Source: Myxococcales bacterium (GTDB lineage Bacteria; Myxococcota_A; UBA9160; SZUA-336). Taken from it: DNA of 64,000 nucleotides. Location of the stretch: assembly GCA_013215565.1 (NCBI GenBank), contig JABSQV010000023.1:1-64000 (forward strand), read 5' to 3'. The notes below the pieces were generated by a model, which did no database searches, had not been told where the DNA came from, and was given only the letters and a program-made list of their open reading frames with translations. Positions 1 to 64,000 of this stretch are shown here, in pieces; positions within the stretch are counted from its first letter, which is position 1; every line of letters begins with the position of its first letter. The translations under genes were made by a program, and so were the position numbers.

Positions 1-1204
1 CCGTAAACTCGATCCCGTCGGGGCCGAGCGGGCCCGCAATCAACTGATTGCCGAACTGGATATCGTCGGGGAACCCGATCGGCTTCTGGCCTGTAATTCC
101 GCAATAGGGAACTCCGTGTAGATTGAACACGTTAGTGGCGTTGCAGAAGCCGTCCGCCGATATTCGCCTGACCCCGACGCTAGTTCCGAGGTTGTGCGCC
201 AGGAACGTCGAGCTCGCCGAGAACCTCGCGTGGGTCGGGCCGTGGGGGAAGTCGGGCGAGAGAATCAGGTCGAGCCGGTCGGGTCCGAGTCGTGCCTCGA
301 GCAGCAACCCCGTGGGCCCGAACTCCGACTCGAGCGTGGCGCTCTGCCCCGGCGTGAGCAGGTCGCTTGCGGTCAGCTCGCGCCCGAGACTCCTCATCGG
401 GTCGTTGGGTGTACCGTCCGGGGTTGTCGGATCCAGCGTGAGACTCCCCTTCAATACTGTCACAACCCGGCTACCAACCGTCTTGTCATAGTTCTTCGCC
501 ACGCGATAGACCCTATCTGGGTGCGTGGGGTCGGTGAAAACCTGCTGGGTCCTGCCGAGCACGTCCCCGTGAGAGTCGAACTGCAGCGGGAACCAGCGCT
601 CGTGCCGGGGCTGGCCGGGGTCTCCGTCGAGCTGCGGGGCCCGGTCGGCCGTGGCCGCGGCTTGCAGCAGGCGGACCGCGCCGTAGCCCTGGCCCATGAA
701 CAGTTCGTCTTGAGCCGTAGTGAAGGTCGTCGAACAACCCTTCGGATCGCTGGAAGGATTGCCCGTGCAGCTGGTGTTGCCCGGCTCGTCGCCCGCGAAA
801 GCCTCCTGCAGGTGCAGGGCAGAGCGCGGACGCTCGAACAGCTCCCGCGTGAGCTCATCTCCCAGGAAGCCGCGGGCCGCACTCAGCAGCGGGGCAGCGA
901 ACAGCGGATTGACGACGCCGGCAGGCTGGGCAAAAGTGAGTCCTGCGATCCCAGTCGGGCCCGTGGCCGGCGGATCGCCGTTGACCCCGAACGGCCCGTT
1001 GAGAAGACTCTGAGAGGTGTCGCGGCAGAGCGGGGCGAAGGCCGGGAAGCCCCCCGGGATCGTGACCCCCTGAGGCGCGAGGCAATCGAAGGGTCCGATG
1101 CCGCCGGCAATCAGATCGATCGGCAGCGCGCGCACCGGTAGCGCGGCGGCCGCAGCGGCGAGCGCGCCTGCGATCAGCGTTCCGGTCCAGCCTCTACCGT
1201 GCAT
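1..1204 (-). CDS. Secreted protein of unknown function, 3' end cut by window edge
   Basis: An uninterrupted minus-strand reading frame runs from an ATG at 1204 off the left edge (about 401 codons, no stop). It begins with a clear signal peptide: a short basic start, an Ala/Leu-rich core (IAGALAAAAAALPV) and a likely cleavage after VRA near residue 26. The start is backed by a purine-rich GGAAGGGG about seven bases upstream. The mature part has scattered Cys and many Gly, Pro, Asp and Thr, as in extracellular beta-rich proteins. Third codon positions are GC-rich, as in neighbouring genes. I recognise no family. The C-terminus, where a sorting signal would lie, is outside the window. Confidence 0.7.
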   Translation of the reverse strand, partial: MHGRGWTGTLIAGALAAAAAALPVRALPIDLIAGGIGPFDCLAPQGVTIPGGFPAFAPLCRDTSQSLLNGPFGVNGDPPATGPTGIAGLTFAQPAGVVNPLFAAPLLSAARGFLGDELTRELFERPRSALHLQEAFAGDEPGNTSCTGNPSSDPKGCSTTFTTAQDELFMGQGYGAVRLLQAAATADRAPQLDGDPGQPRHERWFPLQFDSHGDVLGRTQQVFTDPTHPDRVYRVAKNYDKTVGSRVVTVLKGSLTLDPTTPDGTPNDPMRSLGRELTASDLLTPGQSATLESEFGPTGLLLEARLGPDRLDLILSPDFPHGPTHARFSASSTFLAHNLGTSVGVRRISADGFCNATNVFNLHGVPYCGITGQKPIGFPDDIQFGNQLIAGPLGPDGIEFT

Positions 1205-1434
1205 CCGAAGCCCCTTCCACTTGAACCGCGGGTACTGCCGAAGCCCGGAGTATGCGGGTACAGCTCGCTCGCCGTCGAGGAATTTCTCTCCGCAGCGGGC
1301 CGGGCGGGCTCCGGGCGCTGCGCGGAGTCAGGCCGCAAGCCCCACCGTCGCCTCCCACGCCCCGCTTTCGGAGGGCGGGCCGAGCGTCTATGCTGGCAAC
1401 CGGCCTGCACGCCAGCCTGCACGGGAGGGAGCAC

Positions 1435-2685
1435 GTGGTAGACCTCGACCTCCGACTGCGACATAGCGACGACGTGTGCGAGGTCGACTTCGCGTCGTTC
1501 CTGGGCGAGGAGCTGCCCGGACGGCTCGCGGGCCGAAACGGCGAGCTGGCCGCGCGCGGGATCGGCTATCTCGAACTCTCGCCGCTCGCGCTCGAGGTCG
1601 AGGGGCGCGCGTTCACGTTCGTGCCCACGCGCGGCGGTGTCGAACTGCGCGCAGGCGACCGTGACGCGCACGCGGTGGCGGTGCTGGATACGGGCGCGTT
1701 CTCGGATCTCGTCCAGGACCTGCGCAGCACCATGGGGCTCACGCTCGGCAACGACGTCGAAATGCGGCGCGGCGCGACCGACGACTTCGTCGAGTGGGAA
1801 CCGGTGTTGCGCGCCATGATCGATGGGCGCCCGGTCTACGAGCCGGGTTCGGTCGAGTTCCGCGCGGCCGACGGCGCTCCACTCGAGCTGGACCGGCGCT
1901 TCACGCCCGAAGACGACGACGCCGAGATCGCACAGTTTCTCGGCGAAGCGGGTTTTCTGAGACTCGGGAACTGGTTCACGCGCGAGGAGATGGCCGAGGT
2001 CTCGGCCGACATCGACCGGGCGCTTCCGAGCTATGCACCCGATGACGGCCGCTCCTGGTGGGCGCGCACGGGAGCGGGCGTGAACCGGGCGGTGCGGCTC
2101 CAGTTCTTTCACGAGCATTCGGAGCGGGCCCGCGCGCTGCTCGGGGACGCGCGCATGACCCGGATTGCGGCTTTGAGTTCGAACGGCCACGTGGCCGGTT
2201 CGCTCGAGGGCACCAACGCGGTCGAGGCGCTCGTGAAGCCACTCGACGTGGTCGAAGGGATTTCGGATCTCCCGTGGCACAAGGACTGCAGCCTCGGTCG
2301 CCACTCCTATCGCTGTTCCGGGATCACGGTCGGCATCTGTGTGACCGATGCCGATCGCGAAACCGGCGAACTCGGTGTCGTGGCTGGCTCCCACCGTGCG
2401 TCGGTGCCGCCGGTCGGTGTCCACCCAAAGGTCGACCTGCCGCGCGTACCGCTGCCCTCTCGTGTCGGCGATGCGACCGTGCACCTGAGTTGCACCCTGC
2501 ACATGAGCCGACCCCCTGTGCGAAGCGAGCGCCGCGTGCTCTACACCGGCTTCGGCCTGCCGCTCCGGCCCGGCGAGGTCGACGTGGGCGCGGAGAAGAT
2601 CTCCGAGATCCGCGAGAGCGCGCCCAAGCGGATGGGGGCCGAGTCGCGCGACGAACTCGGCCGCGTCGGCAGCTTCGAACTCTAG
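1435..2685 (+). CDS. Phytanoyl-CoA dioxygenase (PhyH) family protein
   Basis: A 416-residue protein of the Fe(II)/2-oxoglutarate dioxygenase PhyH family. The iron-binding HxD is visible in LPWHKDCSLGRH at about residues 280-290. A distal His lies in DATVHLSCTLHMS, followed by Arg in RRVLYTGF, which fits the 2-oxoglutarate site. The N-terminal 150 residues form an extra domain I cannot name. I chose the GTG at 1435 because GGGAGGGAG sits just before it; an in-frame ATG at 1390 is the alternative. Relatives hydroxylate acyl-CoAs or other small lipids; the substrate here is unknown. The lipid-catabolism genes downstream make a lipid substrate plausible. Confidence 0.85.
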   Translation: MVDLDLRLRHSDDVCEVDFASFLGEELPGRLAGRNGELAARGIGYLELSPLALEVEGRAFTFVPTRGGVELRAGDRDAHAVAVLDTGAFSDLVQDLRSTMGLTLGNDVEMRRGATDDFVEWEPVLRAMIDGRPVYEPGSVEFRAADGAPLELDRRFTPEDDDAEIAQFLGEAGFLRLGNWFTREEMAEVSADIDRALPSYAPDDGRSWWARTGAGVNRAVRLQFFHEHSERARALLGDARMTRIAALSSNGHVAGSLEGTNAVEALVKPLDVVEGISDLPWHKDCSLGRHSYRCSGITVGICVTDADRETGELGVVAGSHRASVPPVGVHPKVDLPRVPLPSRVGDATVHLSCTLHMSRPPVRSERRVLYTGFGLPLRPGEVDVGAEKISEIRESAPKRMGAESRDELGRVGSFEL

Positions 2686-2701
2686 CCGCTACAGGCGGGT
2701 G

Positions 2702-3823
2702 CTAGGCGCCGGGCGGCGGAAGTGCAAGCAGCTTTGCGAGCAGCCGCGTGACCGTATTGTTGCGCTCGAACTCGCTGCCGGTGGCCTCGTCCATCAGTTC
2801 GTAGTGCACCATCTGCTGCGCCAGCCGGACCATGATCACGGCAAACCGGAAGCCCGCGAACACCTGGTAGAAGTGCAGGTGCTTGACCGCGAGCCCGGAG
2901 CGCTCCTCGTAGTAAGCGACGGTCTCCTCGTAGCTCGGAAAGCCCTCGAGTCGCGGGGTCTCGATGCCCTCGCTGTGGTGTCGGTCCAGGAAGATCGACC
3001 AGCCGACGTCCTGTTCGGGGCTTCCCAGGGTCACCATCTCCCAATCCAGGACGGCGGCGGGGCGCGTCCCGTCGAAGATGATGTTGCCGATCCGGGCATC
3101 GCCCCAGACCAGGCCGATCGGCTCGTTCGTGGGCTTGTGCTTCTTGATCCACTCGAAAGCGGCCTCGGTCGTGGGTTGTGACCGGCCGCGCGCCGCCCAC
3201 TCCAGGTAGCGCTCGTAGTAGACGATCTGCTGATCGAGCGGGTCCTCGCCGAGTTCGGGCCGGTCGAGAAAGGCGAAGCCGGCCGCGCTCGGGTCGAGTC
3301 GATGAATCCGGGCCATACAGTCAAAGCCGCCGAGCCAGATCGCGCGGCGCTCCTCGGGCTCGATTTCGGTCAGCCACCCGGCCGAGTGGTACGGCGGGCT
3401 GTCCCCGGGGACCCGGCCCTCGACGCGCTTCATCACGTAGAACGGTGCGCCGAGCAGGTCGCTCCGCTCCTCGAACCAGAGCACCTTCGGTACCGGAACG
3501 TCGGTGGCTTCGAGCAGGGCCATCGTCCGGAACTGGAGTCCGAGGTCGTACTCGGGAAATACCTGGTAGCCGGTCGGCTGGATCCGGACCACGAGCGAGT
3601 CGCTGCACGGGCGGCCCTGCTCGGTCCAGGACGCGTCGAAGAGCAAGGTCTCGTTCGAGAAACCCGAACTCTGCGGCTCGGCGAGTTCCGAGACCTCGAG
3701 ATCGCGCGCGTCCCGAAGCTTCGACTCGAGCCAGGCTTCGAGACTCCGGCGGGTCTCATTCAGGTCGCGTTTCCAGGGCGTTGGCAAAGGCGCAGCCTCG
3801 CGGCGGTCGGTCCGTCCGGGCAT
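2702..3823 (-). CDS. APH-fold phosphotransferase family protein (ACAD10 / FadE36-like)
   Basis: About 373 residues with the aminoglycoside phosphotransferase/choline kinase fold. Visible features are the catalytic loop VWGDARIGNIIF, with Asp and Asn but Trp where many kinases have His, and a metal-binding LDWE some 15 residues later. The Trp form is common in the acyl-CoA-dehydrogenase-associated branch (human ACAD10 N-terminal domain, mycobacterial FadE36), which is linked to fatty acid or steroid breakdown rather than drug resistance. I used the ATG at 3823, which leaves room for the divergent gene at 3921; the frame stays open to 3940. The exact substrate cannot be read from sequence. Confidence 0.85.
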   Translation of the reverse strand: MPGRTDRREAAPLPTPWKRDLNETRRSLEAWLESKLRDARDLEVSELAEPQSSGFSNETLLFDASWTEQGRPCSDSLVVRIQPTGYQVFPEYDLGLQFRTMALLEATDVPVPKVLWFEERSDLLGAPFYVMKRVEGRVPGDSPPYHSAGWLTEIEPEERRAIWLGGFDCMARIHRLDPSAAGFAFLDRPELGEDPLDQQIVYYERYLEWAARGRSQPTTEAAFEWIKKHKPTNEPIGLVWGDARIGNIIFDGTRPAAVLDWEMVTLGSPEQDVGWSIFLDRHHSEGIETPRLEGFPSYEETVAYYEERSGLAVKHLHFYQVFAGFRFAVIMVRLAQQMVHYELMDEATGSEFERNNTVTRLLAKLLALPPPGA

Positions 3824-3920
3824 TCTACCCGCAAGCGCGGATTCCTGAACCCGAGGCCGCCGAGCTCGCCGCCCACGCCGGGATTGCGGCTTCGGCCCGA
3901 GTTGTGGCCTACTGCGACCC

Positions 3921-4358
3921 GTGGCCGGCGCTGTCCCCACCTATAAGCTCGAGTTTCCGTACAAGCGCAGCCTGGGCCCAATCGTGGGGGCGTTCCTGAC
4001 CGGGCTTCGCGATCGGCAGGTGCTCGGGATCCGCAGCGCGGCGGGCCGCGTGCTCGTCCCTCCGCTCGAATTCGACCCCGAGACCGGCGAAGAGAACCTG
4101 GAATGGACCCGGGTCGGAGAGGCCGGGGTGGTGCGGGGCTTCAGCTGGGTCGAGGAACCGTTGCCCAAGCACCCGCTCGATCGTCCCTTCGCCTGGGTAC
4201 TGGTCCAACTCGACGGCGCCGACACCAACCTGGTCCACGTGCTCGACGCAGACTCGCGCGCCGCGGTCGAAATCGGAATGCGCGTGCGGATCCGCTGGGC
4301 CTCCGAGACCCGCGGCCACATGAGCGATATCGCGTGCTTCGAGCCGGAGGCCGGGTAG
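3921..4358 (+). CDS. DUF35-type OB-fold protein without zinc ribbon
   Basis: A 145-residue protein with a GTG start. It resembles the N-terminal half of DUF35 proteins that pair with thiolase-like lipid-transfer proteins: it has YKRSLGPIVGAFLTGL, then VPPLEFDPETGEE where a zinc ribbon would be, then an OB-fold ending in RGHMSDIACF. It has no CxxC pairs, so it cannot bind zinc in the usual way. It overlaps the next gene by one base (TAGTG). From memory, mycobacterial Rv3521 joins such a module to a second one in a single chain. Here the two are separate genes. Probable role: a partner subunit presenting acyl-CoA to the thiolase/aldolase encoded just downstream. Confidence 0.8.
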   Translation: MAGAVPTYKLEFPYKRSLGPIVGAFLTGLRDRQVLGIRSAAGRVLVPPLEFDPETGEENLEWTRVGEAGVVRGFSWVEEPLPKHPLDRPFAWVLVQLDGADTNLVHVLDADSRAAVEIGMRVRIRWASETRGHMSDIACFEPEAG

Positions 4359-4891
4359 TGGCCGGCTCCGAACCCGTGAGCTTCATGCAGCAGATGGTCT
4401 CGCTCGAGTACAAGCTCCGGGCGAGCCCGGTCGCCGTCGACTTTGCGCGCAGGCTGTGTGCGGGAACGATCACGGGTCACGCCTGTCCCGAGTGCGGCCT
4501 CGTCTACACGCCGCCGAGCGGTTTCTGCTCGATCTGCGTGGTGCCCACGAATACGCGCGAGCACGAGGTCGAGATCGCGGACCGCGGCACGGTGACCGCG
4601 TTCACGATCGTCAACCCGATCCAGTATCGGGGCCAGAAGGAGCGTGAGGTCTACGCCGTTGCGAGCATTCTCCTCGACGGTGCGAGTGGTACGATCGGCC
4701 AGCAGCGGCTCGGCGACGTCGATCTCGACCGGGTTCGCATGGGAATGCGGGTCGAGGCGGTCTGGCTACCGGAAGAGAAGCGCAAGGACAGCGCCGCGAT
4801 GGGCGCCGGGCTCGCCAGTGCGATTCATCACTGGCGTCCCGTCGACGAGCCGGATACGCCGCTCGAGGAATTCGCGGAGCACATCATCTGA
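4358..4891 (+). CDS. DUF35 zinc-ribbon OB-fold protein (ChsH2 C-terminal domain-like)
   Basis: A 177-residue protein with a rubredoxin-like zinc ribbon, CPECG and CSIC about 17 residues apart near residues 45-70, followed by an OB-fold (GTVTAFTIVN to GMRVEAVW). In the family, DUF35 proteins bind thiolase-like partners such as Ltp2 and form retro-aldolase or thiolase complexes that bind acyl-CoA. The start is the GTG at 4358, overlapping the previous stop; a GTG at 4376 is also in frame. The stop overlaps the next ATG by one base (TGATG), so translation of the four genes is probably coupled. Confidence 0.9.
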   Translation: MAGSEPVSFMQQMVSLEYKLRASPVAVDFARRLCAGTITGHACPECGLVYTPPSGFCSICVVPTNTREHEVEIADRGTVTAFTIVNPIQYRGQKEREVYAVASILLDGASGTIGQQRLGDVDLDRVRMGMRVEAVWLPEEKRKDSAAMGAGLASAIHHWRPVDEPDTPLEEFAEHII

Positions 4892-5943
4892 TGCGCGATG
4901 TCGCGATCGTCTCTTTCTCGCAGCTGCGGGGCGATCCCGAAGGCGGCGTACCAGAGGTGCTGATGCTCGTGCCGGTCGTGCTCGAGGCGATCGAGAAGTC
5001 CGGCGTGCCGCGCAAGCAGATCGGCTTTACCTGCTCGGGCAGCTGCGATTACCTGACGGGTGCGCCCTTCGCGTTCGTGCAGAACCTGGCCGCGACCGGT
5101 GCCTGGCCTCCGATCTCGGAATCGCACCTCGAGATGGACGGAGCCTGGGCGCTGCAAGAGGCCTGGGTCCGGCTGCAGCACGGCGACATCGACACCGCGC
5201 TCGTGTTCGCGTCGGGGCGTCCCTCGAACAGCGACCTGCGCGAGGTCTTGTGTCTGCAACTCGATCCCTACTACCTGATGCCGCTCTGGCCCGACTACAT
5301 CTCGCTGGCGGCGCTCCAGGCGCAGGCCCTGCTCGCGCGGACCGGTCACACCGAGAAGGACCTGGCAGAGATCGTGGTGCGCGCGCGCCGGGCTGCACTC
5401 TCGAATCCGAATGCCGAGATTTCGGGAGAGTTCACGGCCTCGGAACTCCTGCAGGCGCCCTACGTCTCGTCGCCACTGCGCGCCCATGACTGCCCGCCGA
5501 TCTCGGACGGTGCGGCCGCGATGGTGCTGGTCGCCGGGGATCGCGCGCGCGACCTCTGCGAGCGACCCGCCTGGATCCGGGGAATTGATCACCGGATCGA
5601 CGCCCAGTATCCGGGGGTGCGCGACCTCTCCGTGTCGCCCTCGGCCCGGCTCGCGGGTGAACACGCGGGCGTCGGGCGGGGCCCGGTCGAGGTCGCCGAA
5701 CTCGCCGCGGCGTTTTCTCACGAGGAACTGATCCTGCGCGAGGCACTGGGTCTCGGAGACGAGGTGCTGGTGAATCCCTCGGGCGGCGCGCTCTGCTCGA
5801 ATCCGATGGTGGCGACCGGCCTGATCCGGATCGGCGAGGCGTTTCGCCAGATCCACGAGCAGGGCCGGGAACGCGTACTCGCCCACGCGAGTTCGGGGCC
5901 CTGCCTGCAGCAGAACCTGGTCTGCGTGCTGGAGGCGGACTGA
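4891..5943 (+). CDS. Thiolase-like protein (Ltp / DitF type) lacking the nucleophilic cysteine
   Basis: A 350-residue thiolase-fold protein. The stretch HLEMDGAWALQEAW matches the region that carries the acylated Cys in true thiolases; here Glu takes the place of Cys. The C-terminal half keeps the NPSGGALCSNP and AHASSGPCLQQN loops near residues 290 and 335. Ltp2-type steroid aldolases likewise do not use the Cys, so this protein is more likely an aldolase or scaffolding subunit than a thiolase. It directly follows two DUF35 genes and is followed with a one-base overlap by a second thiolase-like gene, so a DUF35/thiolase-like complex is the likely product. Confidence 0.85.
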   Translation: MRDVAIVSFSQLRGDPEGGVPEVLMLVPVVLEAIEKSGVPRKQIGFTCSGSCDYLTGAPFAFVQNLAATGAWPPISESHLEMDGAWALQEAWVRLQHGDIDTALVFASGRPSNSDLREVLCLQLDPYYLMPLWPDYISLAALQAQALLARTGHTEKDLAEIVVRARRAALSNPNAEISGEFTASELLQAPYVSSPLRAHDCPPISDGAAAMVLVAGDRARDLCERPAWIRGIDHRIDAQYPGVRDLSVSPSARLAGEHAGVGRGPVEVAELAAAFSHEELILREALGLGDEVLVNPSGGALCSNPMVATGLIRIGEAFRQIHEQGRERVLAHASSGPCLQQNLVCVLEAD

Positions 5944-7088
5944 TGGCCGAACGCTGCGCCGTGATCGGAATTGGACAGACCCACCACACGCGCCGGCGCG
6001 ACGACGTGTCGTTGGCTGGACTCGTGCGAGAGGCGGCGGTGCGCGCGCTCGAGGATGCGGAGCTTGGCTGGAAGGACATCGAGGCGGTCGTGATCGGGAC
6101 CGCGCCCGATCTCTTCGAGGGCGTGATGATGCCCGAGCTGTACCTGGCCGAGGCGCTCGGCGCCGTGGGCAAGCCGATCACGCGGGTGCATACGGCCGGC
6201 AGCGTCGGCGGCTCGACGGCCGTGGTCGCGACGCAGTTGGTTCAGTCCGGCGTGCACGAGCGGGTGCTCACGGTCGCGTTCGAAAAGCAGTCGGAGGGCG
6301 ACACCTCCTGGGGCCTCTCGGGCGGGCGCAGCGGCGGCGTGGGTGCGGGCGGCTACTTCGCGCCGCACATCAAGGCCTACATCGAGCGCTCGGGCGCGCC
6401 CGAACACGTCGGCTGGAAGGTGGCGGTAAAGGATCGGCAGAACGCGCTCCGGAATCCCTACGCGCACCTCAAGCTCGACAAGATCGACATCGACAGCGTG
6501 AAGGGCTCCGAAATGCTCTGGGCGCCGATCCGGCGGCTCGAGTCCTGTCCGACCTCGGACGGCGCGTGTGCGATGGTGCTCGCGAACGAGGCCGGGGGGC
6601 GCCGCGCGCCGCGCGCGCCGGCCTGGGTGCACGGCAAGGCGATCCGCAGCGAGAACGGCTTCTTCCCCGGGCGGGATCCGGTCAATCCGGTGGCCGGACA
6701 GGACTGTGCGGCCGACGTCTACCGTCAGGCCGGAATTACGGACCCGCGCCGCGAACTCGACATGATCGAGTGTTACGTGCCTTTCAGCTGGTACGAGCCG
6801 ATGTGGATGGAGAATCTCGGCATCGCCGAGAAGAACCGGGGCTGGGAACTCACCGACTCGGGCGCGACCGCGTTCGAGGGCGACATCCCCGTGAACTGTT
6901 CGGGCGGCGTGCTCTCGACCAACCCGATCGGGGCCTCGGGCATGCTGCGCTTCGCGGAGGCCGCGCTCCAGGTACGCGGCCAGGCGGGCGAGCGCCAGGT
7001 CGACGGTGCGCGCCGTGCGCTCGGCCACGCCTACGGCGGTGCCGCGCAGTATTTTGCGATGTGGGTCGTCGGGAGCGAGCGCCCCTAG
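5943..7088 (+). CDS. Thiolase-like protein, second of a pair (Ltp type)
   Basis: A 381-residue thiolase-fold protein. Its N-terminus has AVIGIGQTHH, the usual nucleophile loop reads VHTAGSVGGS (Gly where Cys would be), and the C-terminus has NCSGGVLSTNPIGASG and LGHAYGGAAQ, corresponding to the conserved Asn/Gly and His-Gly-Gly loops. The ATG overlaps the previous stop. Mycobacterial cholesterol clusters carry similar tandem Ltp genes next to a DUF35 gene (Rv3521-Rv3523, from memory). Side-chain cleavage of a steroid-like or branched acyl-CoA is a reasonable inference; the substrate is not shown. Confidence 0.87.
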   Translation: MAERCAVIGIGQTHHTRRRDDVSLAGLVREAAVRALEDAELGWKDIEAVVIGTAPDLFEGVMMPELYLAEALGAVGKPITRVHTAGSVGGSTAVVATQLVQSGVHERVLTVAFEKQSEGDTSWGLSGGRSGGVGAGGYFAPHIKAYIERSGAPEHVGWKVAVKDRQNALRNPYAHLKLDKIDIDSVKGSEMLWAPIRRLESCPTSDGACAMVLANEAGGRRAPRAPAWVHGKAIRSENGFFPGRDPVNPVAGQDCAADVYRQAGITDPRRELDMIECYVPFSWYEPMWMENLGIAEKNRGWELTDSGATAFEGDIPVNCSGGVLSTNPIGASGMLRFAEAALQVRGQAGERQVDGARRALGHAYGGAAQYFAMWVVGSERP

Positions 7089-7171
7089 TCCGAGCGATGC
7101 GTCGCCGCGTTTGATCCCGAGCTTCGGAAGCAGCGCGAACACGAATTCTTCGTTGTAGAGGAGCCGAGGGA

Positions 7172-7969
7172 ATGCCTGACCTGCTGGTCGAGAGAGAAGA
7201 CCACCTGCTGATCGTGACCATGAACCGGCCGCATCGAAAGAATGCGCAGACGCCGGGCATGTACATCCGGATGGCCGACGCCTGGCAGCAGGCCAGTGCG
7301 GACGAGGAGATTCGCTGCATCATCCTCACGGGTGCGGGCGGCAACTTCTCGTCGGGCGCGGACCTCCGCGCGATGGCGGGCGACGCGGACGAGGACGGGG
7401 TCGTCGACGTCCAGGCCCGGCTCAAGCTAGATCCGGACGTGATCTTCAAGGGGCTGCTCAAGTCCTATCGGCCGACCAAGCCGATCGTGGCCGCGGTCGA
7501 AGGGGTCGCGATTGCGGGCGGCACCGAGATCCTGCAGGGAACCGACATTCGGGTCGCGGGCGAGAGCGCGCGTTTCGGGGTGTCGGAGGCACGCTGGTCG
7601 CTCTACCCGATGGGGGGTTCGGCCGTGCGCTTGCGCCGGCAGATCCCGTATACGGAAGCGGCCGACATCCTGCTCACGGGAAAGCACATCGGGGCCGCGG
7701 AGGCGAAGTCCCTGGGGCTCATCGGATACGTGGTGCCGGACGGCGAGGCGCTCGCGAAGGCGAAGCAGATCGCGGCCACGATCGCTGAGAACGGGCCGCT
7801 CGCGGTCGAGGCGATCCTCAGGACCCTGCACGAGACCGACGGGATGAGCGAGGCCGAGGCCCTGAGCTACGAGAACGCGTATGGGGGCGCCGTCTTCGGG
7901 AGTGAGGACGCCAAGGAAGGTCCGCGCGCGTTTGCCGAGAAGCGCAAGCCCGCATTCAAGCGCCGCTGA
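7172..7969 (+). CDS. Enoyl-CoA hydratase/isomerase family protein (crotonase)
   Basis: A 265-residue crotonase. The oxyanion-hole segments are [10 protein letters not shown] (about residue 60) and [12 protein letters not shown] (about residue 112). The catalytic-Glu region reads [24 protein letters not shown] provides the ribosome site at 7166-7174. Relatives hydrate or isomerise enoyl-CoA esters in beta-oxidation. It lies 83 bases after the thiolase-like pair on the same strand and probably belongs to the same acyl-CoA pathway. Confidence 0.9.
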
Positions 7970-8036
7970 GCCCGCTCCGGGCGCCCGGGGCCTGGAAGCG
8001 CCCATACCCAGCCTTTCTTGGGTGGTCTCGGGTACA

Positions 8037-8054
8037 GTACTGACCAGTCAGTAC
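8037..8054. promoter_or_regulatory. TetR-type operator, perfect 8+2+8 inverted repeat
   Basis: GTACTGAC-CA-GTCAGTAC is a perfect palindrome with 8-base arms and a 2-base centre, 54 bases before the TetR start codon. This size and half-site match operators of TetR/FadR-like repressors, so autoregulation of tetR and the downstream RND genes is the simplest reading. No convincing -35/-10 pair was seen around it. Confidence 0.75.
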
Positions 8055-8107
8055 CGATCTCAATCCTAACGCTGCGACGAACCCGGAACTGCGAGAGGTC
8101 GAGCGAG

Positions 8108-8746
8108 ATGCCGAATTCTGATCAGGCCCGGGTGCGCGAGAAGCGACATCGGATGCTGCAGGCGGCGCAGGAGGTGTTCGTGGAACGCGGCTTCGACGCC
8201 GCGGGCACGGACGAAATCGCGCGCCGGGCCGGGGTCAGCAAGGGAACGCTCTACAACTTCTTCGATTCGAAGACCGATCTCTTGCTGTCTTCGGTCGAGG
8301 CGCAGTTGGAGCGGAGCCGGGCCCTGGTCGAGGCCGCGCTCAACGAGAGCGGCGATACGCCATTGAAGCAACTGGTCGCCGGAATCCGCGCACTGCTGCT
8401 GGCGGTTGTGCCTGATCGAGCCGGCCCGGAACAGCTGCTGCTCGATCAGGTGTGGGGCATCGTCGCGCGCGACTCGGCTGCCCGTTCCCGTGTCTTCGGG
8501 CTGCTTCAGGCTTTCTTTCGCGATCGTGAGATCGAACTGCGGGTGCTGCTCGAAAACGGCGTAAAGGCCGGGGCCGTGCGCAGCGACATCGACGCGGGCG
8601 AGGTGACGCTGCTGCTGTTTTCGATTGTCCACGGCCTGATCTACCGCGCGCGCTTCGACCCGGGTCGCATCGACCCGGTCCGCAGCTTCGAAGCACTCTT
8701 CGATCTGCTCCAGGGCGGACTCTTCACCGAGGGGGTTCGCGCATGA
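8108..8746 (+). CDS. TetR/AcrR family transcriptional regulator
   Basis: A 212-residue repressor-type protein. The N-terminal helix-turn-helix spans about residues 15-60 (RMLQAAQEVFVERGF, then GTDEIARRAGVSKGTLYNFF), typical of TetR. The C-terminal ligand domain is not specific enough to predict an inducer. The ATG at 8108 places the HTH at the usual distance from the N-terminus. It overlaps the next gene by four bases (ATGA), so it is the first gene of a three-gene efflux operon with an operator upstream. Confidence 0.93.
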   Translation: MPNSDQARVREKRHRMLQAAQEVFVERGFDAAGTDEIARRAGVSKGTLYNFFDSKTDLLLSSVEAQLERSRALVEAALNESGDTPLKQLVAGIRALLLAVVPDRAGPEQLLLDQVWGIVARDSAARSRVFGLLQAFFRDREIELRVLLENGVKAGAVRSDIDAGEVTLLLFSIVHGLIYRARFDPGRIDPVRSFEALFDLLQGGLFTEGVRA

Positions 8747-9957
8747 ACCGCACGCGGCTTACGGTGCTGCTGATCGCGGCGGGTGCGCTGGTCGGGGGCG
8801 CGCTTCTGTACTGCTCCTCGCCCGCCGCGGTCGCTCGGCGCGAGCGGGAGGTGCGGCTCGAGGCGGCGCGGTCCGGTACGGAACCCGCCCGCCCGGCTGC
8901 CGGGCACCGCGCGCTCACGGTCGATGCCCTGCAGGTCCAGCGGCGGGCGCGGCCCGTGATGGCCGAGATTCCTTCCAGCCTGAAGCCGGTCCGTGCCGTC
9001 TCGGTTGCGGCAGAGGTCGAAGGCCGCGTGGTTTCGGTGGATGCAGTCGAGCACGCGCCGATCGAAGCTGGTGCGACCCTGCTCAGCCTCGACCCGACCC
9101 TGCTCGAGGCTGCCGTGCGGCGTGCGGAGGCGGCGCTGGTGCGCGCCAGCGCTTCGCGGCGGTTTGCGAAACTCGAACTCGAGCGTCAGCGGGGACTCGC
9201 CGAGCGCCGCATTGCGAGCCCGGCCGAACTCGATCGAGCCGAGCGCGAAGAACGGACCAGTTGGGCCGTGGTCGCGGACGCCGAGGCTTCACTCAGCGAA
9301 GCCCGCGCGTGGCTCGAGAAGACGCGCATCCGGGCGCCGTTCGCGGGCGTGGTGAGCTGGCTCGACCTCGAAGTCGGTGCCTACTTGCGGCCCGGGGATC
9401 GCGTGGCCGAGATCGTTGATATCTCGGGCATCGAGATCGAGGTCGGAGTCACCGATCGTCAGGTGGTGGCGCTCCACGCGGGCGATCGCGTCCAGGTGGA
9501 GGTCGATGTCTGGCCAGGCGAGGAGTTCACGGGCGAGATCTACCGGATCGGCCGCGCGGCCGACGATCAGACCCAGCAGTACCCGGTCGAAATTCTGCTG
9601 CCCAATCCCGAGGAGCAGTTGCTGCCCGGCATGCTCGGCCTGGTCAAACTCCGCGTCGGCGCGGACCGGCGCGTCCTGCAGTTGCCGCGGCGCGCGGTCA
9701 CGCGAGAGTTCGAGGTCGACTACGTATTCGTGCTCGTGCCTTCCGCCGACGGGCGCAGGGTCGAGCGGCGCCGGATCGTGACTCGAGGCGTGCCATTCCG
9801 GCCGGACCTGCTCGAGGTCACGCAGGGTCTGGAGTCCGGCGAGTGGCTCGCGGTCTCGCGCGTGCGCGAGTTGCGCGAAGGCCAGCGGGTGGAATTTCGG
9901 GGAGATCCCCTCGACGCGAGCGCCGCGCAATCCGGGCTGGGCGCCGGGACAGACTGA
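8743..9957 (+). CDS. RND efflux periplasmic adaptor (membrane fusion protein)
   Basis: A 404-residue protein with an N-terminal membrane anchor (about residues 7-25), a lipoyl-like barrel, and an Ala/Arg/Glu-rich helical hairpin at about residues 120-190, followed by RAPFAGVVSWLDLEVGAYL, characteristic of HlyD/AcrA-type adaptors. The beta-barrel and membrane-proximal parts follow (VEVDVWPGEEFTGEI). It links an inner-membrane RND pump to an outer-membrane channel. Its stop overlaps the pump's ATG by one base. No outer-membrane factor gene lies nearby. Confidence 0.92.
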   Translation: MNRTRLTVLLIAAGALVGGALLYCSSPAAVARREREVRLEAARSGTEPARPAAGHRALTVDALQVQRRARPVMAEIPSSLKPVRAVSVAAEVEGRVVSVDAVEHAPIEAGATLLSLDPTLLEAAVRRAEAALVRASASRRFAKLELERQRGLAERRIASPAELDRAEREERTSWAVVADAEASLSEARAWLEKTRIRAPFAGVVSWLDLEVGAYLRPGDRVAEIVDISGIEIEVGVTDRQVVALHAGDRVQVEVDVWPGEEFTGEIYRIGRAADDQTQQYPVEILLPNPEEQLLPGMLGLVKLRVGADRRVLQLPRRAVTREFEVDYVFVLVPSADGRRVERRRIVTRGVPFRPDLLEVTQGLESGEWLAVSRVRELREGQRVEFRGDPLDASAAQSGLGAGTD

Positions 9958-12900
9958 TGAGCCTGCCGGAGTTCAGTATCCGGCAGGTCGTGCTGGTGAA
10001 CGTGCTGTTCTTCGTCTGTCTGGCGGCAGGCGCGGTGGCGTACCTGCGCATGCCGGTCGACTTCTTTCCCGACATCTCGTTCAACGAGACGATCGTAGAG
10101 ACCGTCTGGATGGGCGCCTCGGCCGAAGAGGTCGAGCGCCTCGTCACGAATAAGCTCGAAGACGAGGTCGAGTCGATCACGGGGCTCAAGGAGCTCCAAT
10201 CCTTGTCCAGTGCGGACTTTTCCTCGATTTCGATTTCCTGGAACGAGAGCCTGTCCAAGGCCGAATACGAGTCGGCCATCAATGACCTGCGTGCCGCGAT
10301 CGACCGCGTCAACGATCTGCCGTCGGACGCGGAGGAGCCCTACATTCGCGAGCTTTCGGTCGCAGAGGTCTACGCCGCGATCCAGATCGCAGTGACCGAC
10401 GAGCAGGGGCTCGGCTACTCGACCTTGCTCGAGGTCGTGCGCGACGTTCGGGATCGGGTAGAAGATCTGCCCGGCGTCGAGAAGGTGATCATCCGCGGAG
10501 AACAGGATCGCGAGGTGCGCGTTCTGGTCGATCGCGACGCGGCGTCGCGGCACGATCTTACCGTCGTCGAGATCAACGACCGCATCCGGCGCAAGAATCT
10601 CAACCTCCCGGCGGGCACCTTTACGGGACCCGCGGGCGAGGCGACGCTGCGCGCGATCGGCGACTACTCCTCGCTCGACGAGATCCTGGAAACCGTGATT
10701 AAGGAGAATCCGAACGGGACCCACGTGCGTCTCAGAGAGGTGGCCCGGATCGAGGAGGGGATCGAGAAGCGCCGCTACTACGCGCGCTATAACGGCTACC
10801 CGGCGCTCGTGATGGGGGTCGCCAAGCAGAAGGACGCGCAACTCCTCTCGGTGGCCGCCGGGGTCCGCGAGTGGGTGGCCGAACACGCCGACCAGCTACC
10901 GGAGGGGCTGCGGATCCAGACGACCTGGGATACCTCGCGCTGGGTAATGGCCCGCATGCAGGTGCTGCGCGACAACTTGATGACCGGAATGCTGGTCGTG
11001 CTCGCTGTCCTCTGGGTCACGATCGGGTTCCGGAACTCGCTTTTGACCATCATTGCGATTCCGTTCAGCTTCCTGGTTGCGCTGACCCTGTTTCCGCTCT
11101 TCAACCTCACGATCAACTCGTTCTCGCTGATCGGCATGTTGCTCGTCTCGGGAATGCTCGTGGACGACGCGATCATTGTGCTCGAGAACATCTACCGCCG
11201 TATCGAGTCGGGCGAGAATCTGCGCGATGCGGTGGTCAAGGGCACCGAAGAGGTGCTCTGGCCCGTGGTCTCGGCAATCGCCACCAGTTGTGCCGCGTTC
11301 TTCCCGCTGTTGCTCGTGACCGGGACCTCGGGAGAGTTCATGTCGATCCTTCCGAAGACCGTGATCGTGTGTCTGATCGCGTCGCTCTTCGAGTGCTTGG
11401 TGATCCTGCCCGCACACTATCTCGACTGGGGCAGTCGCCACCGGGTGCAGCAGAGCCCGAGTGTGGGCCCGCGACCCGCCACCGCGCTGCGCGCTGTGAC
11501 GGCGCCGCTCGCGGCGGCCGGTGCGCGTTTTCGCAGCTCGATCGACCGCGGCCTCGACGGCCTGCGAAGCTACTACCTGAGTGCGCTCGACCTGGTGCTG
11601 GCCAACCGGGGTTCCTTCAGTGTATTGACGGCCGCGCTGATCGCGCTTGCGCTGGGACTGGCGGCGCACCTCCCGGTAAATCTCTTCGCGAGCGAGTACG
11701 ACAACTTCTTCATCGTGTACGAGACGCCGGCCGACTTCGGACTCGAGCAGACGGACCGGGTGGTGAGCCAGATCGAGCGAGAGGTGCTCGATTCGCTGCT
11801 CGGAAATCCAATTTACGACTATTCCACCTACGTGGGGAGCGGGCTCATTGGGGGACGCCAGGGTCGCTCCGGGACCAACGTAGCGCTCTCTTACGCGACC
11901 ATCGTCTCCACGCCCGAGTACCAGGTTGCGCCCGAGCGCGCGCTCGAGCGTGTGGATGCGGCGCTCCGCGCCTACCGGGACGCCCACCCGGAGCTTCCGC
12001 TGACGGATCTGCGGGCGATGGCACCGCGCAATGGACCCCCGATCGGGAAGCCGGTTGCGGTGCGGATCCAGGGAGACGACTACCTCGTGACGAAGGCGAT
12101 TGCGCGCGAGATGAAGGAATTCCTGCGTACGATTCCGGGCGTCTCCAACATCGAGGACAACCTCATCGACGGACCCCGCGAGGTTCGGCTGCTCGTGGAT
12201 GAGGAACGCGCGAGTCAGCACGGCCTTGTCTTCGACGACCTCGCGCGTGCGCTGCGCGGCGCCAATGACGGGCTCGTCGCGACCAGCTTTCGCGACCCGC
12301 TCCGGGGCTTCGATCTCGACATCCGCGTGATGCTCGATCCCCGCTTTCGGCACGACACTGCGGCGCTGCTCCGCGCCGAGGTTCGCACGCCGGCTGGATA
12401 CCTGGTGCGACTCGGAGACGTGGCCAGCATCGAGGAGGCGCGCGGCTTTCTGACGCTCTCGCACTTCGATGCGACGCGGGCCGTCACAGTCTACGCAGAC
12501 GTCGACGGGGAACAGGCGACCTCGGACGGCACCAACCGCAAGCTCGTAACCGAGTTTGCGGATCTGGCAGTGCGTTACCCCGAGGTCGAGGTCGTGTTCG
12601 GTGGTGAAGCGGAGTCGGAACGGCAGGCCTTTGCGGATCTGCGGAGCGTCTTTCCGGTGGCGCTACTTCTGATCTACATGATTCTGGCGGCGCAGTTCCG
12701 GAGCTACGCGCAACCCCTGATCGTGATCACGGCCGTTCCCTTCGCGCTGATCGGGGTCGTCTGCGGAGTCTGGCTCCTGGGTTACCAGCTGAGCTTCGTG
12801 ATGCTCTACGCCGGGATCGGGCTCGCCGGGGTCGTCGTGAATGACTCGATTGTGATGGTCGACTTCATCAACCGCGCACGCCAGCGCGGCGAACCGGTCC

Positions 12901-13220
12901 TCGAGGCGGTGCGCCAGTCCGGCGCGGTGCGGCTCCGGCCGATCCTGCTGACCACCTTCACCACGGTCGGTGCACTCATGCCGATGGCGCTTGGGATCGG
13001 GGGCGCGTCGAAGAGCTATGGGCCCTTCGCAGCCGCGATTGCGTTCGGGCTGCTGATCGCCATGTTCGGGACCCTGTTCATGGTGCCTCTCTCCTACACG
13101 GCCTTGGTTGTGAACCAGGAACGCTTCCGGAGCCTGCGCTCCCGACTCTTCGGATCGGGTATGATACCCGCCACCGGGCGTCCCGCCGCCGGGCATGAGC
13201 CGGGCGCAGCGCCAAAGTAG
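9957..13220 (+). CDS. RND family efflux transporter permease
   Basis: A 1087-residue pump with the internal duplication and periplasmic loops of AcrB/HAE-type RND proteins. The proton-relay Asp pair is visible in GMLVDDAIIVLENIY at about residues 403-404. The equivalent of AcrB Lys940 is Asn (NDSIVMVDFINRA), as in heavy-metal and some other RND branches. The second repeat begins after about residue 540. I chose the ATG at 9957, overlapping the adaptor's stop, over the long upstream extension of the frame. Substrate unknown; a lipid or xenobiotic is possible from context. Confidence 0.93.
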   Translation: MSLPEFSIRQVVLVNVLFFVCLAAGAVAYLRMPVDFFPDISFNETIVETVWMGASAEEVERLVTNKLEDEVESITGLKELQSLSSADFSSISISWNESLSKAEYESAINDLRAAIDRVNDLPSDAEEPYIRELSVAEVYAAIQIAVTDEQGLGYSTLLEVVRDVRDRVEDLPGVEKVIIRGEQDREVRVLVDRDAASRHDLTVVEINDRIRRKNLNLPAGTFTGPAGEATLRAIGDYSSLDEILETVIKENPNGTHVRLREVARIEEGIEKRRYYARYNGYPALVMGVAKQKDAQLLSVAAGVREWVAEHADQLPEGLRIQTTWDTSRWVMARMQVLRDNLMTGMLVVLAVLWVTIGFRNSLLTIIAIPFSFLVALTLFPLFNLTINSFSLIGMLLVSGMLVDDAIIVLENIYRRIESGENLRDAVVKGTEEVLWPVVSAIATSCAAFFPLLLVTGTSGEFMSILPKTVIVCLIASLFECLVILPAHYLDWGSRHRVQQSPSVGPRPATALRAVTAPLAAAGARFRSSIDRGLDGLRSYYLSALDLVLANRGSFSVLTAALIALALGLAAHLPVNLFASEYDNFFIVYETPADFGLEQTDRVVSQIEREVLDSLLGNPIYDYSTYVGSGLIGGRQGRSGTNVALSYATIVSTPEYQVAPERALERVDAALRAYRDAHPELPLTDLRAMAPRNGPPIGKPVAVRIQGDDYLVTKAIAREMKEFLRTIPGVSNIEDNLIDGPREVRLLVDEERASQHGLVFDDLARALRGANDGLVATSFRDPLRGFDLDIRVMLDPRFRHDTAALLRAEVRTPAGYLVRLGDVASIEEARGFLTLSHFDATRAVTVYADVDGEQATSDGTNRKLVTEFADLAVRYPEVEVVFGGEAESERQAFADLRSVFPVALLLIYMILAAQFRSYAQPLIVITAVPFALIGVVCGVWLLGYQLSFVMLYAGIGLAGVVVNDSIVMVDFINRARQRGEPVLEAVRQSGAVRLRPILLTTFTTVGALMPMALGIGGASKSYGPFAAAIAFGLLIAMFGTLFMVPLSYTALVVNQERFRSLRSRLFGSGMIPATGRPAAGHEPGAAPK

Positions 13221-13251
13221 ACGAATCGACGAATCGACGAATCGACGAATA
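13220..13251 (+). repeat. Tandem 8-bp repeat, about 4 copies, before the SCP2 gene
   Basis: GACGAATC is repeated three times exactly, plus a fourth copy ending in A. The array starts on the last base of the RND stop codon and ends against the AGGAG ribosome site of the SCP2 gene. A short unit repeated like this can gain or lose copies by slippage. It does not change a reading frame, only the spacing between the two genes. Confidence 0.85.
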
Positions 13252-13261
13252 GGAGAAACCC

Positions 13262-13600
13262 ATGGCAGAGACCCCCAAGAATCTCGACGAAGTTCTCGAA
13301 CTCATGCCCGCGCAGTTCCAGGCCGACGCCGCGAAGGGCTTCAAGGCTATCTACCAGTACTGCGTGTCTGGAGAAGGTGGCAAGGATTTCTACCAGGACA
13401 TCGATGATGGCAAGCTGGATCTCCAGGTGGGCAAGCACGACAGCCCCAACATCACGATCTCGATCGACCACCAGGACTTTCTGAAGATGCTCTCGGATCC
13501 AAGTGCCGGCCAGGCGCTCTTCATGCAGGGCAAGGTGAAGGTCGAGCCCCTCGACATGAGCCTGATGATGAAGATGGGAACGCTCTTCAAGAACGACTAG
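13262..13600 (+). CDS. SCP2 sterol-binding domain protein
   Basis: A 112-residue single-domain protein matching the SCP2 lipid carrier fold: the N-terminal helix contains ELMPAQFQADAAKGFKAIYQ, then a beta-sheet GKLDLQVGKHDSPNITISI, and the C-terminal SDPSAGQALFMQGKVKVEP ending in MKMGTLF. SCP2 proteins bind acyl-CoAs, sterols or other lipids. AGGAG precedes the ATG. It is probably cotranscribed with the RND pump and ends just before a strong hairpin terminator. Confidence 0.92.
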   Translation: MAETPKNLDEVLELMPAQFQADAAKGFKAIYQYCVSGEGGKDFYQDIDDGKLDLQVGKHDSPNITISIDHQDFLKMLSDPSAGQALFMQGKVKVEPLDMSLMMKMGTLFKND

Positions 13601-13627
13601 CGTTCTGGGAGTCCGCGCGACTCTTGG

Positions 13628-13661
13628 CCCCCGCGTGCTCGCGCGCGCGGGGGTTCGTTTT
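13628..13661 (+). terminator. Rho-independent terminator
   Basis: The stem CCCCCGCG / CGCGGGGG (13628-13635 with 13646-13653) has a 10-base loop and is followed by TTCGTTTT. It lies 27 bases after the SCP2 stop, so it would end the TetR-RND-SCP2 transcript. This also argues against starting the next gene before 13678. Confidence 0.8.
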
Positions 13662-13677
13662 GGGGAGGCAGCGCGCC

Positions 13678-15516
13678 GTGGAAGCGACCGCCGTAGCAGA
13701 CGCGCTCGAATCCGCGATCGTGGGCCAGGCGCAGGCCAGGCTCGGTCTGCTGCTGGCACTGGTCGCGCGCGAACATGTCTACCTCGAGGGCCCGCCCGGC
13801 TGCGGCAAGTCGCTGCTCGCCGAGACGCTGGCCCGTGCGGCCACGGCGAAGCCCGTGTTCGTGCAGTTTCATCGAGACACGCGGTCGGCCGAGCTTCTGG
13901 GTGAAAGCGTGCTGCTCGCGCGCCCGGCAGCGGGTGGCCAGCGGCTCTCGCGTGAGCTGCTCCCGGGTGCGCTGCTCGAGGCCGAAGTCGCCGTGCTCGA
14001 CGATCTCTCGCGCGCACCCGGCGAGGCGATTGGGGTGTTGCTCCCGATCCTGGGCGAGCGACGTACGGCGGGACTCGCGCTCCCGCTCGAGACTGCGATC
14101 GCGACCGCGGCGCCGCGCGGTGCCGAGAGTTACGGGGATCCGCTCGAGCCCACGCAGCTCGACCGCTTCGCGATCCAGGTGCGCCTCTCGGGTGCGGTTT
14201 CGAGCGATCGCGCCGAAGAGGCCCGGCAGATCCTGGAGCGAGCCGTCCGGACCCGGGCCGCGGAAGCTGCCGCTGCCGGCTCCGGGCTTCCGCTCTCCGC
14301 GGCGGAGCGCCGGGCACTCCAGGCGCGCGCCGCCGCGCTCGAGCTCCCGGCATCGATTCGAAGCGCCTTGCTTCGGCTGGCAGCGCGGCTCCGCGAGGCT
14401 TCCCCGGAAGGGGAGGCGCTGATCACGGACCGGGGTTTCGGCATCCAGGCACCCCGGATCCTGCGTGCGCACGCGCTGCTGCGCGGGGCCGACCGCGTCG
14501 CCGAGCCGGATCTGGCGGCAGTGGGGGTAATGCTCGCGTGCCGTGTCCCGGAATCGGTGCGCGCAGCATTGCCCGAGCTGATCGACGAGTCGATCTCCGC
14601 GCCCGATTCGGCGCAGGGCGCGGTCCCGGGCGAAGGCGCGGACCGGGTCTCGGGCGAGGGCGGCGCTGGCGTCACAACGCCTGGCGCCTCGGTCGCGGCA
14701 GACCGGATCGACGCGCCCATAGAGCGGGTCGCCTCCAGGTCGCCCGACACCGACCTAACCTCCGCCGAGGTCGCGCCGCTGCTCGAGGCGATCGAGGGTC
14801 GGCTCGAGCGCGGAAGCGCCGAGCGCGGCGACGATCCCGGCGGAACGCCCCGGCGCTATCGGCGGATGCGTCGTCTCGAGGAGGTCTTCGATGCAGACCC
14901 GATCGAAGCCGTACAGTTCGTGGACGGGGAGCTGCCCGGAATGCCGCACAGTTACGCGCGAGAGCGTCCGAGTCGCGGAGGAACCCTGGCTGTACTGCGC
15001 GACGTGTCGGCTTCGATGGAGGGGCGGCTGAGCCGATGGGCGGGCGAGGTCGTCGACGGGATCGTGCGTACGGCCGCGCGGCGCCGCATGCGGATCGGCT
15101 ACTGCGAGTTCAATCACCACGCCGAGCGTTTCACTGCGGACGGCCGCTTCTTTCACCGCCGTTACCGGAAGCTCCGCAGCCTGGCCCGCTCGCGTCGATC
15201 GGAGGGTCGCACCAACTACGAGGCACCGCTTCGCCTGGCACTCGATGAATTTCGGCGGGGAGTGGGCGACAACCGGCATGTGGTCCTGCTCACGGACGGC
15301 GTCCCCGTGCTCGGCGACCCCGTCGTCTCGCGCGAGCGCCGCGAGGCGCGCCGCCTCGGTGTCCGGATTCATACGGTCTTTCTCGGGCTCGGCGAGTGTC
15401 CGCAGGTTCTTGATCAGCTTTCGCGTGAGACCGACGGAGTTCGGTTTCGCGGGGTGCCGGCGGCCGGGGGGCGGCTCCGGGTCCAGGCGCGGGTCGAGCG
15501 GAGCGCGGACCGATGA
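13678..15516 (+). CDS. MoxR-type AAA+ ATPase fused to a von Willebrand factor A domain
   Basis: A 612-residue two-domain protein. Residues about 1-300 are a MoxR/RavA-like AAA+ ATPase: Walker A EGPPGCGKSLLAET and Walker B VAVLDDLSRAPGEA. After a low-complexity Ala/Gly/Asp linker (about 305-375) comes a VWA domain with the MIDAS motif DVSASME and LLTDGVPVLGD. Separate MoxR and VWA proteins (CoxD and CoxE) help mature molybdenum CO dehydrogenase; here they are one chain. The GTG at 13678 follows GGGGAGG. The gene overlaps the next by four bases. Confidence 0.88.
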   Translation: MEATAVADALESAIVGQAQARLGLLLALVAREHVYLEGPPGCGKSLLAETLARAATAKPVFVQFHRDTRSAELLGESVLLARPAAGGQRLSRELLPGALLEAEVAVLDDLSRAPGEAIGVLLPILGERRTAGLALPLETAIATAAPRGAESYGDPLEPTQLDRFAIQVRLSGAVSSDRAEEARQILERAVRTRAAEAAAAGSGLPLSAAERRALQARAAALELPASIRSALLRLAARLREASPEGEALITDRGFGIQAPRILRAHALLRGADRVAEPDLAAVGVMLACRVPESVRAALPELIDESISAPDSAQGAVPGEGADRVSGEGGAGVTTPGASVAADRIDAPIERVASRSPDTDLTSAEVAPLLEAIEGRLERGSAERGDDPGGTPRRYRRMRRLEEVFDADPIEAVQFVDGELPGMPHSYARERPSRGGTLAVLRDVSASMEGRLSRWAGEVVDGIVRTAARRRMRIGYCEFNHHAERFTADGRFFHRRYRKLRSLARSRRSEGRTNYEAPLRLALDEFRRGVGDNRHVVLLTDGVPVLGDPVVSRERREARRLGVRIHTVFLGLGECPQVLDQLSRETDGVRFRGVPAAGGRLRVQARVERSADR

Positions 15517-16490
15517 GCGGCTGGATGGGAGGGTCGGAGCTGGCCGCACTGCGCGCGCTGCTCGATCGCCACGTGGTCGGGCACGACGAGGCGAAGGCCG
15601 CGCTCCTGCTCGGGTTAGTCTGCCGGGAGCACGTGTACCTGGAAGGTCCCCCCGGAAGTGCGAAGACCCGAATGGCCGAAATTGCGGCGCGGGGTTCCGA
15701 ACTCGACTTCTTCTTCTATCAGATGCACCGCGACACCCGGCTTGCGGAACTGGTCGGCGACGTGGTGCTCGAACGACGTCCGCTTGCGGCCAGCCCCGGC
15801 GACCCCGAGCCGCGCGGGGAGCGGATTCACCAGAAGATCGAGCCGGGAGGCCTGCTGCTGGCCCAGGTCTGCGTGCTCGACGATATTTCGCGCGCGCCGG
15901 GCGAGGCGCTGAATGTGTTGCTGCGGATCCTGAACGAGCGGAAGTTCGGGGACGCCCCGATCCCGCTGCTGTCCGCGATCGCGACCAGCAACCCGATGCG
16001 GGACGAGTATTACAACGAGCCGCTCGACCCCGCGAACATGGACCGCTTCGGGATTCAACTTTCGGTCGGGAGCCTGGTCGGTTCTAGCGAGCCCGAACTG
16101 GCGCGCTCGCTGCTCGACCGCTTCGTAGACGGGGAGGTCGAGGAGCAGCCCGTGCTCGAGCCGGTCTGTGACCGCGGGCTCTTCGACCGGCTCTTCGCCC
16201 GGCTCGGGAAGGTCCCCGTTCCGGAGCCGGTACGGCAGGCGCTCCTGCAGTTCCTCCACGTCCTGGTTCGCGACTATGATTGCAACGAGACCAACGCACT
16301 TCTCACCGACCGGAGCTTTCTGGTGAAGAGCGTGAAGTTGCTCCGGGGCAGCGCGCTGATGGCGGGGAGGGAGGCGGTGGAAGCGGGGGATCTCGACGTG
16401 CTGCGCTGGATGACGACCTTCCGGGTTCCTGCGGAGGTCCACGCGCAGGTCCCCGAAATTCTCGAGCGCGTCAAGGAGAAGTACCGGTGA
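15513..16490 (+). CDS. MoxR family AAA+ ATPase (CoxD-like)
   Basis: A 325-residue MoxR ATPase. Walker A is EGPPGSAKTRMAE and Walker B is CVLDDISRAPGEALN; the sensor-1 region is AIATSNPMRDEY, and DPANMDRFGIQ follows. It is a close structural relative of the ATPase half of the preceding gene, with which it overlaps (ATGA). MoxR proteins work with VWA partners as chaperones for metal-cofactor insertion or complex assembly. The position before a CoxM-like relic and a MocA-like gene supports a former role in molybdenum hydroxylase maturation. Confidence 0.9.
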   Translation: MSGWMGGSELAALRALLDRHVVGHDEAKAALLLGLVCREHVYLEGPPGSAKTRMAEIAARGSELDFFFYQMHRDTRLAELVGDVVLERRPLAASPGDPEPRGERIHQKIEPGGLLLAQVCVLDDISRAPGEALNVLLRILNERKFGDAPIPLLSAIATSNPMRDEYYNEPLDPANMDRFGIQLSVGSLVGSSEPELARSLLDRFVDGEVEEQPVLEPVCDRGLFDRLFARLGKVPVPEPVRQALLQFLHVLVRDYDCNETNALLTDRSFLVKSVKLLRGSALMAGREAVEAGDLDVLRWMTTFRVPAEVHAQVPEILERVKEKYR

Positions 16491-16708
16491 GGCTCCGGGC
16501 GAGCGTCAACGGAACGCAATGCCGGGACGAGGTCTTTACCGAAATCCAGCTTCCGCTCGAGCGGGGGCGGGCGGGTTCCGCCTGTCGCACGCTCTGCCGG
16601 CCGGCCTCCGCGTTCGCGCTCGTCGGTGTGGCGGATCGGCAAATGGACGACGCCCGGCTCGGAGCGCGGACGCCGCTCCATCTCCTTGGGCGCTCGCGGC
16701 GAAGCTGA
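16487..16708 (+). pseudogene. Relic of a molybdenum hydroxylase (CoxS start joined to CoxM C-terminal part)
   Basis: A 73-codon frame starts with a GTG overlapping the MoxR stop by four bases, as an intact operon gene would. The first 10 residues ([10 protein letters not shown]) look like the start of a [2Fe-2S] small subunit. The rest contains [19 protein letters not shown] and then [16 protein letters not shown] with TPL. That pattern belongs to the C-terminal domain of the FAD-binding subunit (CoxM/CutM; family form TEI.LP...GSAY...R..DFALVGVA...DARL...TPL). Full subunits are about 160 and 280 residues, so this is a deletion remnant. The assignment is by pattern recognition only. Confidence 0.55.
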
Positions 16709-17693
16709 GCGCGCGCCGGTCTCGGCGGTGCTGCTGGCGGCCGGAAGCGGTCGCCGCATGCGGCGCGCCAAGCACCTGATCCAGATCGAGGGTCGCTCGA
16801 TCCTGTCGCGCGCAGCCGGCGCGCTGCTCGGCTCCAGCGCCGAGGAGGTGGTGGTGGTGCTGGCGCCCGGTGACCGGGAGGGCGTGTCGGCGCTCGGCGC
16901 GCTCGAGCTGCGCGGCGTTCGCGTCGTATTCGCCGAGAGCCCGGACGAGGGCCGGGCGGCCTCGGTGCGTGCCGGGGTCCGCGCGACCGCGCCCGGAGCG
17001 GCCGGGCTGTTGATCGCTCTCGCCGACCAGCCGTTCCTGGAGGCCGCGGACTTCGACGCCCTGATTCGTGCCTTCGGCGCGGGCGCGGGAGGGATCGTGC
17101 ACGCGGCCTACGCCGGAGAGCGCGGGACGCCGGTGCTGTTCGCGGCCCGCTACCGCGAGGAGTTGCTCGCGCTTCGGGGCCGCGAGGGGGGACGCGTCGT
17201 GATTCTGCGCCATCCGGGTGAGGTGTGCGCGGTTGCACTCGATCCGGCACGCGGCCGAGACCTCGATCGGCCCGAGGACCTGCTAGTCTCCCGGTCCATG
17301 CAGCGCACGCTCTCGATCATCAAGCCAGACGCGATCGCCGCCGGAAAGCTGGGCGGGATCCTGCAGCACATCGAGGATGCCGGTCTGCGCATCGTGGCGA
17401 TGCGCATGCTCCACCTGACACCGGAGAGAGCGCAGGAGTTCTACGCGGTCCATCGGGAGCGCCCCTTCTACCAGGGTCTGGTTGCGTTCATGAGTTCGGG
17501 CCCCGTGGTGGTGAGCGTGCTCGAAGGCCCCGACGCCATCGCGCACTACCGCACGGTGATGGGCGCGACGAATCCGGAAGAGGCCGAGGCTGGAACGATC
17601 CGCAAGCTCTACGCGACAGACGTGGAGCGGAATGCCTGCCACGGTTCGGACGGCCCCGAAACCGCGCAGGAAGAGATCGCCTTCTTCTTCTGA
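16686..17693 (+). CDS. MocA/MobA-like nucleotidyltransferase reading in frame into nucleoside diphosphate kinase
   Basis: One uninterrupted frame of 335 codons. The first 200 residues are a molybdenum-cofactor-type nucleotidyltransferase: [13 protein letters not shown] nucleotide loop, the Lys in [23 protein letters not shown] metal-binding Asp, RGTPVLF, and the terminal LDRPEDL that usually ends such proteins. No stop follows; five codons later the Met of a complete NDK begins. A TTG at 16686 is my start; a GTG at 16626 is also in frame. The relative CTP:molybdopterin cytidylyltransferase MocA serves CO dehydrogenase-type enzymes, matching the relic upstream. The fusion could be real or NDK could start internally. 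Confidence 0.75.
17298..17693 (+). CDS. ndk: Nucleoside diphosphate kinase (C-terminal module or internal start)
   Basis: A 131-residue NDK, slightly shorter than the usual 140. It has [13 protein letters not shown] at the start and the phosphohistidine motif NACHGSDG near the end, plus [17 protein letters not shown]. It transfers phosphate between nucleoside tri- and diphosphates. The ATG at 17298 has no clear ribosome site (a GAGGA lies about 18 bases upstream, too far), and the upstream frame is open into it. It is listed separately because the cell needs NDK whether or not it is made as part of the fusion. Confidence 0.85.
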
Positions 17694-17740
17694 CGGCTCC
17701 GCCGGGTCGCCCGCGTCGAGCGCCCGGACCGTCCGAACCC

Positions 17741-18889
17741 CTAGCGTGACGCGAGCGCGTCCGGCTCGTGTTCGGAGGCCTCCCCCCTGTCCCGCGCAGG
17801 GTTCAGATACAGGCTCTCGATCCGGTCGGCGACGGCTTCCGCGATGATCCTGTAGCCGCGCGCATTGGGATGCCGCAGCCCCGAAAACTGGATCTCCTCT
17901 TCGCGCCCGCTCCAGGGTCGGAGTGTGTCGAGCAAGTCGAGCCAGTCGAGGCCCGCCTCGGCGACCGCTTCGCGCAGCAGCGGTTCGACCCGGGGGTGGT
18001 CCCGGAACTCGTAGCGCGAAAGGTCGGGGAGGTCAGGGAGCAGGACCACGAGTACGTCCGCGCCGATGCTGCGCGAGATCTCGCCGATCTCTAGGATGGC
18101 GGCACGCGCCGCCTCCCACTCACTGTGGCCGGGCCGGTATGCGTCCGACCAGTTGTCGTAGCTTTTTTGGAAGCGCTTTCGGGTCCCCGACGCATCGATG
18201 GGCGCGTGCGAGGCATCGCTGATCGTCTCGTGATTCAGCCAGTCGCGAAAGTCCACCGCGCGCCGCTTTATGGCCTGCCGGGCTCCCTTGATGAACTGTC
18301 GCAGGTAGAGCCGGCGAGGGAGTCTGTAGAGCTCGAGCAGCAGCGGGTGAATCGCGCGCAACCGGTTGTAACGCTCGTACTTGCGGAGCTTGTGATGCGT
18401 GTCGTTGACCGGGTAGAAGGCGACCACGATCAGGTCGGGGTCGAACCGGACGCCCCGCTCCCGCAGGTAGGCGGCTTCCTGCTCGGTCGAGTAGCCGATC
18501 ACGCCGGTGTTGATCACCTCGAACTTCGCGGGTTCTCCCGAGCCTCGCGCGCGTTGGTTGAGAACCGTCTCGAGTTGTCGCGGGTAGCTGTCGGGTTCTT
18601 CGAGCCGAAAGCCGAAAGTCCAGGAATCCCCGAGCGCCAGGATCCGGTAGCGGCCCGGGCTCCGGGCGTAGCTGATCTCGGGATTGCGCAGGCCCAGCGA
18701 GTTGATCACGACTGGAGCCCCGAACTCATCGCCGGTCCAGCCGGGCCGCATGCTTTTCCCGGTTACGGGGTCCAGTTCGTAGAGGTCGGGTTTCGGGAGC
18801 ATCTCCTGGCCGAAGATCCGGAGGAAGCCCTCGCAGAGCGCGAGCGTCACCAGCAGCGAGACCGCGACCAGAAGCGTGTTGCGAAGCAC
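17741..18889 (-). CDS. Membrane-anchored SGNH/GDSL hydrolase-like protein
   Basis: A 382-residue protein with one N-terminal membrane segment (NTLLVAVSLLVTLALCEGFL) and an SGNH-fold domain. Block I is LALGDSWTFGF with the nucleophile Ser at about residue 98, and block III has NDTHH. Near the C-terminus, the His lies in FSGLRHPNARGY. The Asp three residues before that His in most members is Gly here. Such proteins deacylate or acylate cell-surface glycans. GTG start. It lies downstream of the division cluster on the same strand but is not clearly part of it. Confidence 0.8.
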   Translation of the reverse strand: MLRNTLLVAVSLLVTLALCEGFLRIFGQEMLPKPDLYELDPVTGKSMRPGWTGDEFGAPVVINSLGLRNPEISYARSPGRYRILALGDSWTFGFRLEEPDSYPRQLETVLNQRARGSGEPAKFEVINTGVIGYSTEQEAAYLRERGVRFDPDLIVVAFYPVNDTHHKLRKYERYNRLRAIHPLLLELYRLPRRLYLRQFIKGARQAIKRRAVDFRDWLNHETISDASHAPIDASGTRKRFQKSYDNWSDAYRPGHSEWEAARAAILEIGEISRSIGADVLVVLLPDLPDLSRYEFRDHPRVEPLLREAVAEAGLDWLDLLDTLRPWSGREEEIQFSGLRHPNARGYRIIAEAVADRIESLYLNPARDRGEASEHEPDALASR

Positions 18890-19002
18890 CCCGGGTCGGT
18901 AGCGCGGCCGGGGTTTCGTGTCTAGAGGGCCCGTGCTATCCGCACCCGCTCCGTCCTTGGGCGGCTGGCGCCCGGCCGAGGCGGGTGAATCGGGTCCGGC
19001 GA

Positions 19003-19119
19003 TCAGCCGGCGTAGCCGACTGCGATCAGAGAAAGGACCGCCAGGTAGGAGGCGATCAGGATCAGGTTTCGTCGGAGCAGGCTGTGGCGTTCCGCCGGGC
19101 CCTGCGAAATTTCTTGCAT
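19003..19119 (-). CDS. 38-residue single-pass membrane microprotein
   Basis: A short frame reads MQEISQGPAERHSLLRRN, then a hydrophobic segment of about 17 residues (LILIASYLAVLSLIAV) and ends GYAG. The ATG at 19119 is preceded by GGGAGAG at ideal spacing. The basic LLRRN before the hydrophobic stretch predicts the N-terminus in the cytoplasm. Function unknown. It sits alone between the SGNH gene and a hydrolase gene on the same strand. Confidence 0.6.
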   Translation of the reverse strand: MQEISQGPAERHSLLRRNLILIASYLAVLSLIAVGYAG

Positions 19120-19179
19120 GTCACTCTCCCGAGCTTCGCTCTTCGTCTCTGGAAGCATCGGCAGAGACTCCCCCGGACT

Positions 19180-20415
19180 TCAGCGGGCCTCGGGAGGGGG
19201 ACCCGGAAGATGCCGTGATCCTCCGGTTGCGTCCAGTGCGGGGTCGCGTCCGTCGGTGCCGAGCACGCGATCGAAGTGATCGGCGGCCCGTCCGGCCGAG
19301 TACCAGAAGAACGGCACCAACTGGTAGTGGCCCACTGGCAACTCGATCCACTCCGGGCGCCCGAGTGCCTCCCAGAGTGCCCGCGTGCGTGCCGGAGGGA
19401 TCACGCGGTCGAAGCGTCCCGAGACGAGCAGTACCCGGTCCGGCTGGATCCGGCCGGTCCAGCGGAGCGGATCGACGCTCTCCGAGACCGGACGGATCCG
19501 CTCCAGGAACGCCTCGCGGTCTTCGAGGTCCTCGCGTTCGCGCAGTCGGTCTCGAAAGTCACGCACGGGTGTCTCGGTCGAGTCGTAGAGGATCTCGGGC
19601 AGGCCGCCCCCGGCCATTGCGAAGAACCCGGCGCGGATCCGCTCCGGCTCCATCCCCATGAGGGTTGCGGCCAGGATTCCGCCGAGGCTCACGCCGGCGG
19701 TGGCCAGCCGCTCTGAATCGACCTCGGGGCGGGTCTCCAGCCAGCCGAGCAGCCGGCGCGCCTCTGTCACCGCGCCCCTGAAGGAGGCCATCGGCTCGGC
19801 CGGATCGTCGGCGCTCTCCAGTGCGAGCGCGCGGCGTTCGAGCCGGGCGATCGCGTAACCGCGCGCGAGCAGCGCGCGAGCCAGGCCCTGAGAGACCACG
19901 TGTGAGCCCGCCAGGATTGGGAAGACCACGACCGTGGGGTGGGGGGGCGGACCCGGCGGGACCAGCAGCCAGGCCGTCTGTGAACTGCCGTCCTCGGCGC
20001 GCCAGCCGAGTTGGAGTGAGCGGAAGTTGCGCGGGTGTCGCAGCGCGTAGAGGTCGAGGATCCAGGGGTCGTCGCGCTCGGGGACGGCCACCACCTGGAC
20101 GTCGTCCGGGCCAAGCGGGGCGACGGTGGGCCCGGCGGCCGGGCCGGGGCGCCGCACGGGGGCGGGGTCCGCAGCCGGCGTCGTGGTGCAACTGAGGGCC
20201 AGGAGCGCCACCAGCAGGCCGTGCAGCCGGCCGAACCGCCGCCGCGGCGTCCGGCGGCGTTGCCGCGCCGGTTGGCGGCACCCGGGTGCCCGGACCCTGC
20301 TACCTGGAGTCGGCGTTCTTGCTGCGCAGGAAGGCCGGAACGTCGAGTTCCTCTTCGAACGGAGAGATGAAGTCACCGCCACCCGAGTCGTATCGGCTCC
20401 TGCCGGCCGCCGCAA
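19180..20415 (-). CDS. Alpha/beta hydrolase lipoprotein
   Basis: An alpha/beta hydrolase of about 335 mature residues. The nucleophile elbow is [10 protein letters not shown] (GxSxG); the likely acid is Asp in [10 protein letters not shown] and the His is in LPVGHYQL. Before it comes a lipoprotein signal: Arg-rich n-region, [10 protein letters not shown] lipobox, then Thr/Pro-rich linker. The start is uncertain. The whole frame opens at 20415, inside the end of ftsZ; GTGs at 20382 and 20376 are also in frame, and a non-standard start nearer the signal peptide is possible. Substrate unknown; peptidase-like or esterase activity is typical. Confidence 0.78.
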
Positions 20416-21457
20416 GATCGTCCGCGGTCGTCTCCGCGCGCAGCGGCGGACGCAGTGGCGTGACGTTGTCGAGCGCGGCCTCTGCCGGCGAGCGATTCCG
20501 GCTGCGGGGCGGTCCCGAGAGACCGGTCGCGATCACGGTGATGCGGACCTCTTCGTTCATCTCCGCTTGGATCACGGTCCCGAAGATGATGTTGGCCTCC
20601 TCGTGAGCCTCCTCGCGGATCAGGCTGGCGGCCTCGTTGGCCTCGTGGAGCGTCATGTCCTCGCCGCCCGTGATGTTGATCAGCACGCCGCGCGATCCCT
20701 TGATCGAGATGTCCTCGAGCAGGGGGTTCGAGATGGCTGCCTGGGCCGCGGTGATCGCCCGGTTCTCGCCCCGGGCGCGCCCGATCCCCATCAGCGCGAT
20801 GCCCATGCCATCCATGATCGTGCGCACGTCCGCGAAGTCGAGGTTGATCATTCCGTGGACCGTGATCAGGTCGCTGATCCCCTGGACCGCATTGAGCAGG
20901 ACCTCGTCCGCGAGCCGGAAGGCGTCGCTGATCGTCGTGCTCTTGCTCACCATGTCGAGGAGTCGGTCGTTCGGAATCGTGATCAGGGTGTCGACCGCCT
21001 CGTGAAGCACCTCGAAGCCGTGCTCCGCCTGCCGGGCGCGGACGGCTCCCTCGAAGCTGAAAGGCCGAGTGACCACTGCGACGGTCAGGGCCCCGACCTC
21101 CCGGGCCACCTCGGCGATGACCGGGGCGCCCCCGGTGCCGGTCCCGCCGCCGAGCCCGGCGGTCACGAAGATCATGTCGGCTCCGTCGAAATACTCGCGC
21201 AGCCGGTCCCGGGCCTGTTCGGCGCAGGCGCGCCCCATGCTGGGGTCGGCGCCGGCTCCGAGCCCGCGTTCTCCGAGCTGAATCTTGAGCGGGGCGGTGT
21301 TCGTGCCGAGGGCCTGCGCATCCGTGTTTGCGGAAATGAAGTCGACCCCTCCCAACCCCTCCCGGATCATGGTGTTGATCGCGTTTCCGCCCGCACCCCC
21401 GATTCCGATCACCTTGATCTTTGCCTGAGGCTCTGAACTCTGCTCGAACTCGATCAT
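20300..21457 (-). CDS. ftsZ: Cell division protein FtsZ
   Basis: A 385-residue tubulin-like GTPase that forms the Z ring at midcell. The N-terminal [15 protein letters not shown], the tubulin signature [14 protein letters not shown] (about residue 105) and the C-terminal conserved peptide DVPAFLRSK are all present. A flexible linker of about 50 residues precedes the tail peptide, which binds FtsA. ATG at 21457, preceded by a run of G. It is the last recognisable division gene of the minus-strand cluster, 74 bases after ftsA. Confidence 0.97.
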
Positions 21458-21531
21458 GTCCCCCCCCGGGAAAGCGCGCTGCCCGCTCGCGTTCCGAGCG
21501 CACGCCGCTTCAAGGTAACAAGCTTTTTTCC

Positions 21532-22761
21532 CTATCCCACTTCTCCCGAGAACCACTCGCGCATGCGGTCCCGGATCTTCCGGAAGCTCGAACCGTCGTA
21601 GACGCGGAAGCGCGGCCGCGCCCAACGCTTCGAGCCGTACAGGGCGAGGCCGACCCCGGTTGCAAACTCCGGCCCTTGCACCCGGTCGACCAGACCCCCG
21701 ATTCCCCGCGGGAGCCCGCGTCGCACGGGGAGTTCAAACACCTCCTCCGCGTACTCGGGCAGTCCCTGGAGCGCACTCGAGCCGCCCGTGACGACAATGC
21801 CGCAGGGGATCTTCGAGAGGAAGCCGGTTTGTACGAGTTCTTCGCGCACCAGCGTCAGAATCTCCTCGACGCGCGGCTCGAGAAATTCGCAGAGCTGCTT
21901 GCGGCTGACCTCTCGGGGCGCGCGCCCCCCGACGCTGGGCACCAGCAGGATCTCGTCGTGGGTCAGGAAGCGCGGAGACGCGCAAGCGTACCGGCGCTTG
22001 ATCTTCTCTGCCTGCTCGAACGGGGTCCGCAGGCCGACCGCGGCGTCATTGGTCAAGTGATTGCCTCCGAGCGAGCGCACCCGGGAGTGCTTGACCGAGC
22101 CGTCGATGAAGACCGAGAGGTCGGTCGTGCCTCCGCCGAGGTCGATCAGGGCGATTCCGAGGTCCTTCTCGTCCTGGGCCAGCACCGCCTCTCCCGATGC
22201 GAGTGGCTCGAGCACGATGTCGATTACGTTGATGCCGGCGCGATTGCAGCAGCGGATCAGGTTCTGGGCCGAGGTGACCGCGGCCGTGACGATGTGTACG
22301 CGCGCGATCAGGCGGACCCCGTGCATGCCGATCGGATGCTTGATGCCATCCTGGCCGTCGATCTCGTATTCCTGCGGAATCACGTGGATCACCTCGCGGT
22401 CGGCTGGAATCGCCACGGCCTGGGCCTGTTCGATCACCCGGTTGAGGTCGCCCGCCCGGACCTCACGATCTCTGATCGCGACCATGCCGAGCTCGTTCCG
22501 CGCCTCGATGTGGCCTCCCGCGATGCCGACGTAGACCGAGCTGATTTCGCAGCCCGCCATCAACTCCGCCTCGTCCAGCGCCTTCCGAATCGAATCGACC
22601 GTCGCGTCGATGTCGATCACCACGCCCTTGCGGAGTCCCTTGGACGGGTGGCTCCCGATCCCGATGACGTCCACCGAATCCCCGTTCGCCTCGGCGACGA
22701 TGGCGCAGATCTTCGTCGTTCCGATATCGAGCCCGACGATCAGATCCTCTCCTCTGGCCAT
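21532..22761 (-). CDS. ftsA: Cell division protein FtsA
   Basis: A 409-residue actin-like ATPase that tethers FtsZ to the membrane. Phosphate-1 is [16 protein letters not shown], phosphate-2 is [16 protein letters not shown], and the adenosine loop is [12 protein letters not shown]. The 1C domain spans roughly residues 85-165. The C-terminal [16 protein letters not shown] is the expected amphipathic membrane-binding helix. Length is typical. It lies between ftsQ and ftsZ in the conserved order. Confidence 0.97.
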
Positions 22762-22779
22762 GTTCTCTCCCCCCCCCCA

Positions 22780-23622
22780 CTAGTGGGTTTCGATCTCCTG
22801 CAGCACCACTTGCCCCGGGAAGCGGAGATCCGCCGCCCGCGCAGGTACGTCTTCCAGAATCCCGTTCTCGAGAAGCGCCCCGAATTCGCGGAGTGCACGC
22901 GCGGAATCCTCGCCGATCCGGAGCCGGAGCTTCGACCCGCGCGGCTCGAGCACCAGGTCGCCCGGCCCGAGCACGGTTGCCGAGACCAGCTCGAAATCGG
23001 CCTGCCTCGCCGCTTCCAGCGCCGGGAGCGCCCAGGCGATCAGATCCCTCGGGGGTGGTTCCCCCTTGATCGCGACCAGCCCCTCCGCCTCGCCCGGTTC
23101 GAGCGCGAAGCGCGCGCCCGTGCGATCGATGCCCTCGCCGTTCTGCTCCAGCGCGGCGACGGGCACGCGTTCCTCGACCCGAACGATCAGGCGGTTCGGG
23201 GGCAGGCGCAGCGCGAGCGCGGACGCCACGCGCGGATGCGCCTCCAGCCGGCGCTCCACCGCGGTCGCATCGAGGTCGACCAGCGGTACGTCCGGTCGGA
23301 GTTCCGCCAGCTCGACCAGGGCCCGCCCCTCGAGGCTGTCGAGGCCGCGGAACACGATCCGCTTCAGCAGGAAGGGTTCGCGCCGGACCCAGTCGCCGGG
23401 CGAGGGCAGTTCGGTCTCGGGCGCGAACGCGGCCAGCCAGTTCGGGTCGGCAAAGCTGAGGCCCAGCGCCGCTCCCGCGAGCAGGCCCGCCGTCGCGGTG
23501 CCCGCCAGGATCCCCACCAGCCGGACGCTTCTCGTCCGCCGCCGCGCCCTCGGCCGCTGCGAGGCTGCCGTACGGCGTTTCCGGGGGGCCGCTCGAGCCT
23601 TCCGCCGCGCGCGACCGCTCAC
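22780..23622 (-). CDS. ftsQ: Cell division protein FtsQ
   Basis: A 280-residue bitopic protein: a very basic N-terminus of about 35 residues, a membrane segment (LVGILAGTATAGLLAGAAL), then a POTRA domain starting at FLLKRIVFRGLDSL and a beta domain ending in FPGQVVLQEIETH. FtsQ links early and late divisome proteins in the periplasm. The GTG start overlaps the murB stop by four bases. Confidence 0.93.
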   Translation of the reverse strand: MSGRARRKARAAPRKRRTAASQRPRARRRTRSVRLVGILAGTATAGLLAGAALGLSFADPNWLAAFAPETELPSPGDWVRREPFLLKRIVFRGLDSLEGRALVELAELRPDVPLVDLDATAVERRLEAHPRVASALALRLPPNRLIVRVEERVPVAALEQNGEGIDRTGARFALEPGEAEGLVAIKGEPPPRDLIAWALPALEAARQADFELVSATVLGPGDLVLEPRGSKLRLRIGEDSARALREFGALLENGILEDVPARAADLRFPGQVVLQEIETH

Positions 23623-24587
23623 GCCGGCTCTCCCGGGCTTCTGCCCAGGAAGCGGACCTCGGTCTCGAGTTCGATCCCGAAGCGGCGCGCGACCTCGCCG
23701 CGCGCCAGTTCGATCAGCGCGAGCACGTCGGCCGCGGTCGCGTCTCCCCGGGTCTCGATGAAGTTTGCATGCTTTTGCGAGATGGCGGCCTCTCCCCTCC
23801 GGGAACCCTTGAGGTCGGCGGCCTCGATCAGGCGGCCCGCCTGATCCCCGGGCGGATTCTTGAACACGGACCCGCAGGAGCGCTGGTCGACCGGCTGCGT
23901 CTCCCTGCGCCGGGCGAGCAGTTCGCGCATCTGAGCCCGAATCGCAGCCGGCTCGCCGGGCTCGGTGCGGAAGACCGCGCGCACGATCGCGGCGCCGCGC
24001 GGGAGTTCGAGGCTTCGGTAGGAGAAGTCGAGATCGGCTCGCGGGAGCTCCCGGATCCCGCCGGCGTCCGGCGCGATCCAGTCTACGCGCTCGACCACGT
24101 CCTTCACTTCGACCGAGGGGATGCCCGCGTTCATGGCGACCCAGCCCCCGACCGTGCCGGGGATCCCGACCCCGAACTCGAGCCCGCTGCGTCCGCGCTC
24201 CGCGGCAAACCGAACCAGGCGCGAGTGGCTGGTTCCCGCCTGTGCCGTGATCCGCCCCTCCGAATCGGCATCGAGCTCCCGCAGCGCTTGGAGTTGAACC
24301 ACGACGCCGGCGACGCCTGCGTCTGACACCAGCAGATTGAAACCCCCGCCGAGCAGCACCGGTTCGACCCCGAGTTTGCTGCAGAGTCCGAGCAGGGCCT
24401 GGAGTTCTTCCAGATCCTGCGGGCGGGCGAGCGCGTCCGCCGGCCCCCCGACCCGGAGTGAGGTGTGTTTCGACAGCGGGACGCCGAAGTCGACCCGGGG
24501 GCCCAGAAGTTCTCTGAGCTCCTTCTCGAAGCGTGTCTCAATCGGTCCAGTCCTCCGTAAAGCTCCGGGCGAGCCGTCCGATGTCAC
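23619..24587 (-). CDS. murB: UDP-N-acetylenolpyruvoylglucosamine reductase MurB
   Basis: A 322-residue FAD enzyme that reduces UDP-GlcNAc-enolpyruvate to UDP-MurNAc. FAD-binding segments: LLGGGFNLLVSDAG and GLEFGVGIPGTVGGWVAMNAG. The active site segment CGSVFKNPPGDQAGRLIE is present and the ending ISQKHANFI is typical. The start is unsettled. The ATG at 24587 overlaps murC by 50 bases. The better ribosome site (GGAGGA) lies just before an in-frame ATT at 24542, which would overlap the murC stop. Confidence 0.95.
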   Translation of the reverse strand: MTSDGSPGALRRTGPIETRFEKELRELLGPRVDFGVPLSKHTSLRVGGPADALARPQDLEELQALLGLCSKLGVEPVLLGGGFNLLVSDAGVAGVVVQLQALRELDADSEGRITAQAGTSHSRLVRFAAERGRSGLEFGVGIPGTVGGWVAMNAGIPSVEVKDVVERVDWIAPDAGGIRELPRADLDFSYRSLELPRGAAIVRAVFRTEPGEPAAIRAQMRELLARRRETQPVDQRSCGSVFKNPPGDQAGRLIEAADLKGSRRGEAAISQKHANFIETRGDATAADVLALIELARGEVARRFGIELETEVRFLGRSPGEPA

Positions 24588-25908
24588 CGGCTCCCATGAA
24601 CAGCACGGCGTCGCCCTGCTGTACGAGTTCGCGCAGCGCGGGGACGATCTCCTCCCGCTCCCGGACCAGGTGGGTGTTGCGGTGTCCGGTCTCTTTCACT
24701 GCTTCCGCGAGCGCGCTCGCGTCGATCCCGGGAAGCTTGGGCTCGCCTGCGGCGTAGATGTCGGTCAGCACGAGCACGTCGGCATCGTGGAAGCAGCTCG
24801 CCAGTTCTGCGAATAGATCGCGGGTCCGCGAATAGCGATGCGGCTGGAACACGACCACGCTGCGGCGCCCGAGGCCGCTTCTGGCCGCCGCCAGCGTGGC
24901 TCGAATCTCGGTGGGGTGATGCGCGTAGTCGTCGATGACCAGCAGCGAGCCCGGTTCCCCCACGATTTCGAAACGGCGCGCGATGCCCTTGAACTGCTCG
25001 AGGGCATTGCGGATCTGCGCGAATGGGACGTCGAACTCGAGGCCGACCGCGATCGCGGCGAGGGCGTTTTGAACATTGTGGAACCCGGGCATCGGAAGCC
25101 GCACCGGGCCCAGTTCGCGCGCCCCGCTCCGGGCCACGAACCGGGTATCGAGCCCCTCGGGCTCGATGCTCGTGGCCGAGATCTCCGCCTGTGTCGAGAG
25201 ACCGTAGCTGCGATTGCGCGCGGCGATTCGGGGGAGCAGTTCCCTGAGCTTCGGGTCGTCCAGGCAGAGCAGGGCCAGTCCGTAGAACGGCACCCGGTTC
25301 GCGAAGTCGACGAACGCGTCCTGCAGCGCCTCGAGACTGCCGTAGTGGTCGAGGTGTTCGCGGTCGAGGTTCGTGATCACGACCACGGTCGGTACCAGGT
25401 GCAGGAACGAACCGTCGCTCTCGTCGGCCTCGGCCACCAGGATGTCGCCGCTTCCCAGCCGCGAGTTGGCGCCCAGGCTGTGCAGGCGGCCGCCGATGAT
25501 GGAGGTCGGATCGAGCCCACCCTCCTGGAGCACGCTCGCGACGAGCGAACTGGTGGTGGTCTTGCCGTGAGAACCCGAGATCGCAATCCCGTACTTGAGA
25601 CGCATCAATTCGGCGAGCATCTCCCCGCGTCGGATGACCGGGATCCGCACCCGCTCCGCTTCCTTGATCTCGGGGTTGGTCGCCGGGATTGCCGACGAGT
25701 ACACGAGCACATCCGCCCCCGCTACGGATGCGGTGTCGTGACCAATCGAAATCCGAATTCCGAGCCCGCGCAGCCGCTCCAGCACCTCGCTTTCGCGTGC
25801 GTCGGAGCCCGAGACTGTGTACCCGGAGGCATACAGCACCTCTGCCAGGCCCGACATTCCGACCCCGCCGATTCCCACGAAGTGAATCCGCCTCACCTTT
25901 CGATTCAT
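24538..25908 (-). CDS. murC: UDP-N-acetylmuramate-L-alanine ligase MurC
   Basis: A 456-residue Mur ligase. The N-terminal Rossmann segment is HFVGIGGVGMSGLAEVLY, the ATP P-loop is GSHGKTTTSSLVASVL, and later there are TNLDREHLDHY and DDYAHHPTEI. It adds L-alanine to UDP-MurNAc in the cytoplasm. The ATG at 25908 overlaps the murG stop by four bases. Length is typical. Confidence 0.96.
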   Translation of the reverse strand: MNRKVRRIHFVGIGGVGMSGLAEVLYASGYTVSGSDARESEVLERLRGLGIRISIGHDTASVAGADVLVYSSAIPATNPEIKEAERVRIPVIRRGEMLAELMRLKYGIAISGSHGKTTTSSLVASVLQEGGLDPTSIIGGRLHSLGANSRLGSGDILVAEADESDGSFLHLVPTVVVITNLDREHLDHYGSLEALQDAFVDFANRVPFYGLALLCLDDPKLRELLPRIAARNRSYGLSTQAEISATSIEPEGLDTRFVARSGARELGPVRLPMPGFHNVQNALAAIAVGLEFDVPFAQIRNALEQFKGIARRFEIVGEPGSLLVIDDYAHHPTEIRATLAAARSGLGRRSVVVFQPHRYSRTRDLFAELASCFHDADVLVLTDIYAAGEPKLPGIDASALAEAVKETGHRNTHLVREREEIVPALRELVQQGDAVLFMGAGDIGRLARSFTEDWTD

Positions 25909-27038
25909 GCCCGATGCCTCTCGCGGGGCTGCTGCAGTTCGAGCCCCTTCGGTCCGGCATCCAGCCAGCTCGCACAGATCGACCAGATGTGGTCGGCCGC
26001 GTCGCTTCTGGACTGGGCCGCCGCCGCCTCGCACATGCGGCGGCGTCGGGCCGGGTCCCTCGCGAGCGCTCTCACCTCGTCGGCGAGCCGCGCCTCGATT
26101 TCGGAATCCCGAATCACCACGCAGCCGCCGGCCTGCTCGAGCAAGCGCGCATTCGCCGCCTGATGCCCGGCCGCATGCGGGTGGGGAACCAGGATCGAAG
26201 CAACGCCGGCGGCGCAGAGTTCGGCGATTGTCGAGATTCCGGCGCGCGCCACGACCAGGTCGCTGTGCGCGATGCGTTCCAGCAGGTCGTCGTAGAAGGC
26301 TTCGATCTCCGCTTCGACCCCGGCCTTCCGGTAGCCGTCGCGCACCGCGGCCAGTTCGGCGCTCCCGGTCTGGTGCGTGATCCGGAACCCGTCGCGACTG
26401 TCCAGAGACGAGAGGCTGGCGAGGACGGCGCGGTTGAGCGAGCGGGCGCCCTGGCTTCCGCCGAAAATCAGCAGTCTCAGGAGCCCTTCTTCGGGCTCGG
26501 CGTCGGAGTCTCCCCGGGCCGCAGGGCCCGGTAGCCGGCGCACCGGAATGCCCGTGATCCGAGCCCGCCCGGGAGCGAAGCGGCGGGCGGTCTCGGCGAA
26601 CTGGACGAAGACCCCGCGCGCGAAGCGGCCCAGGATCCGGTTGGCGAGTCCTGGCTGCGCATCCATCTGAAGCAGCCCGATCGGCAGCCCGAGCGAAGCC
26701 GCCGCCGCCACGGTCGGGAACGACGCGTACGCACCGAGTCCGATCACGAGGTCCGCCCGGGCGGCCCGCAGCAGCCTTCTCGCACGAAAGAAGCCCCGGA
26801 CCGCATCGAGCGCCGCGCGCGCGAGATCGATCGGACCCTTCCCCAAAACCGGCCGGGCGGCGATGAAGTCGAGCGGATAGCCCGCGCTCGGGATTAGGCG
26901 TTTCTCGATGCCGCGCTCGGTCCCGATGAACTGCACCTGCGCCCGCGGCTCCCGCTCGCGGATGGTGTCCGCGAGCGCGAGTGCGGGAAAGACGTGTCCA
27001 CCGGTTCCGCCACCGGCCATCACCACGACTATCGCCAT
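25905..27038 (-). CDS. murG: MurG, UDP-GlcNAc:lipid I N-acetylglucosaminyltransferase
   Basis: A 377-residue GT-B glycosyltransferase that turns lipid I into lipid II at the inner face of the membrane. The N-terminal MAGGGTGGHVFPALALA is diagnostic. IFGGSQGARSLN and AGISTIAELCAAGVASILVPHPHA form the UDP-GlcNAc site. The ATG at 27038 follows GAGGAGGAG and overlaps ftsW by 10 bases. Confidence 0.96.
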   Translation of the reverse strand: MAIVVVMAGGGTGGHVFPALALADTIREREPRAQVQFIGTERGIEKRLIPSAGYPLDFIAARPVLGKGPIDLARAALDAVRGFFRARRLLRAARADLVIGLGAYASFPTVAAAASLGLPIGLLQMDAQPGLANRILGRFARGVFVQFAETARRFAPGRARITGIPVRRLPGPAARGDSDAEPEEGLLRLLIFGGSQGARSLNRAVLASLSSLDSRDGFRITHQTGSAELAAVRDGYRKAGVEAEIEAFYDDLLERIAHSDLVVARAGISTIAELCAAGVASILVPHPHAAGHQAANARLLEQAGGCVVIRDSEIEARLADEVRALARDPARRRRMCEAAAAQSRSDAADHIWSICASWLDAGPKGLELQQPRERHRA

Positions 27039-28138
27039 CCGCTCCTCCTCGAAGCGCGTGGGCGGGCGACGTTGAGCAGCAACCCGATCGCGATCAAACT
27101 CACGACCAACGAAGAGCGTCCGTAAGAAAATAGCGGCAGGGTTGCGCCCTTCGTCGGGAGCAACCCCATCGCCACGCCCGCATTCAGGCAGCCCTGCAGC
27201 CACAGCAGTAAGCCCGCCCCCGTCGCGAGCAGCATGGAGAAGGAGTCACGTGCGCGGGAGGCGATTCCGAGCGACGCGACGCCCATCAGGCCGAACAGGC
27301 CCAGCACGCCGGCGACGCCGACGAGGCCCATCTCTTCTCCGACCACGGCGAGAATGAAGTCGGTGTGCGCCTCGGGCAGGAAGCCCAGCTTCTGCTGCCC
27401 GGCGCCGATCCCGGTGCCGAAGGTGCCCCCGATCCCGAAGGCGAGCAGAGACTGGACCAGCTGATATCCCTGGCCGGTCGCGTCCGCGAAGGGGTCGACG
27501 AAGCTCCGCAGGCGCGACCAGCGGTAGGGTTCGCTGATCGCGATCAGGGCCAGGGAAGGGAGCGCCACTGCCGTGGCAGCCGCGAGGTGAGAAAGGCGGG
27601 CCCCGGCGACGAACACCAGCACGACGGTGAAAGCGACCAGTATCGCGGCGCCGCCGAAGTCGGGCTGAAGCAGCAGCAGGCCCGCCGGGATCGAAACCAG
27701 CAGGGCGGGCACCCCGAGCGAGATTCGGGCTCGGTGAAGCTGCTTGTCGTGAGACGAGAGCCAGCGCGCGAGCCCGAGCACCAGTCCGAGCTTGGCGAAC
27801 TCGAGCGGTTGAAAGGTCGGCCCGCCAATGCCGAGCCAGCGCTGGGCCCCGTGATGCTGGACCCCGAGGGGCGTGAGCGTGGCGGCCAGCAGCAGCGTGG
27901 TACCGCCCCAGGCGACGAAGGCGAGCTTCCGGAGCATGCCGAGCGGCAGGAGCGCCGCGAGCGTACCCGCAGCCAGTCCGATCGCGAGCCCCTCGAACTG
28001 CCGCAGCAGATACGTGGTCGAGACTCCGAACACGAGTTCGGCGCGCACGGCGCTGGCGCTGTAGAGGCTCACCAGTCCGAGACCGATCACGACGGCCGCG
28101 GAGCCGATCAACTGGGGTGCGCCCAGACCCTTCAGCAC
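27029..28138 (-). CDS. ftsW: FtsW, SEDS-family peptidoglycan polymerase of the divisome
   Basis: A 369-residue polytopic protein with about ten membrane segments. SEDS features include GAQRWLGIGGPTFQPLEFAKL and QPDFGGAAILVA. The catalytic Asp region VDPFADATGQGYQLVQSLLAFG is followed by EAHTDFILAVVGEEMG. The C-terminal SYGRSSLVVSLIAIGLLLNV is typical. It polymerises lipid II with FtsI. The GTG start at 28138 overlaps the murD stop by seven bases and trims a basic extension that has no start support. Confidence 0.95.
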   Translation of the reverse strand: MLKGLGAPQLIGSAAVVIGLGLVSLYSASAVRAELVFGVSTTYLLRQFEGLAIGLAAGTLAALLPLGMLRKLAFVAWGGTTLLLAATLTPLGVQHHGAQRWLGIGGPTFQPLEFAKLGLVLGLARWLSSHDKQLHRARISLGVPALLVSIPAGLLLLQPDFGGAAILVAFTVVLVFVAGARLSHLAAATAVALPSLALIAISEPYRWSRLRSFVDPFADATGQGYQLVQSLLAFGIGGTFGTGIGAGQQKLGFLPEAHTDFILAVVGEEMGLVGVAGVLGLFGLMGVASLGIASRARDSFSMLLATGAGLLLWLQGCLNAGVAMGLLPTKGATLPLFSYGRSSLVVSLIAIGLLLNVARPRASRRSGWR

Positions 28139-29493
28139 GGCTCCGCTTCCCCGGTCCCGTCTGCTGCGGCGGCGAGATCCCGAACCAGCATCGCGAAGCA
28201 CTCGCCGCGTTCTTCGTAGCTCGCGAACTGGTCGAAACTCGCACACGCCGGAGACAACAGCACCGTGTCGCCGGGGTGCGCGAGCCGGGCTGCGGCCGGG
28301 ACCGCTTCCGCCAGAGACTCGCAGCGCAGGACCTCGAGTTTCGCGTCGGCGCGCAGGGCTCGCTCCAGGTCTTCGGCAGACTCTCCGAAGAGTACGGCTC
28401 CGCGAATGCCCTGGGCGGCATCCACGACGCCGTCGAAGCGCAGTCCCTTGTTGCGTCCTCCCGCGAGCCAGACGACAGGCGCAGTCCGCGCGCCTAGGCT
28501 CGCCGCGGCCGCTTCCGGGTTGGTGGCCTTCGAGTCGTTCACGAAGCGGACCCCGGCACGGATCCCGACCAGTTGGTTGCGATGCGGGAGTCCCTCGAAG
28601 CGCTCGAGCGCTTCGGCGATGCCGCCCGCCGAGGCGCCACAGCGTGCCGCCGCCGCCGCCGCCGCGAGCGCATTCTGAATCGGGCTCTGGCTGGCGGGCG
28701 ACAGCTTCTCGAGCGCGATGCGACAGACTTCCCGTTCTTCAGAAACGACCGCGAGCGCTCCTCGGTCGAGGAAGGCCGCGTCTGGAAGCCCCGGCAGCGG
28801 GTTCGCGGTCGAGAACGGAAAGGCACGAGAAGCTGCGGCCTCGGCGACGCCCCGCGCCCAGGAGTCGTCTGCGGAAAACACGACCGTATCGCTGGCTCGC
28901 TGGCGTTCCACCAGACGTGCCTTCGCAGCCCCGTAGGCCTCGAAGCTGCGGTGCCGGTCGAGATGATCCGGGCTGAGGTTCAGCAACACGGCGACCTCGG
29001 CGTGAAAGCGCTCCGCGTGCTCGAGTTGGAAGCTGGAGAGTTCGGCGACGACCCAGTCCGCCGCGGGTCCCGTCGGTGGAGCGAGGTCGGACAGCGGCGT
29101 TCCGAGATTTCCTCCCAGGCCGATGCTGAGCCCGGAGGCCTCGAGCATTCGCGCCAGCAACACCGAGGTGGTGCTCTTTCCGTTGGTGCCGGTGACTCCG
29201 ACGATCGGGGCGGGGATCAACGCGTGTGCGAGATCGATTTCGGGCCAGAGGGCCGGGTGGGCCTGGACCGGGATTCCCGGGCTCGCGACGACCAGGTCGT
29301 AGCCCTCGAACGACGGAAGCGCGTTCCCCGAGATCCGCTTGACCCCGTCGGGCAGCTCGCCGTGCCCGGCGTCCGGACTTCGGTCGTAGCTGGTGACCCG
29401 GGCGCCGAGCCGCAGCAGTTGACGTGCCGCAGCACAGCCAGAGCGTCCGCTGCCGAGGATGAGAACCTGCTTTTTCTCGAAGCTTGCTGTCAT
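28132..29493 (-). CDS. murD: UDP-N-acetylmuramoyl-L-alanine-D-glutamate ligase MurD
   Basis: A 453-residue Mur ligase adding D-glutamate. The N-terminal VLILGSGRSGCAAARQLL, the P-loop GVTGTNGKSTTSVLLARML, NLSPDHLDRH and the later NDSKATNPEAAAASL are all visible. The ATG at 29493 overlaps the mraY stop by four bases. The frame stays open far upstream through mraY, but that is only absence of stops. Confidence 0.96.
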   Translation of the reverse strand: MTASFEKKQVLILGSGRSGCAAARQLLRLGARVTSYDRSPDAGHGELPDGVKRISGNALPSFEGYDLVVASPGIPVQAHPALWPEIDLAHALIPAPIVGVTGTNGKSTTSVLLARMLEASGLSIGLGGNLGTPLSDLAPPTGPAADWVVAELSSFQLEHAERFHAEVAVLLNLSPDHLDRHRSFEAYGAAKARLVERQRASDTVVFSADDSWARGVAEAAASRAFPFSTANPLPGLPDAAFLDRGALAVVSEEREVCRIALEKLSPASQSPIQNALAAAAAAARCGASAGGIAEALERFEGLPHRNQLVGIRAGVRFVNDSKATNPEAAAASLGARTAPVVWLAGGRNKGLRFDGVVDAAQGIRGAVLFGESAEDLERALRADAKLEVLRCESLAEAVPAAARLAHPGDTVLLSPACASFDQFASYEERGECFAMLVRDLAAAADGTGEAEPC

Positions 29494-30566
29494 CGGAGCT
29501 TCAGCAGTGACAGCGCGACCAGCGCCAGGATCACGGAGATGATCCAGAAGCGGACAATGATCTGGGGTTCGGGCCAGCCGAGCTGCTCGTAGTGATGGTG
29601 GATCGGCGCCATCCGAAAGACCCGCCGGCCGGTCAACTTGAAGGAGATGACCTGGACGATCACCGAAACCGTCTCCACTACGAAGATTCCGCCGGCCACG
29701 GCGAGCACGACTTCCTGGCGGATGATGCAGGCGATGGTTCCGAGCGCGCCCCCGATCGCGAGGGCTCCGGTGTCGCCCATGAACACCGATGCCGGATAGG
29801 TGTTGAACCAGAGGAAACCCAGGCCCGCGCCGATCATCGAGGCGCATACGATGGCGAGGGTTCCGGCTCCGGCGATGTACTTCGTGCCGAGGTAGGCCGA
29901 GATCACGCTGTTTCCGACGGCATACGAGAAGACGCCGATCACGACCGAGGTCGTGAGCACGGGGCCGAGTGCGAGACCGTCGAGTCCGTCCGTGAGATTC
30001 ACCGCATTCGACGTCCCCACCACGACGAATACGATCAGGGGCAGGTAGAGGACTCCGATGCTGGGGTGAAAATCCTTGAAGAAGGGGACCGAGATTTCCG
30101 CGTCGAACCCGGGCAGCGACCAGATGGCGAGGGCCGCGACCCCGGCGATCGCGACCTGAACTCCGAGCTTCGTGCGGGCTCGGATTCCCTGCGGGTTCCG
30201 GTTGATGGTCTTCTCGTAGTCGTCCGCGAATCCGACCAGGCCGAATCCGAGCGTGACGCCGAGGACGATCCACATGTAGGGACCGTTCCACTCGCTCCAG
30301 AGCAGCGTCGAGAGCAGCAGCGCGAGCAGGATCAGAAGCCCCCCGAAGGTCGGCGTTCCGGATTTGGCCTGATGACGATCCGGAGTGTCCTCGCGGATCG
30401 TCTGTCCGAGCTTCCGGTCCCGCATGATCTGAATCAGGATCGGCCCTAGCAGGAATGCGATCAGCAGCGCCGTGAGCGCAGCCCCCACCGAGCGGAAGGT
30501 GAGGTAGCGGAAGACGTTGAACGCCGAGACCGTTTCGGAGAGCGGGTAGAGGAGGTGGTAGAGCAT
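29490..30566 (-). CDS. mraY: Phospho-N-acetylmuramoyl-pentapeptide transferase MraY
   Basis: A 358-residue polytopic membrane enzyme that makes lipid I from UDP-MurNAc-pentapeptide and undecaprenyl phosphate. It has GTPTFGGLLILLA, the DDxxK motif GFADDYEK, NAVNLTDGLDGLA, FMGDTGALA and the His-rich loop MAPIHHHYEQLG. Length matches the family. Its ATG overlaps the murF stop by one base (TGATG). Confidence 0.97.
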   Translation of the reverse strand: MLYHLLYPLSETVSAFNVFRYLTFRSVGAALTALLIAFLLGPILIQIMRDRKLGQTIREDTPDRHQAKSGTPTFGGLLILLALLLSTLLWSEWNGPYMWIVLGVTLGFGLVGFADDYEKTINRNPQGIRARTKLGVQVAIAGVAALAIWSLPGFDAEISVPFFKDFHPSIGVLYLPLIVFVVVGTSNAVNLTDGLDGLALGPVLTTSVVIGVFSYAVGNSVISAYLGTKYIAGAGTLAIVCASMIGAGLGFLWFNTYPASVFMGDTGALAIGGALGTIACIIRQEVVLAVAGGIFVVETVSVIVQVISFKLTGRRVFRMAPIHHHYEQLGWPEPQIIVRFWIISVILALVALSLLKLR

Positions 30567-31951
30567 CAGTCGGTGCCCCCGGCGATCGCATCCGCGACCT
30601 GCTTCATCTGCATTCCCAGCGATCCCTTGACCAGCACCGTCTCTCCGCCGCGGAGCAGGGAAGCGAGCAGCGCGGCGGCGCCCGCCGCATCCTCGGCTTC
30701 GTGGACCTCTTCGGTTCCGGTCTCGCGGGCAGCCCGGGCGGTGTCGCGAGAGAGCGGACCCACCGCCACCAGCACCTGAATCGCGTTCTGCGAGACCCGC
30801 TCTCCTACGCCCGCGTGGAGCTCCCGGGCCCGTTCGCCGAGTTCGAGCATGTCGCCGAGCACGGCCACGGCAGGGCCTCCGGCCGCGACTTCGCGTAGCG
30901 TGCAGAGCGCCGCCTCGACTGAGGTCGGGTTCGCGTTGTAGCTGTCATCGATCACGGTGCTGCCGCGAACCCCGGGGCGGATGCAGAGCCGTCCCGCGAT
31001 CCCGGTGAAGCCCTCCAGACCCTTGCGAATCGCTGTGAGCGGCTGTTCGCCTAGCAGCCCGGTGGCCGACGCCGTGGCTGCCGCGCAGAGCGCGTTGGCG
31101 ACCATGTGTCGGCCGGGCACGGCGAGCCTGACTCTGGTCTCTCCATAGGGAGAGACAAGTCGGAAGCGTCCGTGGCCCGACTCGCTCTCGACGTCGAGCG
31201 CGAGCCAGTCCGCGGGTGCCGAAGAACCGAAGCCGATCTGCTCGCCGGCGAAGCGCCGGGCCTGTGCCTTCACCCGGCCGTCGTCCTGGTTGACGACAGC
31301 GATGCCGCCGCTCCTGATACGCTCGAAGAGTTCCCCCTTTGCGTCCGCGATCGCCTCGATCGAACCCAGCAGCCCGAGGTGTGCGGGCGCGATCTGGGTG
31401 ATGGTGCCTACGACGGGTTCCGCGATGCGCGCAAGGGCATCGATCTCGCCCGCATGGTTCATACCGAGTTCGACGACGAGCAGTTCGTCGTCGTCCTCGA
31501 GTTCGAGCAGCGAAATGGGAAGGCCGATTTCGTTATTGTAATTCCCAGGGCTGCGCCGGGTCCGCACGCCCGCAGCAGACAGGATCGCCGCGCACATCTC
31601 CTTCGTGGTGGTCTTTCCGTTCGATCCCGTAATCGCGACCACGGGGCCGGTGAACCGAAGGCGCCGCGCGTGCGCGATCTCGCCGAGCGCGCGCACGGTA
31701 TCGGGAACGCGAATCCAGGAAGCCCCGGGCGAGAGTTCGACGGGGGAGGAAATCAGGGCCGCGGTCGCCCCTCGCGCGAGCGCCTCTTCGACGTACGCGT
31801 GCCCGTCGAAGCGGGGACCTCGAATCGCGATGAAGAGTGTGCCTGCCTCGATCCGGCGGGAATCGGTCGCGATGCCCCGGATCTCGAGCTCGGAGTCGCC
31901 GCTCAGGCTTCCGCCACAGTCCCGCGCCAACTCCGCGAGCGTGCGCTTCAT
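30566..31951 (-). CDS. murF: UDP-MurNAc-tripeptide-D-alanyl-D-alanine ligase MurF
   Basis: A 461-residue Mur ligase that adds D-Ala-D-Ala. The P-loop is ITGSNGKTTTKEMCAAIL; NYNNEIGLPISLLEL and GMNHAGEIDALARI are typical of MurF. DDSYNANPTSVEAAL carries conserved binding residues. It overlaps murE by four bases. No ddl gene lies in this window, so D-Ala-D-Ala is made elsewhere. Confidence 0.96.
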   Translation of the reverse strand: MKRTLAELARDCGGSLSGDSELEIRGIATDSRRIEAGTLFIAIRGPRFDGHAYVEEALARGATAALISSPVELSPGASWIRVPDTVRALGEIAHARRLRFTGPVVAITGSNGKTTTKEMCAAILSAAGVRTRRSPGNYNNEIGLPISLLELEDDDELLVVELGMNHAGEIDALARIAEPVVGTITQIAPAHLGLLGSIEAIADAKGELFERIRSGGIAVVNQDDGRVKAQARRFAGEQIGFGSSAPADWLALDVESESGHGRFRLVSPYGETRVRLAVPGRHMVANALCAAATASATGLLGEQPLTAIRKGLEGFTGIAGRLCIRPGVRGSTVIDDSYNANPTSVEAALCTLREVAAGGPAVAVLGDMLELGERARELHAGVGERVSQNAIQVLVAVGPLSRDTARAARETGTEEVHEAEDAAGAAALLASLLRGGETVLVKGSLGMQMKQVADAIAGGTD

Positions 31952-33450
31952 GGCGTCTGCTCGCGCCGGTCGTGGCGCAGCGCGAGTCCATGCCGCGCCT
32001 CTTCCCGGTCGTCGAAGGGCACGCGTTCCTGCCCCAGGATCTGGTAGTTCTCGTGTCCCTTGCCCGCGATCACGACCGTGTCCTCGTTGGTCGCGATTGC
32101 GATCGCCCGGCGGATCCCCTCCCGCCGGTCGACGATGACCTCGTAATCTCCGGCGAGGCCTGCGCGCAGGTCGTCCAGGATCCTCTCCGCGCGCTCGGTG
32201 CGCGGATTGTCACTGGTCGCAATCACGTAGTCGCTGTGGCGACAGGCCGCGGCCGCCATCGGCGCTCGCTTGCTCCGGTCGCGGTCCCCGCCGCACCCGA
32301 AGACCGTGATCAGCCGTCCCCGAACCAGGGGTCGCACGCGCGAAAGCACCCGGTCGAGTGCGTCCGGTGTGTGCGCGTAGTCCACGAGGACGACCGGCTC
32401 CCGGCTCACCGCCTCGAGGCGCCCGGGAACGGGCGGCGTCGCCGCCAGGCCTTTCGAGATCAGGTCCCAGGGAATTCCGAGCGCCAGAGCTGCGGCGACT
32501 GCGGCGAGCGCGTTGTCGATCTGGAAATCGCCGGGCAGCGGGAGCGAGAGTTCGTGCTGCCGGCCCTCCGACTCCACGACGAAGTACGACGCGTCGAGTC
32601 CGACGCGCTCGCCCACGGTGTGCAGGTTGAGTTCGGATCCCTCGGAGGCTGCGGACGGCGAGCCGCGTCCGAACCAGAGCACCGGACAGCCTGCTCTGCG
32701 CGCGCTTTCGGCGTAGATTTGGCTCCAGCCGTCATCTGCGTTCAGCACCGCGGACCCGGCGAGGTAGGGGGGGGCGAACAGGGCGCCCTTGGCCCGGCCG
32801 TAGTCCTGCATGTCGGTGTGGAAGTCCAGGTGATCCTGCGAGAGCTGCGTGAAGACTCCGCAGGCGAAGCGCAGGGTCCGGATCCGCTCCAGGACGATGC
32901 TGTGCGAGGAAACTTCGAGTACGACCCGGTCTACGCCCGCCGCACGCATGCGCGCGAGCGTGCGCTGGAGATCGAGCGACTCGGGCGTGGTGAGCGTCGA
33001 GGGCTCCTCTTCGTCACCGAAACGAAAGGAAACGGTATCGATCGCACCGACGCGGTGCCGGGCCTGACGCAGGATCGATTCGATGATGCGTACGGTGCTG
33101 GTCTTCCCGTTGGTTCCAGTGACTCCGATCAGGGTCATCCCGGCGGCCGGAGAACCGAAGAAACAGGCCGCGACTTCGGCGAGCGCTCTGCGCGTGTCTG
33201 CGATGCGCGCGACCGGCACGCCGCCGGACACCTCGGACGGGAACTCCTCGACGAGCAGCGCCGCCGCCCCCGCTTCGGCTGCGGCGTCGAGGTAGCGGTG
33301 GCCGTCGGTATTCTGTCCCCTCAACGCGACGAAGAGATCTCCGGGCTCGAGGCGCCGCGAGTCGTAGCAGAGGTCGCGGATCGGTATGGCAGCGTCACCC
33401 CGGATTTCCGCGTCCTGGCCTGCAAGCAAGTCTCCGAGAGAGTGACTCAC
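31948..33450 (-). CDS. murE: UDP-MurNAc-dipeptide-meso-diaminopimelate ligase MurE
   Basis: A 500-residue Mur ligase. P-loop GVTGTNGKTSTVRIIESIL; QLSQDHLDFHTDMQDYGRAK carries the catalytic residues. The DNPR motif (ATSDNPRTE, about residue 412) marks enzymes that add meso-diaminopimelate rather than lysine. The GTG at 33450 overlaps the ftsI stop by four bases and gives the normal N-terminal domain; the frame extends upstream without support. Confidence 0.96.
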   Translation of the reverse strand: MSHSLGDLLAGQDAEIRGDAAIPIRDLCYDSRRLEPGDLFVALRGQNTDGHRYLDAAAEAGAAALLVEEFPSEVSGGVPVARIADTRRALAEVAACFFGSPAAGMTLIGVTGTNGKTSTVRIIESILRQARHRVGAIDTVSFRFGDEEEPSTLTTPESLDLQRTLARMRAAGVDRVVLEVSSHSIVLERIRTLRFACGVFTQLSQDHLDFHTDMQDYGRAKGALFAPPYLAGSAVLNADDGWSQIYAESARRAGCPVLWFGRGSPSAASEGSELNLHTVGERVGLDASYFVVESEGRQHELSLPLPGDFQIDNALAAVAAALALGIPWDLISKGLAATPPVPGRLEAVSREPVVLVDYAHTPDALDRVLSRVRPLVRGRLITVFGCGGDRDRSKRAPMAAAACRHSDYVIATSDNPRTERAERILDDLRAGLAGDYEVIVDRREGIRRAIAIATNEDTVVIAGKGHENYQILGQERVPFDDREEARHGLALRHDRREQTP

Positions 33451-35168
33451 TCGGCGGACTCGGCGCGGCCGAGGTGAGACATGCCGAAGGAAGCCACCTT
33501 GCGGAAGACCGGCGCAGCGGCGCTCCCGCCCCCGTATCCCGGGTCGGGTTCGTCGAGCACGACCACGATCACGAGCCGGGGATCGCGCGCGGGCACGATG
33601 CCCAGGAAGGAGGCGACCACCCGATCTTTGGAGTAGGTGCCGTCTACGACCTTCTGGGCGGTGCCCGTCTTCCCCGCGACCCGGTAGTGCGGAATCCGCG
33701 CCCTCCGACCCGTGCCATTCTCGACGACGGCCTCCATCATTTCGATGATGGTCCCGGCCGTAGCTTCGGACAGGACCCGCTCTCCGATGCCGCTCGGCCA
33801 GTCCAGGGCATGTCCGGCCTCCGGGCTCTCCATGCGCAGTGCGAGCCGGGGCCAAACGCGTCGGCCCCCGTTTGCGAGCATGGCTCCGCCCGTCGCCAAC
33901 TGCAAGGCCGTGGCCGTCATGCCCTGACCGAACGCCAGATTTGCGCGTTCGAGCACCTGGTGTTTCCCGAGCGCACGGACGACGCCGGCCGCCTCCCCCG
34001 GGTAGCCGCTGCCCGTGGTCCGCCCGAACCCGAACTTCCGGAGTCCGGCCACGAGCCGCTTCGATCCGATCTTTTCCGCGATCTTGGCCGCGCAGATATT
34101 GCTCGATACGCGAAGCACATCCTCGATGCTGAGTTCCCCGTAGGGGGAGGCATCCCGAATCACGTGGTCCGCGACCTGCCAGGATCCGTGCTCGCAGTCG
34201 AGCCGATCCCCGGGCCGGATTGCGCTTTCCTCGAGGCCCACGGCGATCACGAAGGGCTTGAGCGTGCTGCCGGGTTCGAAGGGGTGAACGAAGGCGCGGG
34301 TGCGGAACGCCTGCGGACTCTGGGTCCAGAACAGGTTTGGATCGAAGGAGGGCCGCTCTGCGAGGGCCAGGATGTCGCCGGTGCGCGGGTCGATCGCGAC
34401 CAGGGTGGCGTGGGATGCACCGGTCCGGGCGATAGCCGCATCCAGTTCGCGCTCCGCGACGTGCTGGAGTCGCGAGTCGAGGGAGAGGATGATGCTGGCG
34501 CCCCTGCGATCGCCCGGGCTGGCCGCGAAGCGGATCAGTCGCACCCCGGACGCATCGCGCCGCGCCGGGATCGAGGTCGGGTGTCCGCGGAGCGCATTGT
34601 CGAAGGCGAGTTCCAGCCCCGTGAGGCCGACGCCGTCACGGCCCGCGAATCCGAGGTAGGCGGCGGCCAGATCGCGACTCGGGTAGAAGCGCTTGCGTTC
34701 GGGGTGGAGGTTCACTCCCGTGATCCCGAGCGCGCGCACGCGGTCGGCCTCTTCGGGGGTCACCCAGCGCTGCACCCAGACGAAGCTGCGCCCGCCCGCG
34801 AGAATGCGCCGGAACCTGGCCGCAGAGCGTTTCAGGATTCGCGCGAGTTTCCGGGCCGCGTCCTCGGTCGCTTCGATGCGGCGCGGAGAAGCCGAAACCG
34901 ACTCGACCGTCGCCGACAGCGCCAGGCGGTCGCGATTGCGGTCGAGCAGGTCGCCGCGGAGCGGTCCGAGGTGGATCGTGGTCCTCCCCTGCCGTTCGGC
35001 AATCTCCTGCAACCACTCGGAGTCCACGGCCTGCAGGTAGGCGGCTCTCGCGAGCAGGGTTCCGTAGCAGCCGAGCACGAATACACCAAGCAGGACGAGT
35101 CGTCTCGCGTGCATCAGTGCCGGGCGCGCACGGCGGCGGGGCGCTACGGCCGGCCGCCGTCGTTTCAT
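33447..35168 (-). CDS. ftsI: FtsI (PBP3), divisome transpeptidase
   Basis: A 573-residue class B penicillin-binding protein. It has a basic cytoplasmic start, a membrane segment (LVLLGVFVLGCYGTLLA), a dimerisation domain (RGDLLDRNRDRLA), then the transpeptidase domain. The three active-site motifs are PGSTLKPF (SxxK, near residue 300), SSN (near 355) and KTGTAQ (near 497). It crosslinks septal peptidoglycan with FtsW. The ATG overlaps the ftsL stop. Confidence 0.96.
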   Translation of the reverse strand: MKRRRPAVAPRRRARPALMHARRLVLLGVFVLGCYGTLLARAAYLQAVDSEWLQEIAERQGRTTIHLGPLRGDLLDRNRDRLALSATVESVSASPRRIEATEDAARKLARILKRSAARFRRILAGGRSFVWVQRWVTPEEADRVRALGITGVNLHPERKRFYPSRDLAAAYLGFAGRDGVGLTGLELAFDNALRGHPTSIPARRDASGVRLIRFAASPGDRRGASIILSLDSRLQHVAERELDAAIARTGASHATLVAIDPRTGDILALAERPSFDPNLFWTQSPQAFRTRAFVHPFEPGSTLKPFVIAVGLEESAIRPGDRLDCEHGSWQVADHVIRDASPYGELSIEDVLRVSSNICAAKIAEKIGSKRLVAGLRKFGFGRTTGSGYPGEAAGVVRALGKHQVLERANLAFGQGMTATALQLATGGAMLANGGRRVWPRLALRMESPEAGHALDWPSGIGERVLSEATAGTIIEMMEAVVENGTGRRARIPHYRVAGKTGTAQKVVDGTYSKDRVVASFLGIVPARDPRLVIVVVLDEPDPGYGGGSAAAPVFRKVASFGMSHLGRAESAE

Positions 35169-35524
35169 CGCGGACCCCGGGAAGCGATGTCGACCCGCAG
35201 CGACGCCGGTCCCGGCTCCGACCCCGAATCGTCCGGGCGCCCGATCCAGATCACCCGATCGGGTGCCGGGAAGCCGAAGCCCCGTTCACGGGCCCTCGCC
35301 TCGACGCGCTCGGCCGCCGCCAGCGCCGACTCTTCCACGCGCAGCATCTCGACCTCGCCGCGCAGATTCGATTGCTGTTCGCGCAGCGCCTCCAGTCGGT
35401 ACTGGTCTCGGAGCACCTGGGTGCGAACCGCCGCCGCGACCGCGGCGGACGCGACGAGGCCGAGTCCGACCGCGAGCGCCAGCCGGCCCCACGGCCCGCT
35501 TCTCAGCAGCCGGAAGTTCTTCAT
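35165..35524 (-). CDS. ftsL: Cell division protein FtsL
   Basis: A 119-residue bitopic protein in the usual ftsL position. It has a short cytoplasmic start, a membrane segment (LALAVGLGLVASAAVAAAV), then a coiled-coil region (QYRLEALREQQSNLRGEVEMLRVEESAL) which would pair with FtsB. Sequence identity in this family is low, so the call rests on position and architecture. The ATG overlaps the rsmH stop by four bases. Confidence 0.85.
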   Translation of the reverse strand: MKNFRLLRSGPWGRLALAVGLGLVASAAVAAAVRTQVLRDQYRLEALREQQSNLRGEVEMLRVEESALAAAERVEARARERGFGFPAPDRVIWIGRPDDSGSEPGPASLRVDIASRGPR

Positions 35525-36465
35525 TCCTGCCGCTCCCCCGCGCGAAGCCGCGCGCTGCGGGCCCTCGGATTCGCACGGACCTCGTCCTCGGACGGTCGGC
35601 GCAAGCGGCCCAGGGCCCGCATACGTGGGCTGCGTCCGCATCCGCACACGGGCAGCCGGGGAGGGCAGATGCAGCCGCGCTGCTCCCGCCTGACAAAGTT
35701 CTTGACCCGTCGGTCCTCGCCCGAGTGGTACGAGAGAACGACCAGACGGCCGCCCGGGCCGAGCACGTCCAGCGCGGCATCGAGGGCGCGTTCGAGTTCC
35801 TCGAACTCCTGGTTGACCGCGATGCGCAGCGCCTGGAAGACGAGGGTGGCCGGGTGGTGGCGGCGGCGCGGTAGGCCTGCGGCCCGGCTCGCAGCCTCGA
35901 GTTCACGCGTACTCCGCAGCGGCAGCCGTGCCCGGATCTCGCGTGCGACCCGGCGCGGGGCCGGGACCTCGCCGGCGCGCAGGATCGCGACGAGTTCCGG
36001 TTCGTCCACGCGCGCGAGCAGTTCCGCGGCGCTTTCCTCCGAGCAGGTACGCTCGAACCGCATGTCGAGCGGGACGTCTTCGCTGGCCGTTCTGAAGCCG
36101 AAGCCGCGCTCGGCTTCGTCGAGGTGGACCGAGCAGACTCCGAGATCGAGCAGCACGCCGTCGATCTGCGTCTCCCCGGCCGCGGCCACCACCTCGCGCA
36201 GCCGCGAGAAACGCGAGTGGAACAGGCGAAACTCCGCGCCCGCCCGCCGAGCTTCCCCGGCGGGAAGCAAGCGCTCGCGTGCCCGCTTCAGGAGTTCCGG
36301 GTCCCGATCGAGCCCGATCACGACCCCGTTCGGTCCCAGCCGCCGAGCGATTTCGACTGCGTGCCCACCGAGTCCCAGCGTCGCGTCCAGGATACGGCCA
36401 CCCGGTTTCAAAGAGAGCAGGTCGAGGACCTCTTCGAGCATGACCGGGACATGCGCCTGTGTCAC
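35521..36465 (-). CDS. rsmH: 16S rRNA (cytosine-1402-N4)-methyltransferase RsmH
   Basis: A 314-residue SAM-dependent methyltransferase (formerly MraW). The opening HVPVMLEEVLDLL and SAM motif ILDATLGLGGHAVEIARRL, then IDGVLLDLGVCSVHLDEAERGF and the terminal LVVLSYHSGEDRRVKNF, are diagnostic. It methylates the ribosomal P-site region. The GTG at 36465 overlaps the mraZ stop by four bases. Confidence 0.96.
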   Translation of the reverse strand: MTQAHVPVMLEEVLDLLSLKPGGRILDATLGLGGHAVEIARRLGPNGVVIGLDRDPELLKRARERLLPAGEARRAGAEFRLFHSRFSRLREVVAAAGETQIDGVLLDLGVCSVHLDEAERGFGFRTASEDVPLDMRFERTCSEESAAELLARVDEPELVAILRAGEVPAPRRVAREIRARLPLRSTRELEAASRAAGLPRRRHHPATLVFQALRIAVNQEFEELERALDAALDVLGPGGRLVVLSYHSGEDRRVKNFVRREQRGCICPPRLPVCGCGRSPRMRALGRLRRPSEDEVRANPRARSARLRAGERQE

Positions 36466-36899
36466 AGACCGAAGTCCTTGAAGTCGCGCGTCAAGTCGTC
36501 GTACTGCTCCCGCGAGCGTTCCAGTTCGACGGAGTGGCTGTTGCGGTCCCAGATCTCGATTCGGCTCCCGACCCCGGCCAGCACGAGATCCCGCTCGAGG
36601 TGGGACCAGGCGCGGAGCTTCGGCGGGATCAAAATGCGGCCCTGCCGGTCGGCCGGGCAGTGCGACGCCATGCCCAGGACGAGGCGCTGAATCCGCTGGA
36701 CGGAATCGATCATGCCGGAAGCGTTGGTCAGCCTCTGCTGCAACGCCTCGAACTCGTCTACGGTGTAGATCGCGAGGCAGTTGCGCAGCGCGGTGATCCA
36801 GGGCGTCCCCTTGACCTTCGCCAGGGCATCGCGAAAGTCTTTCGGGAGACTCGTGCGGCCCTTGTCGTCGAGGACGTGATCGTGACTGCCCCAGAACAT
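36462..36899 (-). CDS. mraZ: Transcriptional regulator MraZ
   Basis: A 145-residue protein with two AbrB/MazE-like DNA-binding repeats: FWGSHDHVLDDKGRTSLPK near the start and CPADRQGRILIPPKLRAW about 75 residues later. MraZ binds repeats in its own promoter and controls the division cluster. It is the first gene, with a leader of roughly 110 bases and a promoter and matching repeat box upstream. Confidence 0.95.
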   Translation of the reverse strand: MFWGSHDHVLDDKGRTSLPKDFRDALAKVKGTPWITALRNCLAIYTVDEFEALQQRLTNASGMIDSVQRIQRLVLGMASHCPADRQGRILIPPKLRAWSHLERDLVLAGVGSRIEIWDRNSHSVELERSREQYDDLTRDFKDFGL

Positions 36900-36947
36900 C
36901 TACATTCCCGGCATCCGTGCAGACGGATCTCAGTGGGGAGAAGGAAC

Positions 36948-36995
36948 CCCACGAGGTGAGTACGCCCCCCCCCAGAATCCGTACCACCTCGTGGG
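36948..36995 (-). promoter_or_regulatory. Long hairpin in the mraZ leader
   Basis: In the predicted leader two arms pair: CCCACGAGGTG plus GTACG on one side (36948-36964 on the plus strand, one extra A) and CGTAC plus CACCTCGTGGG on the other (36980-36995). That gives 16 pairs with one bulged base. The 15-base loop contains a run of nine C on the plus strand, so nine G in the transcript. No U-run follows, so it is not a plain terminator. Function unknown. Confidence 0.7.
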
Positions 36996-36997
36996 AT

Positions 36998-37027
36998 CCG
37001 CTCCCACTCGAAACCACACCATACCAC
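36998..37027 (-). promoter_or_regulatory. MraZ box: three direct repeats with 10-bp period
   Basis: Read on the minus strand, GTGG occurs three times at exact 10-base intervals (GTGGTATGGT, GTGGTTTCGA, GTGGGAGCGG). MraZ operators in other bacteria are TGGG-type repeats spaced by about 5 bases, a 10-bp period. The box covers the -10 hexamer, as expected for repression by MraZ. Confidence 0.75.
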
Positions 37028-37045
37028 CTTCGCGCGTTGCGTCAA
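37018..37045 (-). promoter_or_regulatory. Sigma70-type promoter of the division and cell wall cluster
   Basis: On the minus strand, -35 TTGACG (37045-37040) and -10 TATGGT (37023-37018) are separated by 16 bases. The predicted start near 37011 gives a leader of about 110 bases before mraZ. It is the only good promoter seen for the run down to ftsZ, though internal promoters cannot be excluded. Confidence 0.75.
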
Positions 37046-37195
37046 CGCCGAAAGAATTCCGAAAGCCCATTTCTTTCGGGACCTTCCGCTGCTTGGGTGC
37101 GCTACGTGGCAGACCGCTAGATATCGCGGTCCGCGCTTCGGGCTACCCCAAGATGCAGCCTCGCGCTTCGCGGCCGGGGTCAGGATCCAGGCGTG

Positions 37196-38251
37196 TCAGC
37201 GCAGCGCCTTCCAGTAGCCGCCGTGCGCTTCGCGAAAGTCCGCGACGAGATCGCGCGAACGCGGTGTGGAACTGCCTTCGGGAGGCGGCCGGGGGGGTAT
37301 GCCTCCGCGCGAGAGCGCCCGGGTGACCTCGCACACGCATTCGCCGAGGGCCTCGAGGTCGTAGCCGCCCTCGAGCGCGAGCGCGACGCGTCCGCCACAG
37401 ACCTCGTCGGCGACTTGCAGCAACTGCTCTGCCATCTGCCGGAAGCCCTCGGGGCTCATCCGCATCGAGGCGAGCGGGTCGCGTGCCTCGGCGTCGAAGC
37501 CGGCCGAGACCAGGATGAATTCCGGTGCGAACTCGAACAGGACCGGCACCACCACCTCGCGGAAGACCGCCCCGTACTCCGCGTCGCCACAGCCGGCCGG
37601 GAGCGGCAGGTTCACGGTGGCGCCCTCGGCCCTGCTGGACCCGACTTCGCCGAGCGCGCCGGTTCCCGGGTACAGCGGGTATTGGTGCAATGACAGGTAG
37701 AGCAGGTTGGGGTCGTCCCAGAACCTGGCCTGGGTTCCGTTGCCGTGGTGCACGTCCCAGTCGAGGATCGCAATCCGCTGCAGTCCGTGTTCGGTACGCA
37801 GGGTCTGCGCCGCGATCGCGATCTGGTTCAGCAGGCAGAAGCCCATGGCCCGATCCGGCTCCGCGTGGTGTCCCGGCGGCCGGATCAGGGCGAAGCCGTT
37901 GGGGGCGGCCCCGCACGCGACCGCGGCCGCCAGATCGATCGTGGCCCCGGCCGCGAGACGCGCGACCTCGAACGAGTGCGGCGCGCTGTAGGTGTCCGGG
38001 TCCAGCCGCGCGCTCTGCCCCGACAGCGCCCTCAGTCGTTCGAGATGATCGCGCCCGTGCGCGTGCAGGATCTCTTCGTCGGTGGCGGGGCGTGGTTCGA
38101 TCGTCTGCAGGGGTCCCTCGAAGGACCGGAGCGCCAGGTCGATCGCGTCGAGGCGTTCGGGACGTTCCGGGTGGACGCTGTTCGCGACGTGCTTCCGGAA
38201 GCGGGCGTCCCGGATCAGGATCGGGGCCGGACCGCGGGGCTCGGACGTCAT
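37196..38251 (-). CDS. Histone deacetylase-like amidohydrolase
   Basis: A 351-residue arginase/deacetylase-fold enzyme. It has NSVHPERPERLDAI, the active-site RPPGHHAEPDRAMGFCLLN, the zinc-binding LDWDVHHGNGTQ, SAGFDAEARDPLA and ALEGGYDLEALG, all in order. Bacterial members deacetylate acetylpolyamines, acetoin-related substrates or proteins (AcuC-like); the specific substrate is unknown. The ATG at 38251 lacks a ribosome site but lies seven bases after a TAGAGT, so the transcript may be nearly leaderless. Divergent from the epimerase gene. Confidence 0.92.
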   Translation of the reverse strand: MTSEPRGPAPILIRDARFRKHVANSVHPERPERLDAIDLALRSFEGPLQTIEPRPATDEEILHAHGRDHLERLRALSGQSARLDPDTYSAPHSFEVARLAAGATIDLAAAVACGAAPNGFALIRPPGHHAEPDRAMGFCLLNQIAIAAQTLRTEHGLQRIAILDWDVHHGNGTQARFWDDPNLLYLSLHQYPLYPGTGALGEVGSSRAEGATVNLPLPAGCGDAEYGAVFREVVVPVLFEFAPEFILVSAGFDAEARDPLASMRMSPEGFRQMAEQLLQVADEVCGGRVALALEGGYDLEALGECVCEVTRALSRGGIPPRPPPEGSSTPRSRDLVADFREAHGGYWKALR

Positions 38252-38258
38252 CGCAGCT

Positions 38259-38264
38259 ACTCTA
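38259..38264 (-). promoter_or_regulatory. Possible -10 box for the deacetylase gene
   Basis: TAGAGT on the minus strand fits TANNNT and ends seven bases before the ATG at 38251. There is no good -35 at normal spacing, so this is a weak call. Confidence 0.3.
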
Positions 38265-38290
38265 GCACCGGCTCCCAAGCTGCTCTGGAA

Positions 38291-38319
38291 TTGACAGCCG
38301 CGGGGGGGTTCCATACAAC
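38291..38319 (+). promoter_or_regulatory. Sigma70 promoter predicting a leaderless transcript
   Basis: A perfect -35 TTGACA (38291-38296), a 17-base spacer and -10 TACAAC (38314-38319). The start codon GTG begins seven bases after the -10, which is where transcription should begin. No ribosome site precedes the GTG. Confidence 0.7.
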
Positions 38320-38325
38320 CCGCTC

Positions 38326-39285
38326 GTGCGTCTCGCCGTGACGGGACTGGGCAGCTTCGTCGGTGCTCGAGTGATCGAAGCGCTGCTCGAGGCGGATCCC
38401 GAACAGCCGATCGTGGGCCTCGACCTCGAACTTCCCGCCTCCCTCGAGGACCGGATCGCCTTCCGCCCGGTCGATCTGACCGGGCCTGCGGCCGACGCCC
38501 GGATCGCCGAGATTCTGCGAGAGCAACGCTCGGACACCGTGCTGCACACGGCGTTCTTCGGGACACCACACCGAGACGTAGAGTACGCGCACGAACTGGA
38601 GGTGGTGGGCTCGCTGCACCTCCTGAATGCGATCGGGGCGACCGGCATCGAAAAGCTTGTCGTGATGAGCAGTGCAGAAGTGTACGGACCCCATCCCGAC
38701 AACCCGAACTTTCTGACCGAGCAGCACGCGCTTCGCGGGCATCCCGACGCCCACTCCGTGCGCGACCGTGTCGAAGTGGAGCGCCTGGTGCGGCTGTTCG
38801 CGGCGCGTCATCCGCGTGCCCGGGCCGTGACCCTTCGCCCCGCCGCCGTCGTCGGTCCATCGATTCGAAATCGCTTTACGCGCCACTTCGATGCCAAGCG
38901 GGTGACGACCCTGCTCGGCTACGATCCGCTGATGCAGTTTCTGCACGAAGACGACCTGATCGACGCCGTGCTGCTCGCCCTTGACCGAGATCTCGGCGGG
39001 CCCTTCAACCTGTCGGGGTCGGGGGTGCTGCCGCTGTCGACCCTGCTGCGTCTCGCCGGAAAGCGCAACTGGCCCTGCCCGCACCCGCTGCTCTATACCT
39101 TGCGTTATCTCGACTCCGTGGGACGCAGCGCTGATCCGCCCCAGGCGTTCTACGACTACCTCCGCTTCCTCTGGGTCGTCGATGGGAGCCGGGCGGTCCG
39201 GGAACTGGGTTTTTCTCCGCTCTACACGTCAAAGGAGGCCTGGATGAGCTTCGTCGTGAGCCGCAAGCTCGAGGCGTACGTATGA
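38326..39285 (+). CDS. NAD-dependent epimerase/dehydratase-like protein (extended SDR)
   Basis: A 319-residue extended SDR with N-terminal dinucleotide motif VTGLGSFVGARVIEALL, an acidic residue at the end of the second strand (VGLDLE) and MSSAEVYGPHPDNPN. The usual YxxxK catalytic pair falls in HSVRDRVEVE, where Tyr reads as Ser and Lys as Arg. It may bind a nucleotide without ordinary redox chemistry. It overlaps the acyltransferase gene by four bases, suggesting a shared role in lipid or surface polymer synthesis. Confidence 0.8.
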   Translation: MRLAVTGLGSFVGARVIEALLEADPEQPIVGLDLELPASLEDRIAFRPVDLTGPAADARIAEILREQRSDTVLHTAFFGTPHRDVEYAHELEVVGSLHLLNAIGATGIEKLVVMSSAEVYGPHPDNPNFLTEQHALRGHPDAHSVRDRVEVERLVRLFAARHPRARAVTLRPAAVVGPSIRNRFTRHFDAKRVTTLLGYDPLMQFLHEDDLIDAVLLALDRDLGGPFNLSGSGVLPLSTLLRLAGKRNWPCPHPLLYTLRYLDSVGRSADPPQAFYDYLRFLWVVDGSRAVRELGFSPLYTSKEAWMSFVVSRKLEAYV

Positions 39286-40319
39286 AGGGCGGCGCTCCTG
39301 CCAACGCCACGCCGGAGCGGAACGAGTTCGAGGAACTTCGGAACTCGATTTCAGCGCTGCGAGAGGAACTCGAGACGCGTTTCGACCTGGGGAGTCGCGT
39401 TCCGCGCAACGCGGCGTCCCCTCCGCCCTCGGGTGCCGCTGCGCGCGACCGCGTTTCGGAGCTCGAAGGCCTGGGTCTGGACCCGATCGAGTTGTTCGAG
39501 CGTGCGCGCCGTTGGATGCCGCAGCGCTGGGGCGCGGCGCGTTCGGCCGAGGTGGACGAGTTCGGTCTGGACCCCGTCCACCTGGAGCGCGTGCGGCCGC
39601 TGCTCGATTTTCTCTTCGAACGCTGGTGGCGCGTCCAGGTCGCGGGCGCCGAGAACCTCGAGAGCGCGGACGGCGAGCGGCTGCTCTTCGTCTCGAACCG
39701 ATCGGGGATCCTCCCGTACGACGGCCTGATGATCGCGCACGCCGTCGAGCGGCATCATCCCGGGCGGCGGCCGCGCTTTCTGGTGGCGGACTGGCTCGCG
39801 ACGCTGCCGTTCCTGCAACCGGGTCTCGCCCGGATCGGCGGAATTCGTGCGTGTACCGAGAACGCCGAGCGCCTACTTCTGCGGGGCGAAGCGGTGGTCG
39901 CGTTTCCGGAAGGCCGGAAGGGGGCGCTCAAACTCTACCGGGACCGTTACCGTCTCCAGCGCTTCGGGCGTGGAGGCTTCGTCTCGCTGGCCGTGCGTTC
40001 GCGCGCGAAGGTCATCCCGGTGGCCGTCGTCGGCGCCGAGGAGGCGCACCCGATGCTGCTGCGGCTGGACCTGGCGACGCGCCTGCTCGGCGTCCCGTTC
40101 CCGGTGACGCCGACCTTCCCGCACCTGGGTCCGCTGGGACTCGTGCCGCTTCCGGCCCGCTGGCGGATCCGCTTTGGCGAGCCCGTGCACTTCGACCGGG
40201 TGGAGTCCCAGCGTGCCGACGATCCCCTGTACGTGAGCCGCGCGCGCGAGCAGATCCGGGGCAAGATCCAATCGCTGCTCGACGCGGAGGTGTACGCGCG
40301 AGGATCCGTCTGGCGCTAG
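39282..40319 (+). CDS. Lysophospholipid acyltransferase family protein (PlsC-like)
   Basis: A 345-residue protein. The first 100 residues are charged and possibly coiled; the acyltransferase domain starts near residue 110. The acceptor motif reads FVSNRSGILPYDG: relatives have NHSGxLPxD, so the catalytic His is Arg here. The phosphate-binding motif VVAFPEGRKGALK is intact, as are IPVAVVGAEEAHP and FGEPVHFD. It could be an atypical branch or an inactive homologue. ATGA overlap with the epimerase gene; the end overlaps the convergent PhaR gene by four bases. Confidence 0.82.
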   Translation: MKGGAPANATPERNEFEELRNSISALREELETRFDLGSRVPRNAASPPPSGAAARDRVSELEGLGLDPIELFERARRWMPQRWGAARSAEVDEFGLDPVHLERVRPLLDFLFERWWRVQVAGAENLESADGERLLFVSNRSGILPYDGLMIAHAVERHHPGRRPRFLVADWLATLPFLQPGLARIGGIRACTENAERLLLRGEAVVAFPEGRKGALKLYRDRYRLQRFGRGGFVSLAVRSRAKVIPVAVVGAEEAHPMLLRLDLATRLLGVPFPVTPTFPHLGPLGLVPLPARWRIRFGEPVHFDRVESQRADDPLYVSRAREQIRGKIQSLLDAEVYARGSVWR

Positions 40320-40867
40320 GAGGGTCCCTTGGGTTCGCCGAGCTGACGCTCGAAGCTCTCGAGGGCGGCCGAAAGGCGTGTGAGGTTCTGGTTCAGTGCT
40401 TCGAGGTCCGAGCGCGTCGGCAGATCGACGAGTTCGACCACGCGCTCGACCGCGTCGTGGACCACCTGGGTCAGATCCGAGGAATCCGGCGGATAGCTCG
40501 AGTTCTGCTTCGCCGAATCGGAGGGCCGGATCCAACGCCGGACGTTGCTGCGCAGATCGTCGAAGTTCCCCTGCGCATCGTCGACGGAACGCCGCAGGAT
40601 TTCGTAGATCGCATCGCCGCCCCGATGAACGAGTTCCGAGAGGACATGTCCGGGGAGTGGTTGAGAACTGTCGCGGTTCTGCTTCTGGTCATCGACGAGG
40701 ATCTGCGAAAGCGCAATCGAGGTGATGTCGTCGCCCGATTCGTTGTCGATGACGCGGATCTCATTGCCTTGCTCGAGCAGCGCGGAGATTCCCTTGAGCG
40801 TGATGTACCGGCTCGACTCCGTGTTGTAGAGCTTCCGGTTGGCGTAGCGCTTGATCAGAATCGCCAT
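40316..40867 (-). CDS. phaR: PhaR-type polyhydroxyalkanoate accumulation regulator
   Basis: A 183-residue protein. The first 60 residues match the PHB/PHA accumulation regulator DNA-binding domain: IKRYANRKLYNTESSRYITL, then VIDNESGDDIT and LSQILVDDQ. The C-terminal half is helical and charged and would carry the granule or oligomer contact. PhaR represses phasin genes and is released by binding PHA. No PHA synthase or phasin gene is in the window. It is the last gene of a minus-strand group with two ArsA-type ATPases. Confidence 0.9.
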   Translation of the reverse strand: MAILIKRYANRKLYNTESSRYITLKGISALLEQGNEIRVIDNESGDDITSIALSQILVDDQKQNRDSSQPLPGHVLSELVHRGGDAIYEILRRSVDDAQGNFDDLRSNVRRWIRPSDSAKQNSSYPPDSSDLTQVVHDAVERVVELVDLPTRSDLEALNQNLTRLSAALESFERQLGEPKGPS

Positions 40868-40900
40868 GAAACCGAGTATCCCACCCGCCGGATCGCCCGT

Positions 40901-41206
40901 CTACGCGCGCCTCGGTCCGGCACGGCGCTTCGGATCGCGGGCCTCGCTCGGGCCCCCGGCCCGGGAGGGCCGCGGGCGCGGGTCAGGGTGTGGTTCGATC
41001 ACGTCGAGCAACGCCTGAAAGAGATCACGGACCCGGCGCGCGGCCGAGTCCGAATCTGCCCTGAGGTCCCAGCGCTTGATCTCGCTGCGGATGCTGCGGC
41101 GCAGTTCGTCGAGGCCCGGCAGCTCCACGATCAACTCCGAGACTCCGGACGCGAGTTCGTCCAGCCCGCGCAGAATCCGGATCCAGGGCGACCCGGTCCT
41201 ACTCAC
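40901..41206 (-). CDS. Small helical protein of unknown function between arsA-type and phaR genes
   Basis: A 101-residue frame starting with GTG and overlapping the upstream ATPase stop by eight bases. Residues 1-70 are predicted helical with regular Leu spacing (LDELASGVSELIVELPGLDE); the end is Pro/Arg-rich. Codon use is GC-rich at third positions like neighbours, which supports coding. I do not recognise a family. Position between an ATPase pair and a PhaR-like regulator suggests a granule-associated or partner role; this is inference. Confidence 0.55.
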   Translation of the reverse strand: MSRTGSPWIRILRGLDELASGVSELIVELPGLDELRRSIRSEIKRWDLRADSDSAARRVRDLFQALLDVIEPHPDPRPRPSRAGGPSEARDPKRRAGPRRA

Positions 41207-42404
41207 ACGGCGCCTCCGCCGGCCGACCCGGGTCTGTGCAGCCGAAGAGCTTGCGCCCGAGGCCGGCGAGCGCCTCGAGCGAATGCGGGTCTTGGGCTTC
41301 GAGCGGAATCCGGCGGATCTCCTCGATCGGGACTTGCACGTCGCGCGCGAACGCTGCGACCGCGCGCTCGTCGCGCCGCGCGAGCTGCGCCTGGCGGCGC
41401 GCCGCCTGGATCAGGATGCGCGCGCATTCCTTGGGGTTCGAGAACCCGGGCTCCGCGTCCAGGGCCGCGGCGAGCCGGGCTTCGTCCGTCTCCCAGCGCG
41501 GATCATCCGCCTGCGGGCAGGGCTCGGGTCCCGGCCAGCTGCGAATCCGGTTCACCACGATGCCCGCGAGGTCGATCCGCTCCTCCGCCAACCTCTCGCG
41601 GAGCCGGGCGGCGTCCGCCGACTGGCCGGGCCCGGTCCCGGCCACCAGCACGACCCCGCAGGCCGGGCTCGAGAGGAGCCGCTGCACCTCGTGTGCGCGG
41701 GTGGCGAACCCGTCCACCAGACCCTCGAATGCAACCAGGAACTCGGCAATCGCCCGGGGCAGCTCGAGCCCCGAGAACCGCTCGAGCGCGCGCAGCACGC
41801 GGTCGGACCCGAGCCGGAACCAGCGCCGGCCGGTTCGTCCCACCGCGAGGGTGGGAAGTACGAGCAGGCGCGCGACGGGACTCTCCAGGAAGCCGATCAG
41901 GCGGCGCGGAGCGTCCAGAAAATCGAGCGCGTGCCGTGCTGGAGGGGTGTCGAGCACGAGCAGATCGTACTCGGCCTTGCCGTGGAGCCGCAGGACCTCC
42001 TCCGTGGCGGCGTATTCGCGGCTTCCGGCAAGCGCGTCGGTGAGCGTCTGGTAGATCGCGTTCTCGAAAATCCGATCGCGGGAATCGCGGTCGGGCGCGA
42101 AGCGTTCGACCAGCGCATCGAAGGTGCGCTTCGTGTCGAGCATCATGGCGTGGAGCGTGCCTCGCGCGCGGCCTCCCAGGGCCCGTGCGATTCGTTCCGG
42201 GGGAATTTCCCGCGGGACGCTTCCGAGGCGGCCGACCCCGAAGGCGTCGGCGAGCCGGCGTGCGGGATCGATGGTCACCACCAGCACACGCCTGCCGCGC
42301 AGAGCGGCTTCCAGTCCGATGGCGGCGGCCAACGTCGTCTTGCCTACGCCTCCGGTGCCGGCGCAGACCAGGATCTGCCGCTCGAGCCAGTCCACGGGCT
42401 TCAC
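41199..42404 (-). CDS. ArsA/GET3-type ATPase (second of a tandem pair)
   Basis: A 401-residue ATPase with the deviant Walker A VCAGTGGVGKTTLAAAIGLE near the N-terminus, VVTIDPARRLADAFG (switch I Asp) and LLVLDTPPARHALDFLDAP (Walker B region). No arsenic resistance genes are near. Actinobacteria carry a similar two-gene pair (mycobacterial Rv3679/Rv3680, BagA/BagB) of uncertain function. It overlaps its partner upstream by four bases, so the two probably form a heterodimer. Confidence 0.88.
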   Translation of the reverse strand: MKPVDWLERQILVCAGTGGVGKTTLAAAIGLEAALRGRRVLVVTIDPARRLADAFGVGRLGSVPREIPPERIARALGGRARGTLHAMMLDTKRTFDALVERFAPDRDSRDRIFENAIYQTLTDALAGSREYAATEEVLRLHGKAEYDLLVLDTPPARHALDFLDAPRRLIGFLESPVARLLVLPTLAVGRTGRRWFRLGSDRVLRALERFSGLELPRAIAEFLVAFEGLVDGFATRAHEVQRLLSSPACGVVLVAGTGPGQSADAARLRERLAEERIDLAGIVVNRIRSWPGPEPCPQADDPRWETDEARLAAALDAEPGFSNPKECARILIQAARRQAQLARRDERAVAAFARDVQVPIEEIRRIPLEAQDPHSLEALAGLGRKLFGCTDPGRPAEAPCE

Positions 42405-43378
42405 GGCTGTGACTCCCGCCGGGCAAACGCCTTCTCGACCTGGCGCGCCAATTCCGCGACCTCGGTGCAGGTCTCGACCCCGTGCTCCAGGTACGGGATC
42501 TCGATGACGGGTGCGAGTTCCAGGCTCTCGAGTTCGGACAGGTAGCTGCGTTGCTCAGCGGCCCGCTGCACTGCGTGCTGCCGGCAGGTTCGAAGCGAGG
42601 CGGGGCTGACGAGATCGAGCGACGCGCTCGCCAGTTGCGCGGGGGTCGGGTCGGCGGGCGCGTCCGGCGCGGCCTCAACCGCGTTCGCCAGAATCGGGCC
42701 GTACGCGAGGTCGAGTTCGCCGAGTTCCCGGCAGAGCAGGGCGGTCTCTCGCACCGCGAGCTCTTCCGCAAGCGTGACCGGGACGACCCGGGTGCGGACG
42801 GGATCCGTGAGCAATGCCTGGACCCGGTCGGTGTGAAGCCGCAGCGGACCCCTTCGCACCGTGTCGATCACGACACCGGGCGTGGCGAGCAGGGCCAGTC
42901 CATGGCCGGTGGAAGGCGCGTCGACGATCAGCAACTCGGGCCCGGACCCGGCGCCCCGGCGCCCGGCGCGCTCCAGGTGCCAGAGCTTTCCGAGGGTGAT
43001 GAGTTCGCGCCAGCCGGGCGCAGCCTCGAGCAACTGGCGGATCCCGGCACGGTCGACGAGGGAACGGGCCAGGGACGGCAGCCGCAGCTGGAGCTCGAGG
43101 TATTCGATCAGCGCGGTCCGCGGGTCGATCGAGAGCGTCGAGAGGCCCGGCGCGAGGCGCAGCGGCTGCCGCCCGTCCTGGACCGGGAGCTTTGCGGGTT
43201 CCGGGGCCAGGAGCCCGGGGAGGCGCTGCTCGCCCGAGACCTCCACCACGACGCATTCGCGGCCGAGCCCGGCCGCAAGCATGCCCAGCGCCGCCACCAG
43301 CGTCGTCTTCCCGGTCCCTCCCTTTCCCGAGACGATCAGCAGTCGGTGCCCGAACAGATCGCGAAGTCCCTGGGTCAC
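42401..43378 (-). CDS. ArsA/GET3-type ATPase (first of a tandem pair)
   Basis: A 325-residue ATPase. Walker A is LIVSGKGGTGKTTLVAALG; the segment LLIVDAPSTGHGLALLATP corresponds to the Walker B/switch II region. Shorter and more divergent than its partner, as in other such pairs. GTG start. It is divergent from the MJ0042 gene with a 74-base spacer. Role not known; coupling to PHA granules or to a membrane target is possible from the PhaR gene downstream. Confidence 0.85.
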   Translation of the reverse strand: MTQGLRDLFGHRLLIVSGKGGTGKTTLVAALGMLAAGLGRECVVVEVSGEQRLPGLLAPEPAKLPVQDGRQPLRLAPGLSTLSIDPRTALIEYLELQLRLPSLARSLVDRAGIRQLLEAAPGWRELITLGKLWHLERAGRRGAGSGPELLIVDAPSTGHGLALLATPGVVIDTVRRGPLRLHTDRVQALLTDPVRTRVVPVTLAEELAVRETALLCRELGELDLAYGPILANAVEAAPDAPADPTPAQLASASLDLVSPASLRTCRQHAVQRAAEQRSYLSELESLELAPVIEIPYLEHGVETCTEVAELARQVEKAFARRESQP

Positions 43379-43452
43379 GAATCTGCCTCAAGCTGAGCAT
43401 CGACTACGCCGACGCCACCACTGGGGCAATTCAAGCATCCCACGGTCTCCCA

Positions 43453-44772
43453 ATGGTCATCACCTGCGAACAGTGCCAGACCCGCTTTCGCGTCGACGCG
43501 CAACAGATCCCGGCGGCCGGGGTGCGCGTGCGCTGTTCGCAGTGTCAGCATCGCTTCTTCGTTGAACCTCAGGACCTCCCCGTGCTGTCCGACGAGCCCG
43601 AGCCGGTCGTCGCGGAGGATAGCTCTCCTTCGGGCGCCGGAATCGCTCCCGGCACGGACGACATCGATTTCGACAATCCCGAGTTCCTCTACGATCCCGG
43701 GGACGAGGATCCGTCCGTACAGGAAGACGCAGCCGCCCCGGAGGTGGAATCGGATCAGAGCGACGAGCAAGCGCCCGGGGTCGGCTTCGAGATCGATCCC
43801 CGGGGGAGCCTGGAGCTGCCGGTCGGGGCCGGGAATACGGGGCCGGATCTAACGGAATCCGGCGAACCCGGGCTCGGCCTGGAGTACGACCTCCAAATTC
43901 CCGGGTTCGAGGGGCCCGACCCCGCTCCGCATGGCGCCGAAGCAGCCCGCTACAGCCACAGGCTCGACCCGCTGCTCGAGCCACCCACACCGAAGCTCGA
44001 CCCGGACCCTGGGCAGCTGGCGGACGAACGGCCGCCCGCGGCGCTCCCGGGGCCCGATCTTCCGGAGGTTCCGCCGGCGAAGCCGGTCCTGGACGTGTCG
44101 GAAAACGACCTCCTGGACTGGGAGCACGATCTGGCCGAGTTCGACGAGAAGCCCGACCCGGAATCGCCCGTGCAGGCGGGCGCCGAGGCAATTCGGAGGG
44201 CTGCGGCAACCGCCTCAGTCGAGGTCGCGTCGGCGCGTCTGCCCGGGCTGCAGGGGCGGGTGGCCGGCTCCTTCGCGCGGACGCGCCCCGCGCTGGCGGT
44301 CGCCTTCGCGCTGGGCCTGGCCCTGGCCGGGATCGGCGGCTGGCGCGCGATCAGCTTCGGGTCGGGGCCTCTCCCGGGCCCGGCGGTCGTCGAAGCGCAC
44401 GGCTGGGTCGCTACCGGGTTCGACGTGTTCCACTGGCGCAGCCCACTGGGTGCGCGGTTCTTGGTCATCCGGGGCAACCTCTACGCGGTTGGGCCCCAGG
44501 CCGTGCCCGGGGTCCGCGTGACGCTGATCGGTGCTGAGGGGCAGGCCGTCGACGAGCCCGTCTGGGCGCGGCTCGAGCACTTCCGTGATCGCGAGCCGCT
44601 GGGCGGAGCTGCTGCGGCGCAATCGGGGCCCAGGCGGTTCTCGCGCGCGGATGCTTCGACCTTGGGGGTCACGGGCTTCTCGCTCTGGATTCCCGACCCT
44701 CCGAGCAGCGCCCGGCGCTTCCAGCTGGACCTGGTTCCGGCTCCACGAGCTTCGGCGCGACTGCCCGGGTAG
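43453..44772 (+). CDS. MJ0042-type zinc-finger protein with one membrane segment
   Basis: A 439-residue protein. Residues 1-40 form an MJ0042/zinc-ribbon domain: [13 protein letters not shown] and [12 protein letters not shown], with two CxxC knuckles. A long acidic, Pro-rich, probably disordered region follows (about 45-270), then a membrane segment ([18 protein letters not shown], about residue 280) and a C-terminal DUF3426-like extracytoplasmic domain. This layout is frequent in delta-type proteobacteria; function is unknown. ATG at 43453 puts the zinc finger at the N-terminus. Confidence 0.88.
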
Positions 44773-44801
44773 CTCGGCGTCCGCGGTTCGCTGCCGGCGC
44801 G

Positions 44802-44830
44802 TTGACTTGCCGAAGCGGCTGACCGATCCT
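44802..44830 (+). promoter_or_regulatory. Possible promoter for a leaderless tatA
   Basis: -35 TTGACT (44802-44807), 17-base spacer, and GATCCT at 44825-44830, which keeps the key A and T of the -10. The ATG of tatA lies exactly seven bases after it and has no ribosome site, the same geometry as at 38291-38326. Confidence 0.45.
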
Positions 44831-44836
44831 GGCTGC

Positions 44837-45046
44837 ATGTTCGGCTTGGGCATTCCCGAACTCCTGATCATCCTTGTGATCGTGGTCGTACTCTTCGGTG
44901 CGACCCGCCTGCCTCAAATCGGCGAGGGGCTGGGAAAGGGGATCCGCGCGTTCCGGACCGGGATCAAGGATCCACCCGAGATCGACGTGACCCCCGGCAA
45001 GGACTCGGAGTCCGAAACGGGCTCGGGGAATCCGGGAGACGGGTAG
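44837..45046 (+). CDS. tatA: Sec-independent translocase subunit TatA
   Basis: A 69-residue protein: [20 protein letters not shown] membrane helix, then the [21 protein letters not shown] amphipathic helix starting at the conserved Phe-Gly, and a charged tail. TatA forms the pore for folded proteins carrying twin-arginine signals. tatB and tatC are not in the window. The ATG at 44837 is required for a family-sized protein. Confidence 0.95.
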
Positions 45047-45061
45047 CTTCGAGAGCGTGCC

Positions 45062-46414
45062 TTGAACCCTTCCATCTTCAAGGCGTACGACATCCGAGGG
45101 GTCGTTCCGGAAGATCTCGATGCGGAGGCTGCGCGCGCGATCGGGATTGGGATTGCCCGCTTCCTGGGCGCGGGCCGGATTGCGGTGGGCGCGGACATGC
45201 GCGAGAGCGGCCGCGCGCTTCGCGGGGCGCTGGTGGCCGGCCTTTGCGGCGAGGGCCGCGAGGTCGTCGACGTGGGCAGGCTGGCCACGCCCATGCTCTA
45301 CTTCGCCTCGACCGCCCTCGACGCGGCCGGCGGCGTGATGATCACGGCTTCGCACAATCCCGGCCGCTACAACGGCTTCAAGGTGTGCGGCGCACGCGCA
45401 ATCCCGGTTGGCATCGAAACCGGACTGGCCGAGATCCAGGGGGTCGCCGAGCAGGTCCTTAGGGCTGCGCCTGCGCCCGCGCGCGGATCCGTACGCCGGG
45501 AATCCGTCGCGCGGGATTACGTCCGCAGCCTGCTCGAGCTGTTTCCAGCGCGGCCCCGACTCCGCGTGGTGCTCGATGCCGGAAACGGGATCGCGGGCGA
45601 GGCGATCGAAGGGCTGCTCTCCGCGCTGCCGCTCGAGGTCGACCGGCTCTACTTCGAGCCGGATGGATCGTTCCCGAATCACGAGGCGGATCCGCTCAAA
45701 CCCGAGAATCTGGTCGATCTCCAGGCCGCGGTCGGAGAACGGAGGGCCGACCTAGGGGTTGCCTTCGATGGAGACGGGGACCGGGCCGTCTTCGTAGACG
45801 AGCGTGGCGCTGCGGTTCCCGCGGATCTGATGACGGCGCTGTTCGTGGGCAGCATTTTCGAACACGGCCTGCTCGGTGCGAAGCAGGGGGATCCCGTCGT
45901 CTACGACCTCCGATCGAGTCGCGTGGTTGCCGAGACCGTGCGCAGCCACGGCAGCGAACCGGTCCGCTGTCGCGTGGGCCACGCGTTCATGAAGGCGCGC
46001 ATGCGGGAGCAGAATGCACCGTTCGGGGGTGAACTCTCCGGCCACTACTACTTTCGCTTTCCCTCCGGCTACGTGGCGGACGACGCCGCGGCCGCGTTCA
46101 TGCTGATGCTGGAGACGCTGGACCGCAGCCGGCGCCCGCTGTCTGAACTCTGGCGGCCCTTTCAGGTCTACTCGCAGAGCGGCGAGCTGAACCGGCGGGT
46201 TTCCGACCTTCCCGGGACGCTTGCGCGTGTGCGCGGCGCCTTTCTCGAAGGCGAGGCGGACGAACTCGACGGGCTCACCGTCCAGTTCGAGGACTGGTGG
46301 TTCAACTTGCGCCCGTCCAACACCGAGCCTCTGCTCCGGCTCAACGTCGAGGCACCGAGCGAGCCTGAGATGCTAGAGCGCCGGGACCAGTTGCTGTCGC
46401 TGATCGAGGGGTAG
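45062..46414 (+). CDS. manB: Phosphomannomutase/phosphoglucomutase
   Basis: A 450-residue alpha-D-phosphohexomutase. The four conserved loops are present: phosphoserine loop MITASHNPGRYNGFK, metal loop AFDGDGDRAVF, sugar loop GGELSGHYYFR and phosphate loop RPSNTEPLLRL. It interconverts hexose 6- and 1-phosphates, feeding GDP-mannose or glycan synthesis. Start is TTG at 45062, 15 bases after tatA, so the two are probably cotranscribed. Whether it prefers mannose or glucose cannot be read from the motifs. Confidence 0.95.
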   Translation: MNPSIFKAYDIRGVVPEDLDAEAARAIGIGIARFLGAGRIAVGADMRESGRALRGALVAGLCGEGREVVDVGRLATPMLYFASTALDAAGGVMITASHNPGRYNGFKVCGARAIPVGIETGLAEIQGVAEQVLRAAPAPARGSVRRESVARDYVRSLLELFPARPRLRVVLDAGNGIAGEAIEGLLSALPLEVDRLYFEPDGSFPNHEADPLKPENLVDLQAAVGERRADLGVAFDGDGDRAVFVDERGAAVPADLMTALFVGSIFEHGLLGAKQGDPVVYDLRSSRVVAETVRSHGSEPVRCRVGHAFMKARMREQNAPFGGELSGHYYFRFPSGYVADDAAAAFMLMLETLDRSRRPLSELWRPFQVYSQSGELNRRVSDLPGTLARVRGAFLEGEADELDGLTVQFEDWWFNLRPSNTEPLLRLNVEAPSEPEMLERRDQLLSLIEG

Positions 46415-46564
46415 GTTCGGCCTCGCGGCTGGGGCGCGGGCTCGTGGCGGGCCAGGGGCGGGACGCTGCTGGTGCTCGAGACCGGGCCACGGGCGGACTC
46501 CGAAGGCCGAAGCGGCGTCAGACCGCCCGTGCCGGGCGTTCGGGCGCGGCCGCGTTAGGCGAGT

Positions 46565-47329
46565 TCAGGAGGCTCTGGGCGAGGGTCCACTCGGCGTCTC
46601 TGAGTTCGCGATCAGACCCCCGATCAGCCGCTCGAGGCTCCGGGCCGACGCGGCAGTCGGATCGAGCTGCGTCAACGGAACCCCCTGCAGCAGCGAACGG
46701 AAGCTCGCGCGGTCGCGCTCGAGGCTCCCGGCAAGCTCCAGCTCGAGCCCGAACTCGCTGCTTGCCGCGGCGGCCAGGCGCGCGAAGAGCGAGCGAGCCC
46801 TCCCGGGGTCGGCGGCCGACAGCACCACGCCGACCAGCCTGAGCGACCGGGCCGCCTGCGTGAGCTCGCGCAGTGACGCGTGCGCTTCGGCGAGTCCCCA
46901 CTCCGCGCCCTCGATCGGAAGCAACAGCGCGTCCATCCCGGCGATCCCATCGTGCCGCAGCTGCTCGATCCACGACGCGATCTGGGCCGCGCTCTCGATC
47001 GCAACGAGTGAGCAGCCGGCCGGAGCCTCCCTCAGCGCCCGATAGAGTTCCTGCGGTCCGGCGCCGGAATGCCACACGACAGCGGCGGCGGGCTCGAAGC
47101 AGGCCGCGAAGGGAGCGACCACGTGGACCTGGCGGCCGAAGCCCGCGAGGGCCGTAGCCAGATCGCGCGCGAGGGCTCCCGAGAGCGGCCGCTCGGGGTT
47201 TGCCGCGACAAACCAGCGAACCGCAGGCCCGGCGGATTTCGAGCGCGCGGAGCGCTCACGGATCTCGCGCTGCTCCTCTTTGGAGATGAAGAAGTGAAAG
47301 ACCTCGTCGAGAGACCTGCGGCGTGCCAA
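46565..47329 (-). CDS. ParA/MinD-like protein without a P-loop
   Basis: A 254-residue protein following the ParA gene with a 37-base gap. After a charged start (SLDEVFHFFISKEEQREI) comes a ParA/MinD-like first strand and helix: WFVAANPERPLSGALARDL and ATALAGFGRQVHVVAPF. The position of the GKGGxGKT loop holds NPERPLSGAL, so ATP cannot be bound in the usual way. Later strands (GMDALLLPIEGAEWGL, LVGVVLSAADPG) also look ParA-like. I infer an inactive partner of the adjacent ParA. Start TTG at 47329. No named family recognised. Confidence 0.65.
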   Translation of the reverse strand: MARRRSLDEVFHFFISKEEQREIRERSARSKSAGPAVRWFVAANPERPLSGALARDLATALAGFGRQVHVVAPFAACFEPAAAVVWHSGAGPQELYRALREAPAGCSLVAIESAAQIASWIEQLRHDGIAGMDALLLPIEGAEWGLAEAHASLRELTQAARSLRLVGVVLSAADPGRARSLFARLAAAASSEFGLELELAGSLERDRASFRSLLQGVPLTQLDPTAASARSLERLIGGLIANSETPSGPSPRAS

Positions 47330-47366
47330 CCGCTCTCCGATCCGGCACCGCCCCGAAGCGCGGCGC

Positions 47367-48461
47367 TCAGCTGATGATCAACACGGAGTTTACACCGCCG
47401 GCGGGCCCCTCGACTCTTCTCGGATTGCTCGGATCGGGCTTCCACTCTCCGTCCACGAAGTAGCGGTACTGGTAGACGCCGGGTCCGAGCTGGATCACCT
47501 TTTCCCAGGTGCCGTCCGGTGCCTGGCGGGAATCGACGTTCTTGTCGGGTACCCAGCCGTTGAAATCGCCCGCGAGTTGGACGCTGCGCGCGACGGGGCT
47601 CCGGTAGGTCAGCACGACTCCCTTCTCGCCGCCGGACACGCTCTCTTCCAGTTCGAACTCGGGTGCGACTTCCTTTTCTTCGTCCAGCGCCTGGTTGTCG
47701 AAGAGGAGTTCCAGCGCGAGCGACATGTAGTCGACGAAGCCGTAGGCGCGCCGGTCGAGCTTCGAGATGGGCTGACCACGCTGGGCGGCTTCGCGCAGCC
47801 GAACGTTCTGACGGATGACGGTGTCGAAGACGAGGTCCTTGTAAGTTTCCCGGATCTCGATCAGGGCGCGCTTTGCGAAGCGCGTCCGGCCGTCGAACAG
47901 CGTTGGAAGCAGCCGGATCCGCAGTTCGTGACCGATTCGGTCCTCGAGCAGCCCGACGGTTTCGAGCAGCCTCGAGACCCCCTGCATGGCGAAGTAGCTG
48001 GTCTCGAGCGGCACGATGACCTCGGTTGCGGCCCGGAGTGCGTTGAAGGTCAGGATGCCCACGTTCGGAGGGCAGTCGATCAAGACGAAGTCGTAGGGTT
48101 TCGAGAGGGATTTGAGGGCGATTCCGAGGCGCTCGGTTCGGCCGGTCGCCCCCTCAGATGCGAGCTTTTGCTCGAGCGCCGACAGGATCACGCCCGACGG
48201 GGCCACGTCGAGGCAATCGCCCGCCGGGACCGTCACCTCGTCGAGGCTGGCCGCGTGCGGTGGCGGATCCGCCAGGACCTCGTACAGGTTTTCGTCCAGC
48301 GCTTCCGGATCGATGCCGAGCCCGATCGTGGCGTGGGCCTGCGGATCCATGTCGACCACGAGGACGCGGTGATTTTCCTCGGCGAGGCAGCCGGCCAGGT
48401 TCACGACCGAGGTCGTCTTCCCGCAGCCGCCCTTCTGGTTGACGACCGCGATCGTCCTCAT
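47367..48461 (-). CDS. ParA-family ATPase with C-terminal glycogen-binding-type (AMPK1_CBM/CBM48) domain
   Basis: A 364-residue protein. Residues 1-265 are a ParA/Soj ATPase: Walker A VVNQKGGCGKTTSVVNLAG, VLVVDMDPQAHATIGLG, FVLIDCPPNVGILTFNAL. After an acidic linker (about 270-285), residues 285-364 match the carbohydrate-binding module of AMPK beta and isoamylase early-set domains: VQLAGDFNGWVPDKN, then GTWEKVIQLGPGVYQYRYFV and VDGEWKPDPSNP. That module binds glycogen or starch in known proteins. No parB gene is near. This domain pair is unusual. ATG at 48461. Confidence 0.88.
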   Translation of the reverse strand: MRTIAVVNQKGGCGKTTSVVNLAGCLAEENHRVLVVDMDPQAHATIGLGIDPEALDENLYEVLADPPPHAASLDEVTVPAGDCLDVAPSGVILSALEQKLASEGATGRTERLGIALKSLSKPYDFVLIDCPPNVGILTFNALRAATEVIVPLETSYFAMQGVSRLLETVGLLEDRIGHELRIRLLPTLFDGRTRFAKRALIEIRETYKDLVFDTVIRQNVRLREAAQRGQPISKLDRRAYGFVDYMSLALELLFDNQALDEEKEVAPEFELEESVSGGEKGVVLTYRSPVARSVQLAGDFNGWVPDKNVDSRQAPDGTWEKVIQLGPGVYQYRYFVDGEWKPDPSNPRRVEGPAGGVNSVLIIS

Positions 48462-48738
48462 GCTGTTTCCGACCCGGGCAGCGCTGCCCCGGCCCGGGAT
48501 TCTCGGAGCAGTGCAACTCCGACGCCCGACGGCGGCTCTGCTGCGGTCCCGAGGTGATGCCGGGTCAGGGGACCAGGTTCGGGAGCGATCGGGAAGCGGG
48601 CTGAAGGTCTGCGGACATAGCCGCACGCTGACCATGCAGGACGCACCGAACTTCGTTCGGTCACGCTCAACCCCCCTAGACTCAAGCGCCCGCGTACGAG
48701 GGTAGCAGGACGGAAACAAGCTGGCCAATTCCAGCAGC
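48462..48738. other. 277-base intergenic stretch upstream of the ParA gene
   Basis: No gene was found here. It contains a 14-base perfect palindrome at 48476-48489 (GGGCAGCGCTGCCC), 15 bases before the parA-like start codon, and a smaller inverted repeat at 48646-48660 (CCGAAC-TTC-GTTCGG). The first could be an operator. No convincing -35/-10 pair was identified. Confidence 0.4.
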
Positions 48739-49038
48739 ATGGCAGGAAGCACCCGGCAGCCGTGGGCATCTGGCGGGTTTGCACTGATCGATGCGGGTCG
48801 TCACAGGCTGCGGTCGCGGCTGCGGGCGGAGACGGGCGAGCTGGCGCGGGCTGCGATCGCGCGGCTTTCGAGGGAGGCGCGCTGCCGCGTCCCGGGGCTC
48901 GAGCTGGGCCGGGCCGAGATGATCCTGGCTGGCTTGTGTGTCCTCGAACGGCTGCTCGAGGTCGCGGATGTCCGCGAGTTCCGCGTGAGCGGCCGCGGCG
49001 TTCGCTCCGGTGCGGCGCTTCGGCTTCTCGATGCATAG
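48739..49038 (+). pseudogene. C-terminal remnant of an exopolyphosphatase (Ppx/GppA family)
   Basis: A 99-codon frame whose last 60 residues carry the closing signature of Ppx/GppA proteins: VPGLELGRAEMILAGLCVLE, then FRVSGRGVRSGAALRLL. Full proteins are 300-500 residues with two actin-like domains; none of that is seen upstream in any frame. The ATG at 48739 has no ribosome site. It is most likely a decayed gene end, though a short expressed protein cannot be ruled out. The identification is by motif recall only. Confidence 0.5.
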
Positions 49039-49047
49039 CGAGGCGTC

Positions 49048-49056
49048 TGATATTCT
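49048..49056 (+). promoter_or_regulatory. Extended -10 promoter element before the 2-phosphoglycerate kinase gene
   Basis: TGA-TATTCT has the TGnTANNNT form of an extended -10. The GTG start at 49066 lies 10 bases after it, so the leader would be a few bases at most. No -35 is needed for extended -10 promoters and none was seen. Confidence 0.4.
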
Positions 49057-49065
49057 GTGGGGTTC

Positions 49066-50250
49066 GTGGCAGAAGAAACTCTCTCGGTCGTTACCGCCGA
49101 GGGTCCGCGGCCCTTCATGCGCGGCATCCTCGTGCAGTCGCTCGTTTCGCGCGGCGTTCCCTTCGATGTCGCGTTCGCGACAGCGACACAGATACGTGAC
49201 CGTCTGGAACCCGAAAAGCAGGTCGGGACCGCCGAAATCGCGAGGCTCATCGACGCCCTGCTCTCCGACCGCTACGACCTCGAGCGCCCGCCCGTCCAGT
49301 TCGGAGTCGAGCCGCCTCGGGTTCGGGAGACGGACCGTTCCTCGAGTCCTTTCTCCAAGGGGATCCTGGCGGTGTCGCTCCAGGGCGCCGGCCTCGAGGT
49401 CAGCGAGGCCTACGACGTGGCGCGGGAACTCGAGGCGCACTTGCTTCAGGAGGGCCGCAAGGAAATCGATCGCAACGTCCTGCGCGACCTCGCGTTCGAA
49501 ACCATCGAGCGTGCCCACGGATCGGCAGCCGGGGAGCGTTACCGTGTCTGGCGGCGCGCGCTTGCCGATGCCCGGCCGATCTTCATTCTGCTCGGCGGAT
49601 CGACCGGTGTGGGCAAGACCTCGATCGCGGTGGAAGTGGCGCGGCGGCTCGAGATCTCGCGCGTGATCGGCACCGATTCGATCCGCCAGATTATGCGGCT
49701 CATGTTCTCCTCGGATCTCATGCCCGAGATTCACGGGTCGACCTTCGATACTTACCGGCGGTCGCAGTTCGAGCCGGATCCGCTGGTGGGGCGCCCGTCG
49801 CCCGGACGCTACGACGCGATTGCGGGCTTCCGCGAGCAGGCTCAGAAGATCGCGGTGGGAGTTCGGGCGTTGCTGGAGCGAGGCCTCGAGGAAAACACCA
49901 GCATGATCGTGGAGGGTGTGAACCTGCTCCCGAGTCAGTTGGACCTGCGGGACTTCGAGGACCGGGCGCACGTGACTTTTCTGGTGATTGCAACGGTGGA
50001 TGCGGACACGCTTACGCAGCGCTTTGCCACGCGGGCTGCGAAGGCGCGGGGGCGTCAGTCCGAGCGTTACCTGCAGAGCCTCGACCAGATCCGGGCCATC
50101 CAGAGTCACATCCTGTCCGAGGCGGATCACCACGGCCTCCAGATCATCGACAACAAGCAATTCGACGATGCCGTCTGCTCGGTGATCCGCTCGGTCATTG
50201 CCAAGCTCAAGGAGTCGGTGGGCTCCCCAGGCGAGGGGGCGCGTTCGTGA
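49066..50250 (+). CDS. 2-phosphoglycerate kinase-like protein with two ATP-cone-like domains
   Basis: A 394-residue protein. The kinase domain begins near residue 170 with the P-loop FILLGGSTGVGKTSIAVEVA, followed by VIGTDSIRQIMRLMF and IVEGVNLLPSQLDL, as in archaeal 2-phosphoglycerate kinases (first step to cyclic 2,3-diphosphoglycerate). Before it lie two related segments, RPFMRGILVQSLVSRGV and SPFSKGILAVSLQGAGLEV, each starting an ATP-cone-like helical domain. Family members usually have one. The GTG at 49066 is preferred over 49057. No cDPG synthetase gene is nearby. Confidence 0.8.
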   Translation: MAEETLSVVTAEGPRPFMRGILVQSLVSRGVPFDVAFATATQIRDRLEPEKQVGTAEIARLIDALLSDRYDLERPPVQFGVEPPRVRETDRSSSPFSKGILAVSLQGAGLEVSEAYDVARELEAHLLQEGRKEIDRNVLRDLAFETIERAHGSAAGERYRVWRRALADARPIFILLGGSTGVGKTSIAVEVARRLEISRVIGTDSIRQIMRLMFSSDLMPEIHGSTFDTYRRSQFEPDPLVGRPSPGRYDAIAGFREQAQKIAVGVRALLERGLEENTSMIVEGVNLLPSQLDLRDFEDRAHVTFLVIATVDADTLTQRFATRAAKARGRQSERYLQSLDQIRAIQSHILSEADHHGLQIIDNKQFDDAVCSVIRSVIAKLKESVGSPGEGARS

Positions 50251-51095
50251 GGCATCGAGTCGGCTCCTTCATTCGCTTTCCTTTCCTCGGATCCTGTGTT
50301 GTGCCTCTGGCGGGGGTCCTCGCGCTGGCGGGCTGCGGAACTCTGTCGCCGGAAAAGGAGGAGCAGATCGGGCATGAGGCGCAGCGAGAGGTCCGGCAAT
50401 CCCACCAGTTGATGCGGGACCGGATCATCGTGAACTACGTCCGCCAGATGGGGGGTGACCTGGTCGCGGCCTCGGAACCCACGGACTTCGAGATTCGCTT
50501 CTATGTGGTGGAGGAGGAGGACATCAACGCCTTCACGCTCCCGGGCGGCGCGATCTACGTCACGACCGGCACGATCCTGGCGGCCGAGAATGCGGCGCAA
50601 CTTGCGGGCGTCATCGCACACGAGATCGGACACGTGACGGAACGGCACTTTGCCGAGAACTACCGCTCCAATCGAAACACCGGGCTGGCCGTGAACGTCG
50701 TCGGGCTGGCGGCCGCGGTCCTGACCGGAAGCCCCCTGATCGCGAACAGTGCGAACCTCGCGTCATCGGTGGCGGCCGCCGCCTATACCACCAGCTACGG
50801 CCGCGAGGCGGAGCGGGAGGCGGACCGGCGCGCCGTCGAGGCGCTCGTCCGCGCGGGCTACGATCCATCCCAATTCATCCGCTTCTTCGAGATTCTGCAG
50901 GCCGAGCACTCGAGCGCCTTCTACGTGCCCCAGTTCCTTCGCAGCCACCCGGTCGAGGTGGAAAGAATGGAACTGGCGAAGTCCCAAATCCTCGAGATGG
51001 AGACGCCTCCGGGGCTCCGCACGGATGACGGCGGCAAGTTGGAGATTATCCAGCGTCGCGTCGAACTCGTCGTGGGCACGGATTCGGACTCCTGA
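50247..51095 (+). CDS. M48 family zinc metallopeptidase lipoprotein
   Basis: A 282-residue protein with a lipoprotein signal (VLALAGC lipobox near residue 28) and an M48 peptidase domain. Zinc-binding HEIGH follows LAGVIAHEIGHVTERH, and the third ligand Glu is in REAEREADRRAVE. FTLPGGAIYVTTGTI is typical of the BepA/LoiP branch, which handles outer-membrane protein quality control. No TPR repeats follow, so it is closer to LoiP in size. GTG start overlaps the previous stop by four bases. Confidence 0.92.
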   Translation: MRHRVGSFIRFPFLGSCVVPLAGVLALAGCGTLSPEKEEQIGHEAQREVRQSHQLMRDRIIVNYVRQMGGDLVAASEPTDFEIRFYVVEEEDINAFTLPGGAIYVTTGTILAAENAAQLAGVIAHEIGHVTERHFAENYRSNRNTGLAVNVVGLAAAVLTGSPLIANSANLASSVAAAAYTTSYGREAEREADRRAVEALVRAGYDPSQFIRFFEILQAEHSSAFYVPQFLRSHPVEVERMELAKSQILEMETPPGLRTDDGGKLEIIQRRVELVVGTDSDS

Positions 51096-51101
51096 TCGCG
51101 C

Positions 51102-51107
51102 GGAGGT
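51102..51107 (+). promoter_or_regulatory. Strong ribosome site before a CTG start
   Basis: GGAGGT lies six bases before CTG at 51114. The nearest GTG in frame (51207) has no such site, and the codons between encode a conserved-looking N-terminus, so the site decides the start. Confidence 0.65.
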
Positions 51108-51113
51108 AAGAAA

Positions 51114-52517
51114 CTGTCTTCCCCAAACAGACCGAGCACGCTACGCGAACTGCGCGAATCGGGTTGGCGTAGCCGCAGCGTTCGAGACGAGCTTCGCCGC
51201 AACCTGGTGGATCGGATCCGAAGCGGGCGCTCGCTCTTTCCCGGGATGGTCGGCTACGAGGAGACCGTGGTTCCAGCGGCCGAGAATGCGCTGCTTGCCG
51301 GTCACGACATGATCTTCCTCGGCGAGCGCGGGCAGGGAAAGTCGCGCCTGATCCGCGCGCTGGTCGAACTGCTCGACGAAGAAATCCCGGTGATCGAGGG
51401 GAGCGACGTCAACGACGACCCGCTGAAGCCGATCAGCAAGTTCGGGCGGGAACGTCTCGCGGAATGCGGAGACAGCACGCCGATTGCCTGGATCTCGCGA
51501 GAGCAACGCTACGGCGAGAAGCTCGCCACTCCGGATGTGACCATGGCCGATCTGATCGGCGAGATCGATCCGATCAAGGTCGCCGAAGGACACTACCTCG
51601 CCGACGAGACCACGATCCACTTCGGCCTGATTCCGCGAACGAACCGCGGGATCTTCTGCATCAACGAACTTCCGGATCTGGCGGAAAAGGTCCAGGTCGG
51701 TCTCTTCAACGTACTCGAGGAGCGCGACCTCCAGGTCAAAGGTTTCAAGGTCCGTCTTCCGCTCGACATTCTGATCGTTGCCAGTGCCAACCCCGAGGAC
51801 TACACGCGGCGGGGGCGGATCATCACGCCGCTCAAGGACCGGTACCAGGCGCAGATTCGCACGCATTACCCGACCTCGCGGAGCCTGGAGATCCAGGTGA
51901 TGGAACAGGAAAGCTGCGCGCTCGGCGGCTCAGGGGTCGATGTCGAGGTTCCGACCTTCGTCAAGGAGTTGATCGCTGAACTCACCCTGCAGGCGCGGCA
52001 GAGCCCGGATGTGAGCGCGACCTCCGGAGTCTCGGTGCGTGCAACCATCGCCAACTACGAGACCCTGATCGCGGCGGCGGAGCGCCGCGCCCTCCGGCTT
52101 GGTGAGAAGGCCGCGGTGCCGCGCATCTCGGATCTCGGCGCCCTGCTCACGCCGACGGCGGGGAAGATCGAACTCGAGTATGGCGGGAGCGACAAGGGTG
52201 AGACGGTCGTGGTCGAAGAGCTCTTGCAGCGCGCCGTCAAGCTCGTCTTTGACGAGTGCTTCGAACTGGAGGAATTAGCGCCCGTGGTCGAGTCCTTCGG
52301 ATCCGGCTGGAAGGTCGAAGTCGGGAACGAGATGTCGTCGGCCGACTATCTGAGCGGGCTCGATCAGATCGAGGGCCTTCGCGCGGCGGTCGAGAAGCTC
52401 GGGGGAACCCGCACGCCGGACCACGTCGCATCTACGATCGAGTTCATCCTCGAGGGGCTACACCTCTCGAATCAACTCAACAAGGACCTGCAGGGACGCC
52501 GCGTCCTCTATCGATAG
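51114..52517 (+). CDS. MoxR/magnesium chelatase-type AAA+ ATPase, probable CTG start
   Basis: About 467 residues. The first 31 residues before the GTG at 51207 (TLRELRESGWRSRSVRDEL and RRNLVDRIRSG) run straight into LFPGMVGYEETV, as in relatives whose proteins begin about 35 residues earlier. Walker A is FLGERGQGKSRLIRALV; Walker B region is RGIFCINELPDLAEKVQVGL; sensor 1 is IVASANPEDYTRRG. In the family this ATPase works with the VWA protein encoded next, in a MoxR-like chaperone pair. 26 bases separate the two genes. Confidence 0.85.
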   Translation: MSSPNRPSTLRELRESGWRSRSVRDELRRNLVDRIRSGRSLFPGMVGYEETVVPAAENALLAGHDMIFLGERGQGKSRLIRALVELLDEEIPVIEGSDVNDDPLKPISKFGRERLAECGDSTPIAWISREQRYGEKLATPDVTMADLIGEIDPIKVAEGHYLADETTIHFGLIPRTNRGIFCINELPDLAEKVQVGLFNVLEERDLQVKGFKVRLPLDILIVASANPEDYTRRGRIITPLKDRYQAQIRTHYPTSRSLEIQVMEQESCALGGSGVDVEVPTFVKELIAELTLQARQSPDVSATSGVSVRATIANYETLIAAAERRALRLGEKAAVPRISDLGALLTPTAGKIELEYGGSDKGETVVVEELLQRAVKLVFDECFELEELAPVVESFGSGWKVEVGNEMSSADYLSGLDQIEGLRAAVEKLGGTRTPDHVASTIEFILEGLHLSNQLNKDLQGRRVLYR

Positions 52518-52543
52518 TCTCCGCCGGAGCAGAGGGTCGAGGC

Positions 52544-54166
52544 TTGCGCATCCGTTACAGCACCTGGGACGGAACCCAACACGGGTTCACGCTCGACGCC
52601 GAGGAAGCGCTCGACGAGCTCTCCCGGTATCTGATGGAGGGGCTGGACCTCGAGCAGTCGCTCGACTGGATGAAGGCCCAGGGATTCGAACTCGCCGGGA
52701 TGGAGTTCCGGGTCATGGGCCTCGAGGAACTCCTCGCGCAACTCCGCCAGCAGGCGCGGGACATGATGTCGGGTCAGAATTTCGACCGTGCGTTCGAGGA
52801 GCCCGAGCAGCGCCTAAAGCAGATTCTGGACCGTGAACAGGGAAGCCTGGAACGGCAGTACGGCCTGGAGTCCGAGCGCTGGAACGAGTTCCGCGAACGG
52901 CGCGACCGTCTGCCCCCGCGCCTCTCGCAGGCGATCGAGCGATTTCGGGATTATGCGTGGACCGATCCGGAGGCAGCATCGGAGTTTGAGGAACTGCTCA
53001 AGGCGTTCGAAGACATCCGGGACCTCGAGAACTTTCATTCGCGCAACCGGCGCCTGTTGAACGGATCCGAGAGCCCGTCTTTCGAGGAAGCGCTGGAGTT
53101 GATGCGTCGGATCGAAGCGCTCAGCCAGATGGCGCGGAATCTGCTCGAGGGCAGGCTCGAGGATTTGGACCTCGAGCAGGCACGCGAGCTGTTCGGTGAA
53201 GAAGCTGTGCAGTCGATTCTGATCCTGCGGGATCTGGAGGGGGCGCTCGGGCGGGCCGGCTACCTTCGGTCGGGCGAGGCGGGCATCGAACTGACGCCCC
53301 GGGCGATCCGGCGTCTCGGCGAGTTGGCGCTCGACGACATCTATTCGTCGCTGCGTCGGGGAACTCCGGGTTCGCACGAGACGTCACAGGTCGGAACGGC
53401 GCTCGTCACGCCGGAACGCACCCGGCCCTACGCATTCGGCGCCCCCGCCCACCTCGACGCCGTGGGTACGGTCCGGAACGCACTGCGGCGCTCGCTCCAG
53501 GAGGGCAATGAGCCGGAGGTGCCGGTGGCGCTCGCCCCGCGGGATCTCGAGGTCTTCGACACGGAGTACACGACCGACACCACCACCGTGCTCCTGCTCG
53601 ACATGAGTTGGTCGATGTCCTGGGCCGGACGCTGGCCGGCCGCCAAGCGGGTCGCAGTTGCACTCGATCACCTGATTCGCACCCGCTACCCGCGGGACCG
53701 TTTCTTCATGGTCGGCTTCTACACACGCGCCCGGGAACTCGCGGTGCGAGAACTGCCTGAACTCTCGTGGAACATGACCGATCCGTTCACGAATCTGCAG
53801 GACGGCCTACGGCTGGCGCGACGCCTGATCGACCGCAACCCGAGCCCGAATTCGCAGATCATCGTGATTACCGACGGCCAGCCGACGGCGTACTTCGTGG
53901 GCCAGGAACTGAGGGTCGAGTGGCCCAGCGGCTTCGGGGGGATCAGTCCGCGGGCGACGCATGAGACCCTGCGCGAGGTACGCCGCGTGACGCAGCAGGG
54001 GGCCACGATCAACACCTTCATGCTCGACGACTCTCCCGAACTCTTGCGTTTCGTCGAGAGCATGACCCGGATCAACAAGGGCCGAGCTTTCTACACGAGT
54101 CCGAACCAACTCGGCGAGTACATCATGGTGGACTACATGAACCGGAAACGGCGAAAGATCCAGTGA
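52544..54166 (+). CDS. von Willebrand factor A domain protein, partner of the upstream AAA+ ATPase
   Basis: A 540-residue protein. The first 330 residues are helical and Glu/Arg/Leu-rich (EELLAQLRQQARDMMSGQN). The VWA domain begins near residue 345 with VLLLDMSWSMSW (MIDAS DxSxS), then ITDGQPTAYF. The protein ends in YMNRKRRKI. The first residues RIRYSTWDGTQ give the natural start at TTG 52544 behind GAGGC. MoxR/VWA pairs help assemble or activate protein complexes; the client is unknown. It overlaps the next gene by four bases. Confidence 0.88.
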   Translation: MRIRYSTWDGTQHGFTLDAEEALDELSRYLMEGLDLEQSLDWMKAQGFELAGMEFRVMGLEELLAQLRQQARDMMSGQNFDRAFEEPEQRLKQILDREQGSLERQYGLESERWNEFRERRDRLPPRLSQAIERFRDYAWTDPEAASEFEELLKAFEDIRDLENFHSRNRRLLNGSESPSFEEALELMRRIEALSQMARNLLEGRLEDLDLEQARELFGEEAVQSILILRDLEGALGRAGYLRSGEAGIELTPRAIRRLGELALDDIYSSLRRGTPGSHETSQVGTALVTPERTRPYAFGAPAHLDAVGTVRNALRRSLQEGNEPEVPVALAPRDLEVFDTEYTTDTTTVLLLDMSWSMSWAGRWPAAKRVAVALDHLIRTRYPRDRFFMVGFYTRARELAVRELPELSWNMTDPFTNLQDGLRLARRLIDRNPSPNSQIIVITDGQPTAYFVGQELRVEWPSGFGGISPRATHETLREVRRVTQQGATINTFMLDDSPELLRFVESMTRINKGRAFYTSPNQLGEYIMVDYMNRKRRKIQ

Positions 54167-55881
54167 CGCGCGAGCCCCCTTTCGGGGAGGGCCTCCGGTC
54201 GAACCGTGTCCTTCCCGCCCTGCTCAGACTTTTCTGGAACGCGCTGCGCGGCCTCCGGGACGCTCTGGTCTGGCCTTTCGAGCGGCGCGTTCCCCGAGAC
54301 TGGCTGGCGCTCACGCTCGATCAGGGGCTGGTCGAGGCGCCGGCCCCCCAGTCCTGGTTCGAGTTTCTCCGTCGGCGCCCTCCGTCGTTTGTACGGACCC
54401 TGGAACTTCTCGAACGCGCGCGAAGCGACCCGTCGCTTCGGGGCGTGATCCTGCGAGTCGGCCCGGGCTCGATCGGCTGGGGACAGCTCACGGGTCTGGT
54501 GCGTGGCATCGAGCGTCTGCACGAGAGCGGCAAACACAGCGTCGTGTACGCGAATCGCACGGGCAACGCCGGGGCCTGGCTCGGAGCGGCAGCCTCTCAC
54601 TTCTGGGTCGCCCCGGAGGGCCGCGTCGATCTGCTCGGCATCCAGGCCGAGGGCACGTTTCTGCTCAGGGCGCTCGAGCGCTGGCGGATCGTGCCAGAGG
54701 TGGTGAGTGCGGGTGCGTTCAAGTCGGTGGGCGAGATCCTGACCCGCGATGGGATGAGCGAACCGGCGCGCGAGGCGCTGGATGCCGTGCTCGAGAGCCT
54801 GTACGACTCCCTGGTCTCGGGGCTCGCGACCGCGCGCGCCGGGGACGCCGAGACCGCGCGGCGATGGATCGACGAGGGGCCCTACCTGGCGCACGAGGCT
54901 CTGGAACGGGGCCTGATCGACGCGTGCGTCTACGGAGACGAGGTTCCGCTGCGTCTGGCCGCGCTCGACGATGCGGGGGAAGACCCGGCCCCCGCTTCCC
55001 CGATCGAGGGCTCGAGCTACCTGTACCTCGCTCGTCGTCGCTTTCGCTGGGACCCTGTCTGGCGGACGCCCCGCCGGATTGCGCTGGTTCCGATCACCGG
55101 AATCCTCCGGCCCGGATCGGGTTCTCCGCTGGGCGTGGTCGGCGTGCTCCGGAGTCTCGCGACTCAGGACTCGACCGCCGCGGTGGTGCTGCGGATCGAT
55201 ACGCCGGGCGGCGATGCGCTCGCCTCGGATCTGATCTGGCGCGCAGTACAGAAGCTCGCGGAAGAGAAGCCCGTGGTTGCAAGTCTCGGGAACATGGCTG
55301 CGTCGGGCGGCTACTACATCTCGATGGCCGCGCACTGGATCGTGGCCGAGACCACCACGCTTACGGGATCGATCGGCGTCGCCGCGCTCACAACGCTGGG
55401 GCTGGAGGGCCTGATGGATTCGCTCGGTGTGGATCAAGAGCGCCTTCAGCGCGGCCGGCACGCGGGGATCTTCGACCTCCACCGCGCCCGGACGGACGAG
55501 GAACGCGCGCTACTCCAGCGCCAGGTCGACCACCTCTACGGCGAGTTCGTTCGGAAGGCGGCCGAGGGACGCGGCCTTTCGGAAGAGCAGGTGGAAGCGG
55601 TCGCGCGAGGTCGCGTCTGGACCGGACGCCAGGCGCTCGAGCATCGACTGATCGATGCGCTCGGGGGCATCGAGGCCGCCGTCGAGCGTGCGCGAGAACT
55701 CGCGGGGCTCGCGCCCGACGAAGGTCGTGTCGACCCCGTGCAGCCCGCGCGGCGCAGATTTTCGCCTCTGCTGCGCCCGGGCCCGACCGAATCGGAGCGT
55801 GTCCCCGGCAGCCTGCCGCTGCTCGAATTGCTTGCGAGTGGAGCCTGCTTCTGGTGCCCGATACGCGTGCCACTCCGCTAG
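54163..55881 (+). CDS. sppA: Signal peptide peptidase SppA (long form)
   Basis: A 572-residue protein with the duplicated ClpP-like fold of SppA 67K type. The nucleophile Ser lies in GNMAASGGYYISMAA (second half); the general-base Lys is in SAGAFKSVGEILTRDGMS (first half). The IDTPGGDALASDLI and GSIGVAAL loops fit. The N-terminus lacks a clear membrane helix; LLRLFWNALRGLRDALVWPF may be an amphipathic membrane-binding helix instead. GTG start overlaps the VWA gene stop. Confidence 0.92.
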   Translation: MTREPPFGEGLRSNRVLPALLRLFWNALRGLRDALVWPFERRVPRDWLALTLDQGLVEAPAPQSWFEFLRRRPPSFVRTLELLERARSDPSLRGVILRVGPGSIGWGQLTGLVRGIERLHESGKHSVVYANRTGNAGAWLGAAASHFWVAPEGRVDLLGIQAEGTFLLRALERWRIVPEVVSAGAFKSVGEILTRDGMSEPAREALDAVLESLYDSLVSGLATARAGDAETARRWIDEGPYLAHEALERGLIDACVYGDEVPLRLAALDDAGEDPAPASPIEGSSYLYLARRRFRWDPVWRTPRRIALVPITGILRPGSGSPLGVVGVLRSLATQDSTAAVVLRIDTPGGDALASDLIWRAVQKLAEEKPVVASLGNMAASGGYYISMAAHWIVAETTTLTGSIGVAALTTLGLEGLMDSLGVDQERLQRGRHAGIFDLHRARTDEERALLQRQVDHLYGEFVRKAAEGRGLSEEQVEAVARGRVWTGRQALEHRLIDALGGIEAAVERARELAGLAPDEGRVDPVQPARRRFSPLLRPGPTESERVPGSLPLLELLASGACFWCPIRVPLR

Positions 55882-56504
55882 CGCAACCCGTCCTCGAGCC
55901 GGACGAGGTTCTCGTCGAGTCGGAGGCGATTCGGCAACGCGGACCCGAGGCTGAACTCGGTGCGTCCGCGTTCGTGCTCGAGATCGGCTTCGGGCGGGCC
56001 GAGCTGATCATGGAACTGGCCCGTGCCCGCCCCGCGCAGTGCTTCCTGGGCGTGGAGGTCTCGCGCAAGCGCGTACAGAAGGCCGCGCGGCGCATTGCGC
56101 GCGCGGGCATTCCGAATCTTCGCGTGGTGCATGCGACGGCCGAGTACCTGCTCGAGCGGGTGCTTCGCGCTGACTCGGTCTCCGAATGCTGGATTAACTT
56201 CCCGGATCCCTGGCCCAAGAAGCGGCATCACCGCAGGCGGCTGCTTCGTCGCGAGGTGCTGCCTTTGCTCGCGCGCGTGCTGCGTCCCGGCGCGATTTTG
56301 CACCTGGCGACGGACTACCTGCCCTACGCCGACTCGATCGACGGGCTGCTCGCCGGTTCGGAACTCTTCGACAACCTGCACGCCCCTGAGCCATGGTCTA
56401 GGATTGCGCCCCAACGCTGCACGACGGCCTACGAGCAGGAATTCCTGGCCGAGGGTCGGGCGATTGCATATTTCGAGTACAAGAGATTGGAAGCGCGCGA
56501 GTGA
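55854..56504 (+). CDS. trmB: tRNA (guanine-N7-)-methyltransferase TrmB
   Basis: A 216-residue SAM methyltransferase. The SAM motif is FVLEIGFGRAELIMELA; CWINFPDPWPKKRHHRRRL is the TrmB signature; the active-site region LHLATDYLPYADSI follows. It makes m7G46 in tRNA. The GTG at 55854 overlaps sppA by 28 bases; the frame is open further upstream but only as antiphase shadow of sppA. Confidence 0.95.
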   Translation: MPDTRATPLAQPVLEPDEVLVESEAIRQRGPEAELGASAFVLEIGFGRAELIMELARARPAQCFLGVEVSRKRVQKAARRIARAGIPNLRVVHATAEYLLERVLRADSVSECWINFPDPWPKKRHHRRRLLRREVLPLLARVLRPGAILHLATDYLPYADSIDGLLAGSELFDNLHAPEPWSRIAPQRCTTAYEQEFLAEGRAIAYFEYKRLEARE

Positions 56505-57568
56505 GATCGATCCTGGACTACACGCCGCAGGGACTGCGTTCGATCCTCGGCCAAGCCGGGATCGCGCCCTTCCGGGCGGATCAGGTGCTGCGCTGGGTCT
56601 ACGCGCGGGGCGTGCGCGACTTCGGACAGATGTCGAATCTGCCGCGCCCGCTGCGCGCCGAGCTCGCGGCGGGCTTTCGCACTCGCGAGCTGGCGCTCGA
56701 CGAGGTGGTGGCCTCATCCGACGGCACCCGCAAACTCGCGCTGCGCACCCACGATGGAGGCCGGATCGAGGCGGTCCTGATTCCGGAGGGGGAGCGGCGC
56801 ACCGTCTGCGTCTCGTCGCAGATCGGCTGCAGCCTCGATTGCAGCTTCTGCGCGACCGGACGCATGGGCTTCGGGCGGAATCTCGGAAGCGGCGAGATCG
56901 TCGATCAGGTCCTGGCGGTGGCCGATCTGCTCACGCCGTTGGACGAGCGCCCCACCCACCTGGTCTTCATGGGCATGGGAGAGCCGCTGCTCAACCTGCC
57001 GGCGGTGCTGCAGGCGATCGAGACGCTCAGAGACCCGAGAGGCTTCGGCATTTCCCCGCGCCGGATTACGGTTTCGACCGCCGGCGTCGTGCCGCGCATG
57101 CCGGAGCTGGGACGATCCGCGCCGGTGCGGCTTGCGGTCTCACTCCACGCGACGACGGACGCGCTACGGGACGAACTCGTGCCTCTCAACAAGCGCTTCC
57201 CGCTGGCGCGCCTGATCGAAGCCTGCCGTAGCTACCCGCTCCGGCCGCGTGACCGGATCTCGTTCGAGTACGTCCTGATTGCGGACGTGAACGACGGCGC
57301 CGCGGATGCACGGCGCCTGGTCCGGCTGCTCCACGGGATTCCCTCGAAGGTGAACCTGATTCCCTTGAACGAGTACCCGGGCACGCGCTACAGGCGGCCC
57401 TCGGACACCTCCGTGGAGCTGTTCGCGGAGTTGCTGGCACGGGGCCATCTCTCGGTGACGGTGCGGCGAAGTCGGGGAGACGACATTCTCGCCGCCTGTG
57501 GCCAGCTCGGAGCGAAGCCGCCGGCGCCGGCGGCGGGGGCTCCAAGGAGTTCCCGGCCTGGCCGATAA
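56501..57568 (+). CDS. rlmN: Dual-specificity RNA methyltransferase RlmN
   Basis: A 355-residue radical SAM enzyme. The iron-sulfur motif CSLDCSFCATG (CxxxCxxC) sits near residue 110. MGMGEPLLNL and VSTAGVVPRM follow, and the second catalytic Cys is in RGDDILAACGQL. It makes m2A2503 in 23S rRNA and m2A37 in some tRNAs. GTG overlaps the trmB stop by four bases; the two RNA modification genes are probably cotranscribed. Confidence 0.96.
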   Translation: MRSILDYTPQGLRSILGQAGIAPFRADQVLRWVYARGVRDFGQMSNLPRPLRAELAAGFRTRELALDEVVASSDGTRKLALRTHDGGRIEAVLIPEGERRTVCVSSQIGCSLDCSFCATGRMGFGRNLGSGEIVDQVLAVADLLTPLDERPTHLVFMGMGEPLLNLPAVLQAIETLRDPRGFGISPRRITVSTAGVVPRMPELGRSAPVRLAVSLHATTDALRDELVPLNKRFPLARLIEACRSYPLRPRDRISFEYVLIADVNDGAADARRLVRLLHGIPSKVNLIPLNEYPGTRYRRPSDTSVELFAELLARGHLSVTVRRSRGDDILAACGQLGAKPPAPAAGAPRSSRPGR

Positions 57569-57577
57569 CGCAGCCGT

Positions 57578-58243
57578 ATGATCTACGCAATCGGCGACAT
57601 TCACGGAATGAAGCACAAGCTCGTCGATCTGATCGAGTTGCTGCCGCTGACCTCGGACGACCACCTGGTCTTCATCGGCGACTACATCGACCGCGGCCCG
57701 GATCCCTTCGGCGTCGTCGAGTTTTTGCTGCAGCTCCGGGAGCGGCAGCGCTGTACCTTCCTGCTCGGGAACCACGAATCAATGTTTCTCTCGTTCCTGG
57801 GGTGGGAAGGCGACGCCTACCTCGGTGCCGAGGCTTTTCGCGACAATGGCGGCGAGCTGACGCTCGAGTCCTACGGCTACTCCGAGGGCTCAGCGAGCTT
57901 CAAGCTTCCCGCTGCGCACGAGCAGTTCTACCGCTCGCTCGAGCTCTCGTATGCGAACGGTGCTTACGTCTTCGTGCACGCGGGGCTTTCCCGCGAGGTC
58001 CTGCAGGTCTCGGACGTCGAATACGCGAGAGCGCACACCTCGACTCACGATCTGCTCTGGCAGCGCGACACGGCCGAGCTGCCGCACAGCCTGGGTGCGA
58101 CCATCGTCTACGGCCATACGCCGCTGCCCGACTTCGGCATTCGCTGGAACATCCCCTACTCGATCGGGATCGACACGGGCGCGGTCTACGGGGGGCCGCT
58201 GACGGCACTTCGACTGCCGGACCAGACCCCCTTCCAGGTCTGA
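57578..58243 (+). CDS. PPP-family serine/threonine protein phosphatase
   Basis: A 221-residue metallophosphoesterase with the full PPP signature: GDIHGMKHKL, GDYIDRGPDP, LGNHESMFL, a later metal-ligand His in FVHAGLS and YGHTPLPDFG. Related to E. coli PrpA/PrpB, which dephosphorylate proteins. ATG at 57578, nine bases after rlmN. The gene runs convergently towards mltD. Confidence 0.93.
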   Translation: MIYAIGDIHGMKHKLVDLIELLPLTSDDHLVFIGDYIDRGPDPFGVVEFLLQLRERQRCTFLLGNHESMFLSFLGWEGDAYLGAEAFRDNGGELTLESYGYSEGSASFKLPAAHEQFYRSLELSYANGAYVFVHAGLSREVLQVSDVEYARAHTSTHDLLWQRDTAELPHSLGATIVYGHTPLPDFGIRWNIPYSIGIDTGAVYGGPLTALRLPDQTPFQV

Positions 58244-58382
58244 CCGCTGCTCCGGAATCTCGAGTTCGTCGCGACCGGGCGATCGGAGCCCGGGCCCTGA
58301 GCGAGCCCGACCGGGGTCGAAGCGACGCCGGCTTCCCCGACGGCCCTCGACCGGAGCGCAGCGCTTCGGCCGGGGTGCGCGC

Positions 58383-60398
58383 TCAGCTCGCCCGGCCGGC
58401 CGGTTCGATGACCGGCACGGACAGCTTCCTGCCCGGGACCAGCTGCGAGAGGTCGATCTCGGGGTTGTAGCGCTGAATCAGCCAGATCGGCACCGAGTAG
58501 GTCTCACGCGAGAGATCCCAGAGGTTGTCCCCGATCTGCAGGCGGTGCTCGATCGTGCCCGTGATCACGAAGCTCTCGAAGAAGTCCTCCTCGATCCCCT
58601 TGTGATACTGGAGCCGCCGTTGTCGGAAGACCTGCTCGGGGGTCCGTGAAAAATCGAGTTCGATTCGCTGGCCGAGTTTCAGGAGATCCCGTCCCTTCAG
58701 ATGGTTGAGCTGTCGCAAGCGCTGCGTGGCGACTCCGAGCCAGTCGGCAAAATGGCCGAGCGTTTCGAGTGGCCCGACGGCGGTCGAGTTTCCGAGCAGT
58801 CGATGCCAGTACACGTCGTCCGAAATCGGCTCGAGGGCGAGCCAGGGGCCCAGGAACTCCGGCTCCGGCTGCGCTTCGGCGGTCTGTCGGGTGGGCGGGC
58901 TGCCGGGCCACAGACCGCGTTCGGCGTCCCGGGTCTCCGCGGCCGGGGGGGATGCTTTCGGGGCCTTGGGCGAACCCGGTCGCGCGTTCCGGCCGGGGCT
59001 CGGGATTTCGAGTACCTGCCCCTTTCGGATGCGGTGTCGGCTGCGCAGACTGTTCTGGGAGACGAGGGCGCTCACCGTCGTTCTGTTTCGTCGGGCGATC
59101 TTACCCAGGGTGTCTCCGCCCCTGACGCGGTAGTAGCGAGACCGGGTTTGGCTGCTGTAGCGCCCGGACTCGGGCACTCGCGCGAGCCAGGCGTCGGGGT
59201 CTTCGCCGACGCTTCCCGCGGGCAGCTTGAGCTTGAAGTTGCGCGGGATGCGTTTCAGTCCGCGGAACACCGGGGGTCGCAGCGAGGGATTGAGTTGCTT
59301 CACGAGTTCGAGGGACACGCCCAGATCCTGGAGATCCGCCAGTTCTGTGTAGTAGGGCAGCGTGACCTCGTCGACGAGACGGGGCTCGTCTCGCATCAAT
59401 GGCCCGAAGTAGGACTCATGGATCTGGAGAATCTCGCTCGCAGCCAGAAACTGCACGTAGAAGTTGCGCGAAGCGAAGCCGAAACTCCGGCTGCGGTACT
59501 CCTCGATGATGCGTTCGATGTCGCGGGTTCCGAGACGCCGCACGGCGCGGGCCATTCCCGCGCGACCGTGGTTGTAGGCCGTGATCGCGAGCGGCCAGCT
59601 AGCCAGCGACTCGTAGTTCTTTCGGAGCAGGCGCGCCGCCGCTCGGGTCGCGACAAGCGGGTCGAGGCGCTCGTCCACTACGTAATCGATCTTCAGGAAC
59701 CGACGGCCCGTCGAACGCATGAACTGCCACGGACCTGCCGCTCCGTACTTGGAGTAGGCGCTCAGGTTAAACGACGATTCAACGTAGGGGAGCGCGATCA
59801 GGCCCTCGGGCACGCCTTCCTCCAGAAGCACCGCGCGCATGGCCGCGTCGAAGGCACCGGAACGGATCAGGCCTGCCCGGAACTCGTCGCGCTGCCCGAG
59901 TTGGAATCGGATCCTGCGCGAAGCCCGCGCGTACTCACGTGTCGAGGGGGCGTGTCCGAGCGCGGCCTCCAGGGCCCGGGCGGCGCGATGCTGTCGGTCT
60001 TCCGAGGGAGCCTTCCCGGAAGCCAGGTGGCGCAGCGCGTCCCGCCACCGGTGCTTGCGGCGCTTCACCTCCGTTTCGCGCCGGCGGGGGTTTGTGCTGT
60101 CTAGGCGGACCACCTCGTACACGACGCCCAGGTGCCGCGAGTCGTGGATCAGCCCGCCGCTGGTCGTGACCTCGAGGTAGACCCGCTTCCAGAACGCGAT
60201 CGCCGGACGGAGGGCCTCCGGCGAGGGGAAGACGTCGGCCTCGAGCTCGGCCTCGGGCTTGGCCTCGAGCTCGGGCTTGGCCTCGGGCTCGGCTGCGGCC
60301 GGATGAACCTGGAGACACAGCAGCGCCAGCGCGACCGGCAAGGCGATCCGCCTCCCGAGTCGCGAGCTCGGTCTCCCTATCCGAGTCGAACTCCGCAC
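58383..60398 (-). CDS. mltD: Membrane-bound lytic murein transglycosylase D-like protein with LysM domains
   Basis: A 671-residue protein. Start GTG at 60398 has GAGGAG upstream and gives a proper signal peptide (IALPVALALLCLQVHPAAA, cleavage about residue 36); an ATG at 60434 has no ribosome site. A Glu/Ala/Pro/Lys repeat follows. The SLT domain (about 185-310) has the catalytic Glu in LPYVESSFNLSAYSKYGAAG and QFMRSTGR. LysM repeats are at about 435-480 (YYRVRGGDTLGKIA) and at the end (HRLQIGDNLWDLS). It cleaves peptidoglycan in the periplasm. Confidence 0.92.
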   Translation of the reverse strand: MRSSTRIGRPSSRLGRRIALPVALALLCLQVHPAAAEPEAKPELEAKPEAELEADVFPSPEALRPAIAFWKRVYLEVTTSGGLIHDSRHLGVVYEVVRLDSTNPRRRETEVKRRKHRWRDALRHLASGKAPSEDRQHRAARALEAALGHAPSTREYARASRRIRFQLGQRDEFRAGLIRSGAFDAAMRAVLLEEGVPEGLIALPYVESSFNLSAYSKYGAAGPWQFMRSTGRRFLKIDYVVDERLDPLVATRAAARLLRKNYESLASWPLAITAYNHGRAGMARAVRRLGTRDIERIIEEYRSRSFGFASRNFYVQFLAASEILQIHESYFGPLMRDEPRLVDEVTLPYYTELADLQDLGVSLELVKQLNPSLRPPVFRGLKRIPRNFKLKLPAGSVGEDPDAWLARVPESGRYSSQTRSRYYRVRGGDTLGKIARRNRTTVSALVSQNSLRSRHRIRKGQVLEIPSPGRNARPGSPKAPKASPPAAETRDAERGLWPGSPPTRQTAEAQPEPEFLGPWLALEPISDDVYWHRLLGNSTAVGPLETLGHFADWLGVATQRLRQLNHLKGRDLLKLGQRIELDFSRTPEQVFRQRRLQYHKGIEEDFFESFVITGTIEHRLQIGDNLWDLSRETYSVPIWLIQRYNPEIDLSQLVPGRKLSVPVIEPAGRAS
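60234..60290 (-). repeat. Low-complexity Glu-Ala-Pro-Lys repeat in mltD
   Basis: Imperfect repeats of GAGGCC/GAGCTCGAGG-type DNA encode a short EAKPE/ELEAK linker just after the signal peptide. It is likely a flexible charged spacer and may vary in length. Confidence 0.7.
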
Positions 60399-60495
60399 CG
60401 TCGCACTCCTCGCGCGTCTGCTCCGCTGCCCCATGGGTCTTATCGCGCCGATCTCGTCCGGCTTGAGCCGCGAGAAGCCGCGCACTGCCGCTCGA

Positions 60496-61536
<1,041 letters not shown>

Positions 61537-61564
61537 AAAAGATAGCGGCTCCGGGAGCGAGTTC

Positions 61565-63073
61565 TCATCGCCGGCGGCCCCTGCGCTGGTGTTTGCGCTT
61601 CTGCTTGCGCTGCTTGCGCCGGTCGTCCGCCTTCGTGGCTCGTGCGGCGCGCCGGTTGGGAGCGCCGCCGCCGATGAGGGCGGCGGGGTCCATGCCCTCG
61701 AGGCCCTGCATTCCGCTGCCCGAGAGCTTTCCCAGCCCGGGGATCTTCCCGAGCAGGCCGCCGCCCTGGCCGAGGTTCTTCATCAGCTTGCGCATGGTTC
61801 CGAAGCGCTCGAGCACGCCCGACAGGTCGCTCTCGCGCGTGCCCGAGCCCCGCGCGATCCGCTCGCTGCGCGAGCGGTCGATCAGTTCCGGGCGCATGCG
61901 CTCATGGCGCGTCATCGAGAGGATCATCGCCTCGATTTTTTTCAGTTCGCGGCCGTCGACCTCGACCCCGTCGGGGAGGAGATTCTGCATCCCAGGGAGC
62001 TTGCCCATCAGATCCTTGAGCGGTCCCATCTTCTGGATCGTGCGCAGCTGGCTCAGGAAGTCCTCGAGCGTGAACTGCCCCTTGAGCATCCGCTCGGCAT
62101 CCTGCTCGGCCTGCTCGGTATCGGCGACGGCTTCGAAGTCCCGCATCAGGCTCACGACGTCGCCCATGCCCAGGATCCGCGAGGCCAGACCCTCGGCCTG
62201 GAAGGGCTCCAGCCGGTCGGGTGCTTCCCCGACGCTGATGAAGCGGATCGGAACGCCCGTCGCCTGCCGGATCGCGAGCGCCGCGCCGCCGCGGCTGTCA
62301 CCATCGAGCTTCGTCAGGACCAGACCGTCAAGTCTGCGGCGCTCCGCAAATCCGCGCGCGACGTTGACGGCCTCGCGGCCCATCATGGCGTCGCATACGA
62401 GCAGGGAGAGATCGGGCGGGGCCGCCTCGGCAATCCGGTCGAGTTCGTCCATGAGATTCTCGTCGATCTGGAGCCGCCCGGCGGTATCCAGAATCACGCT
62501 GTCGAGACCCCGCTCGGCCGCGTGTGCGACCGCGAGGCGGCAGACTTCGGCCGCGTCGCTCGAGCCCCCGTGAAAGACCTCCACTTCGATCTCGGCGCCC
62601 AGAACGCGCAGCTGCTCGATCGCCGCGGGACGGTGCACGTCGGCGGCCACCAGCAGTGGTCGCTCCCCGCCCTTCTTGAGGTGGAGGGCCAGCTTTGCGG
62701 CGCTGCTCGTCTTGCCCGTTCCCTGGAGCCCGAGCAGCATGAGCGTGCGCGCGCCGCGCCGGGGTGCCACCTCCTCGGCGTCCGCTCCCAGCAACTGGCA
62801 GAGTTCCTCGTAGCACGCCTTGGTGAAGCGATCGCTGAGCGAAACGCGCTGCCGCTTCCCACGCTTGCCGGTGCGGAGCGCGACCTCCGACCCCAGACAG
62901 CGCTGCTTCACGGCATCCAGGAAGGTTCGCACCTCGGTGAGGTCCACGTCGGCTTCGAGCAGAGACATTCGGATCTCGCGTAGGGGCTCGGCGAGGTTGT
63001 CCTCGCTGAACGAGGTCACCCCGCGAAGCCGGTCGCGCGCCTCTCGAAAGCCGCGTGTGAGCGTCTCGAACAT
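61565..63073 (-). CDS. ffh: Signal recognition particle protein Ffh
   Basis: A 502-residue SRP54 GTPase. N domain, then G domain with LLGLQGTGKTSSAAKLA, ADVHRPAAIEQL, ILDTAGRLQID, TKLDGDSRGGAAL and FISVGEAPDRLEPF. The Met-rich M domain follows (FTLEDFLSQLRTIQKMGP) and ends with a Lys/Arg-rich tail longer than usual. It directs membrane proteins to the translocon with 4.5S RNA. The ATG at 63073 is typical. Confidence 0.97.
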   Translation of the reverse strand: MFETLTRGFREARDRLRGVTSFSEDNLAEPLREIRMSLLEADVDLTEVRTFLDAVKQRCLGSEVALRTGKRGKRQRVSLSDRFTKACYEELCQLLGADAEEVAPRRGARTLMLLGLQGTGKTSSAAKLALHLKKGGERPLLVAADVHRPAAIEQLRVLGAEIEVEVFHGGSSDAAEVCRLAVAHAAERGLDSVILDTAGRLQIDENLMDELDRIAEAAPPDLSLLVCDAMMGREAVNVARGFAERRRLDGLVLTKLDGDSRGGAALAIRQATGVPIRFISVGEAPDRLEPFQAEGLASRILGMGDVVSLMRDFEAVADTEQAEQDAERMLKGQFTLEDFLSQLRTIQKMGPLKDLMGKLPGMQNLLPDGVEVDGRELKKIEAMILSMTRHERMRPELIDRSRSERIARGSGTRESDLSGVLERFGTMRKLMKNLGQGGGLLGKIPGLGKLSGSGMQGLEGMDPAALIGGGAPNRRAARATKADDRRKQRKQKRKHQRRGRRR

Positions 63074-63215
63074 GGCGGGCCGAACCTAGCAGATAGGTAT
63101 GGCGGGTGCTGGACGCTGCCGTGTCGCGCAGTGCGGACGCTGCCGGGATTGCCCCGGCACAGAGGCTTGTGTCAGAGTCCGCCGCGCGCGAAGCGTGACG
63201 GACGACGGGGGGCAC

Positions 63216-63431
63216 ATGCAGACGAACGTAGAGGCACACATCACGGGGACGATCTTCGAGGTCGAGACCGAGGTTGGGGCCGAGGTCGCGGTGGGCGACG
63301 TGCTCGTGGTGCTCGAGTCGATGAAGATGGAGATGCCGGTCGAGGCACCGGTCGCGGGCAGGGTCGTAGAAATCCGCGTCTCCGAGGGCGACAGCGTGGA
63401 CGAGGGAGCCGTGCTCTGCGTTCTCGAGTGA
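63216..63431 (+). CDS. Stand-alone biotinyl (lipoyl-like) carrier domain protein
   Basis: A 71-residue biotinyl-domain protein. The biotinylated Lys is in LESMKMEMPVEAPVAG; the mirror half follows (GRVVEIRVSEGDSVDEGAVL). The ATG at 63216 sits behind GGGGGG. It would carry CO2 for an acyl-CoA carboxylase; such small single-domain carriers pair with MCC/PCC-type carboxylases. No carboxylase is in the window. A GTG at 63195 is an alternative start. Confidence 0.85.
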   Translation: MQTNVEAHITGTIFEVETEVGAEVAVGDVLVVLESMKMEMPVEAPVAGRVVEIRVSEGDSVDEGAVLCVLE

Positions 63432-63445
63432 GCGGCGCGCTCGTG

Positions 63446-63451
63446 TATAAT
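63446..63451 (+). promoter_or_regulatory. Consensus -10 box before the terminal SDR gene
   Basis: A perfect TATAAT, 50 bases before the SDR ATG. A TTCTCG at 63421-63426 is a poor -35 with a 19-base spacer, so the call rests on the -10 alone in a GC-rich context where such a hexamer is rare. Confidence 0.5.
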
Positions 63452-63501
63452 CCGCGGGCTTCGAACCAATTGTGCGTCGTGCCTGGCGCCGAGGAGTGAG
63501 G

Positions 63502-64000
63502 ATGGGTCTTCTGGATGGAAAGGTTGCAATTGTTACAGGCGCGGGCGGTGGCCTGGGCCGCGCGCATTCACTCCTGCTTGCGAGCGAGGGCGCCTCGATT
63601 CTTGTGAACGACCTTGGCGGAGACCGAAGTGGGAGCGGCAATGGCACCTCGATGGCAGACGAGGTGGTGGACTCGATCAAGGCGGCGGGCGGTGAAGCGG
63701 TCGCCTGCTACGATTCGGTCTCCAGCGTCGAAGGCGGCCGGAAGATCGCGCAGGCTGCACTCGACGCCTTCGATCGTGTCGACATCCTGATCAACAATGC
63801 CGGAATCCTCCGAGACAAGTCCTTCTCCAACATGGAAGAGGATCTCTGGGACTCGGTGCTGTCCGTCCACCTGAAGGGCACCTACTGCGTGACCCGCCCC
63901 GTCTTCCAGTACATGAAGGGAGCCGGGCACGGAGGCGTGATCGTCAATACCAGTTCGACCTCCGGGCTGATCGGAAACTTCGGGCAGACCAACTACGGTG
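63502..64000 (+). CDS. Short-chain dehydrogenase (HSD17B4-like), 3' end cut by window edge
   Basis: The first 166 residues of an SDR. The cofactor motif is TGAGGGLGRAH, with VNDLGGDRSG after the second strand, typical of the peroxisomal multifunctional enzyme 2/HSD17B4 branch. NNAGILRDKSF, the catalytic Ser in NTSSTSG and the start of the Tyr motif (TNYG) are seen. GAGGAGTGAG precedes the ATG. Relatives oxidise 3-hydroxyacyl-CoA, including sterol side chains, in keeping with the lipid genes at the left end. Confidence 0.93.
   Translation, partial: MGLLDGKVAIVTGAGGGLGRAHSLLLASEGASILVNDLGGDRSGSGNGTSMADEVVDSIKAAGGEAVACYDSVSSVEGGRKIAQAALDAFDRVDILINNAGILRDKSFSNMEEDLWDSVLSVHLKGTYCVTRPVFQYMKGAGHGGVIVNTSSTSGLIGNFGQTNYG

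Follow-up and report, generated by a model that had tools for sequence, protein, structure and literature searches.

A probable Ltp3-Ltp4 type thiolase-fold lyase with two DUF35 chains in an uncultured Myxococcota bacterium

Background

What enzyme could be encoded by four overlapping genes, two for DUF35-type proteins and two for thiolase-fold proteins that have lost the thiolase nucleophile? The question is raised by a locus in a Myxococcales genome (contig JABSQV010000023.1, positions 1 to 64,000, hereafter the window), a host which is, as an earlier note on this DNA had it, non-actinobacterial. Reported genetics tie Ltp3 and Ltp4 to the removal of the C24 branch from plant sterols, and the work behind this actinobacterial role is said to be that of Wilbrink (2012). 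The need for Ltp3/Ltp4 in, or their activity on, C24-branched sterol side chains is reported for actinobacteria only (PMC6678751, PMC6273163); PMC6273163 cites a genetic requirement for ltp3/ltp4 in side-chain degradation in Rhodococcus. According to PMC10398937, 4-HBC was still formed in M. neoaurum WIII after deletion of ltp3 or ltp4 and atf1 was required. The literature search found no biochemistry of Ltp3/Ltp4 and no work on purified Ltp3 or Ltp4 proteins.

Results and Discussion

The four reading frames in 3921-7088 are all open, and consecutive genes share a single base, as previously described, at 4358 (TAG/GTG), 4891 (TGA/ATG) and 5943 (TGA/ATG). Both DUF35 genes begin with GTG and these starts are less certain; further in-frame starts lie at 3984 and 4020 for DUF35A and at 4103, 4334, 4376, 4385 and 4394 for DUF35B. 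The features are as follows.

3921..4358, + strand: DUF35A, DUF35 protein of 145 aa, OB-fold and ribbon region without zinc ligands (PF01796, 47.6 bits)
4358..4891, + strand: DUF35B, a 177-aa DUF35 protein carrying the four Cys of a zinc ribbon (PF01796, 48.2 bits)
4891..5943, + strand: Ltp4-like protein, 350 aa, with the thiolase fold; probably a pseudoenzyme partner (NF005924/PRK07937)
5131..5133, + strand: codon of Ltp4 Glu81, in H79-x-E81-M-D83, where thiolases have their nucleophile (homologue alignment)
5943..7088, + strand: Ltp3-like protein, 381 aa, with the thiolase fold; probably the catalytic subunit (NF006180/PRK08313)
6198..6200, + strand: Ltp3 Gly86 codon replacing the nucleophile Cys (Gly in 111/111)
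6774..6776, + strand: codon of Ltp3 Tyr278 (YVPF), which aligns with Tyr294 (YDHF), a catalytic residue in TcLtp2 (Tyr in 111/111; 6ok1_A position 294)
7172..7969, + strand: EchA19-type enoyl-CoA hydratase, 83 bp downstream of the Ltp3 gene (PRK07799, 399.9 bits)

The same arrangement was looked for in other genomes. The 140 Ltp4 matches gave 128 distinct loci after 12 repeats were dropped, and the domain order DUF35-DUF35-Ltp4-Ltp3 was complete in 111 of them, so the arrangement is not due to chance. The remaining 17 loci, which were left out of the residue counts, are truncated by the end of their contig where the domains are absent, as judged from coordinates and contig ranges.

Thiolase-fold proteins

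The Ltp4-like protein passes the NCBIfam model NF005924/PRK07937 (485.1 bits, cut-off 419) and the Ltp3-like protein passes NF006180/PRK08313 (625.6 bits, cut-off 514). By these families and by synteny, in a comparison set free of mycobacterial sequences, the two proteins are identified as Ltp4 and Ltp3, and the two DUF35 proteins as the Rv3521 type; the relation to Rv3521-Rv3523 suggested earlier is thereby supported. Among the chains listed by the PDB sequence searches none bears the name Ltp3 or Ltp4; the best of them are all other thiolases. The AlphaFold2 (AF2) model of Ltp4 (pLDDT 88.0, pTM 0.90) has the thiolase fold, matching 6et9_C with a Z of 43.6 and an rmsd of 2.1 over 343 residues.

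The nucleophile Cys of canonical thiolases is absent from both proteins. Its position is held by Gly86 in Ltp3 (111/111) and by Glu81 in Ltp4 (108/111, with Asp in 3/111), which bears out the Glu and Gly noted from the sequence, and the homologue counts agree. The description of the two genes as Cys-less stands for this position and fails elsewhere: Ltp4 has Cys338, found in 97/111 (a count biased upward, as one of the two search patterns contained this residue), and Ltp3 has Cys202, found in 111/111. The latter lies within a C-P-[TS]-S-D-G motif that is common to an SCP2-thiolase and is therefore not a new nucleophile.

These residues bear on whether the set could be a DUF35-dependent acyltransferase or thiolase of the PhlABC, BbsAB or archaeal acetoacetyl-CoA thiolase type, with no aldolase activity. 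Compared by structure, the Ltp4 model comes closest to thiolases and SCP2-thiolases (6et9, 6esq, 7yvy, 3zbk), of which the first two belong to a DUF35 complex, and BbsA and PhlB chains are also among the matches of the DUF35A model. However, in thiolases and PhlC-type acyltransferases the nucleophile Cys carries the acyl group, and it is missing in all 111 Ltp3 and all 111 Ltp4 sequences, which makes such an activity improbable.

The conserved residues of Ltp3 include Tyr278, Gly86 and Asn327. Tyr278 is invariant (111/111) and aligns with catalytic Tyr294 of Ltp2 (6ok1_A). The general acid of Ltp2, Tyr344, is Pro328 in this alignment, and catalytic Cys304 of Sal corresponds to Pro280 when placed by motif; position 362 is His in 93/111 and Gln in 18/111. 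Since Ltp3 has neither of the known general acids, it is described as working like Ltp2 and Sal without being assigned to either family. The hydroxyl of the Sal substrate touches the backbone of Gly89, and a corresponding Gly has been proposed for Ltp2 (PMC12329534); Gly86 of Ltp3 may occupy the same place.

In Ltp4 the conserved residues are His79, Glu/Asp81, Asp83 and His332, with His79 and Asp83 in 111/111. The HDxF position is His in 86/111 relatives and Ala272 in the window. The protein looks like a pseudoenzyme partner.

The NCBIfam name of PRK07937, 'lipid-transfer protein', would suit non-catalytic lipid-transfer or scaffold proteins. This reading is very improbable given the invariant Tyr278 at the aldolase catalytic position, the genetic need reported for Rhodococcus side-chain degradation (cited in PMC6273163) and the result that no SCP2 domain is listed in the four proteins at E 0.1.

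DUF35 proteins

Both DUF35 proteins pass the Pfam model OB_ChsH2_C (PF01796, cut-off 27.1). The ribbon of DUF35B (CPECG...CSIC) carries C43, C46, C57 and C60, and despite these four Cys the zinc-ribbon model PF12172 stays below threshold (13.5 bits, cut-off 23.2). All four are present in 51/111 homologues, the rest being without one or more. DUF35A has no match listed to PF12172 and no ribbon Cys at the aligned places by sequence and profile alignment; it was filed under the OB-fold domain only and not as zinc-binding.

The AF2 model of DUF35A (pLDDT 92.1) has as its best structural match the ChsH2 DUF35 chain 6ok1_D (Z 12.9, rmsd 2.8), residues 17-144 aligning to it with 122 residues of the 127-residue chain. 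A profile search with the family gave 3irb (E 6.6e-09) and 6ok1_B (E 7.5e-05). The earlier contrast of one protein with a zinc ribbon and one that has lost it is thus correct for the ligands, which are absent from DUF35A, but not for the ribbon region as a whole.

Set against the fused protein of actinobacteria (Rv3521 type; about 303 aa in Rv3521 itself), DUF35A is the counterpart of the N-terminal half and DUF35B that of the C-terminal half. Among the 111 complete loci the pair forms one chain in 41, which supports a shared complex, and two chains in 70. On a quick tree (mixture off, two long branches meeting) the state changes 10 times, seven of these changes being forced by starred branches. 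With these counts the split is ordinary and was rejected as the novelty of the locus. The claim that the protein is a single chain in actinobacterial clusters and split here holds for Tsukamurella, where it is fused; the split is no mark of non-actinobacteria, being found in Acidimicrobiia MAGs, while several Myxococcota have the fused form.

Distribution and the question of a steroid substrate

The four-domain set occurs in Actinomycetota, Chloroflexota and Myxococcota. The set of the window falls in a divergent clade, and a second copy in the same genome (G000:C63) is the main-clade one. The Ltp4 set is present in 49/59 genomes of the class of the window, which may be GTDB UBA9160.

Outside this class, HsaA matches were found in 15/17 Ltp4 genomes against 1/206 without Ltp4, and KstD matches in 15/17 against 4/206, with cuts of the analyst's own choice (1e-80 for HsaA, 1e-130 for KstD) and scoring that in part covered only four candidates per genome. 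Within the class no significant co-occurrence was seen for HsaA (18/49 Ltp4 genomes against 1/10 others, p 0.14) or KstD (23/49 against 2/10, p 0.17), these p-values ignoring the kinship of the genomes. KshA_C (PF19298) was rejected as a steroid marker, being too broad (100/282 genomes). Restricted to at least 170 bits it gave 15/17 against 1/206 outside the class and 2/49 against 0/10 inside, which is weak because the cut was picked after viewing the list. The set thus tracks steroid-ring genes outside the class of the window; inside the class it is common without such a link.

In the host genome the best KstD match reaches 269.8 bits (cut-off 788) and the HsaA match 367.5 bits (cut-off 450). 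With these values and no in-class marker link, full steroid degradation in this genome is unsupported. The genome also has two PRK07798-type (FadD19-like) ligases over the cut-off, and its best five P450 matches are 36-40% identical to a P450 of the Tsukamurella sterol-type record. The EchA19-type hydratase beside the set, perhaps in the same operon, exceeds the cut-off of PRK07799 (316) and scores 362.6 bits for the EchA19 (Rv3516) equivalog, below its cut-off of 400. Such a neighbour is not a general feature: it lies within 1.5 kb in only 4/14 window-clade loci and 6/56 others, counted where 1.5 kb of sequence flanks the locus on each side. The second copy adjoins an acyl-CoA dehydrogenase and an alcohol dehydrogenase whose nearest model, the NDMA-dependent type, is matched below its cut-off.

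A steroid substrate in this organism is plausible; the case is weak because a strong KstD and an in-class link to ring-degradation markers are both lacking. The same heteromeric aldolase could instead have a non-sterol substrate in this class, a branched isoprenoid or another branched-chain acyl-CoA, without any degradation of the steroid ring. This is a serious contender at somewhat less than even odds. It would fit the wide occurrence in the class unlinked to HsaA, KstD or high-scoring KshA, the KstD score of the host and the surroundings of the second copy, where no ring gene is named among the nine neighbours scanned; the EchA19-type neighbour, the two ligases and the P450s form partial steroid side-chain-like machinery and speak against it.

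Elsewhere, the Tsukamurella fused set lies beside an AMP-binding protein, a crotonase, a P450 and a 'steroid 3-ketoacyl-CoA thiolase'. The set of a Myxococcota genome (G012) lies beside best matches to HsaA (420 bits, cut-off 450), HsaD (182, cut-off 400) and KstR (120, cut-off 280), a PRK07798 ligase over its cut-off, KshA_C at 176.8 and an EchA19-type hydratase (395 bits, cut-off 400; PRK07799 over cut-off). Second SCP2-like genes near the set were considered as Ltp2 in two loci; the one in L105 is Ltp2 (6ok1_A, E 4.9e-187), and the one in L053 is not, its best match being an SCP2-thiolase.

Judging by this distribution, Chloroflexota and Myxococcota may also carry genes of the steroid side-chain type. 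Papers listed for steroid degradation in other phyla included work on sterol synthesis and a 2018 metagenome survey. That survey reports complete ring pathways in Actinobacteria and Proteobacteria only (PMC5790920); by the taxonomy then current, Myxococcota may have been counted there as Proteobacteria.

Proposed function

With a probability of roughly two in three, the products of the four genes form a single heteromeric C-C lyase with the thiolase fold, of Ltp3-Ltp4 type, together with two DUF35 partners. Its evidence consists of homology, gene order, residue conservation and the predicted folds of DUF35A and Ltp4, from which we infer complex, reaction, pairing and substrate: the likeliest activity is retro-aldol cleavage of branched acyl-CoA side chains by a heteromeric enzyme. 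Counting against this reading are the loss of both known general acids from Ltp3, Ala272 at the HDxF position of Ltp4, the divergent clade to which the set belongs, the lack of an in-class link to HsaA or KstD, the KstD and HsaA scores of the host, and the 4-HBC still formed by the M. neoaurum deletion strains.

In the proposed mechanism Ltp3 and Ltp4 would associate as the two subunits of a thiolase dimer do. Each would carry a different DUF35 chain as its cap, the zinc-ribbon protein on one and the protein without zinc ligands on the other, in contrast to Ltp2 and Sal, which use two copies of one DUF35 chain. The EchA19-type hydratase next door may supply the beta-hydroxyl. Ltp3 would be catalytic, with Tyr278 taking the proton from the beta-hydroxyl of the branched acyl-CoA side chain, and retro-aldol C-C cleavage would yield a short acyl-CoA and a ketone or aldehyde. 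The general acid would be neither that of Ltp2 (Pro328 here) nor, by motif, that of Sal (Pro280 here), His362 being a candidate, and Ltp4 would shape the pocket as a pseudoenzyme.

A bolder version is only tentatively put forward, as possible rather than probable: an asymmetric four-chain aldolase that would add a third catalytic design to those of the thiolase fold. Ltp3 would be active through a single Tyr as base and a general acid that differs from those used by Ltp2 and Sal, Ltp4 would be an acidic pseudo-protomer (all sequences counted have Glu or Asp in place of the nucleophile), and the two DUF35 chains would be specialised, one having lost zinc. In this Myxococcota class the enzyme would serve a branched-side-chain pathway apart from steroid-ring degradation. 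With the conserved Ltp3 and Ltp4 residues and DUF35 proteins made as separate chains, the subunits can practicably be tested one by one.

Comparison with known systems

The locus is a known kind of enzyme, here from a little-studied, uncultured bacterial group of Myxococcota type, with one helper protein split in two. The set Rv3521-Ltp4 (Rv3522)-Ltp3 (Rv3523) is like it in the order DUF35-DUF35-Ltp4-Ltp3, seen in Tsukamurella, Nocardia and Nonomuraea, and the Tsukamurella neighbours are of the kinds given for Rv3515c-Rv3523; unlike the window with its two chains, the DUF35 pair of that set is one chain (309 aa as annotated in Tsukamurella).

The Ltp2-ChsH2 (DUF35) aldolase (6OK1) shares the thiolase fold with DUF35, a Gly-rich stretch where the nucleophile Cys is missing and the catalytic Tyr aligned with Tyr278, but it is built from a single type of thiolase-fold chain and a single type of DUF35, and its His296 and Tyr344 are Pro280 and Pro328 in the window's Ltp3. 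The Sal-Shy (DUF35) aldolase (9MYR) is, according to PMC12329534, a thiolase-fold dimer flanked by DUF35 domains with catalytic Tyr302; it differs in having catalytic Cys304, a motif position that is Pro in Ltp3, and a Cys3His1 zinc finger, whereas the ribbon of DUF35B has four Cys. The earlier choice of a steroid-side-chain aldolase as the closest known function is supported, as is the DUF35/thiolase-fold pairing. Benzoylsuccinyl-CoA thiolase BbsAB (7PXP) and the archaeal thiolase/HMG-CoA synthase complex (6ESQ) also join thiolase-fold and DUF35 chains and match the DUF35A and Ltp4 models; they are thiolases by name, whereas the set of the window is without the nucleophile Cys.

Organisation of the gene set

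The four open reading frames of the DUF35 and thiolase-like set were found where the earlier note had placed them, and its description of the gene junctions was borne out, all three being one-base stop/start overlaps. The set and its neighbours in the window are as follows.

1252-2685, PhyH-type (phytanoyl-CoA dioxygenase) protein
2702-3940, minus strand (opposite to the set), APH-type phosphotransferase
3921-4358, plus strand, DUF35A
4358-4891, plus strand, DUF35B
4891-5943, plus strand, Ltp4
5943-7088, plus strand, Ltp3
7172-7969, plus strand, EchA19-type hydratase
8018-8746, TetR regulator

Pfam identified the ChsH2 OB-fold in DUF35A and DUF35B, and thiolase domains in Ltp4 and Ltp3. Using NCBIfam, Ltp4 scored 485.1 bits against PRK07937 (cut-off 419) and Ltp3 scored 625.6 bits against PRK08313 (cut-off 514). 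The gene after ltp3 was assigned to PRK07799, its EchA19 score of 362.6 being below the cut-off of 400. The predicted structures were compared with known folds. The DUF35A model (pLDDT 92.1) matched the DUF35 chains in complexes of Ltp2, Sal, archaeal thiolase, BbsAB and PhlABC with Z scores of 12.9 to 9.6, a range which also held two Sulfolobus DUF35 proteins, the next unrelated rows being at 6.1. The Ltp4 model (pLDDT 88.0, pTM 0.90) showed the whole thiolase fold, with Z of 43.6 for 6et9_C (rmsd 2.1 over 343), 37.0 for the Ltp2 chain and 37.3 for the Sal chain.

Distribution of the set and splitting of DUF35

PRK07937 matches at E 1e-30 were present in 66 of the 282 genomes of the phylum, and 57 of these 66 exceeded the cut-off. 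Named genomes were also scanned; of 589 confirmed stretches the best 80 were taken, and these came from Actinomycetota, Chloroflexota and Myxococcota. The 140 Ltp4 hits reduced to 128 distinct loci; 111 of them carried DUF35A, DUF35B, Ltp4 and Ltp3 in this order on one strand, a count that is conditional on Ltp4 because the loci were collected through it. Coordinates and contig ranges indicated that in the remaining 17 a part was missing or cut at a contig end. The one-base ltp4/ltp3 overlap was the commonest junction in these relatives (50 of the 110 with a start found, from 111 loci). The four-gene set is confirmed and well conserved.

DUF35A and DUF35B were in one reading frame in 41 of the 111 loci, including Tsukamurella, Nocardia, Nonomuraea and some Myxococcota, and separate in 70, including Acidimicrobiia MAGs. 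A quick tree (111 rows) showed 10 changes of this state, seven of them forced by starred branches; splitting is therefore ordinary, and the split form is common. The existence of fused forms is an argument for joint action of the two DUF35 proteins. No chain joining DUF35B to Ltp4 or Ltp4 to Ltp3 was seen in the 111 loci.

The window copy and its genome

The set in the window is a divergent copy. The tree rows closest to it were L044 (a Myxococcales MAG, 73% identical) and L146 (of the same family), all within a 15-row clade (SH-aLRT 98-99) that also held actinobacterial sets and the second copies of three genomes (G093, G275 and G079). The other copy of the window's own genome, on contig C63 (L018/L128), grouped instead with the main body of the tree. 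This copy adjoins an alcohol dehydrogenase and an acyl-CoA dehydrogenase, whose closest models (TIGR03989 and TIGR03204, respectively) scored below cut-off, and its contig also carries a PRK07798-type ligase over cut-off.

This genome is a 3.8 Mb draft of 154 contigs, 91.1% complete. An HsaA-like flavin monooxygenase (C112:52662-53801) scored 367.5 bits, below the cut-off of 450, and the best KstD match 269.8 bits against a cut-off of 788, while two PRK07798-type ligases were over cut-off. In this one genome searched, 27 rows matched a P450 of the sterol-type Tsukamurella record (two on C122 perhaps being one gene), the best five 36-40% identical. By these matches the genome has partial side-chain-like machinery, and a ring-degradation pathway is putative at most. 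Several DUF35/thiolase-like pairs were observed in this single genome (L001-L008, L136:12812-14382 and L138:8215-11299). The ChsH2 zinc-ribbon model gave 12 matches (11 over cut-off), and at least two of the 12 adjoin thiolase-like genes with YDGF or YDAF motifs.

Link to steroid catabolism

Across 282 genomes, markers were tabulated for genomes with Ltp4 versus the others, divided by the window's class. Outside this class, HsaA was present in 15/17 versus 1/206 and KstD in 15/17 versus 4/206; inside it, the values were 18/49 versus 1/10 and 23/49 versus 2/10, respectively. Besides its own set, the Tsukamurella record carries P450, CoA-transferase and MlaD genes together with a crotonase, an AMP-binding protein and a steroid 3-ketoacyl-CoA thiolase; Rv3515c-Rv3523 is listed with neighbours of like kinds (PMC6429209). 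In a Frankiales MAG a true Ltp2 (6ok1_A, E 4.9e-187) lies about 4 kb from the set. In G012, a member of Myxococcota outside the window's class, proteins encoded next to a fused set match best to HsaA (420 bits), HsaD (182) and KstR (120), all below their cut-offs (450, 400 and 280); an EchA19-type hydratase, a PRK07798 ligase over cut-off and a KshA_C protein are also neighbours. This compact cluster around the fused DUF35-Ltp4-Ltp3 (L133, G012:C8:168001-187000) is steroid-catabolism-like.

Comparison with known aldolases

A heteromeric aldol-lyase Ltp3-Ltp4 is proposed to cleave C24-C25 after desaturation, C28 carboxylation and hydration (PMC6678751), and echA19 is reported as not essential, sitosterol degradation being delayed when it is absent. 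Deleting ltp3 or ltp4 is reported to leave 4-HBC formation, an atf1-dependent process, unchanged (PMC10398937); this concerns a different step, yet it is negative for a general role. The literature search, with most subscription papers outside its scope, found no purified Ltp3/Ltp4 or Rv3521.

At its zinc-ligand positions DUF35B had CCCC in 51 of 111 sequences and CCCD in 25, with other patterns in the rest. In Ltp4 the nucleophile position was Glu in 108/111 and Asp in 3/111, and His79, Asp83 and His332 were invariant. The HDxF His was kept in 86/111, the window and L146 having Ala. Cys338 occurred in 97/111, a count biased upward because one of the two search patterns contained it. Ltp4 lacks a segment, present in Ltp3 and SCP2-thiolases, that precedes the NPSGG motif.

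Tyr278, Gly86 and Asn327 of Ltp3 were each identical in 111/111, and position 362 held His in 93 sequences and Gln in the other 18. Backbone Gly89 is a further contact of the substrate hydroxyl in Sal, and an equivalent Gly is proposed for Ltp2 (PMC12329534); we infer that Ltp3 Gly86 takes the place of Sal Gly89. The catalytic Tyr294 of Ltp2 (6ok1_A) aligned with Ltp3 Tyr278, whereas its His296 and Tyr344 correspond to Pro280 and Pro328 of Ltp3.

Follow-up and report, generated by a model that had tools for sequence, protein, structure and literature searches.

A ParA ATPase fused to a CBM48-type domain and paired with an FlhG-like pseudo-ATPase: candidate core of a positioning module in Myxococcota and other phyla

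In a 64,000-nucleotide stretch of a Myxococcales bacterium genome (contig JABSQV010000023.1, hereafter the window), we found a gene pair encoding a ParA ATPase fused to a carbohydrate-binding-type module (CBM) and, directly after it, an FlhG-like pseudo-ATPase. There is, in our judgement, about an even chance that this locus is central to a hitherto undescribed positioning module of the ParA/MinD type; its partner protein would be the FlhG-like pseudo-ATPase, and the CBM would take a ligand. Several ParA/MinD ATPases are found in more than one-third of bacterial genomes, and many of them are orphans whose cargo is not known (PMC10241942). The pair comprises the following features, all on the minus strand:

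47367..48461, minus strand: ParA-CBM fusion, 364 aa, supported by the open reading frame, Pfam, and recurrence in 80/91 genomes of the class
47697..48461, minus strand: Soj-type ParA domain, residues 1–255, with the clade signature NQKGGCGKTT and DPQxH, and with R192 and R221
47379..47612, minus strand: AMPK1_CBM/CBM48 domain, residues 284–361, with W303, R333, and W340
46565..47329, minus strand: P-loop-less FlhG/FleN-type pseudo-ATPase (predicted), 254 aa, conserved neighbour
47282..47311, minus strand: N-terminal motif LDEVFHFFIS, residues 7–16 of the second protein
47171..47200, minus strand: NPERPLSGAL, residues 44–53 of the second protein, at the place of the P-loop

The fusion gene starts at the ATG at 48461 and ends at 47367. 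Its N-terminal part matches AAA_31 in Pfam (residues 1–182, E 7e-50), and the solved structures closest to this part are those of ParA/Soj proteins (E 4e-49). Specifically, AAA_31 is combined with the deviant Walker A motif K-G-G-x-G-K-T and the signature lysine that mark the ParA family, and both motifs are unbroken in all 23 aligned fusions, in agreement with the intact ParA ATPase of the original prediction. Residues R192 and R221, which we take to be the counterparts of the nsDNA-binding arginines of B. subtilis Soj, are kept as R192 in 21/23 and as R/K221 in 20/23 aligned fusions. In ParA-type ATPases, nsDNA binding is mediated by surface arginines (PMC9178275). A tree that combines the fusions with other ParAs from their class places the canonical chromosomal ParAs in a separate group (100/100), and the fusions carry the signature KGGCGKTT (cysteine in 34/35) together with DPQxH (35/35). 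That the fusion arose only once does not follow from this tree alone, because the branch of the Margulisbacteria sequence is long and G035, a genome of the class, encodes the ParA of this clade with no CBM.

The C-terminal region had been proposed to resemble the AMPK-beta/CBM48 fold, and both profile and structure searches bear this out. Residues 284–361 match AMPK1_CBM with 41.1 bits (E 2e-10), above the curated Pfam cut-off of 26.8 bits, and the closest solved structures are the AMPK beta CBMs 4yef and 1z0n (E 6e-8). The sugar-contact residues of AMPK beta1 are W100, K126, W133, and L146 (PMC2642990). W303, R333, and W340 of the fusion sit at the positions of W100, K126, and W133, and are conserved in the aligned fusions as W303 in 23/23, R/K333 in 22/23, and W340 in 22/23, while the AMPK L146 position varies, so that three of the four contact positions are kept. 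On this sequence evidence, the C-terminal domain is a bona fide CBM48-type domain that retains the main sugar-contact residues. This conservation is not proof of sugar binding, because other bacterial proteins with this fold also carry such residues.

The fusion is present in 80/91 genomes of the window's class within the Myxococcota and drops sharply outside the class, being much rarer across the rest of the phylum. A cross-phylum scan with one genome per species, which also found Myxococcota, recovered it from Zixibacteria, Omnitrophota, Auribacterota, Rokubacteria, Acidobacteria, Gammaproteobacteria, Nitrospirota, Planctomycetota, and Margulisbacteria. Recurrence in the class and across phyla rules out a chance fusion. 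In four Nitrospirota fusions (L162, L168, L170, and L180), ParA and CBM are joined by a long linker of low-complexity or acidic sequence, and the whole protein reaches 572–742 aa. When plasmids were searched with the full-length protein, most matches were ordinary ParAs aligned over the ParA part; among the matches listed, three (H1–H3) extend into the C-terminal region with 32–36% identity.

The second gene starts with TTG at 47329, about 37 bases downstream of the ParA-CBM gene, and no family for its product was found in Pfam or NCBIfam. A profile of 26 members from Myxococcota, Gammaproteobacteria, Nitrospirota, and Omnitrophota matches FleN/FlhG over nearly the full length (E 1e-16 to 1e-17) and aligns the NPERPLSGAL region with GGKGGVGKT of FleN. 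The P-loop is absent throughout the aligned family, whose other members carry other P-loop-less sequence at this place. An AlphaFold model (pLDDT 85.6), for which the window's sequence was combined with those of 23 relatives, finds its best PDB matches in FlhG (4rz3) and FleN (8p53 and 5j1j), with TM 0.64–0.68 and E values down to 4e-10. The comparison with the fusion's own ParA by hhalign is weak (probability 24%). Since both profile and model match FlhG/FleN, the second protein is predicted to be a MinD/FlhG-type pseudo-ATPase rather than a copy of ParA. Of what had been claimed for this gene, the loss of the P-loop and its replacement by NPERPLSGAL thus stand, while the ParA-type fold gives way to a MinD/FlhG-type one. 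The N-terminal motif, with the family form L.DVLHYFLP in the class and L..ISHHFLS elsewhere, is among the most conserved parts, and its leucine is invariant (26/26). The net charge of the first 20 residues ranges from 0 to −4 in the window's class and from +2 to +4 in other phyla.

The two genes form a conserved pair. The pseudo-ATPase directly follows the fusion in 29/32 class loci by profile, or 30/32 with G006 added, and the pair recurs outside the class in at least five phyla (Gammaproteobacteria, Nitrospirota, Planctomycetota, Omnitrophota, and Auribacterota); this linkage across genomes lends weight to the earlier suggestion that the dead homologue is a partner. The class gene order is MerR-type regulator, ParA-CBM, pseudo-ATPase, PD-(D/E)xK-like protein, ECF sigma factor, and alpha/beta hydrolase; upstream of this series lies a divergent ATP-cone/kinase gene. 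Other phyla share only the first four genes of the series. No cognate MerR gene was found in the window's genome and no PD-(D/E)xK-like gene at the window's locus, which reduces the minimal unit to ParA-CBM and the pseudo-ATPase.

Several neighbouring genes deserve description. The PD-(D/E)xK-like protein (L108:7398-7985) is a conserved downstream protein present in several phyla, for whose relatives Pfam holds no family; a model from a relative matches NucS/EndoMS-type nucleases weakly (E 1e-4), and on sequence reading the aligned family has no usual E-x-K. Its C-terminus carries the conserved motif FRTGLT..DL....E...F. In Planctomycetota, a similar nuclease-like domain appears from its sequence to be fused to the pseudo-ATPase, with profile support in locus L146 only (E 4e-4). 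Within the window, the divergent gene at 49057–50250 (plus strand) encodes an ATP-cone-like region and a P-loop kinase domain, and adjoins the fusion in most class genomes. Between them, the 99-aa open frame at 48739–49038 (plus strand) matches no more of a Ppx/GppA-type gene than the C-terminal third; such a gene encodes 313–324 aa at the same position in related genomes of the same family, and the frame is likely a pseudogene remnant. Additionally, two tandem ArsA/Get3-like ATPase genes at 41199–43378 (minus strand) group by sequence with the pair in the relative L046.

No cargo gene is consistently linked to the fusion loci. Glycogen or another polysaccharide had been put forward as possible cargo, and for glycogen this part of the original prediction fails as a general statement, because most hosts lack glycogen synthase, branching enzyme, and glycogen phosphorylase and there is no association with these enzymes. 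GlgA occurs in 13/91 class genomes (12/80 with the fusion and 1/11 without it) and GlgB in 29/91 (25/80 and 4/11), with no association between GlgB and the fusion (Fisher p 0.74); class-wide, the presence of GlgA, GlgB, GH13, and GT35 likewise shows no association with the fusion. Among 48 near-complete fusion-bearing genomes, from a set hand-listed at about 90% completeness in which some members exceed 5% contamination, 34 have no GlgA, GlgB, or GT35, and 23 have no GH13 either. The window's genome encodes no GlgA, GlgB, or glycogen phosphorylase (GT35) and one GH13 gene, while glycogen genes are present in G011, a near-complete genome that lacks the fusion. Glycogen was therefore rejected as general cargo, and the positioning of glycogen or alpha-glucan granules seems to us highly improbable, despite the AMPK-type CBM with its conserved contact residues and the minority of fusion-bearing genomes that do have glycogen genes. 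The same lack of association with alpha-glucan enzymes, including the 23 genomes with none of the four, favours a different explanation, namely that the CBM-like domain binds no sugar and serves as a protein-docking or oligomerisation module in a similar positioning system. The AMPK beta CBM also touches the kinase domain, and the natural loss of the CBM in G035 fits this as well. However, two aromatic and one basic sugar-contact residues are near-invariant over distant phyla, which is beyond what docking needs, and we consider this explanation rather unlikely, while giving it serious weight. PHA granules made by PhaC_N-type synthases, the only type searched, were also rejected as general cargo, since PhaC_N occurs in 2/91 class genomes and is absent from the window's genome. 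The window does contain, at 40316–40867 (minus strand), a gene for a PHB/PHA accumulation regulator (PHB_acc_N), although its genome has no PhaC_N-type synthase.

Two further explanations start from the relatives of the proteins. No parB adjoins the fusion, just as had been noted at the outset; the window's genome nonetheless has a canonical parAB on another contig, and on these two grounds chromosome segregation was rejected. DNA partition could still operate if the upstream MerR-type protein took the place of ParB: many class loci, as well as Gammaproteobacteria and Nitrospirota, have a MerR-type gene upstream of the fusion, and MerR-fold proteins are able to anchor DNA. Yet the window's genome keeps the ParA pair with no cognate MerR, the chromosome already has its own parAB, and the region upstream of the fusion contains no ParB-like centromere repeats or iteron-like array, only short repeats at chance level, all of which makes such a partition system quite improbable. 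The FlhG/FleN fold of the second protein, in turn, would suit a flagellar or transcriptional regulator of that kind. FliF, however, occurs in 28/91 class genomes and not in that of the window, flagellar genes were not seen nearby, and the second protein has lost its P-loop, so we hold out very little prospect for this explanation. Flagella as general cargo were rejected on the same FliF count.

Comparison with known systems helps to place the pair. The fusion resembles the ParA/Soj segregation ATPases (8ray, 1wcv, and 6iub) in its full ParA domain, Walker A, signature lysine, and nsDNA arginines, but it has no parB or parS-type partner, carries KGGCGKTT/DPQxH and a C-terminal CBM, and stands apart in the tree. 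McdAB, PpfA-TlpT, and ParC-ParP likewise set an orphan ParA-type ATPase beside a dedicated partner gene (PMC10241942, PMC9178275), whereas here the partner is an FlhG-type pseudo-ATPase and the ATPase itself carries the carbohydrate-binding-type domain. The second protein shares the fold of FlhG/FleN and a full-length profile match with them, but differs in its missing P-loop and its extra conserved N-terminal motif, and most hosts have no flagella. The fusion and the AMPK beta-subunit CBM48 have the domain in common, together with one basic and two Trp sugar-contact positions; in the fusion, by contrast, the domain is attached to a ParA, the host bacteria mostly lack glycogen, and the L146 position is not kept. 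BcsQ, a MinD-like protein of cellulose synthesis, is also an A/D ATPase tied to a polysaccharide and has weak Pfam overlap with the fusion, but it has no CBM, and cellulose-synthesis genes were not seen near the fusion. The module would thus work along the lines of orphan ParA/MinD positioning systems, while both its architecture and its type of partner are new. We found no published description of the pair in a literature search whose coverage excluded most subscription journals and preprints, in keeping with the earlier view that the system is undescribed; the fusion may well be listed already in domain-architecture databases.

Together, the intact ParA, the conserved pair, and the separate parAB back a positioning system, as originally predicted, of the orphan ParA/MinD type. 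In such a module, the ParA domain, like other ParAs, would bind ATP and, to judge from the arginine equivalents, the nucleoid. The pseudo-ATPase would have lost ATP hydrolysis and may serve as dedicated partner or scaffold of ParA-CBM through its conserved N-terminal motif, a role suggested by linkage, fold, and the motif itself. Partners of ParA/MinD ATPases commonly use their N-terminus to act on the ATPase (PMC10241942); against this role, the N-terminus in the class is not net basic, unlike usual activating peptides. The CBM, given its conserved sugar-contact residues, would hold or sense a ligand and in this way tie the ATPase to its cargo or signal; the ligand is probably a glycan or some component that is glycosylated. 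The CBM-less G035 and the unconserved L146 position count against such a role of the CBM. Somewhat more tentatively, the module may represent a novel and widely distributed kind of bacterial positioning system, whose motor ATPase would bind a glycan or glycoconjugate directly by means of its CBM48 domain and would work with an FlhG-type pseudo-ATPase, often also with a MerR-type regulator and a PD-(D/E)xK-fold protein. The fusion offers a handle on its own cargo, namely a CBM with conserved contact residues, the conserved pseudo-ATPase partner brings a testable motif, and the sequence signature makes the module findable across phyla. To our knowledge, no ParA has previously been known to contact carbohydrate directly; if the CBM does bind a glycan, the fusion would provide such a direct contact between a ParA and a carbohydrate.
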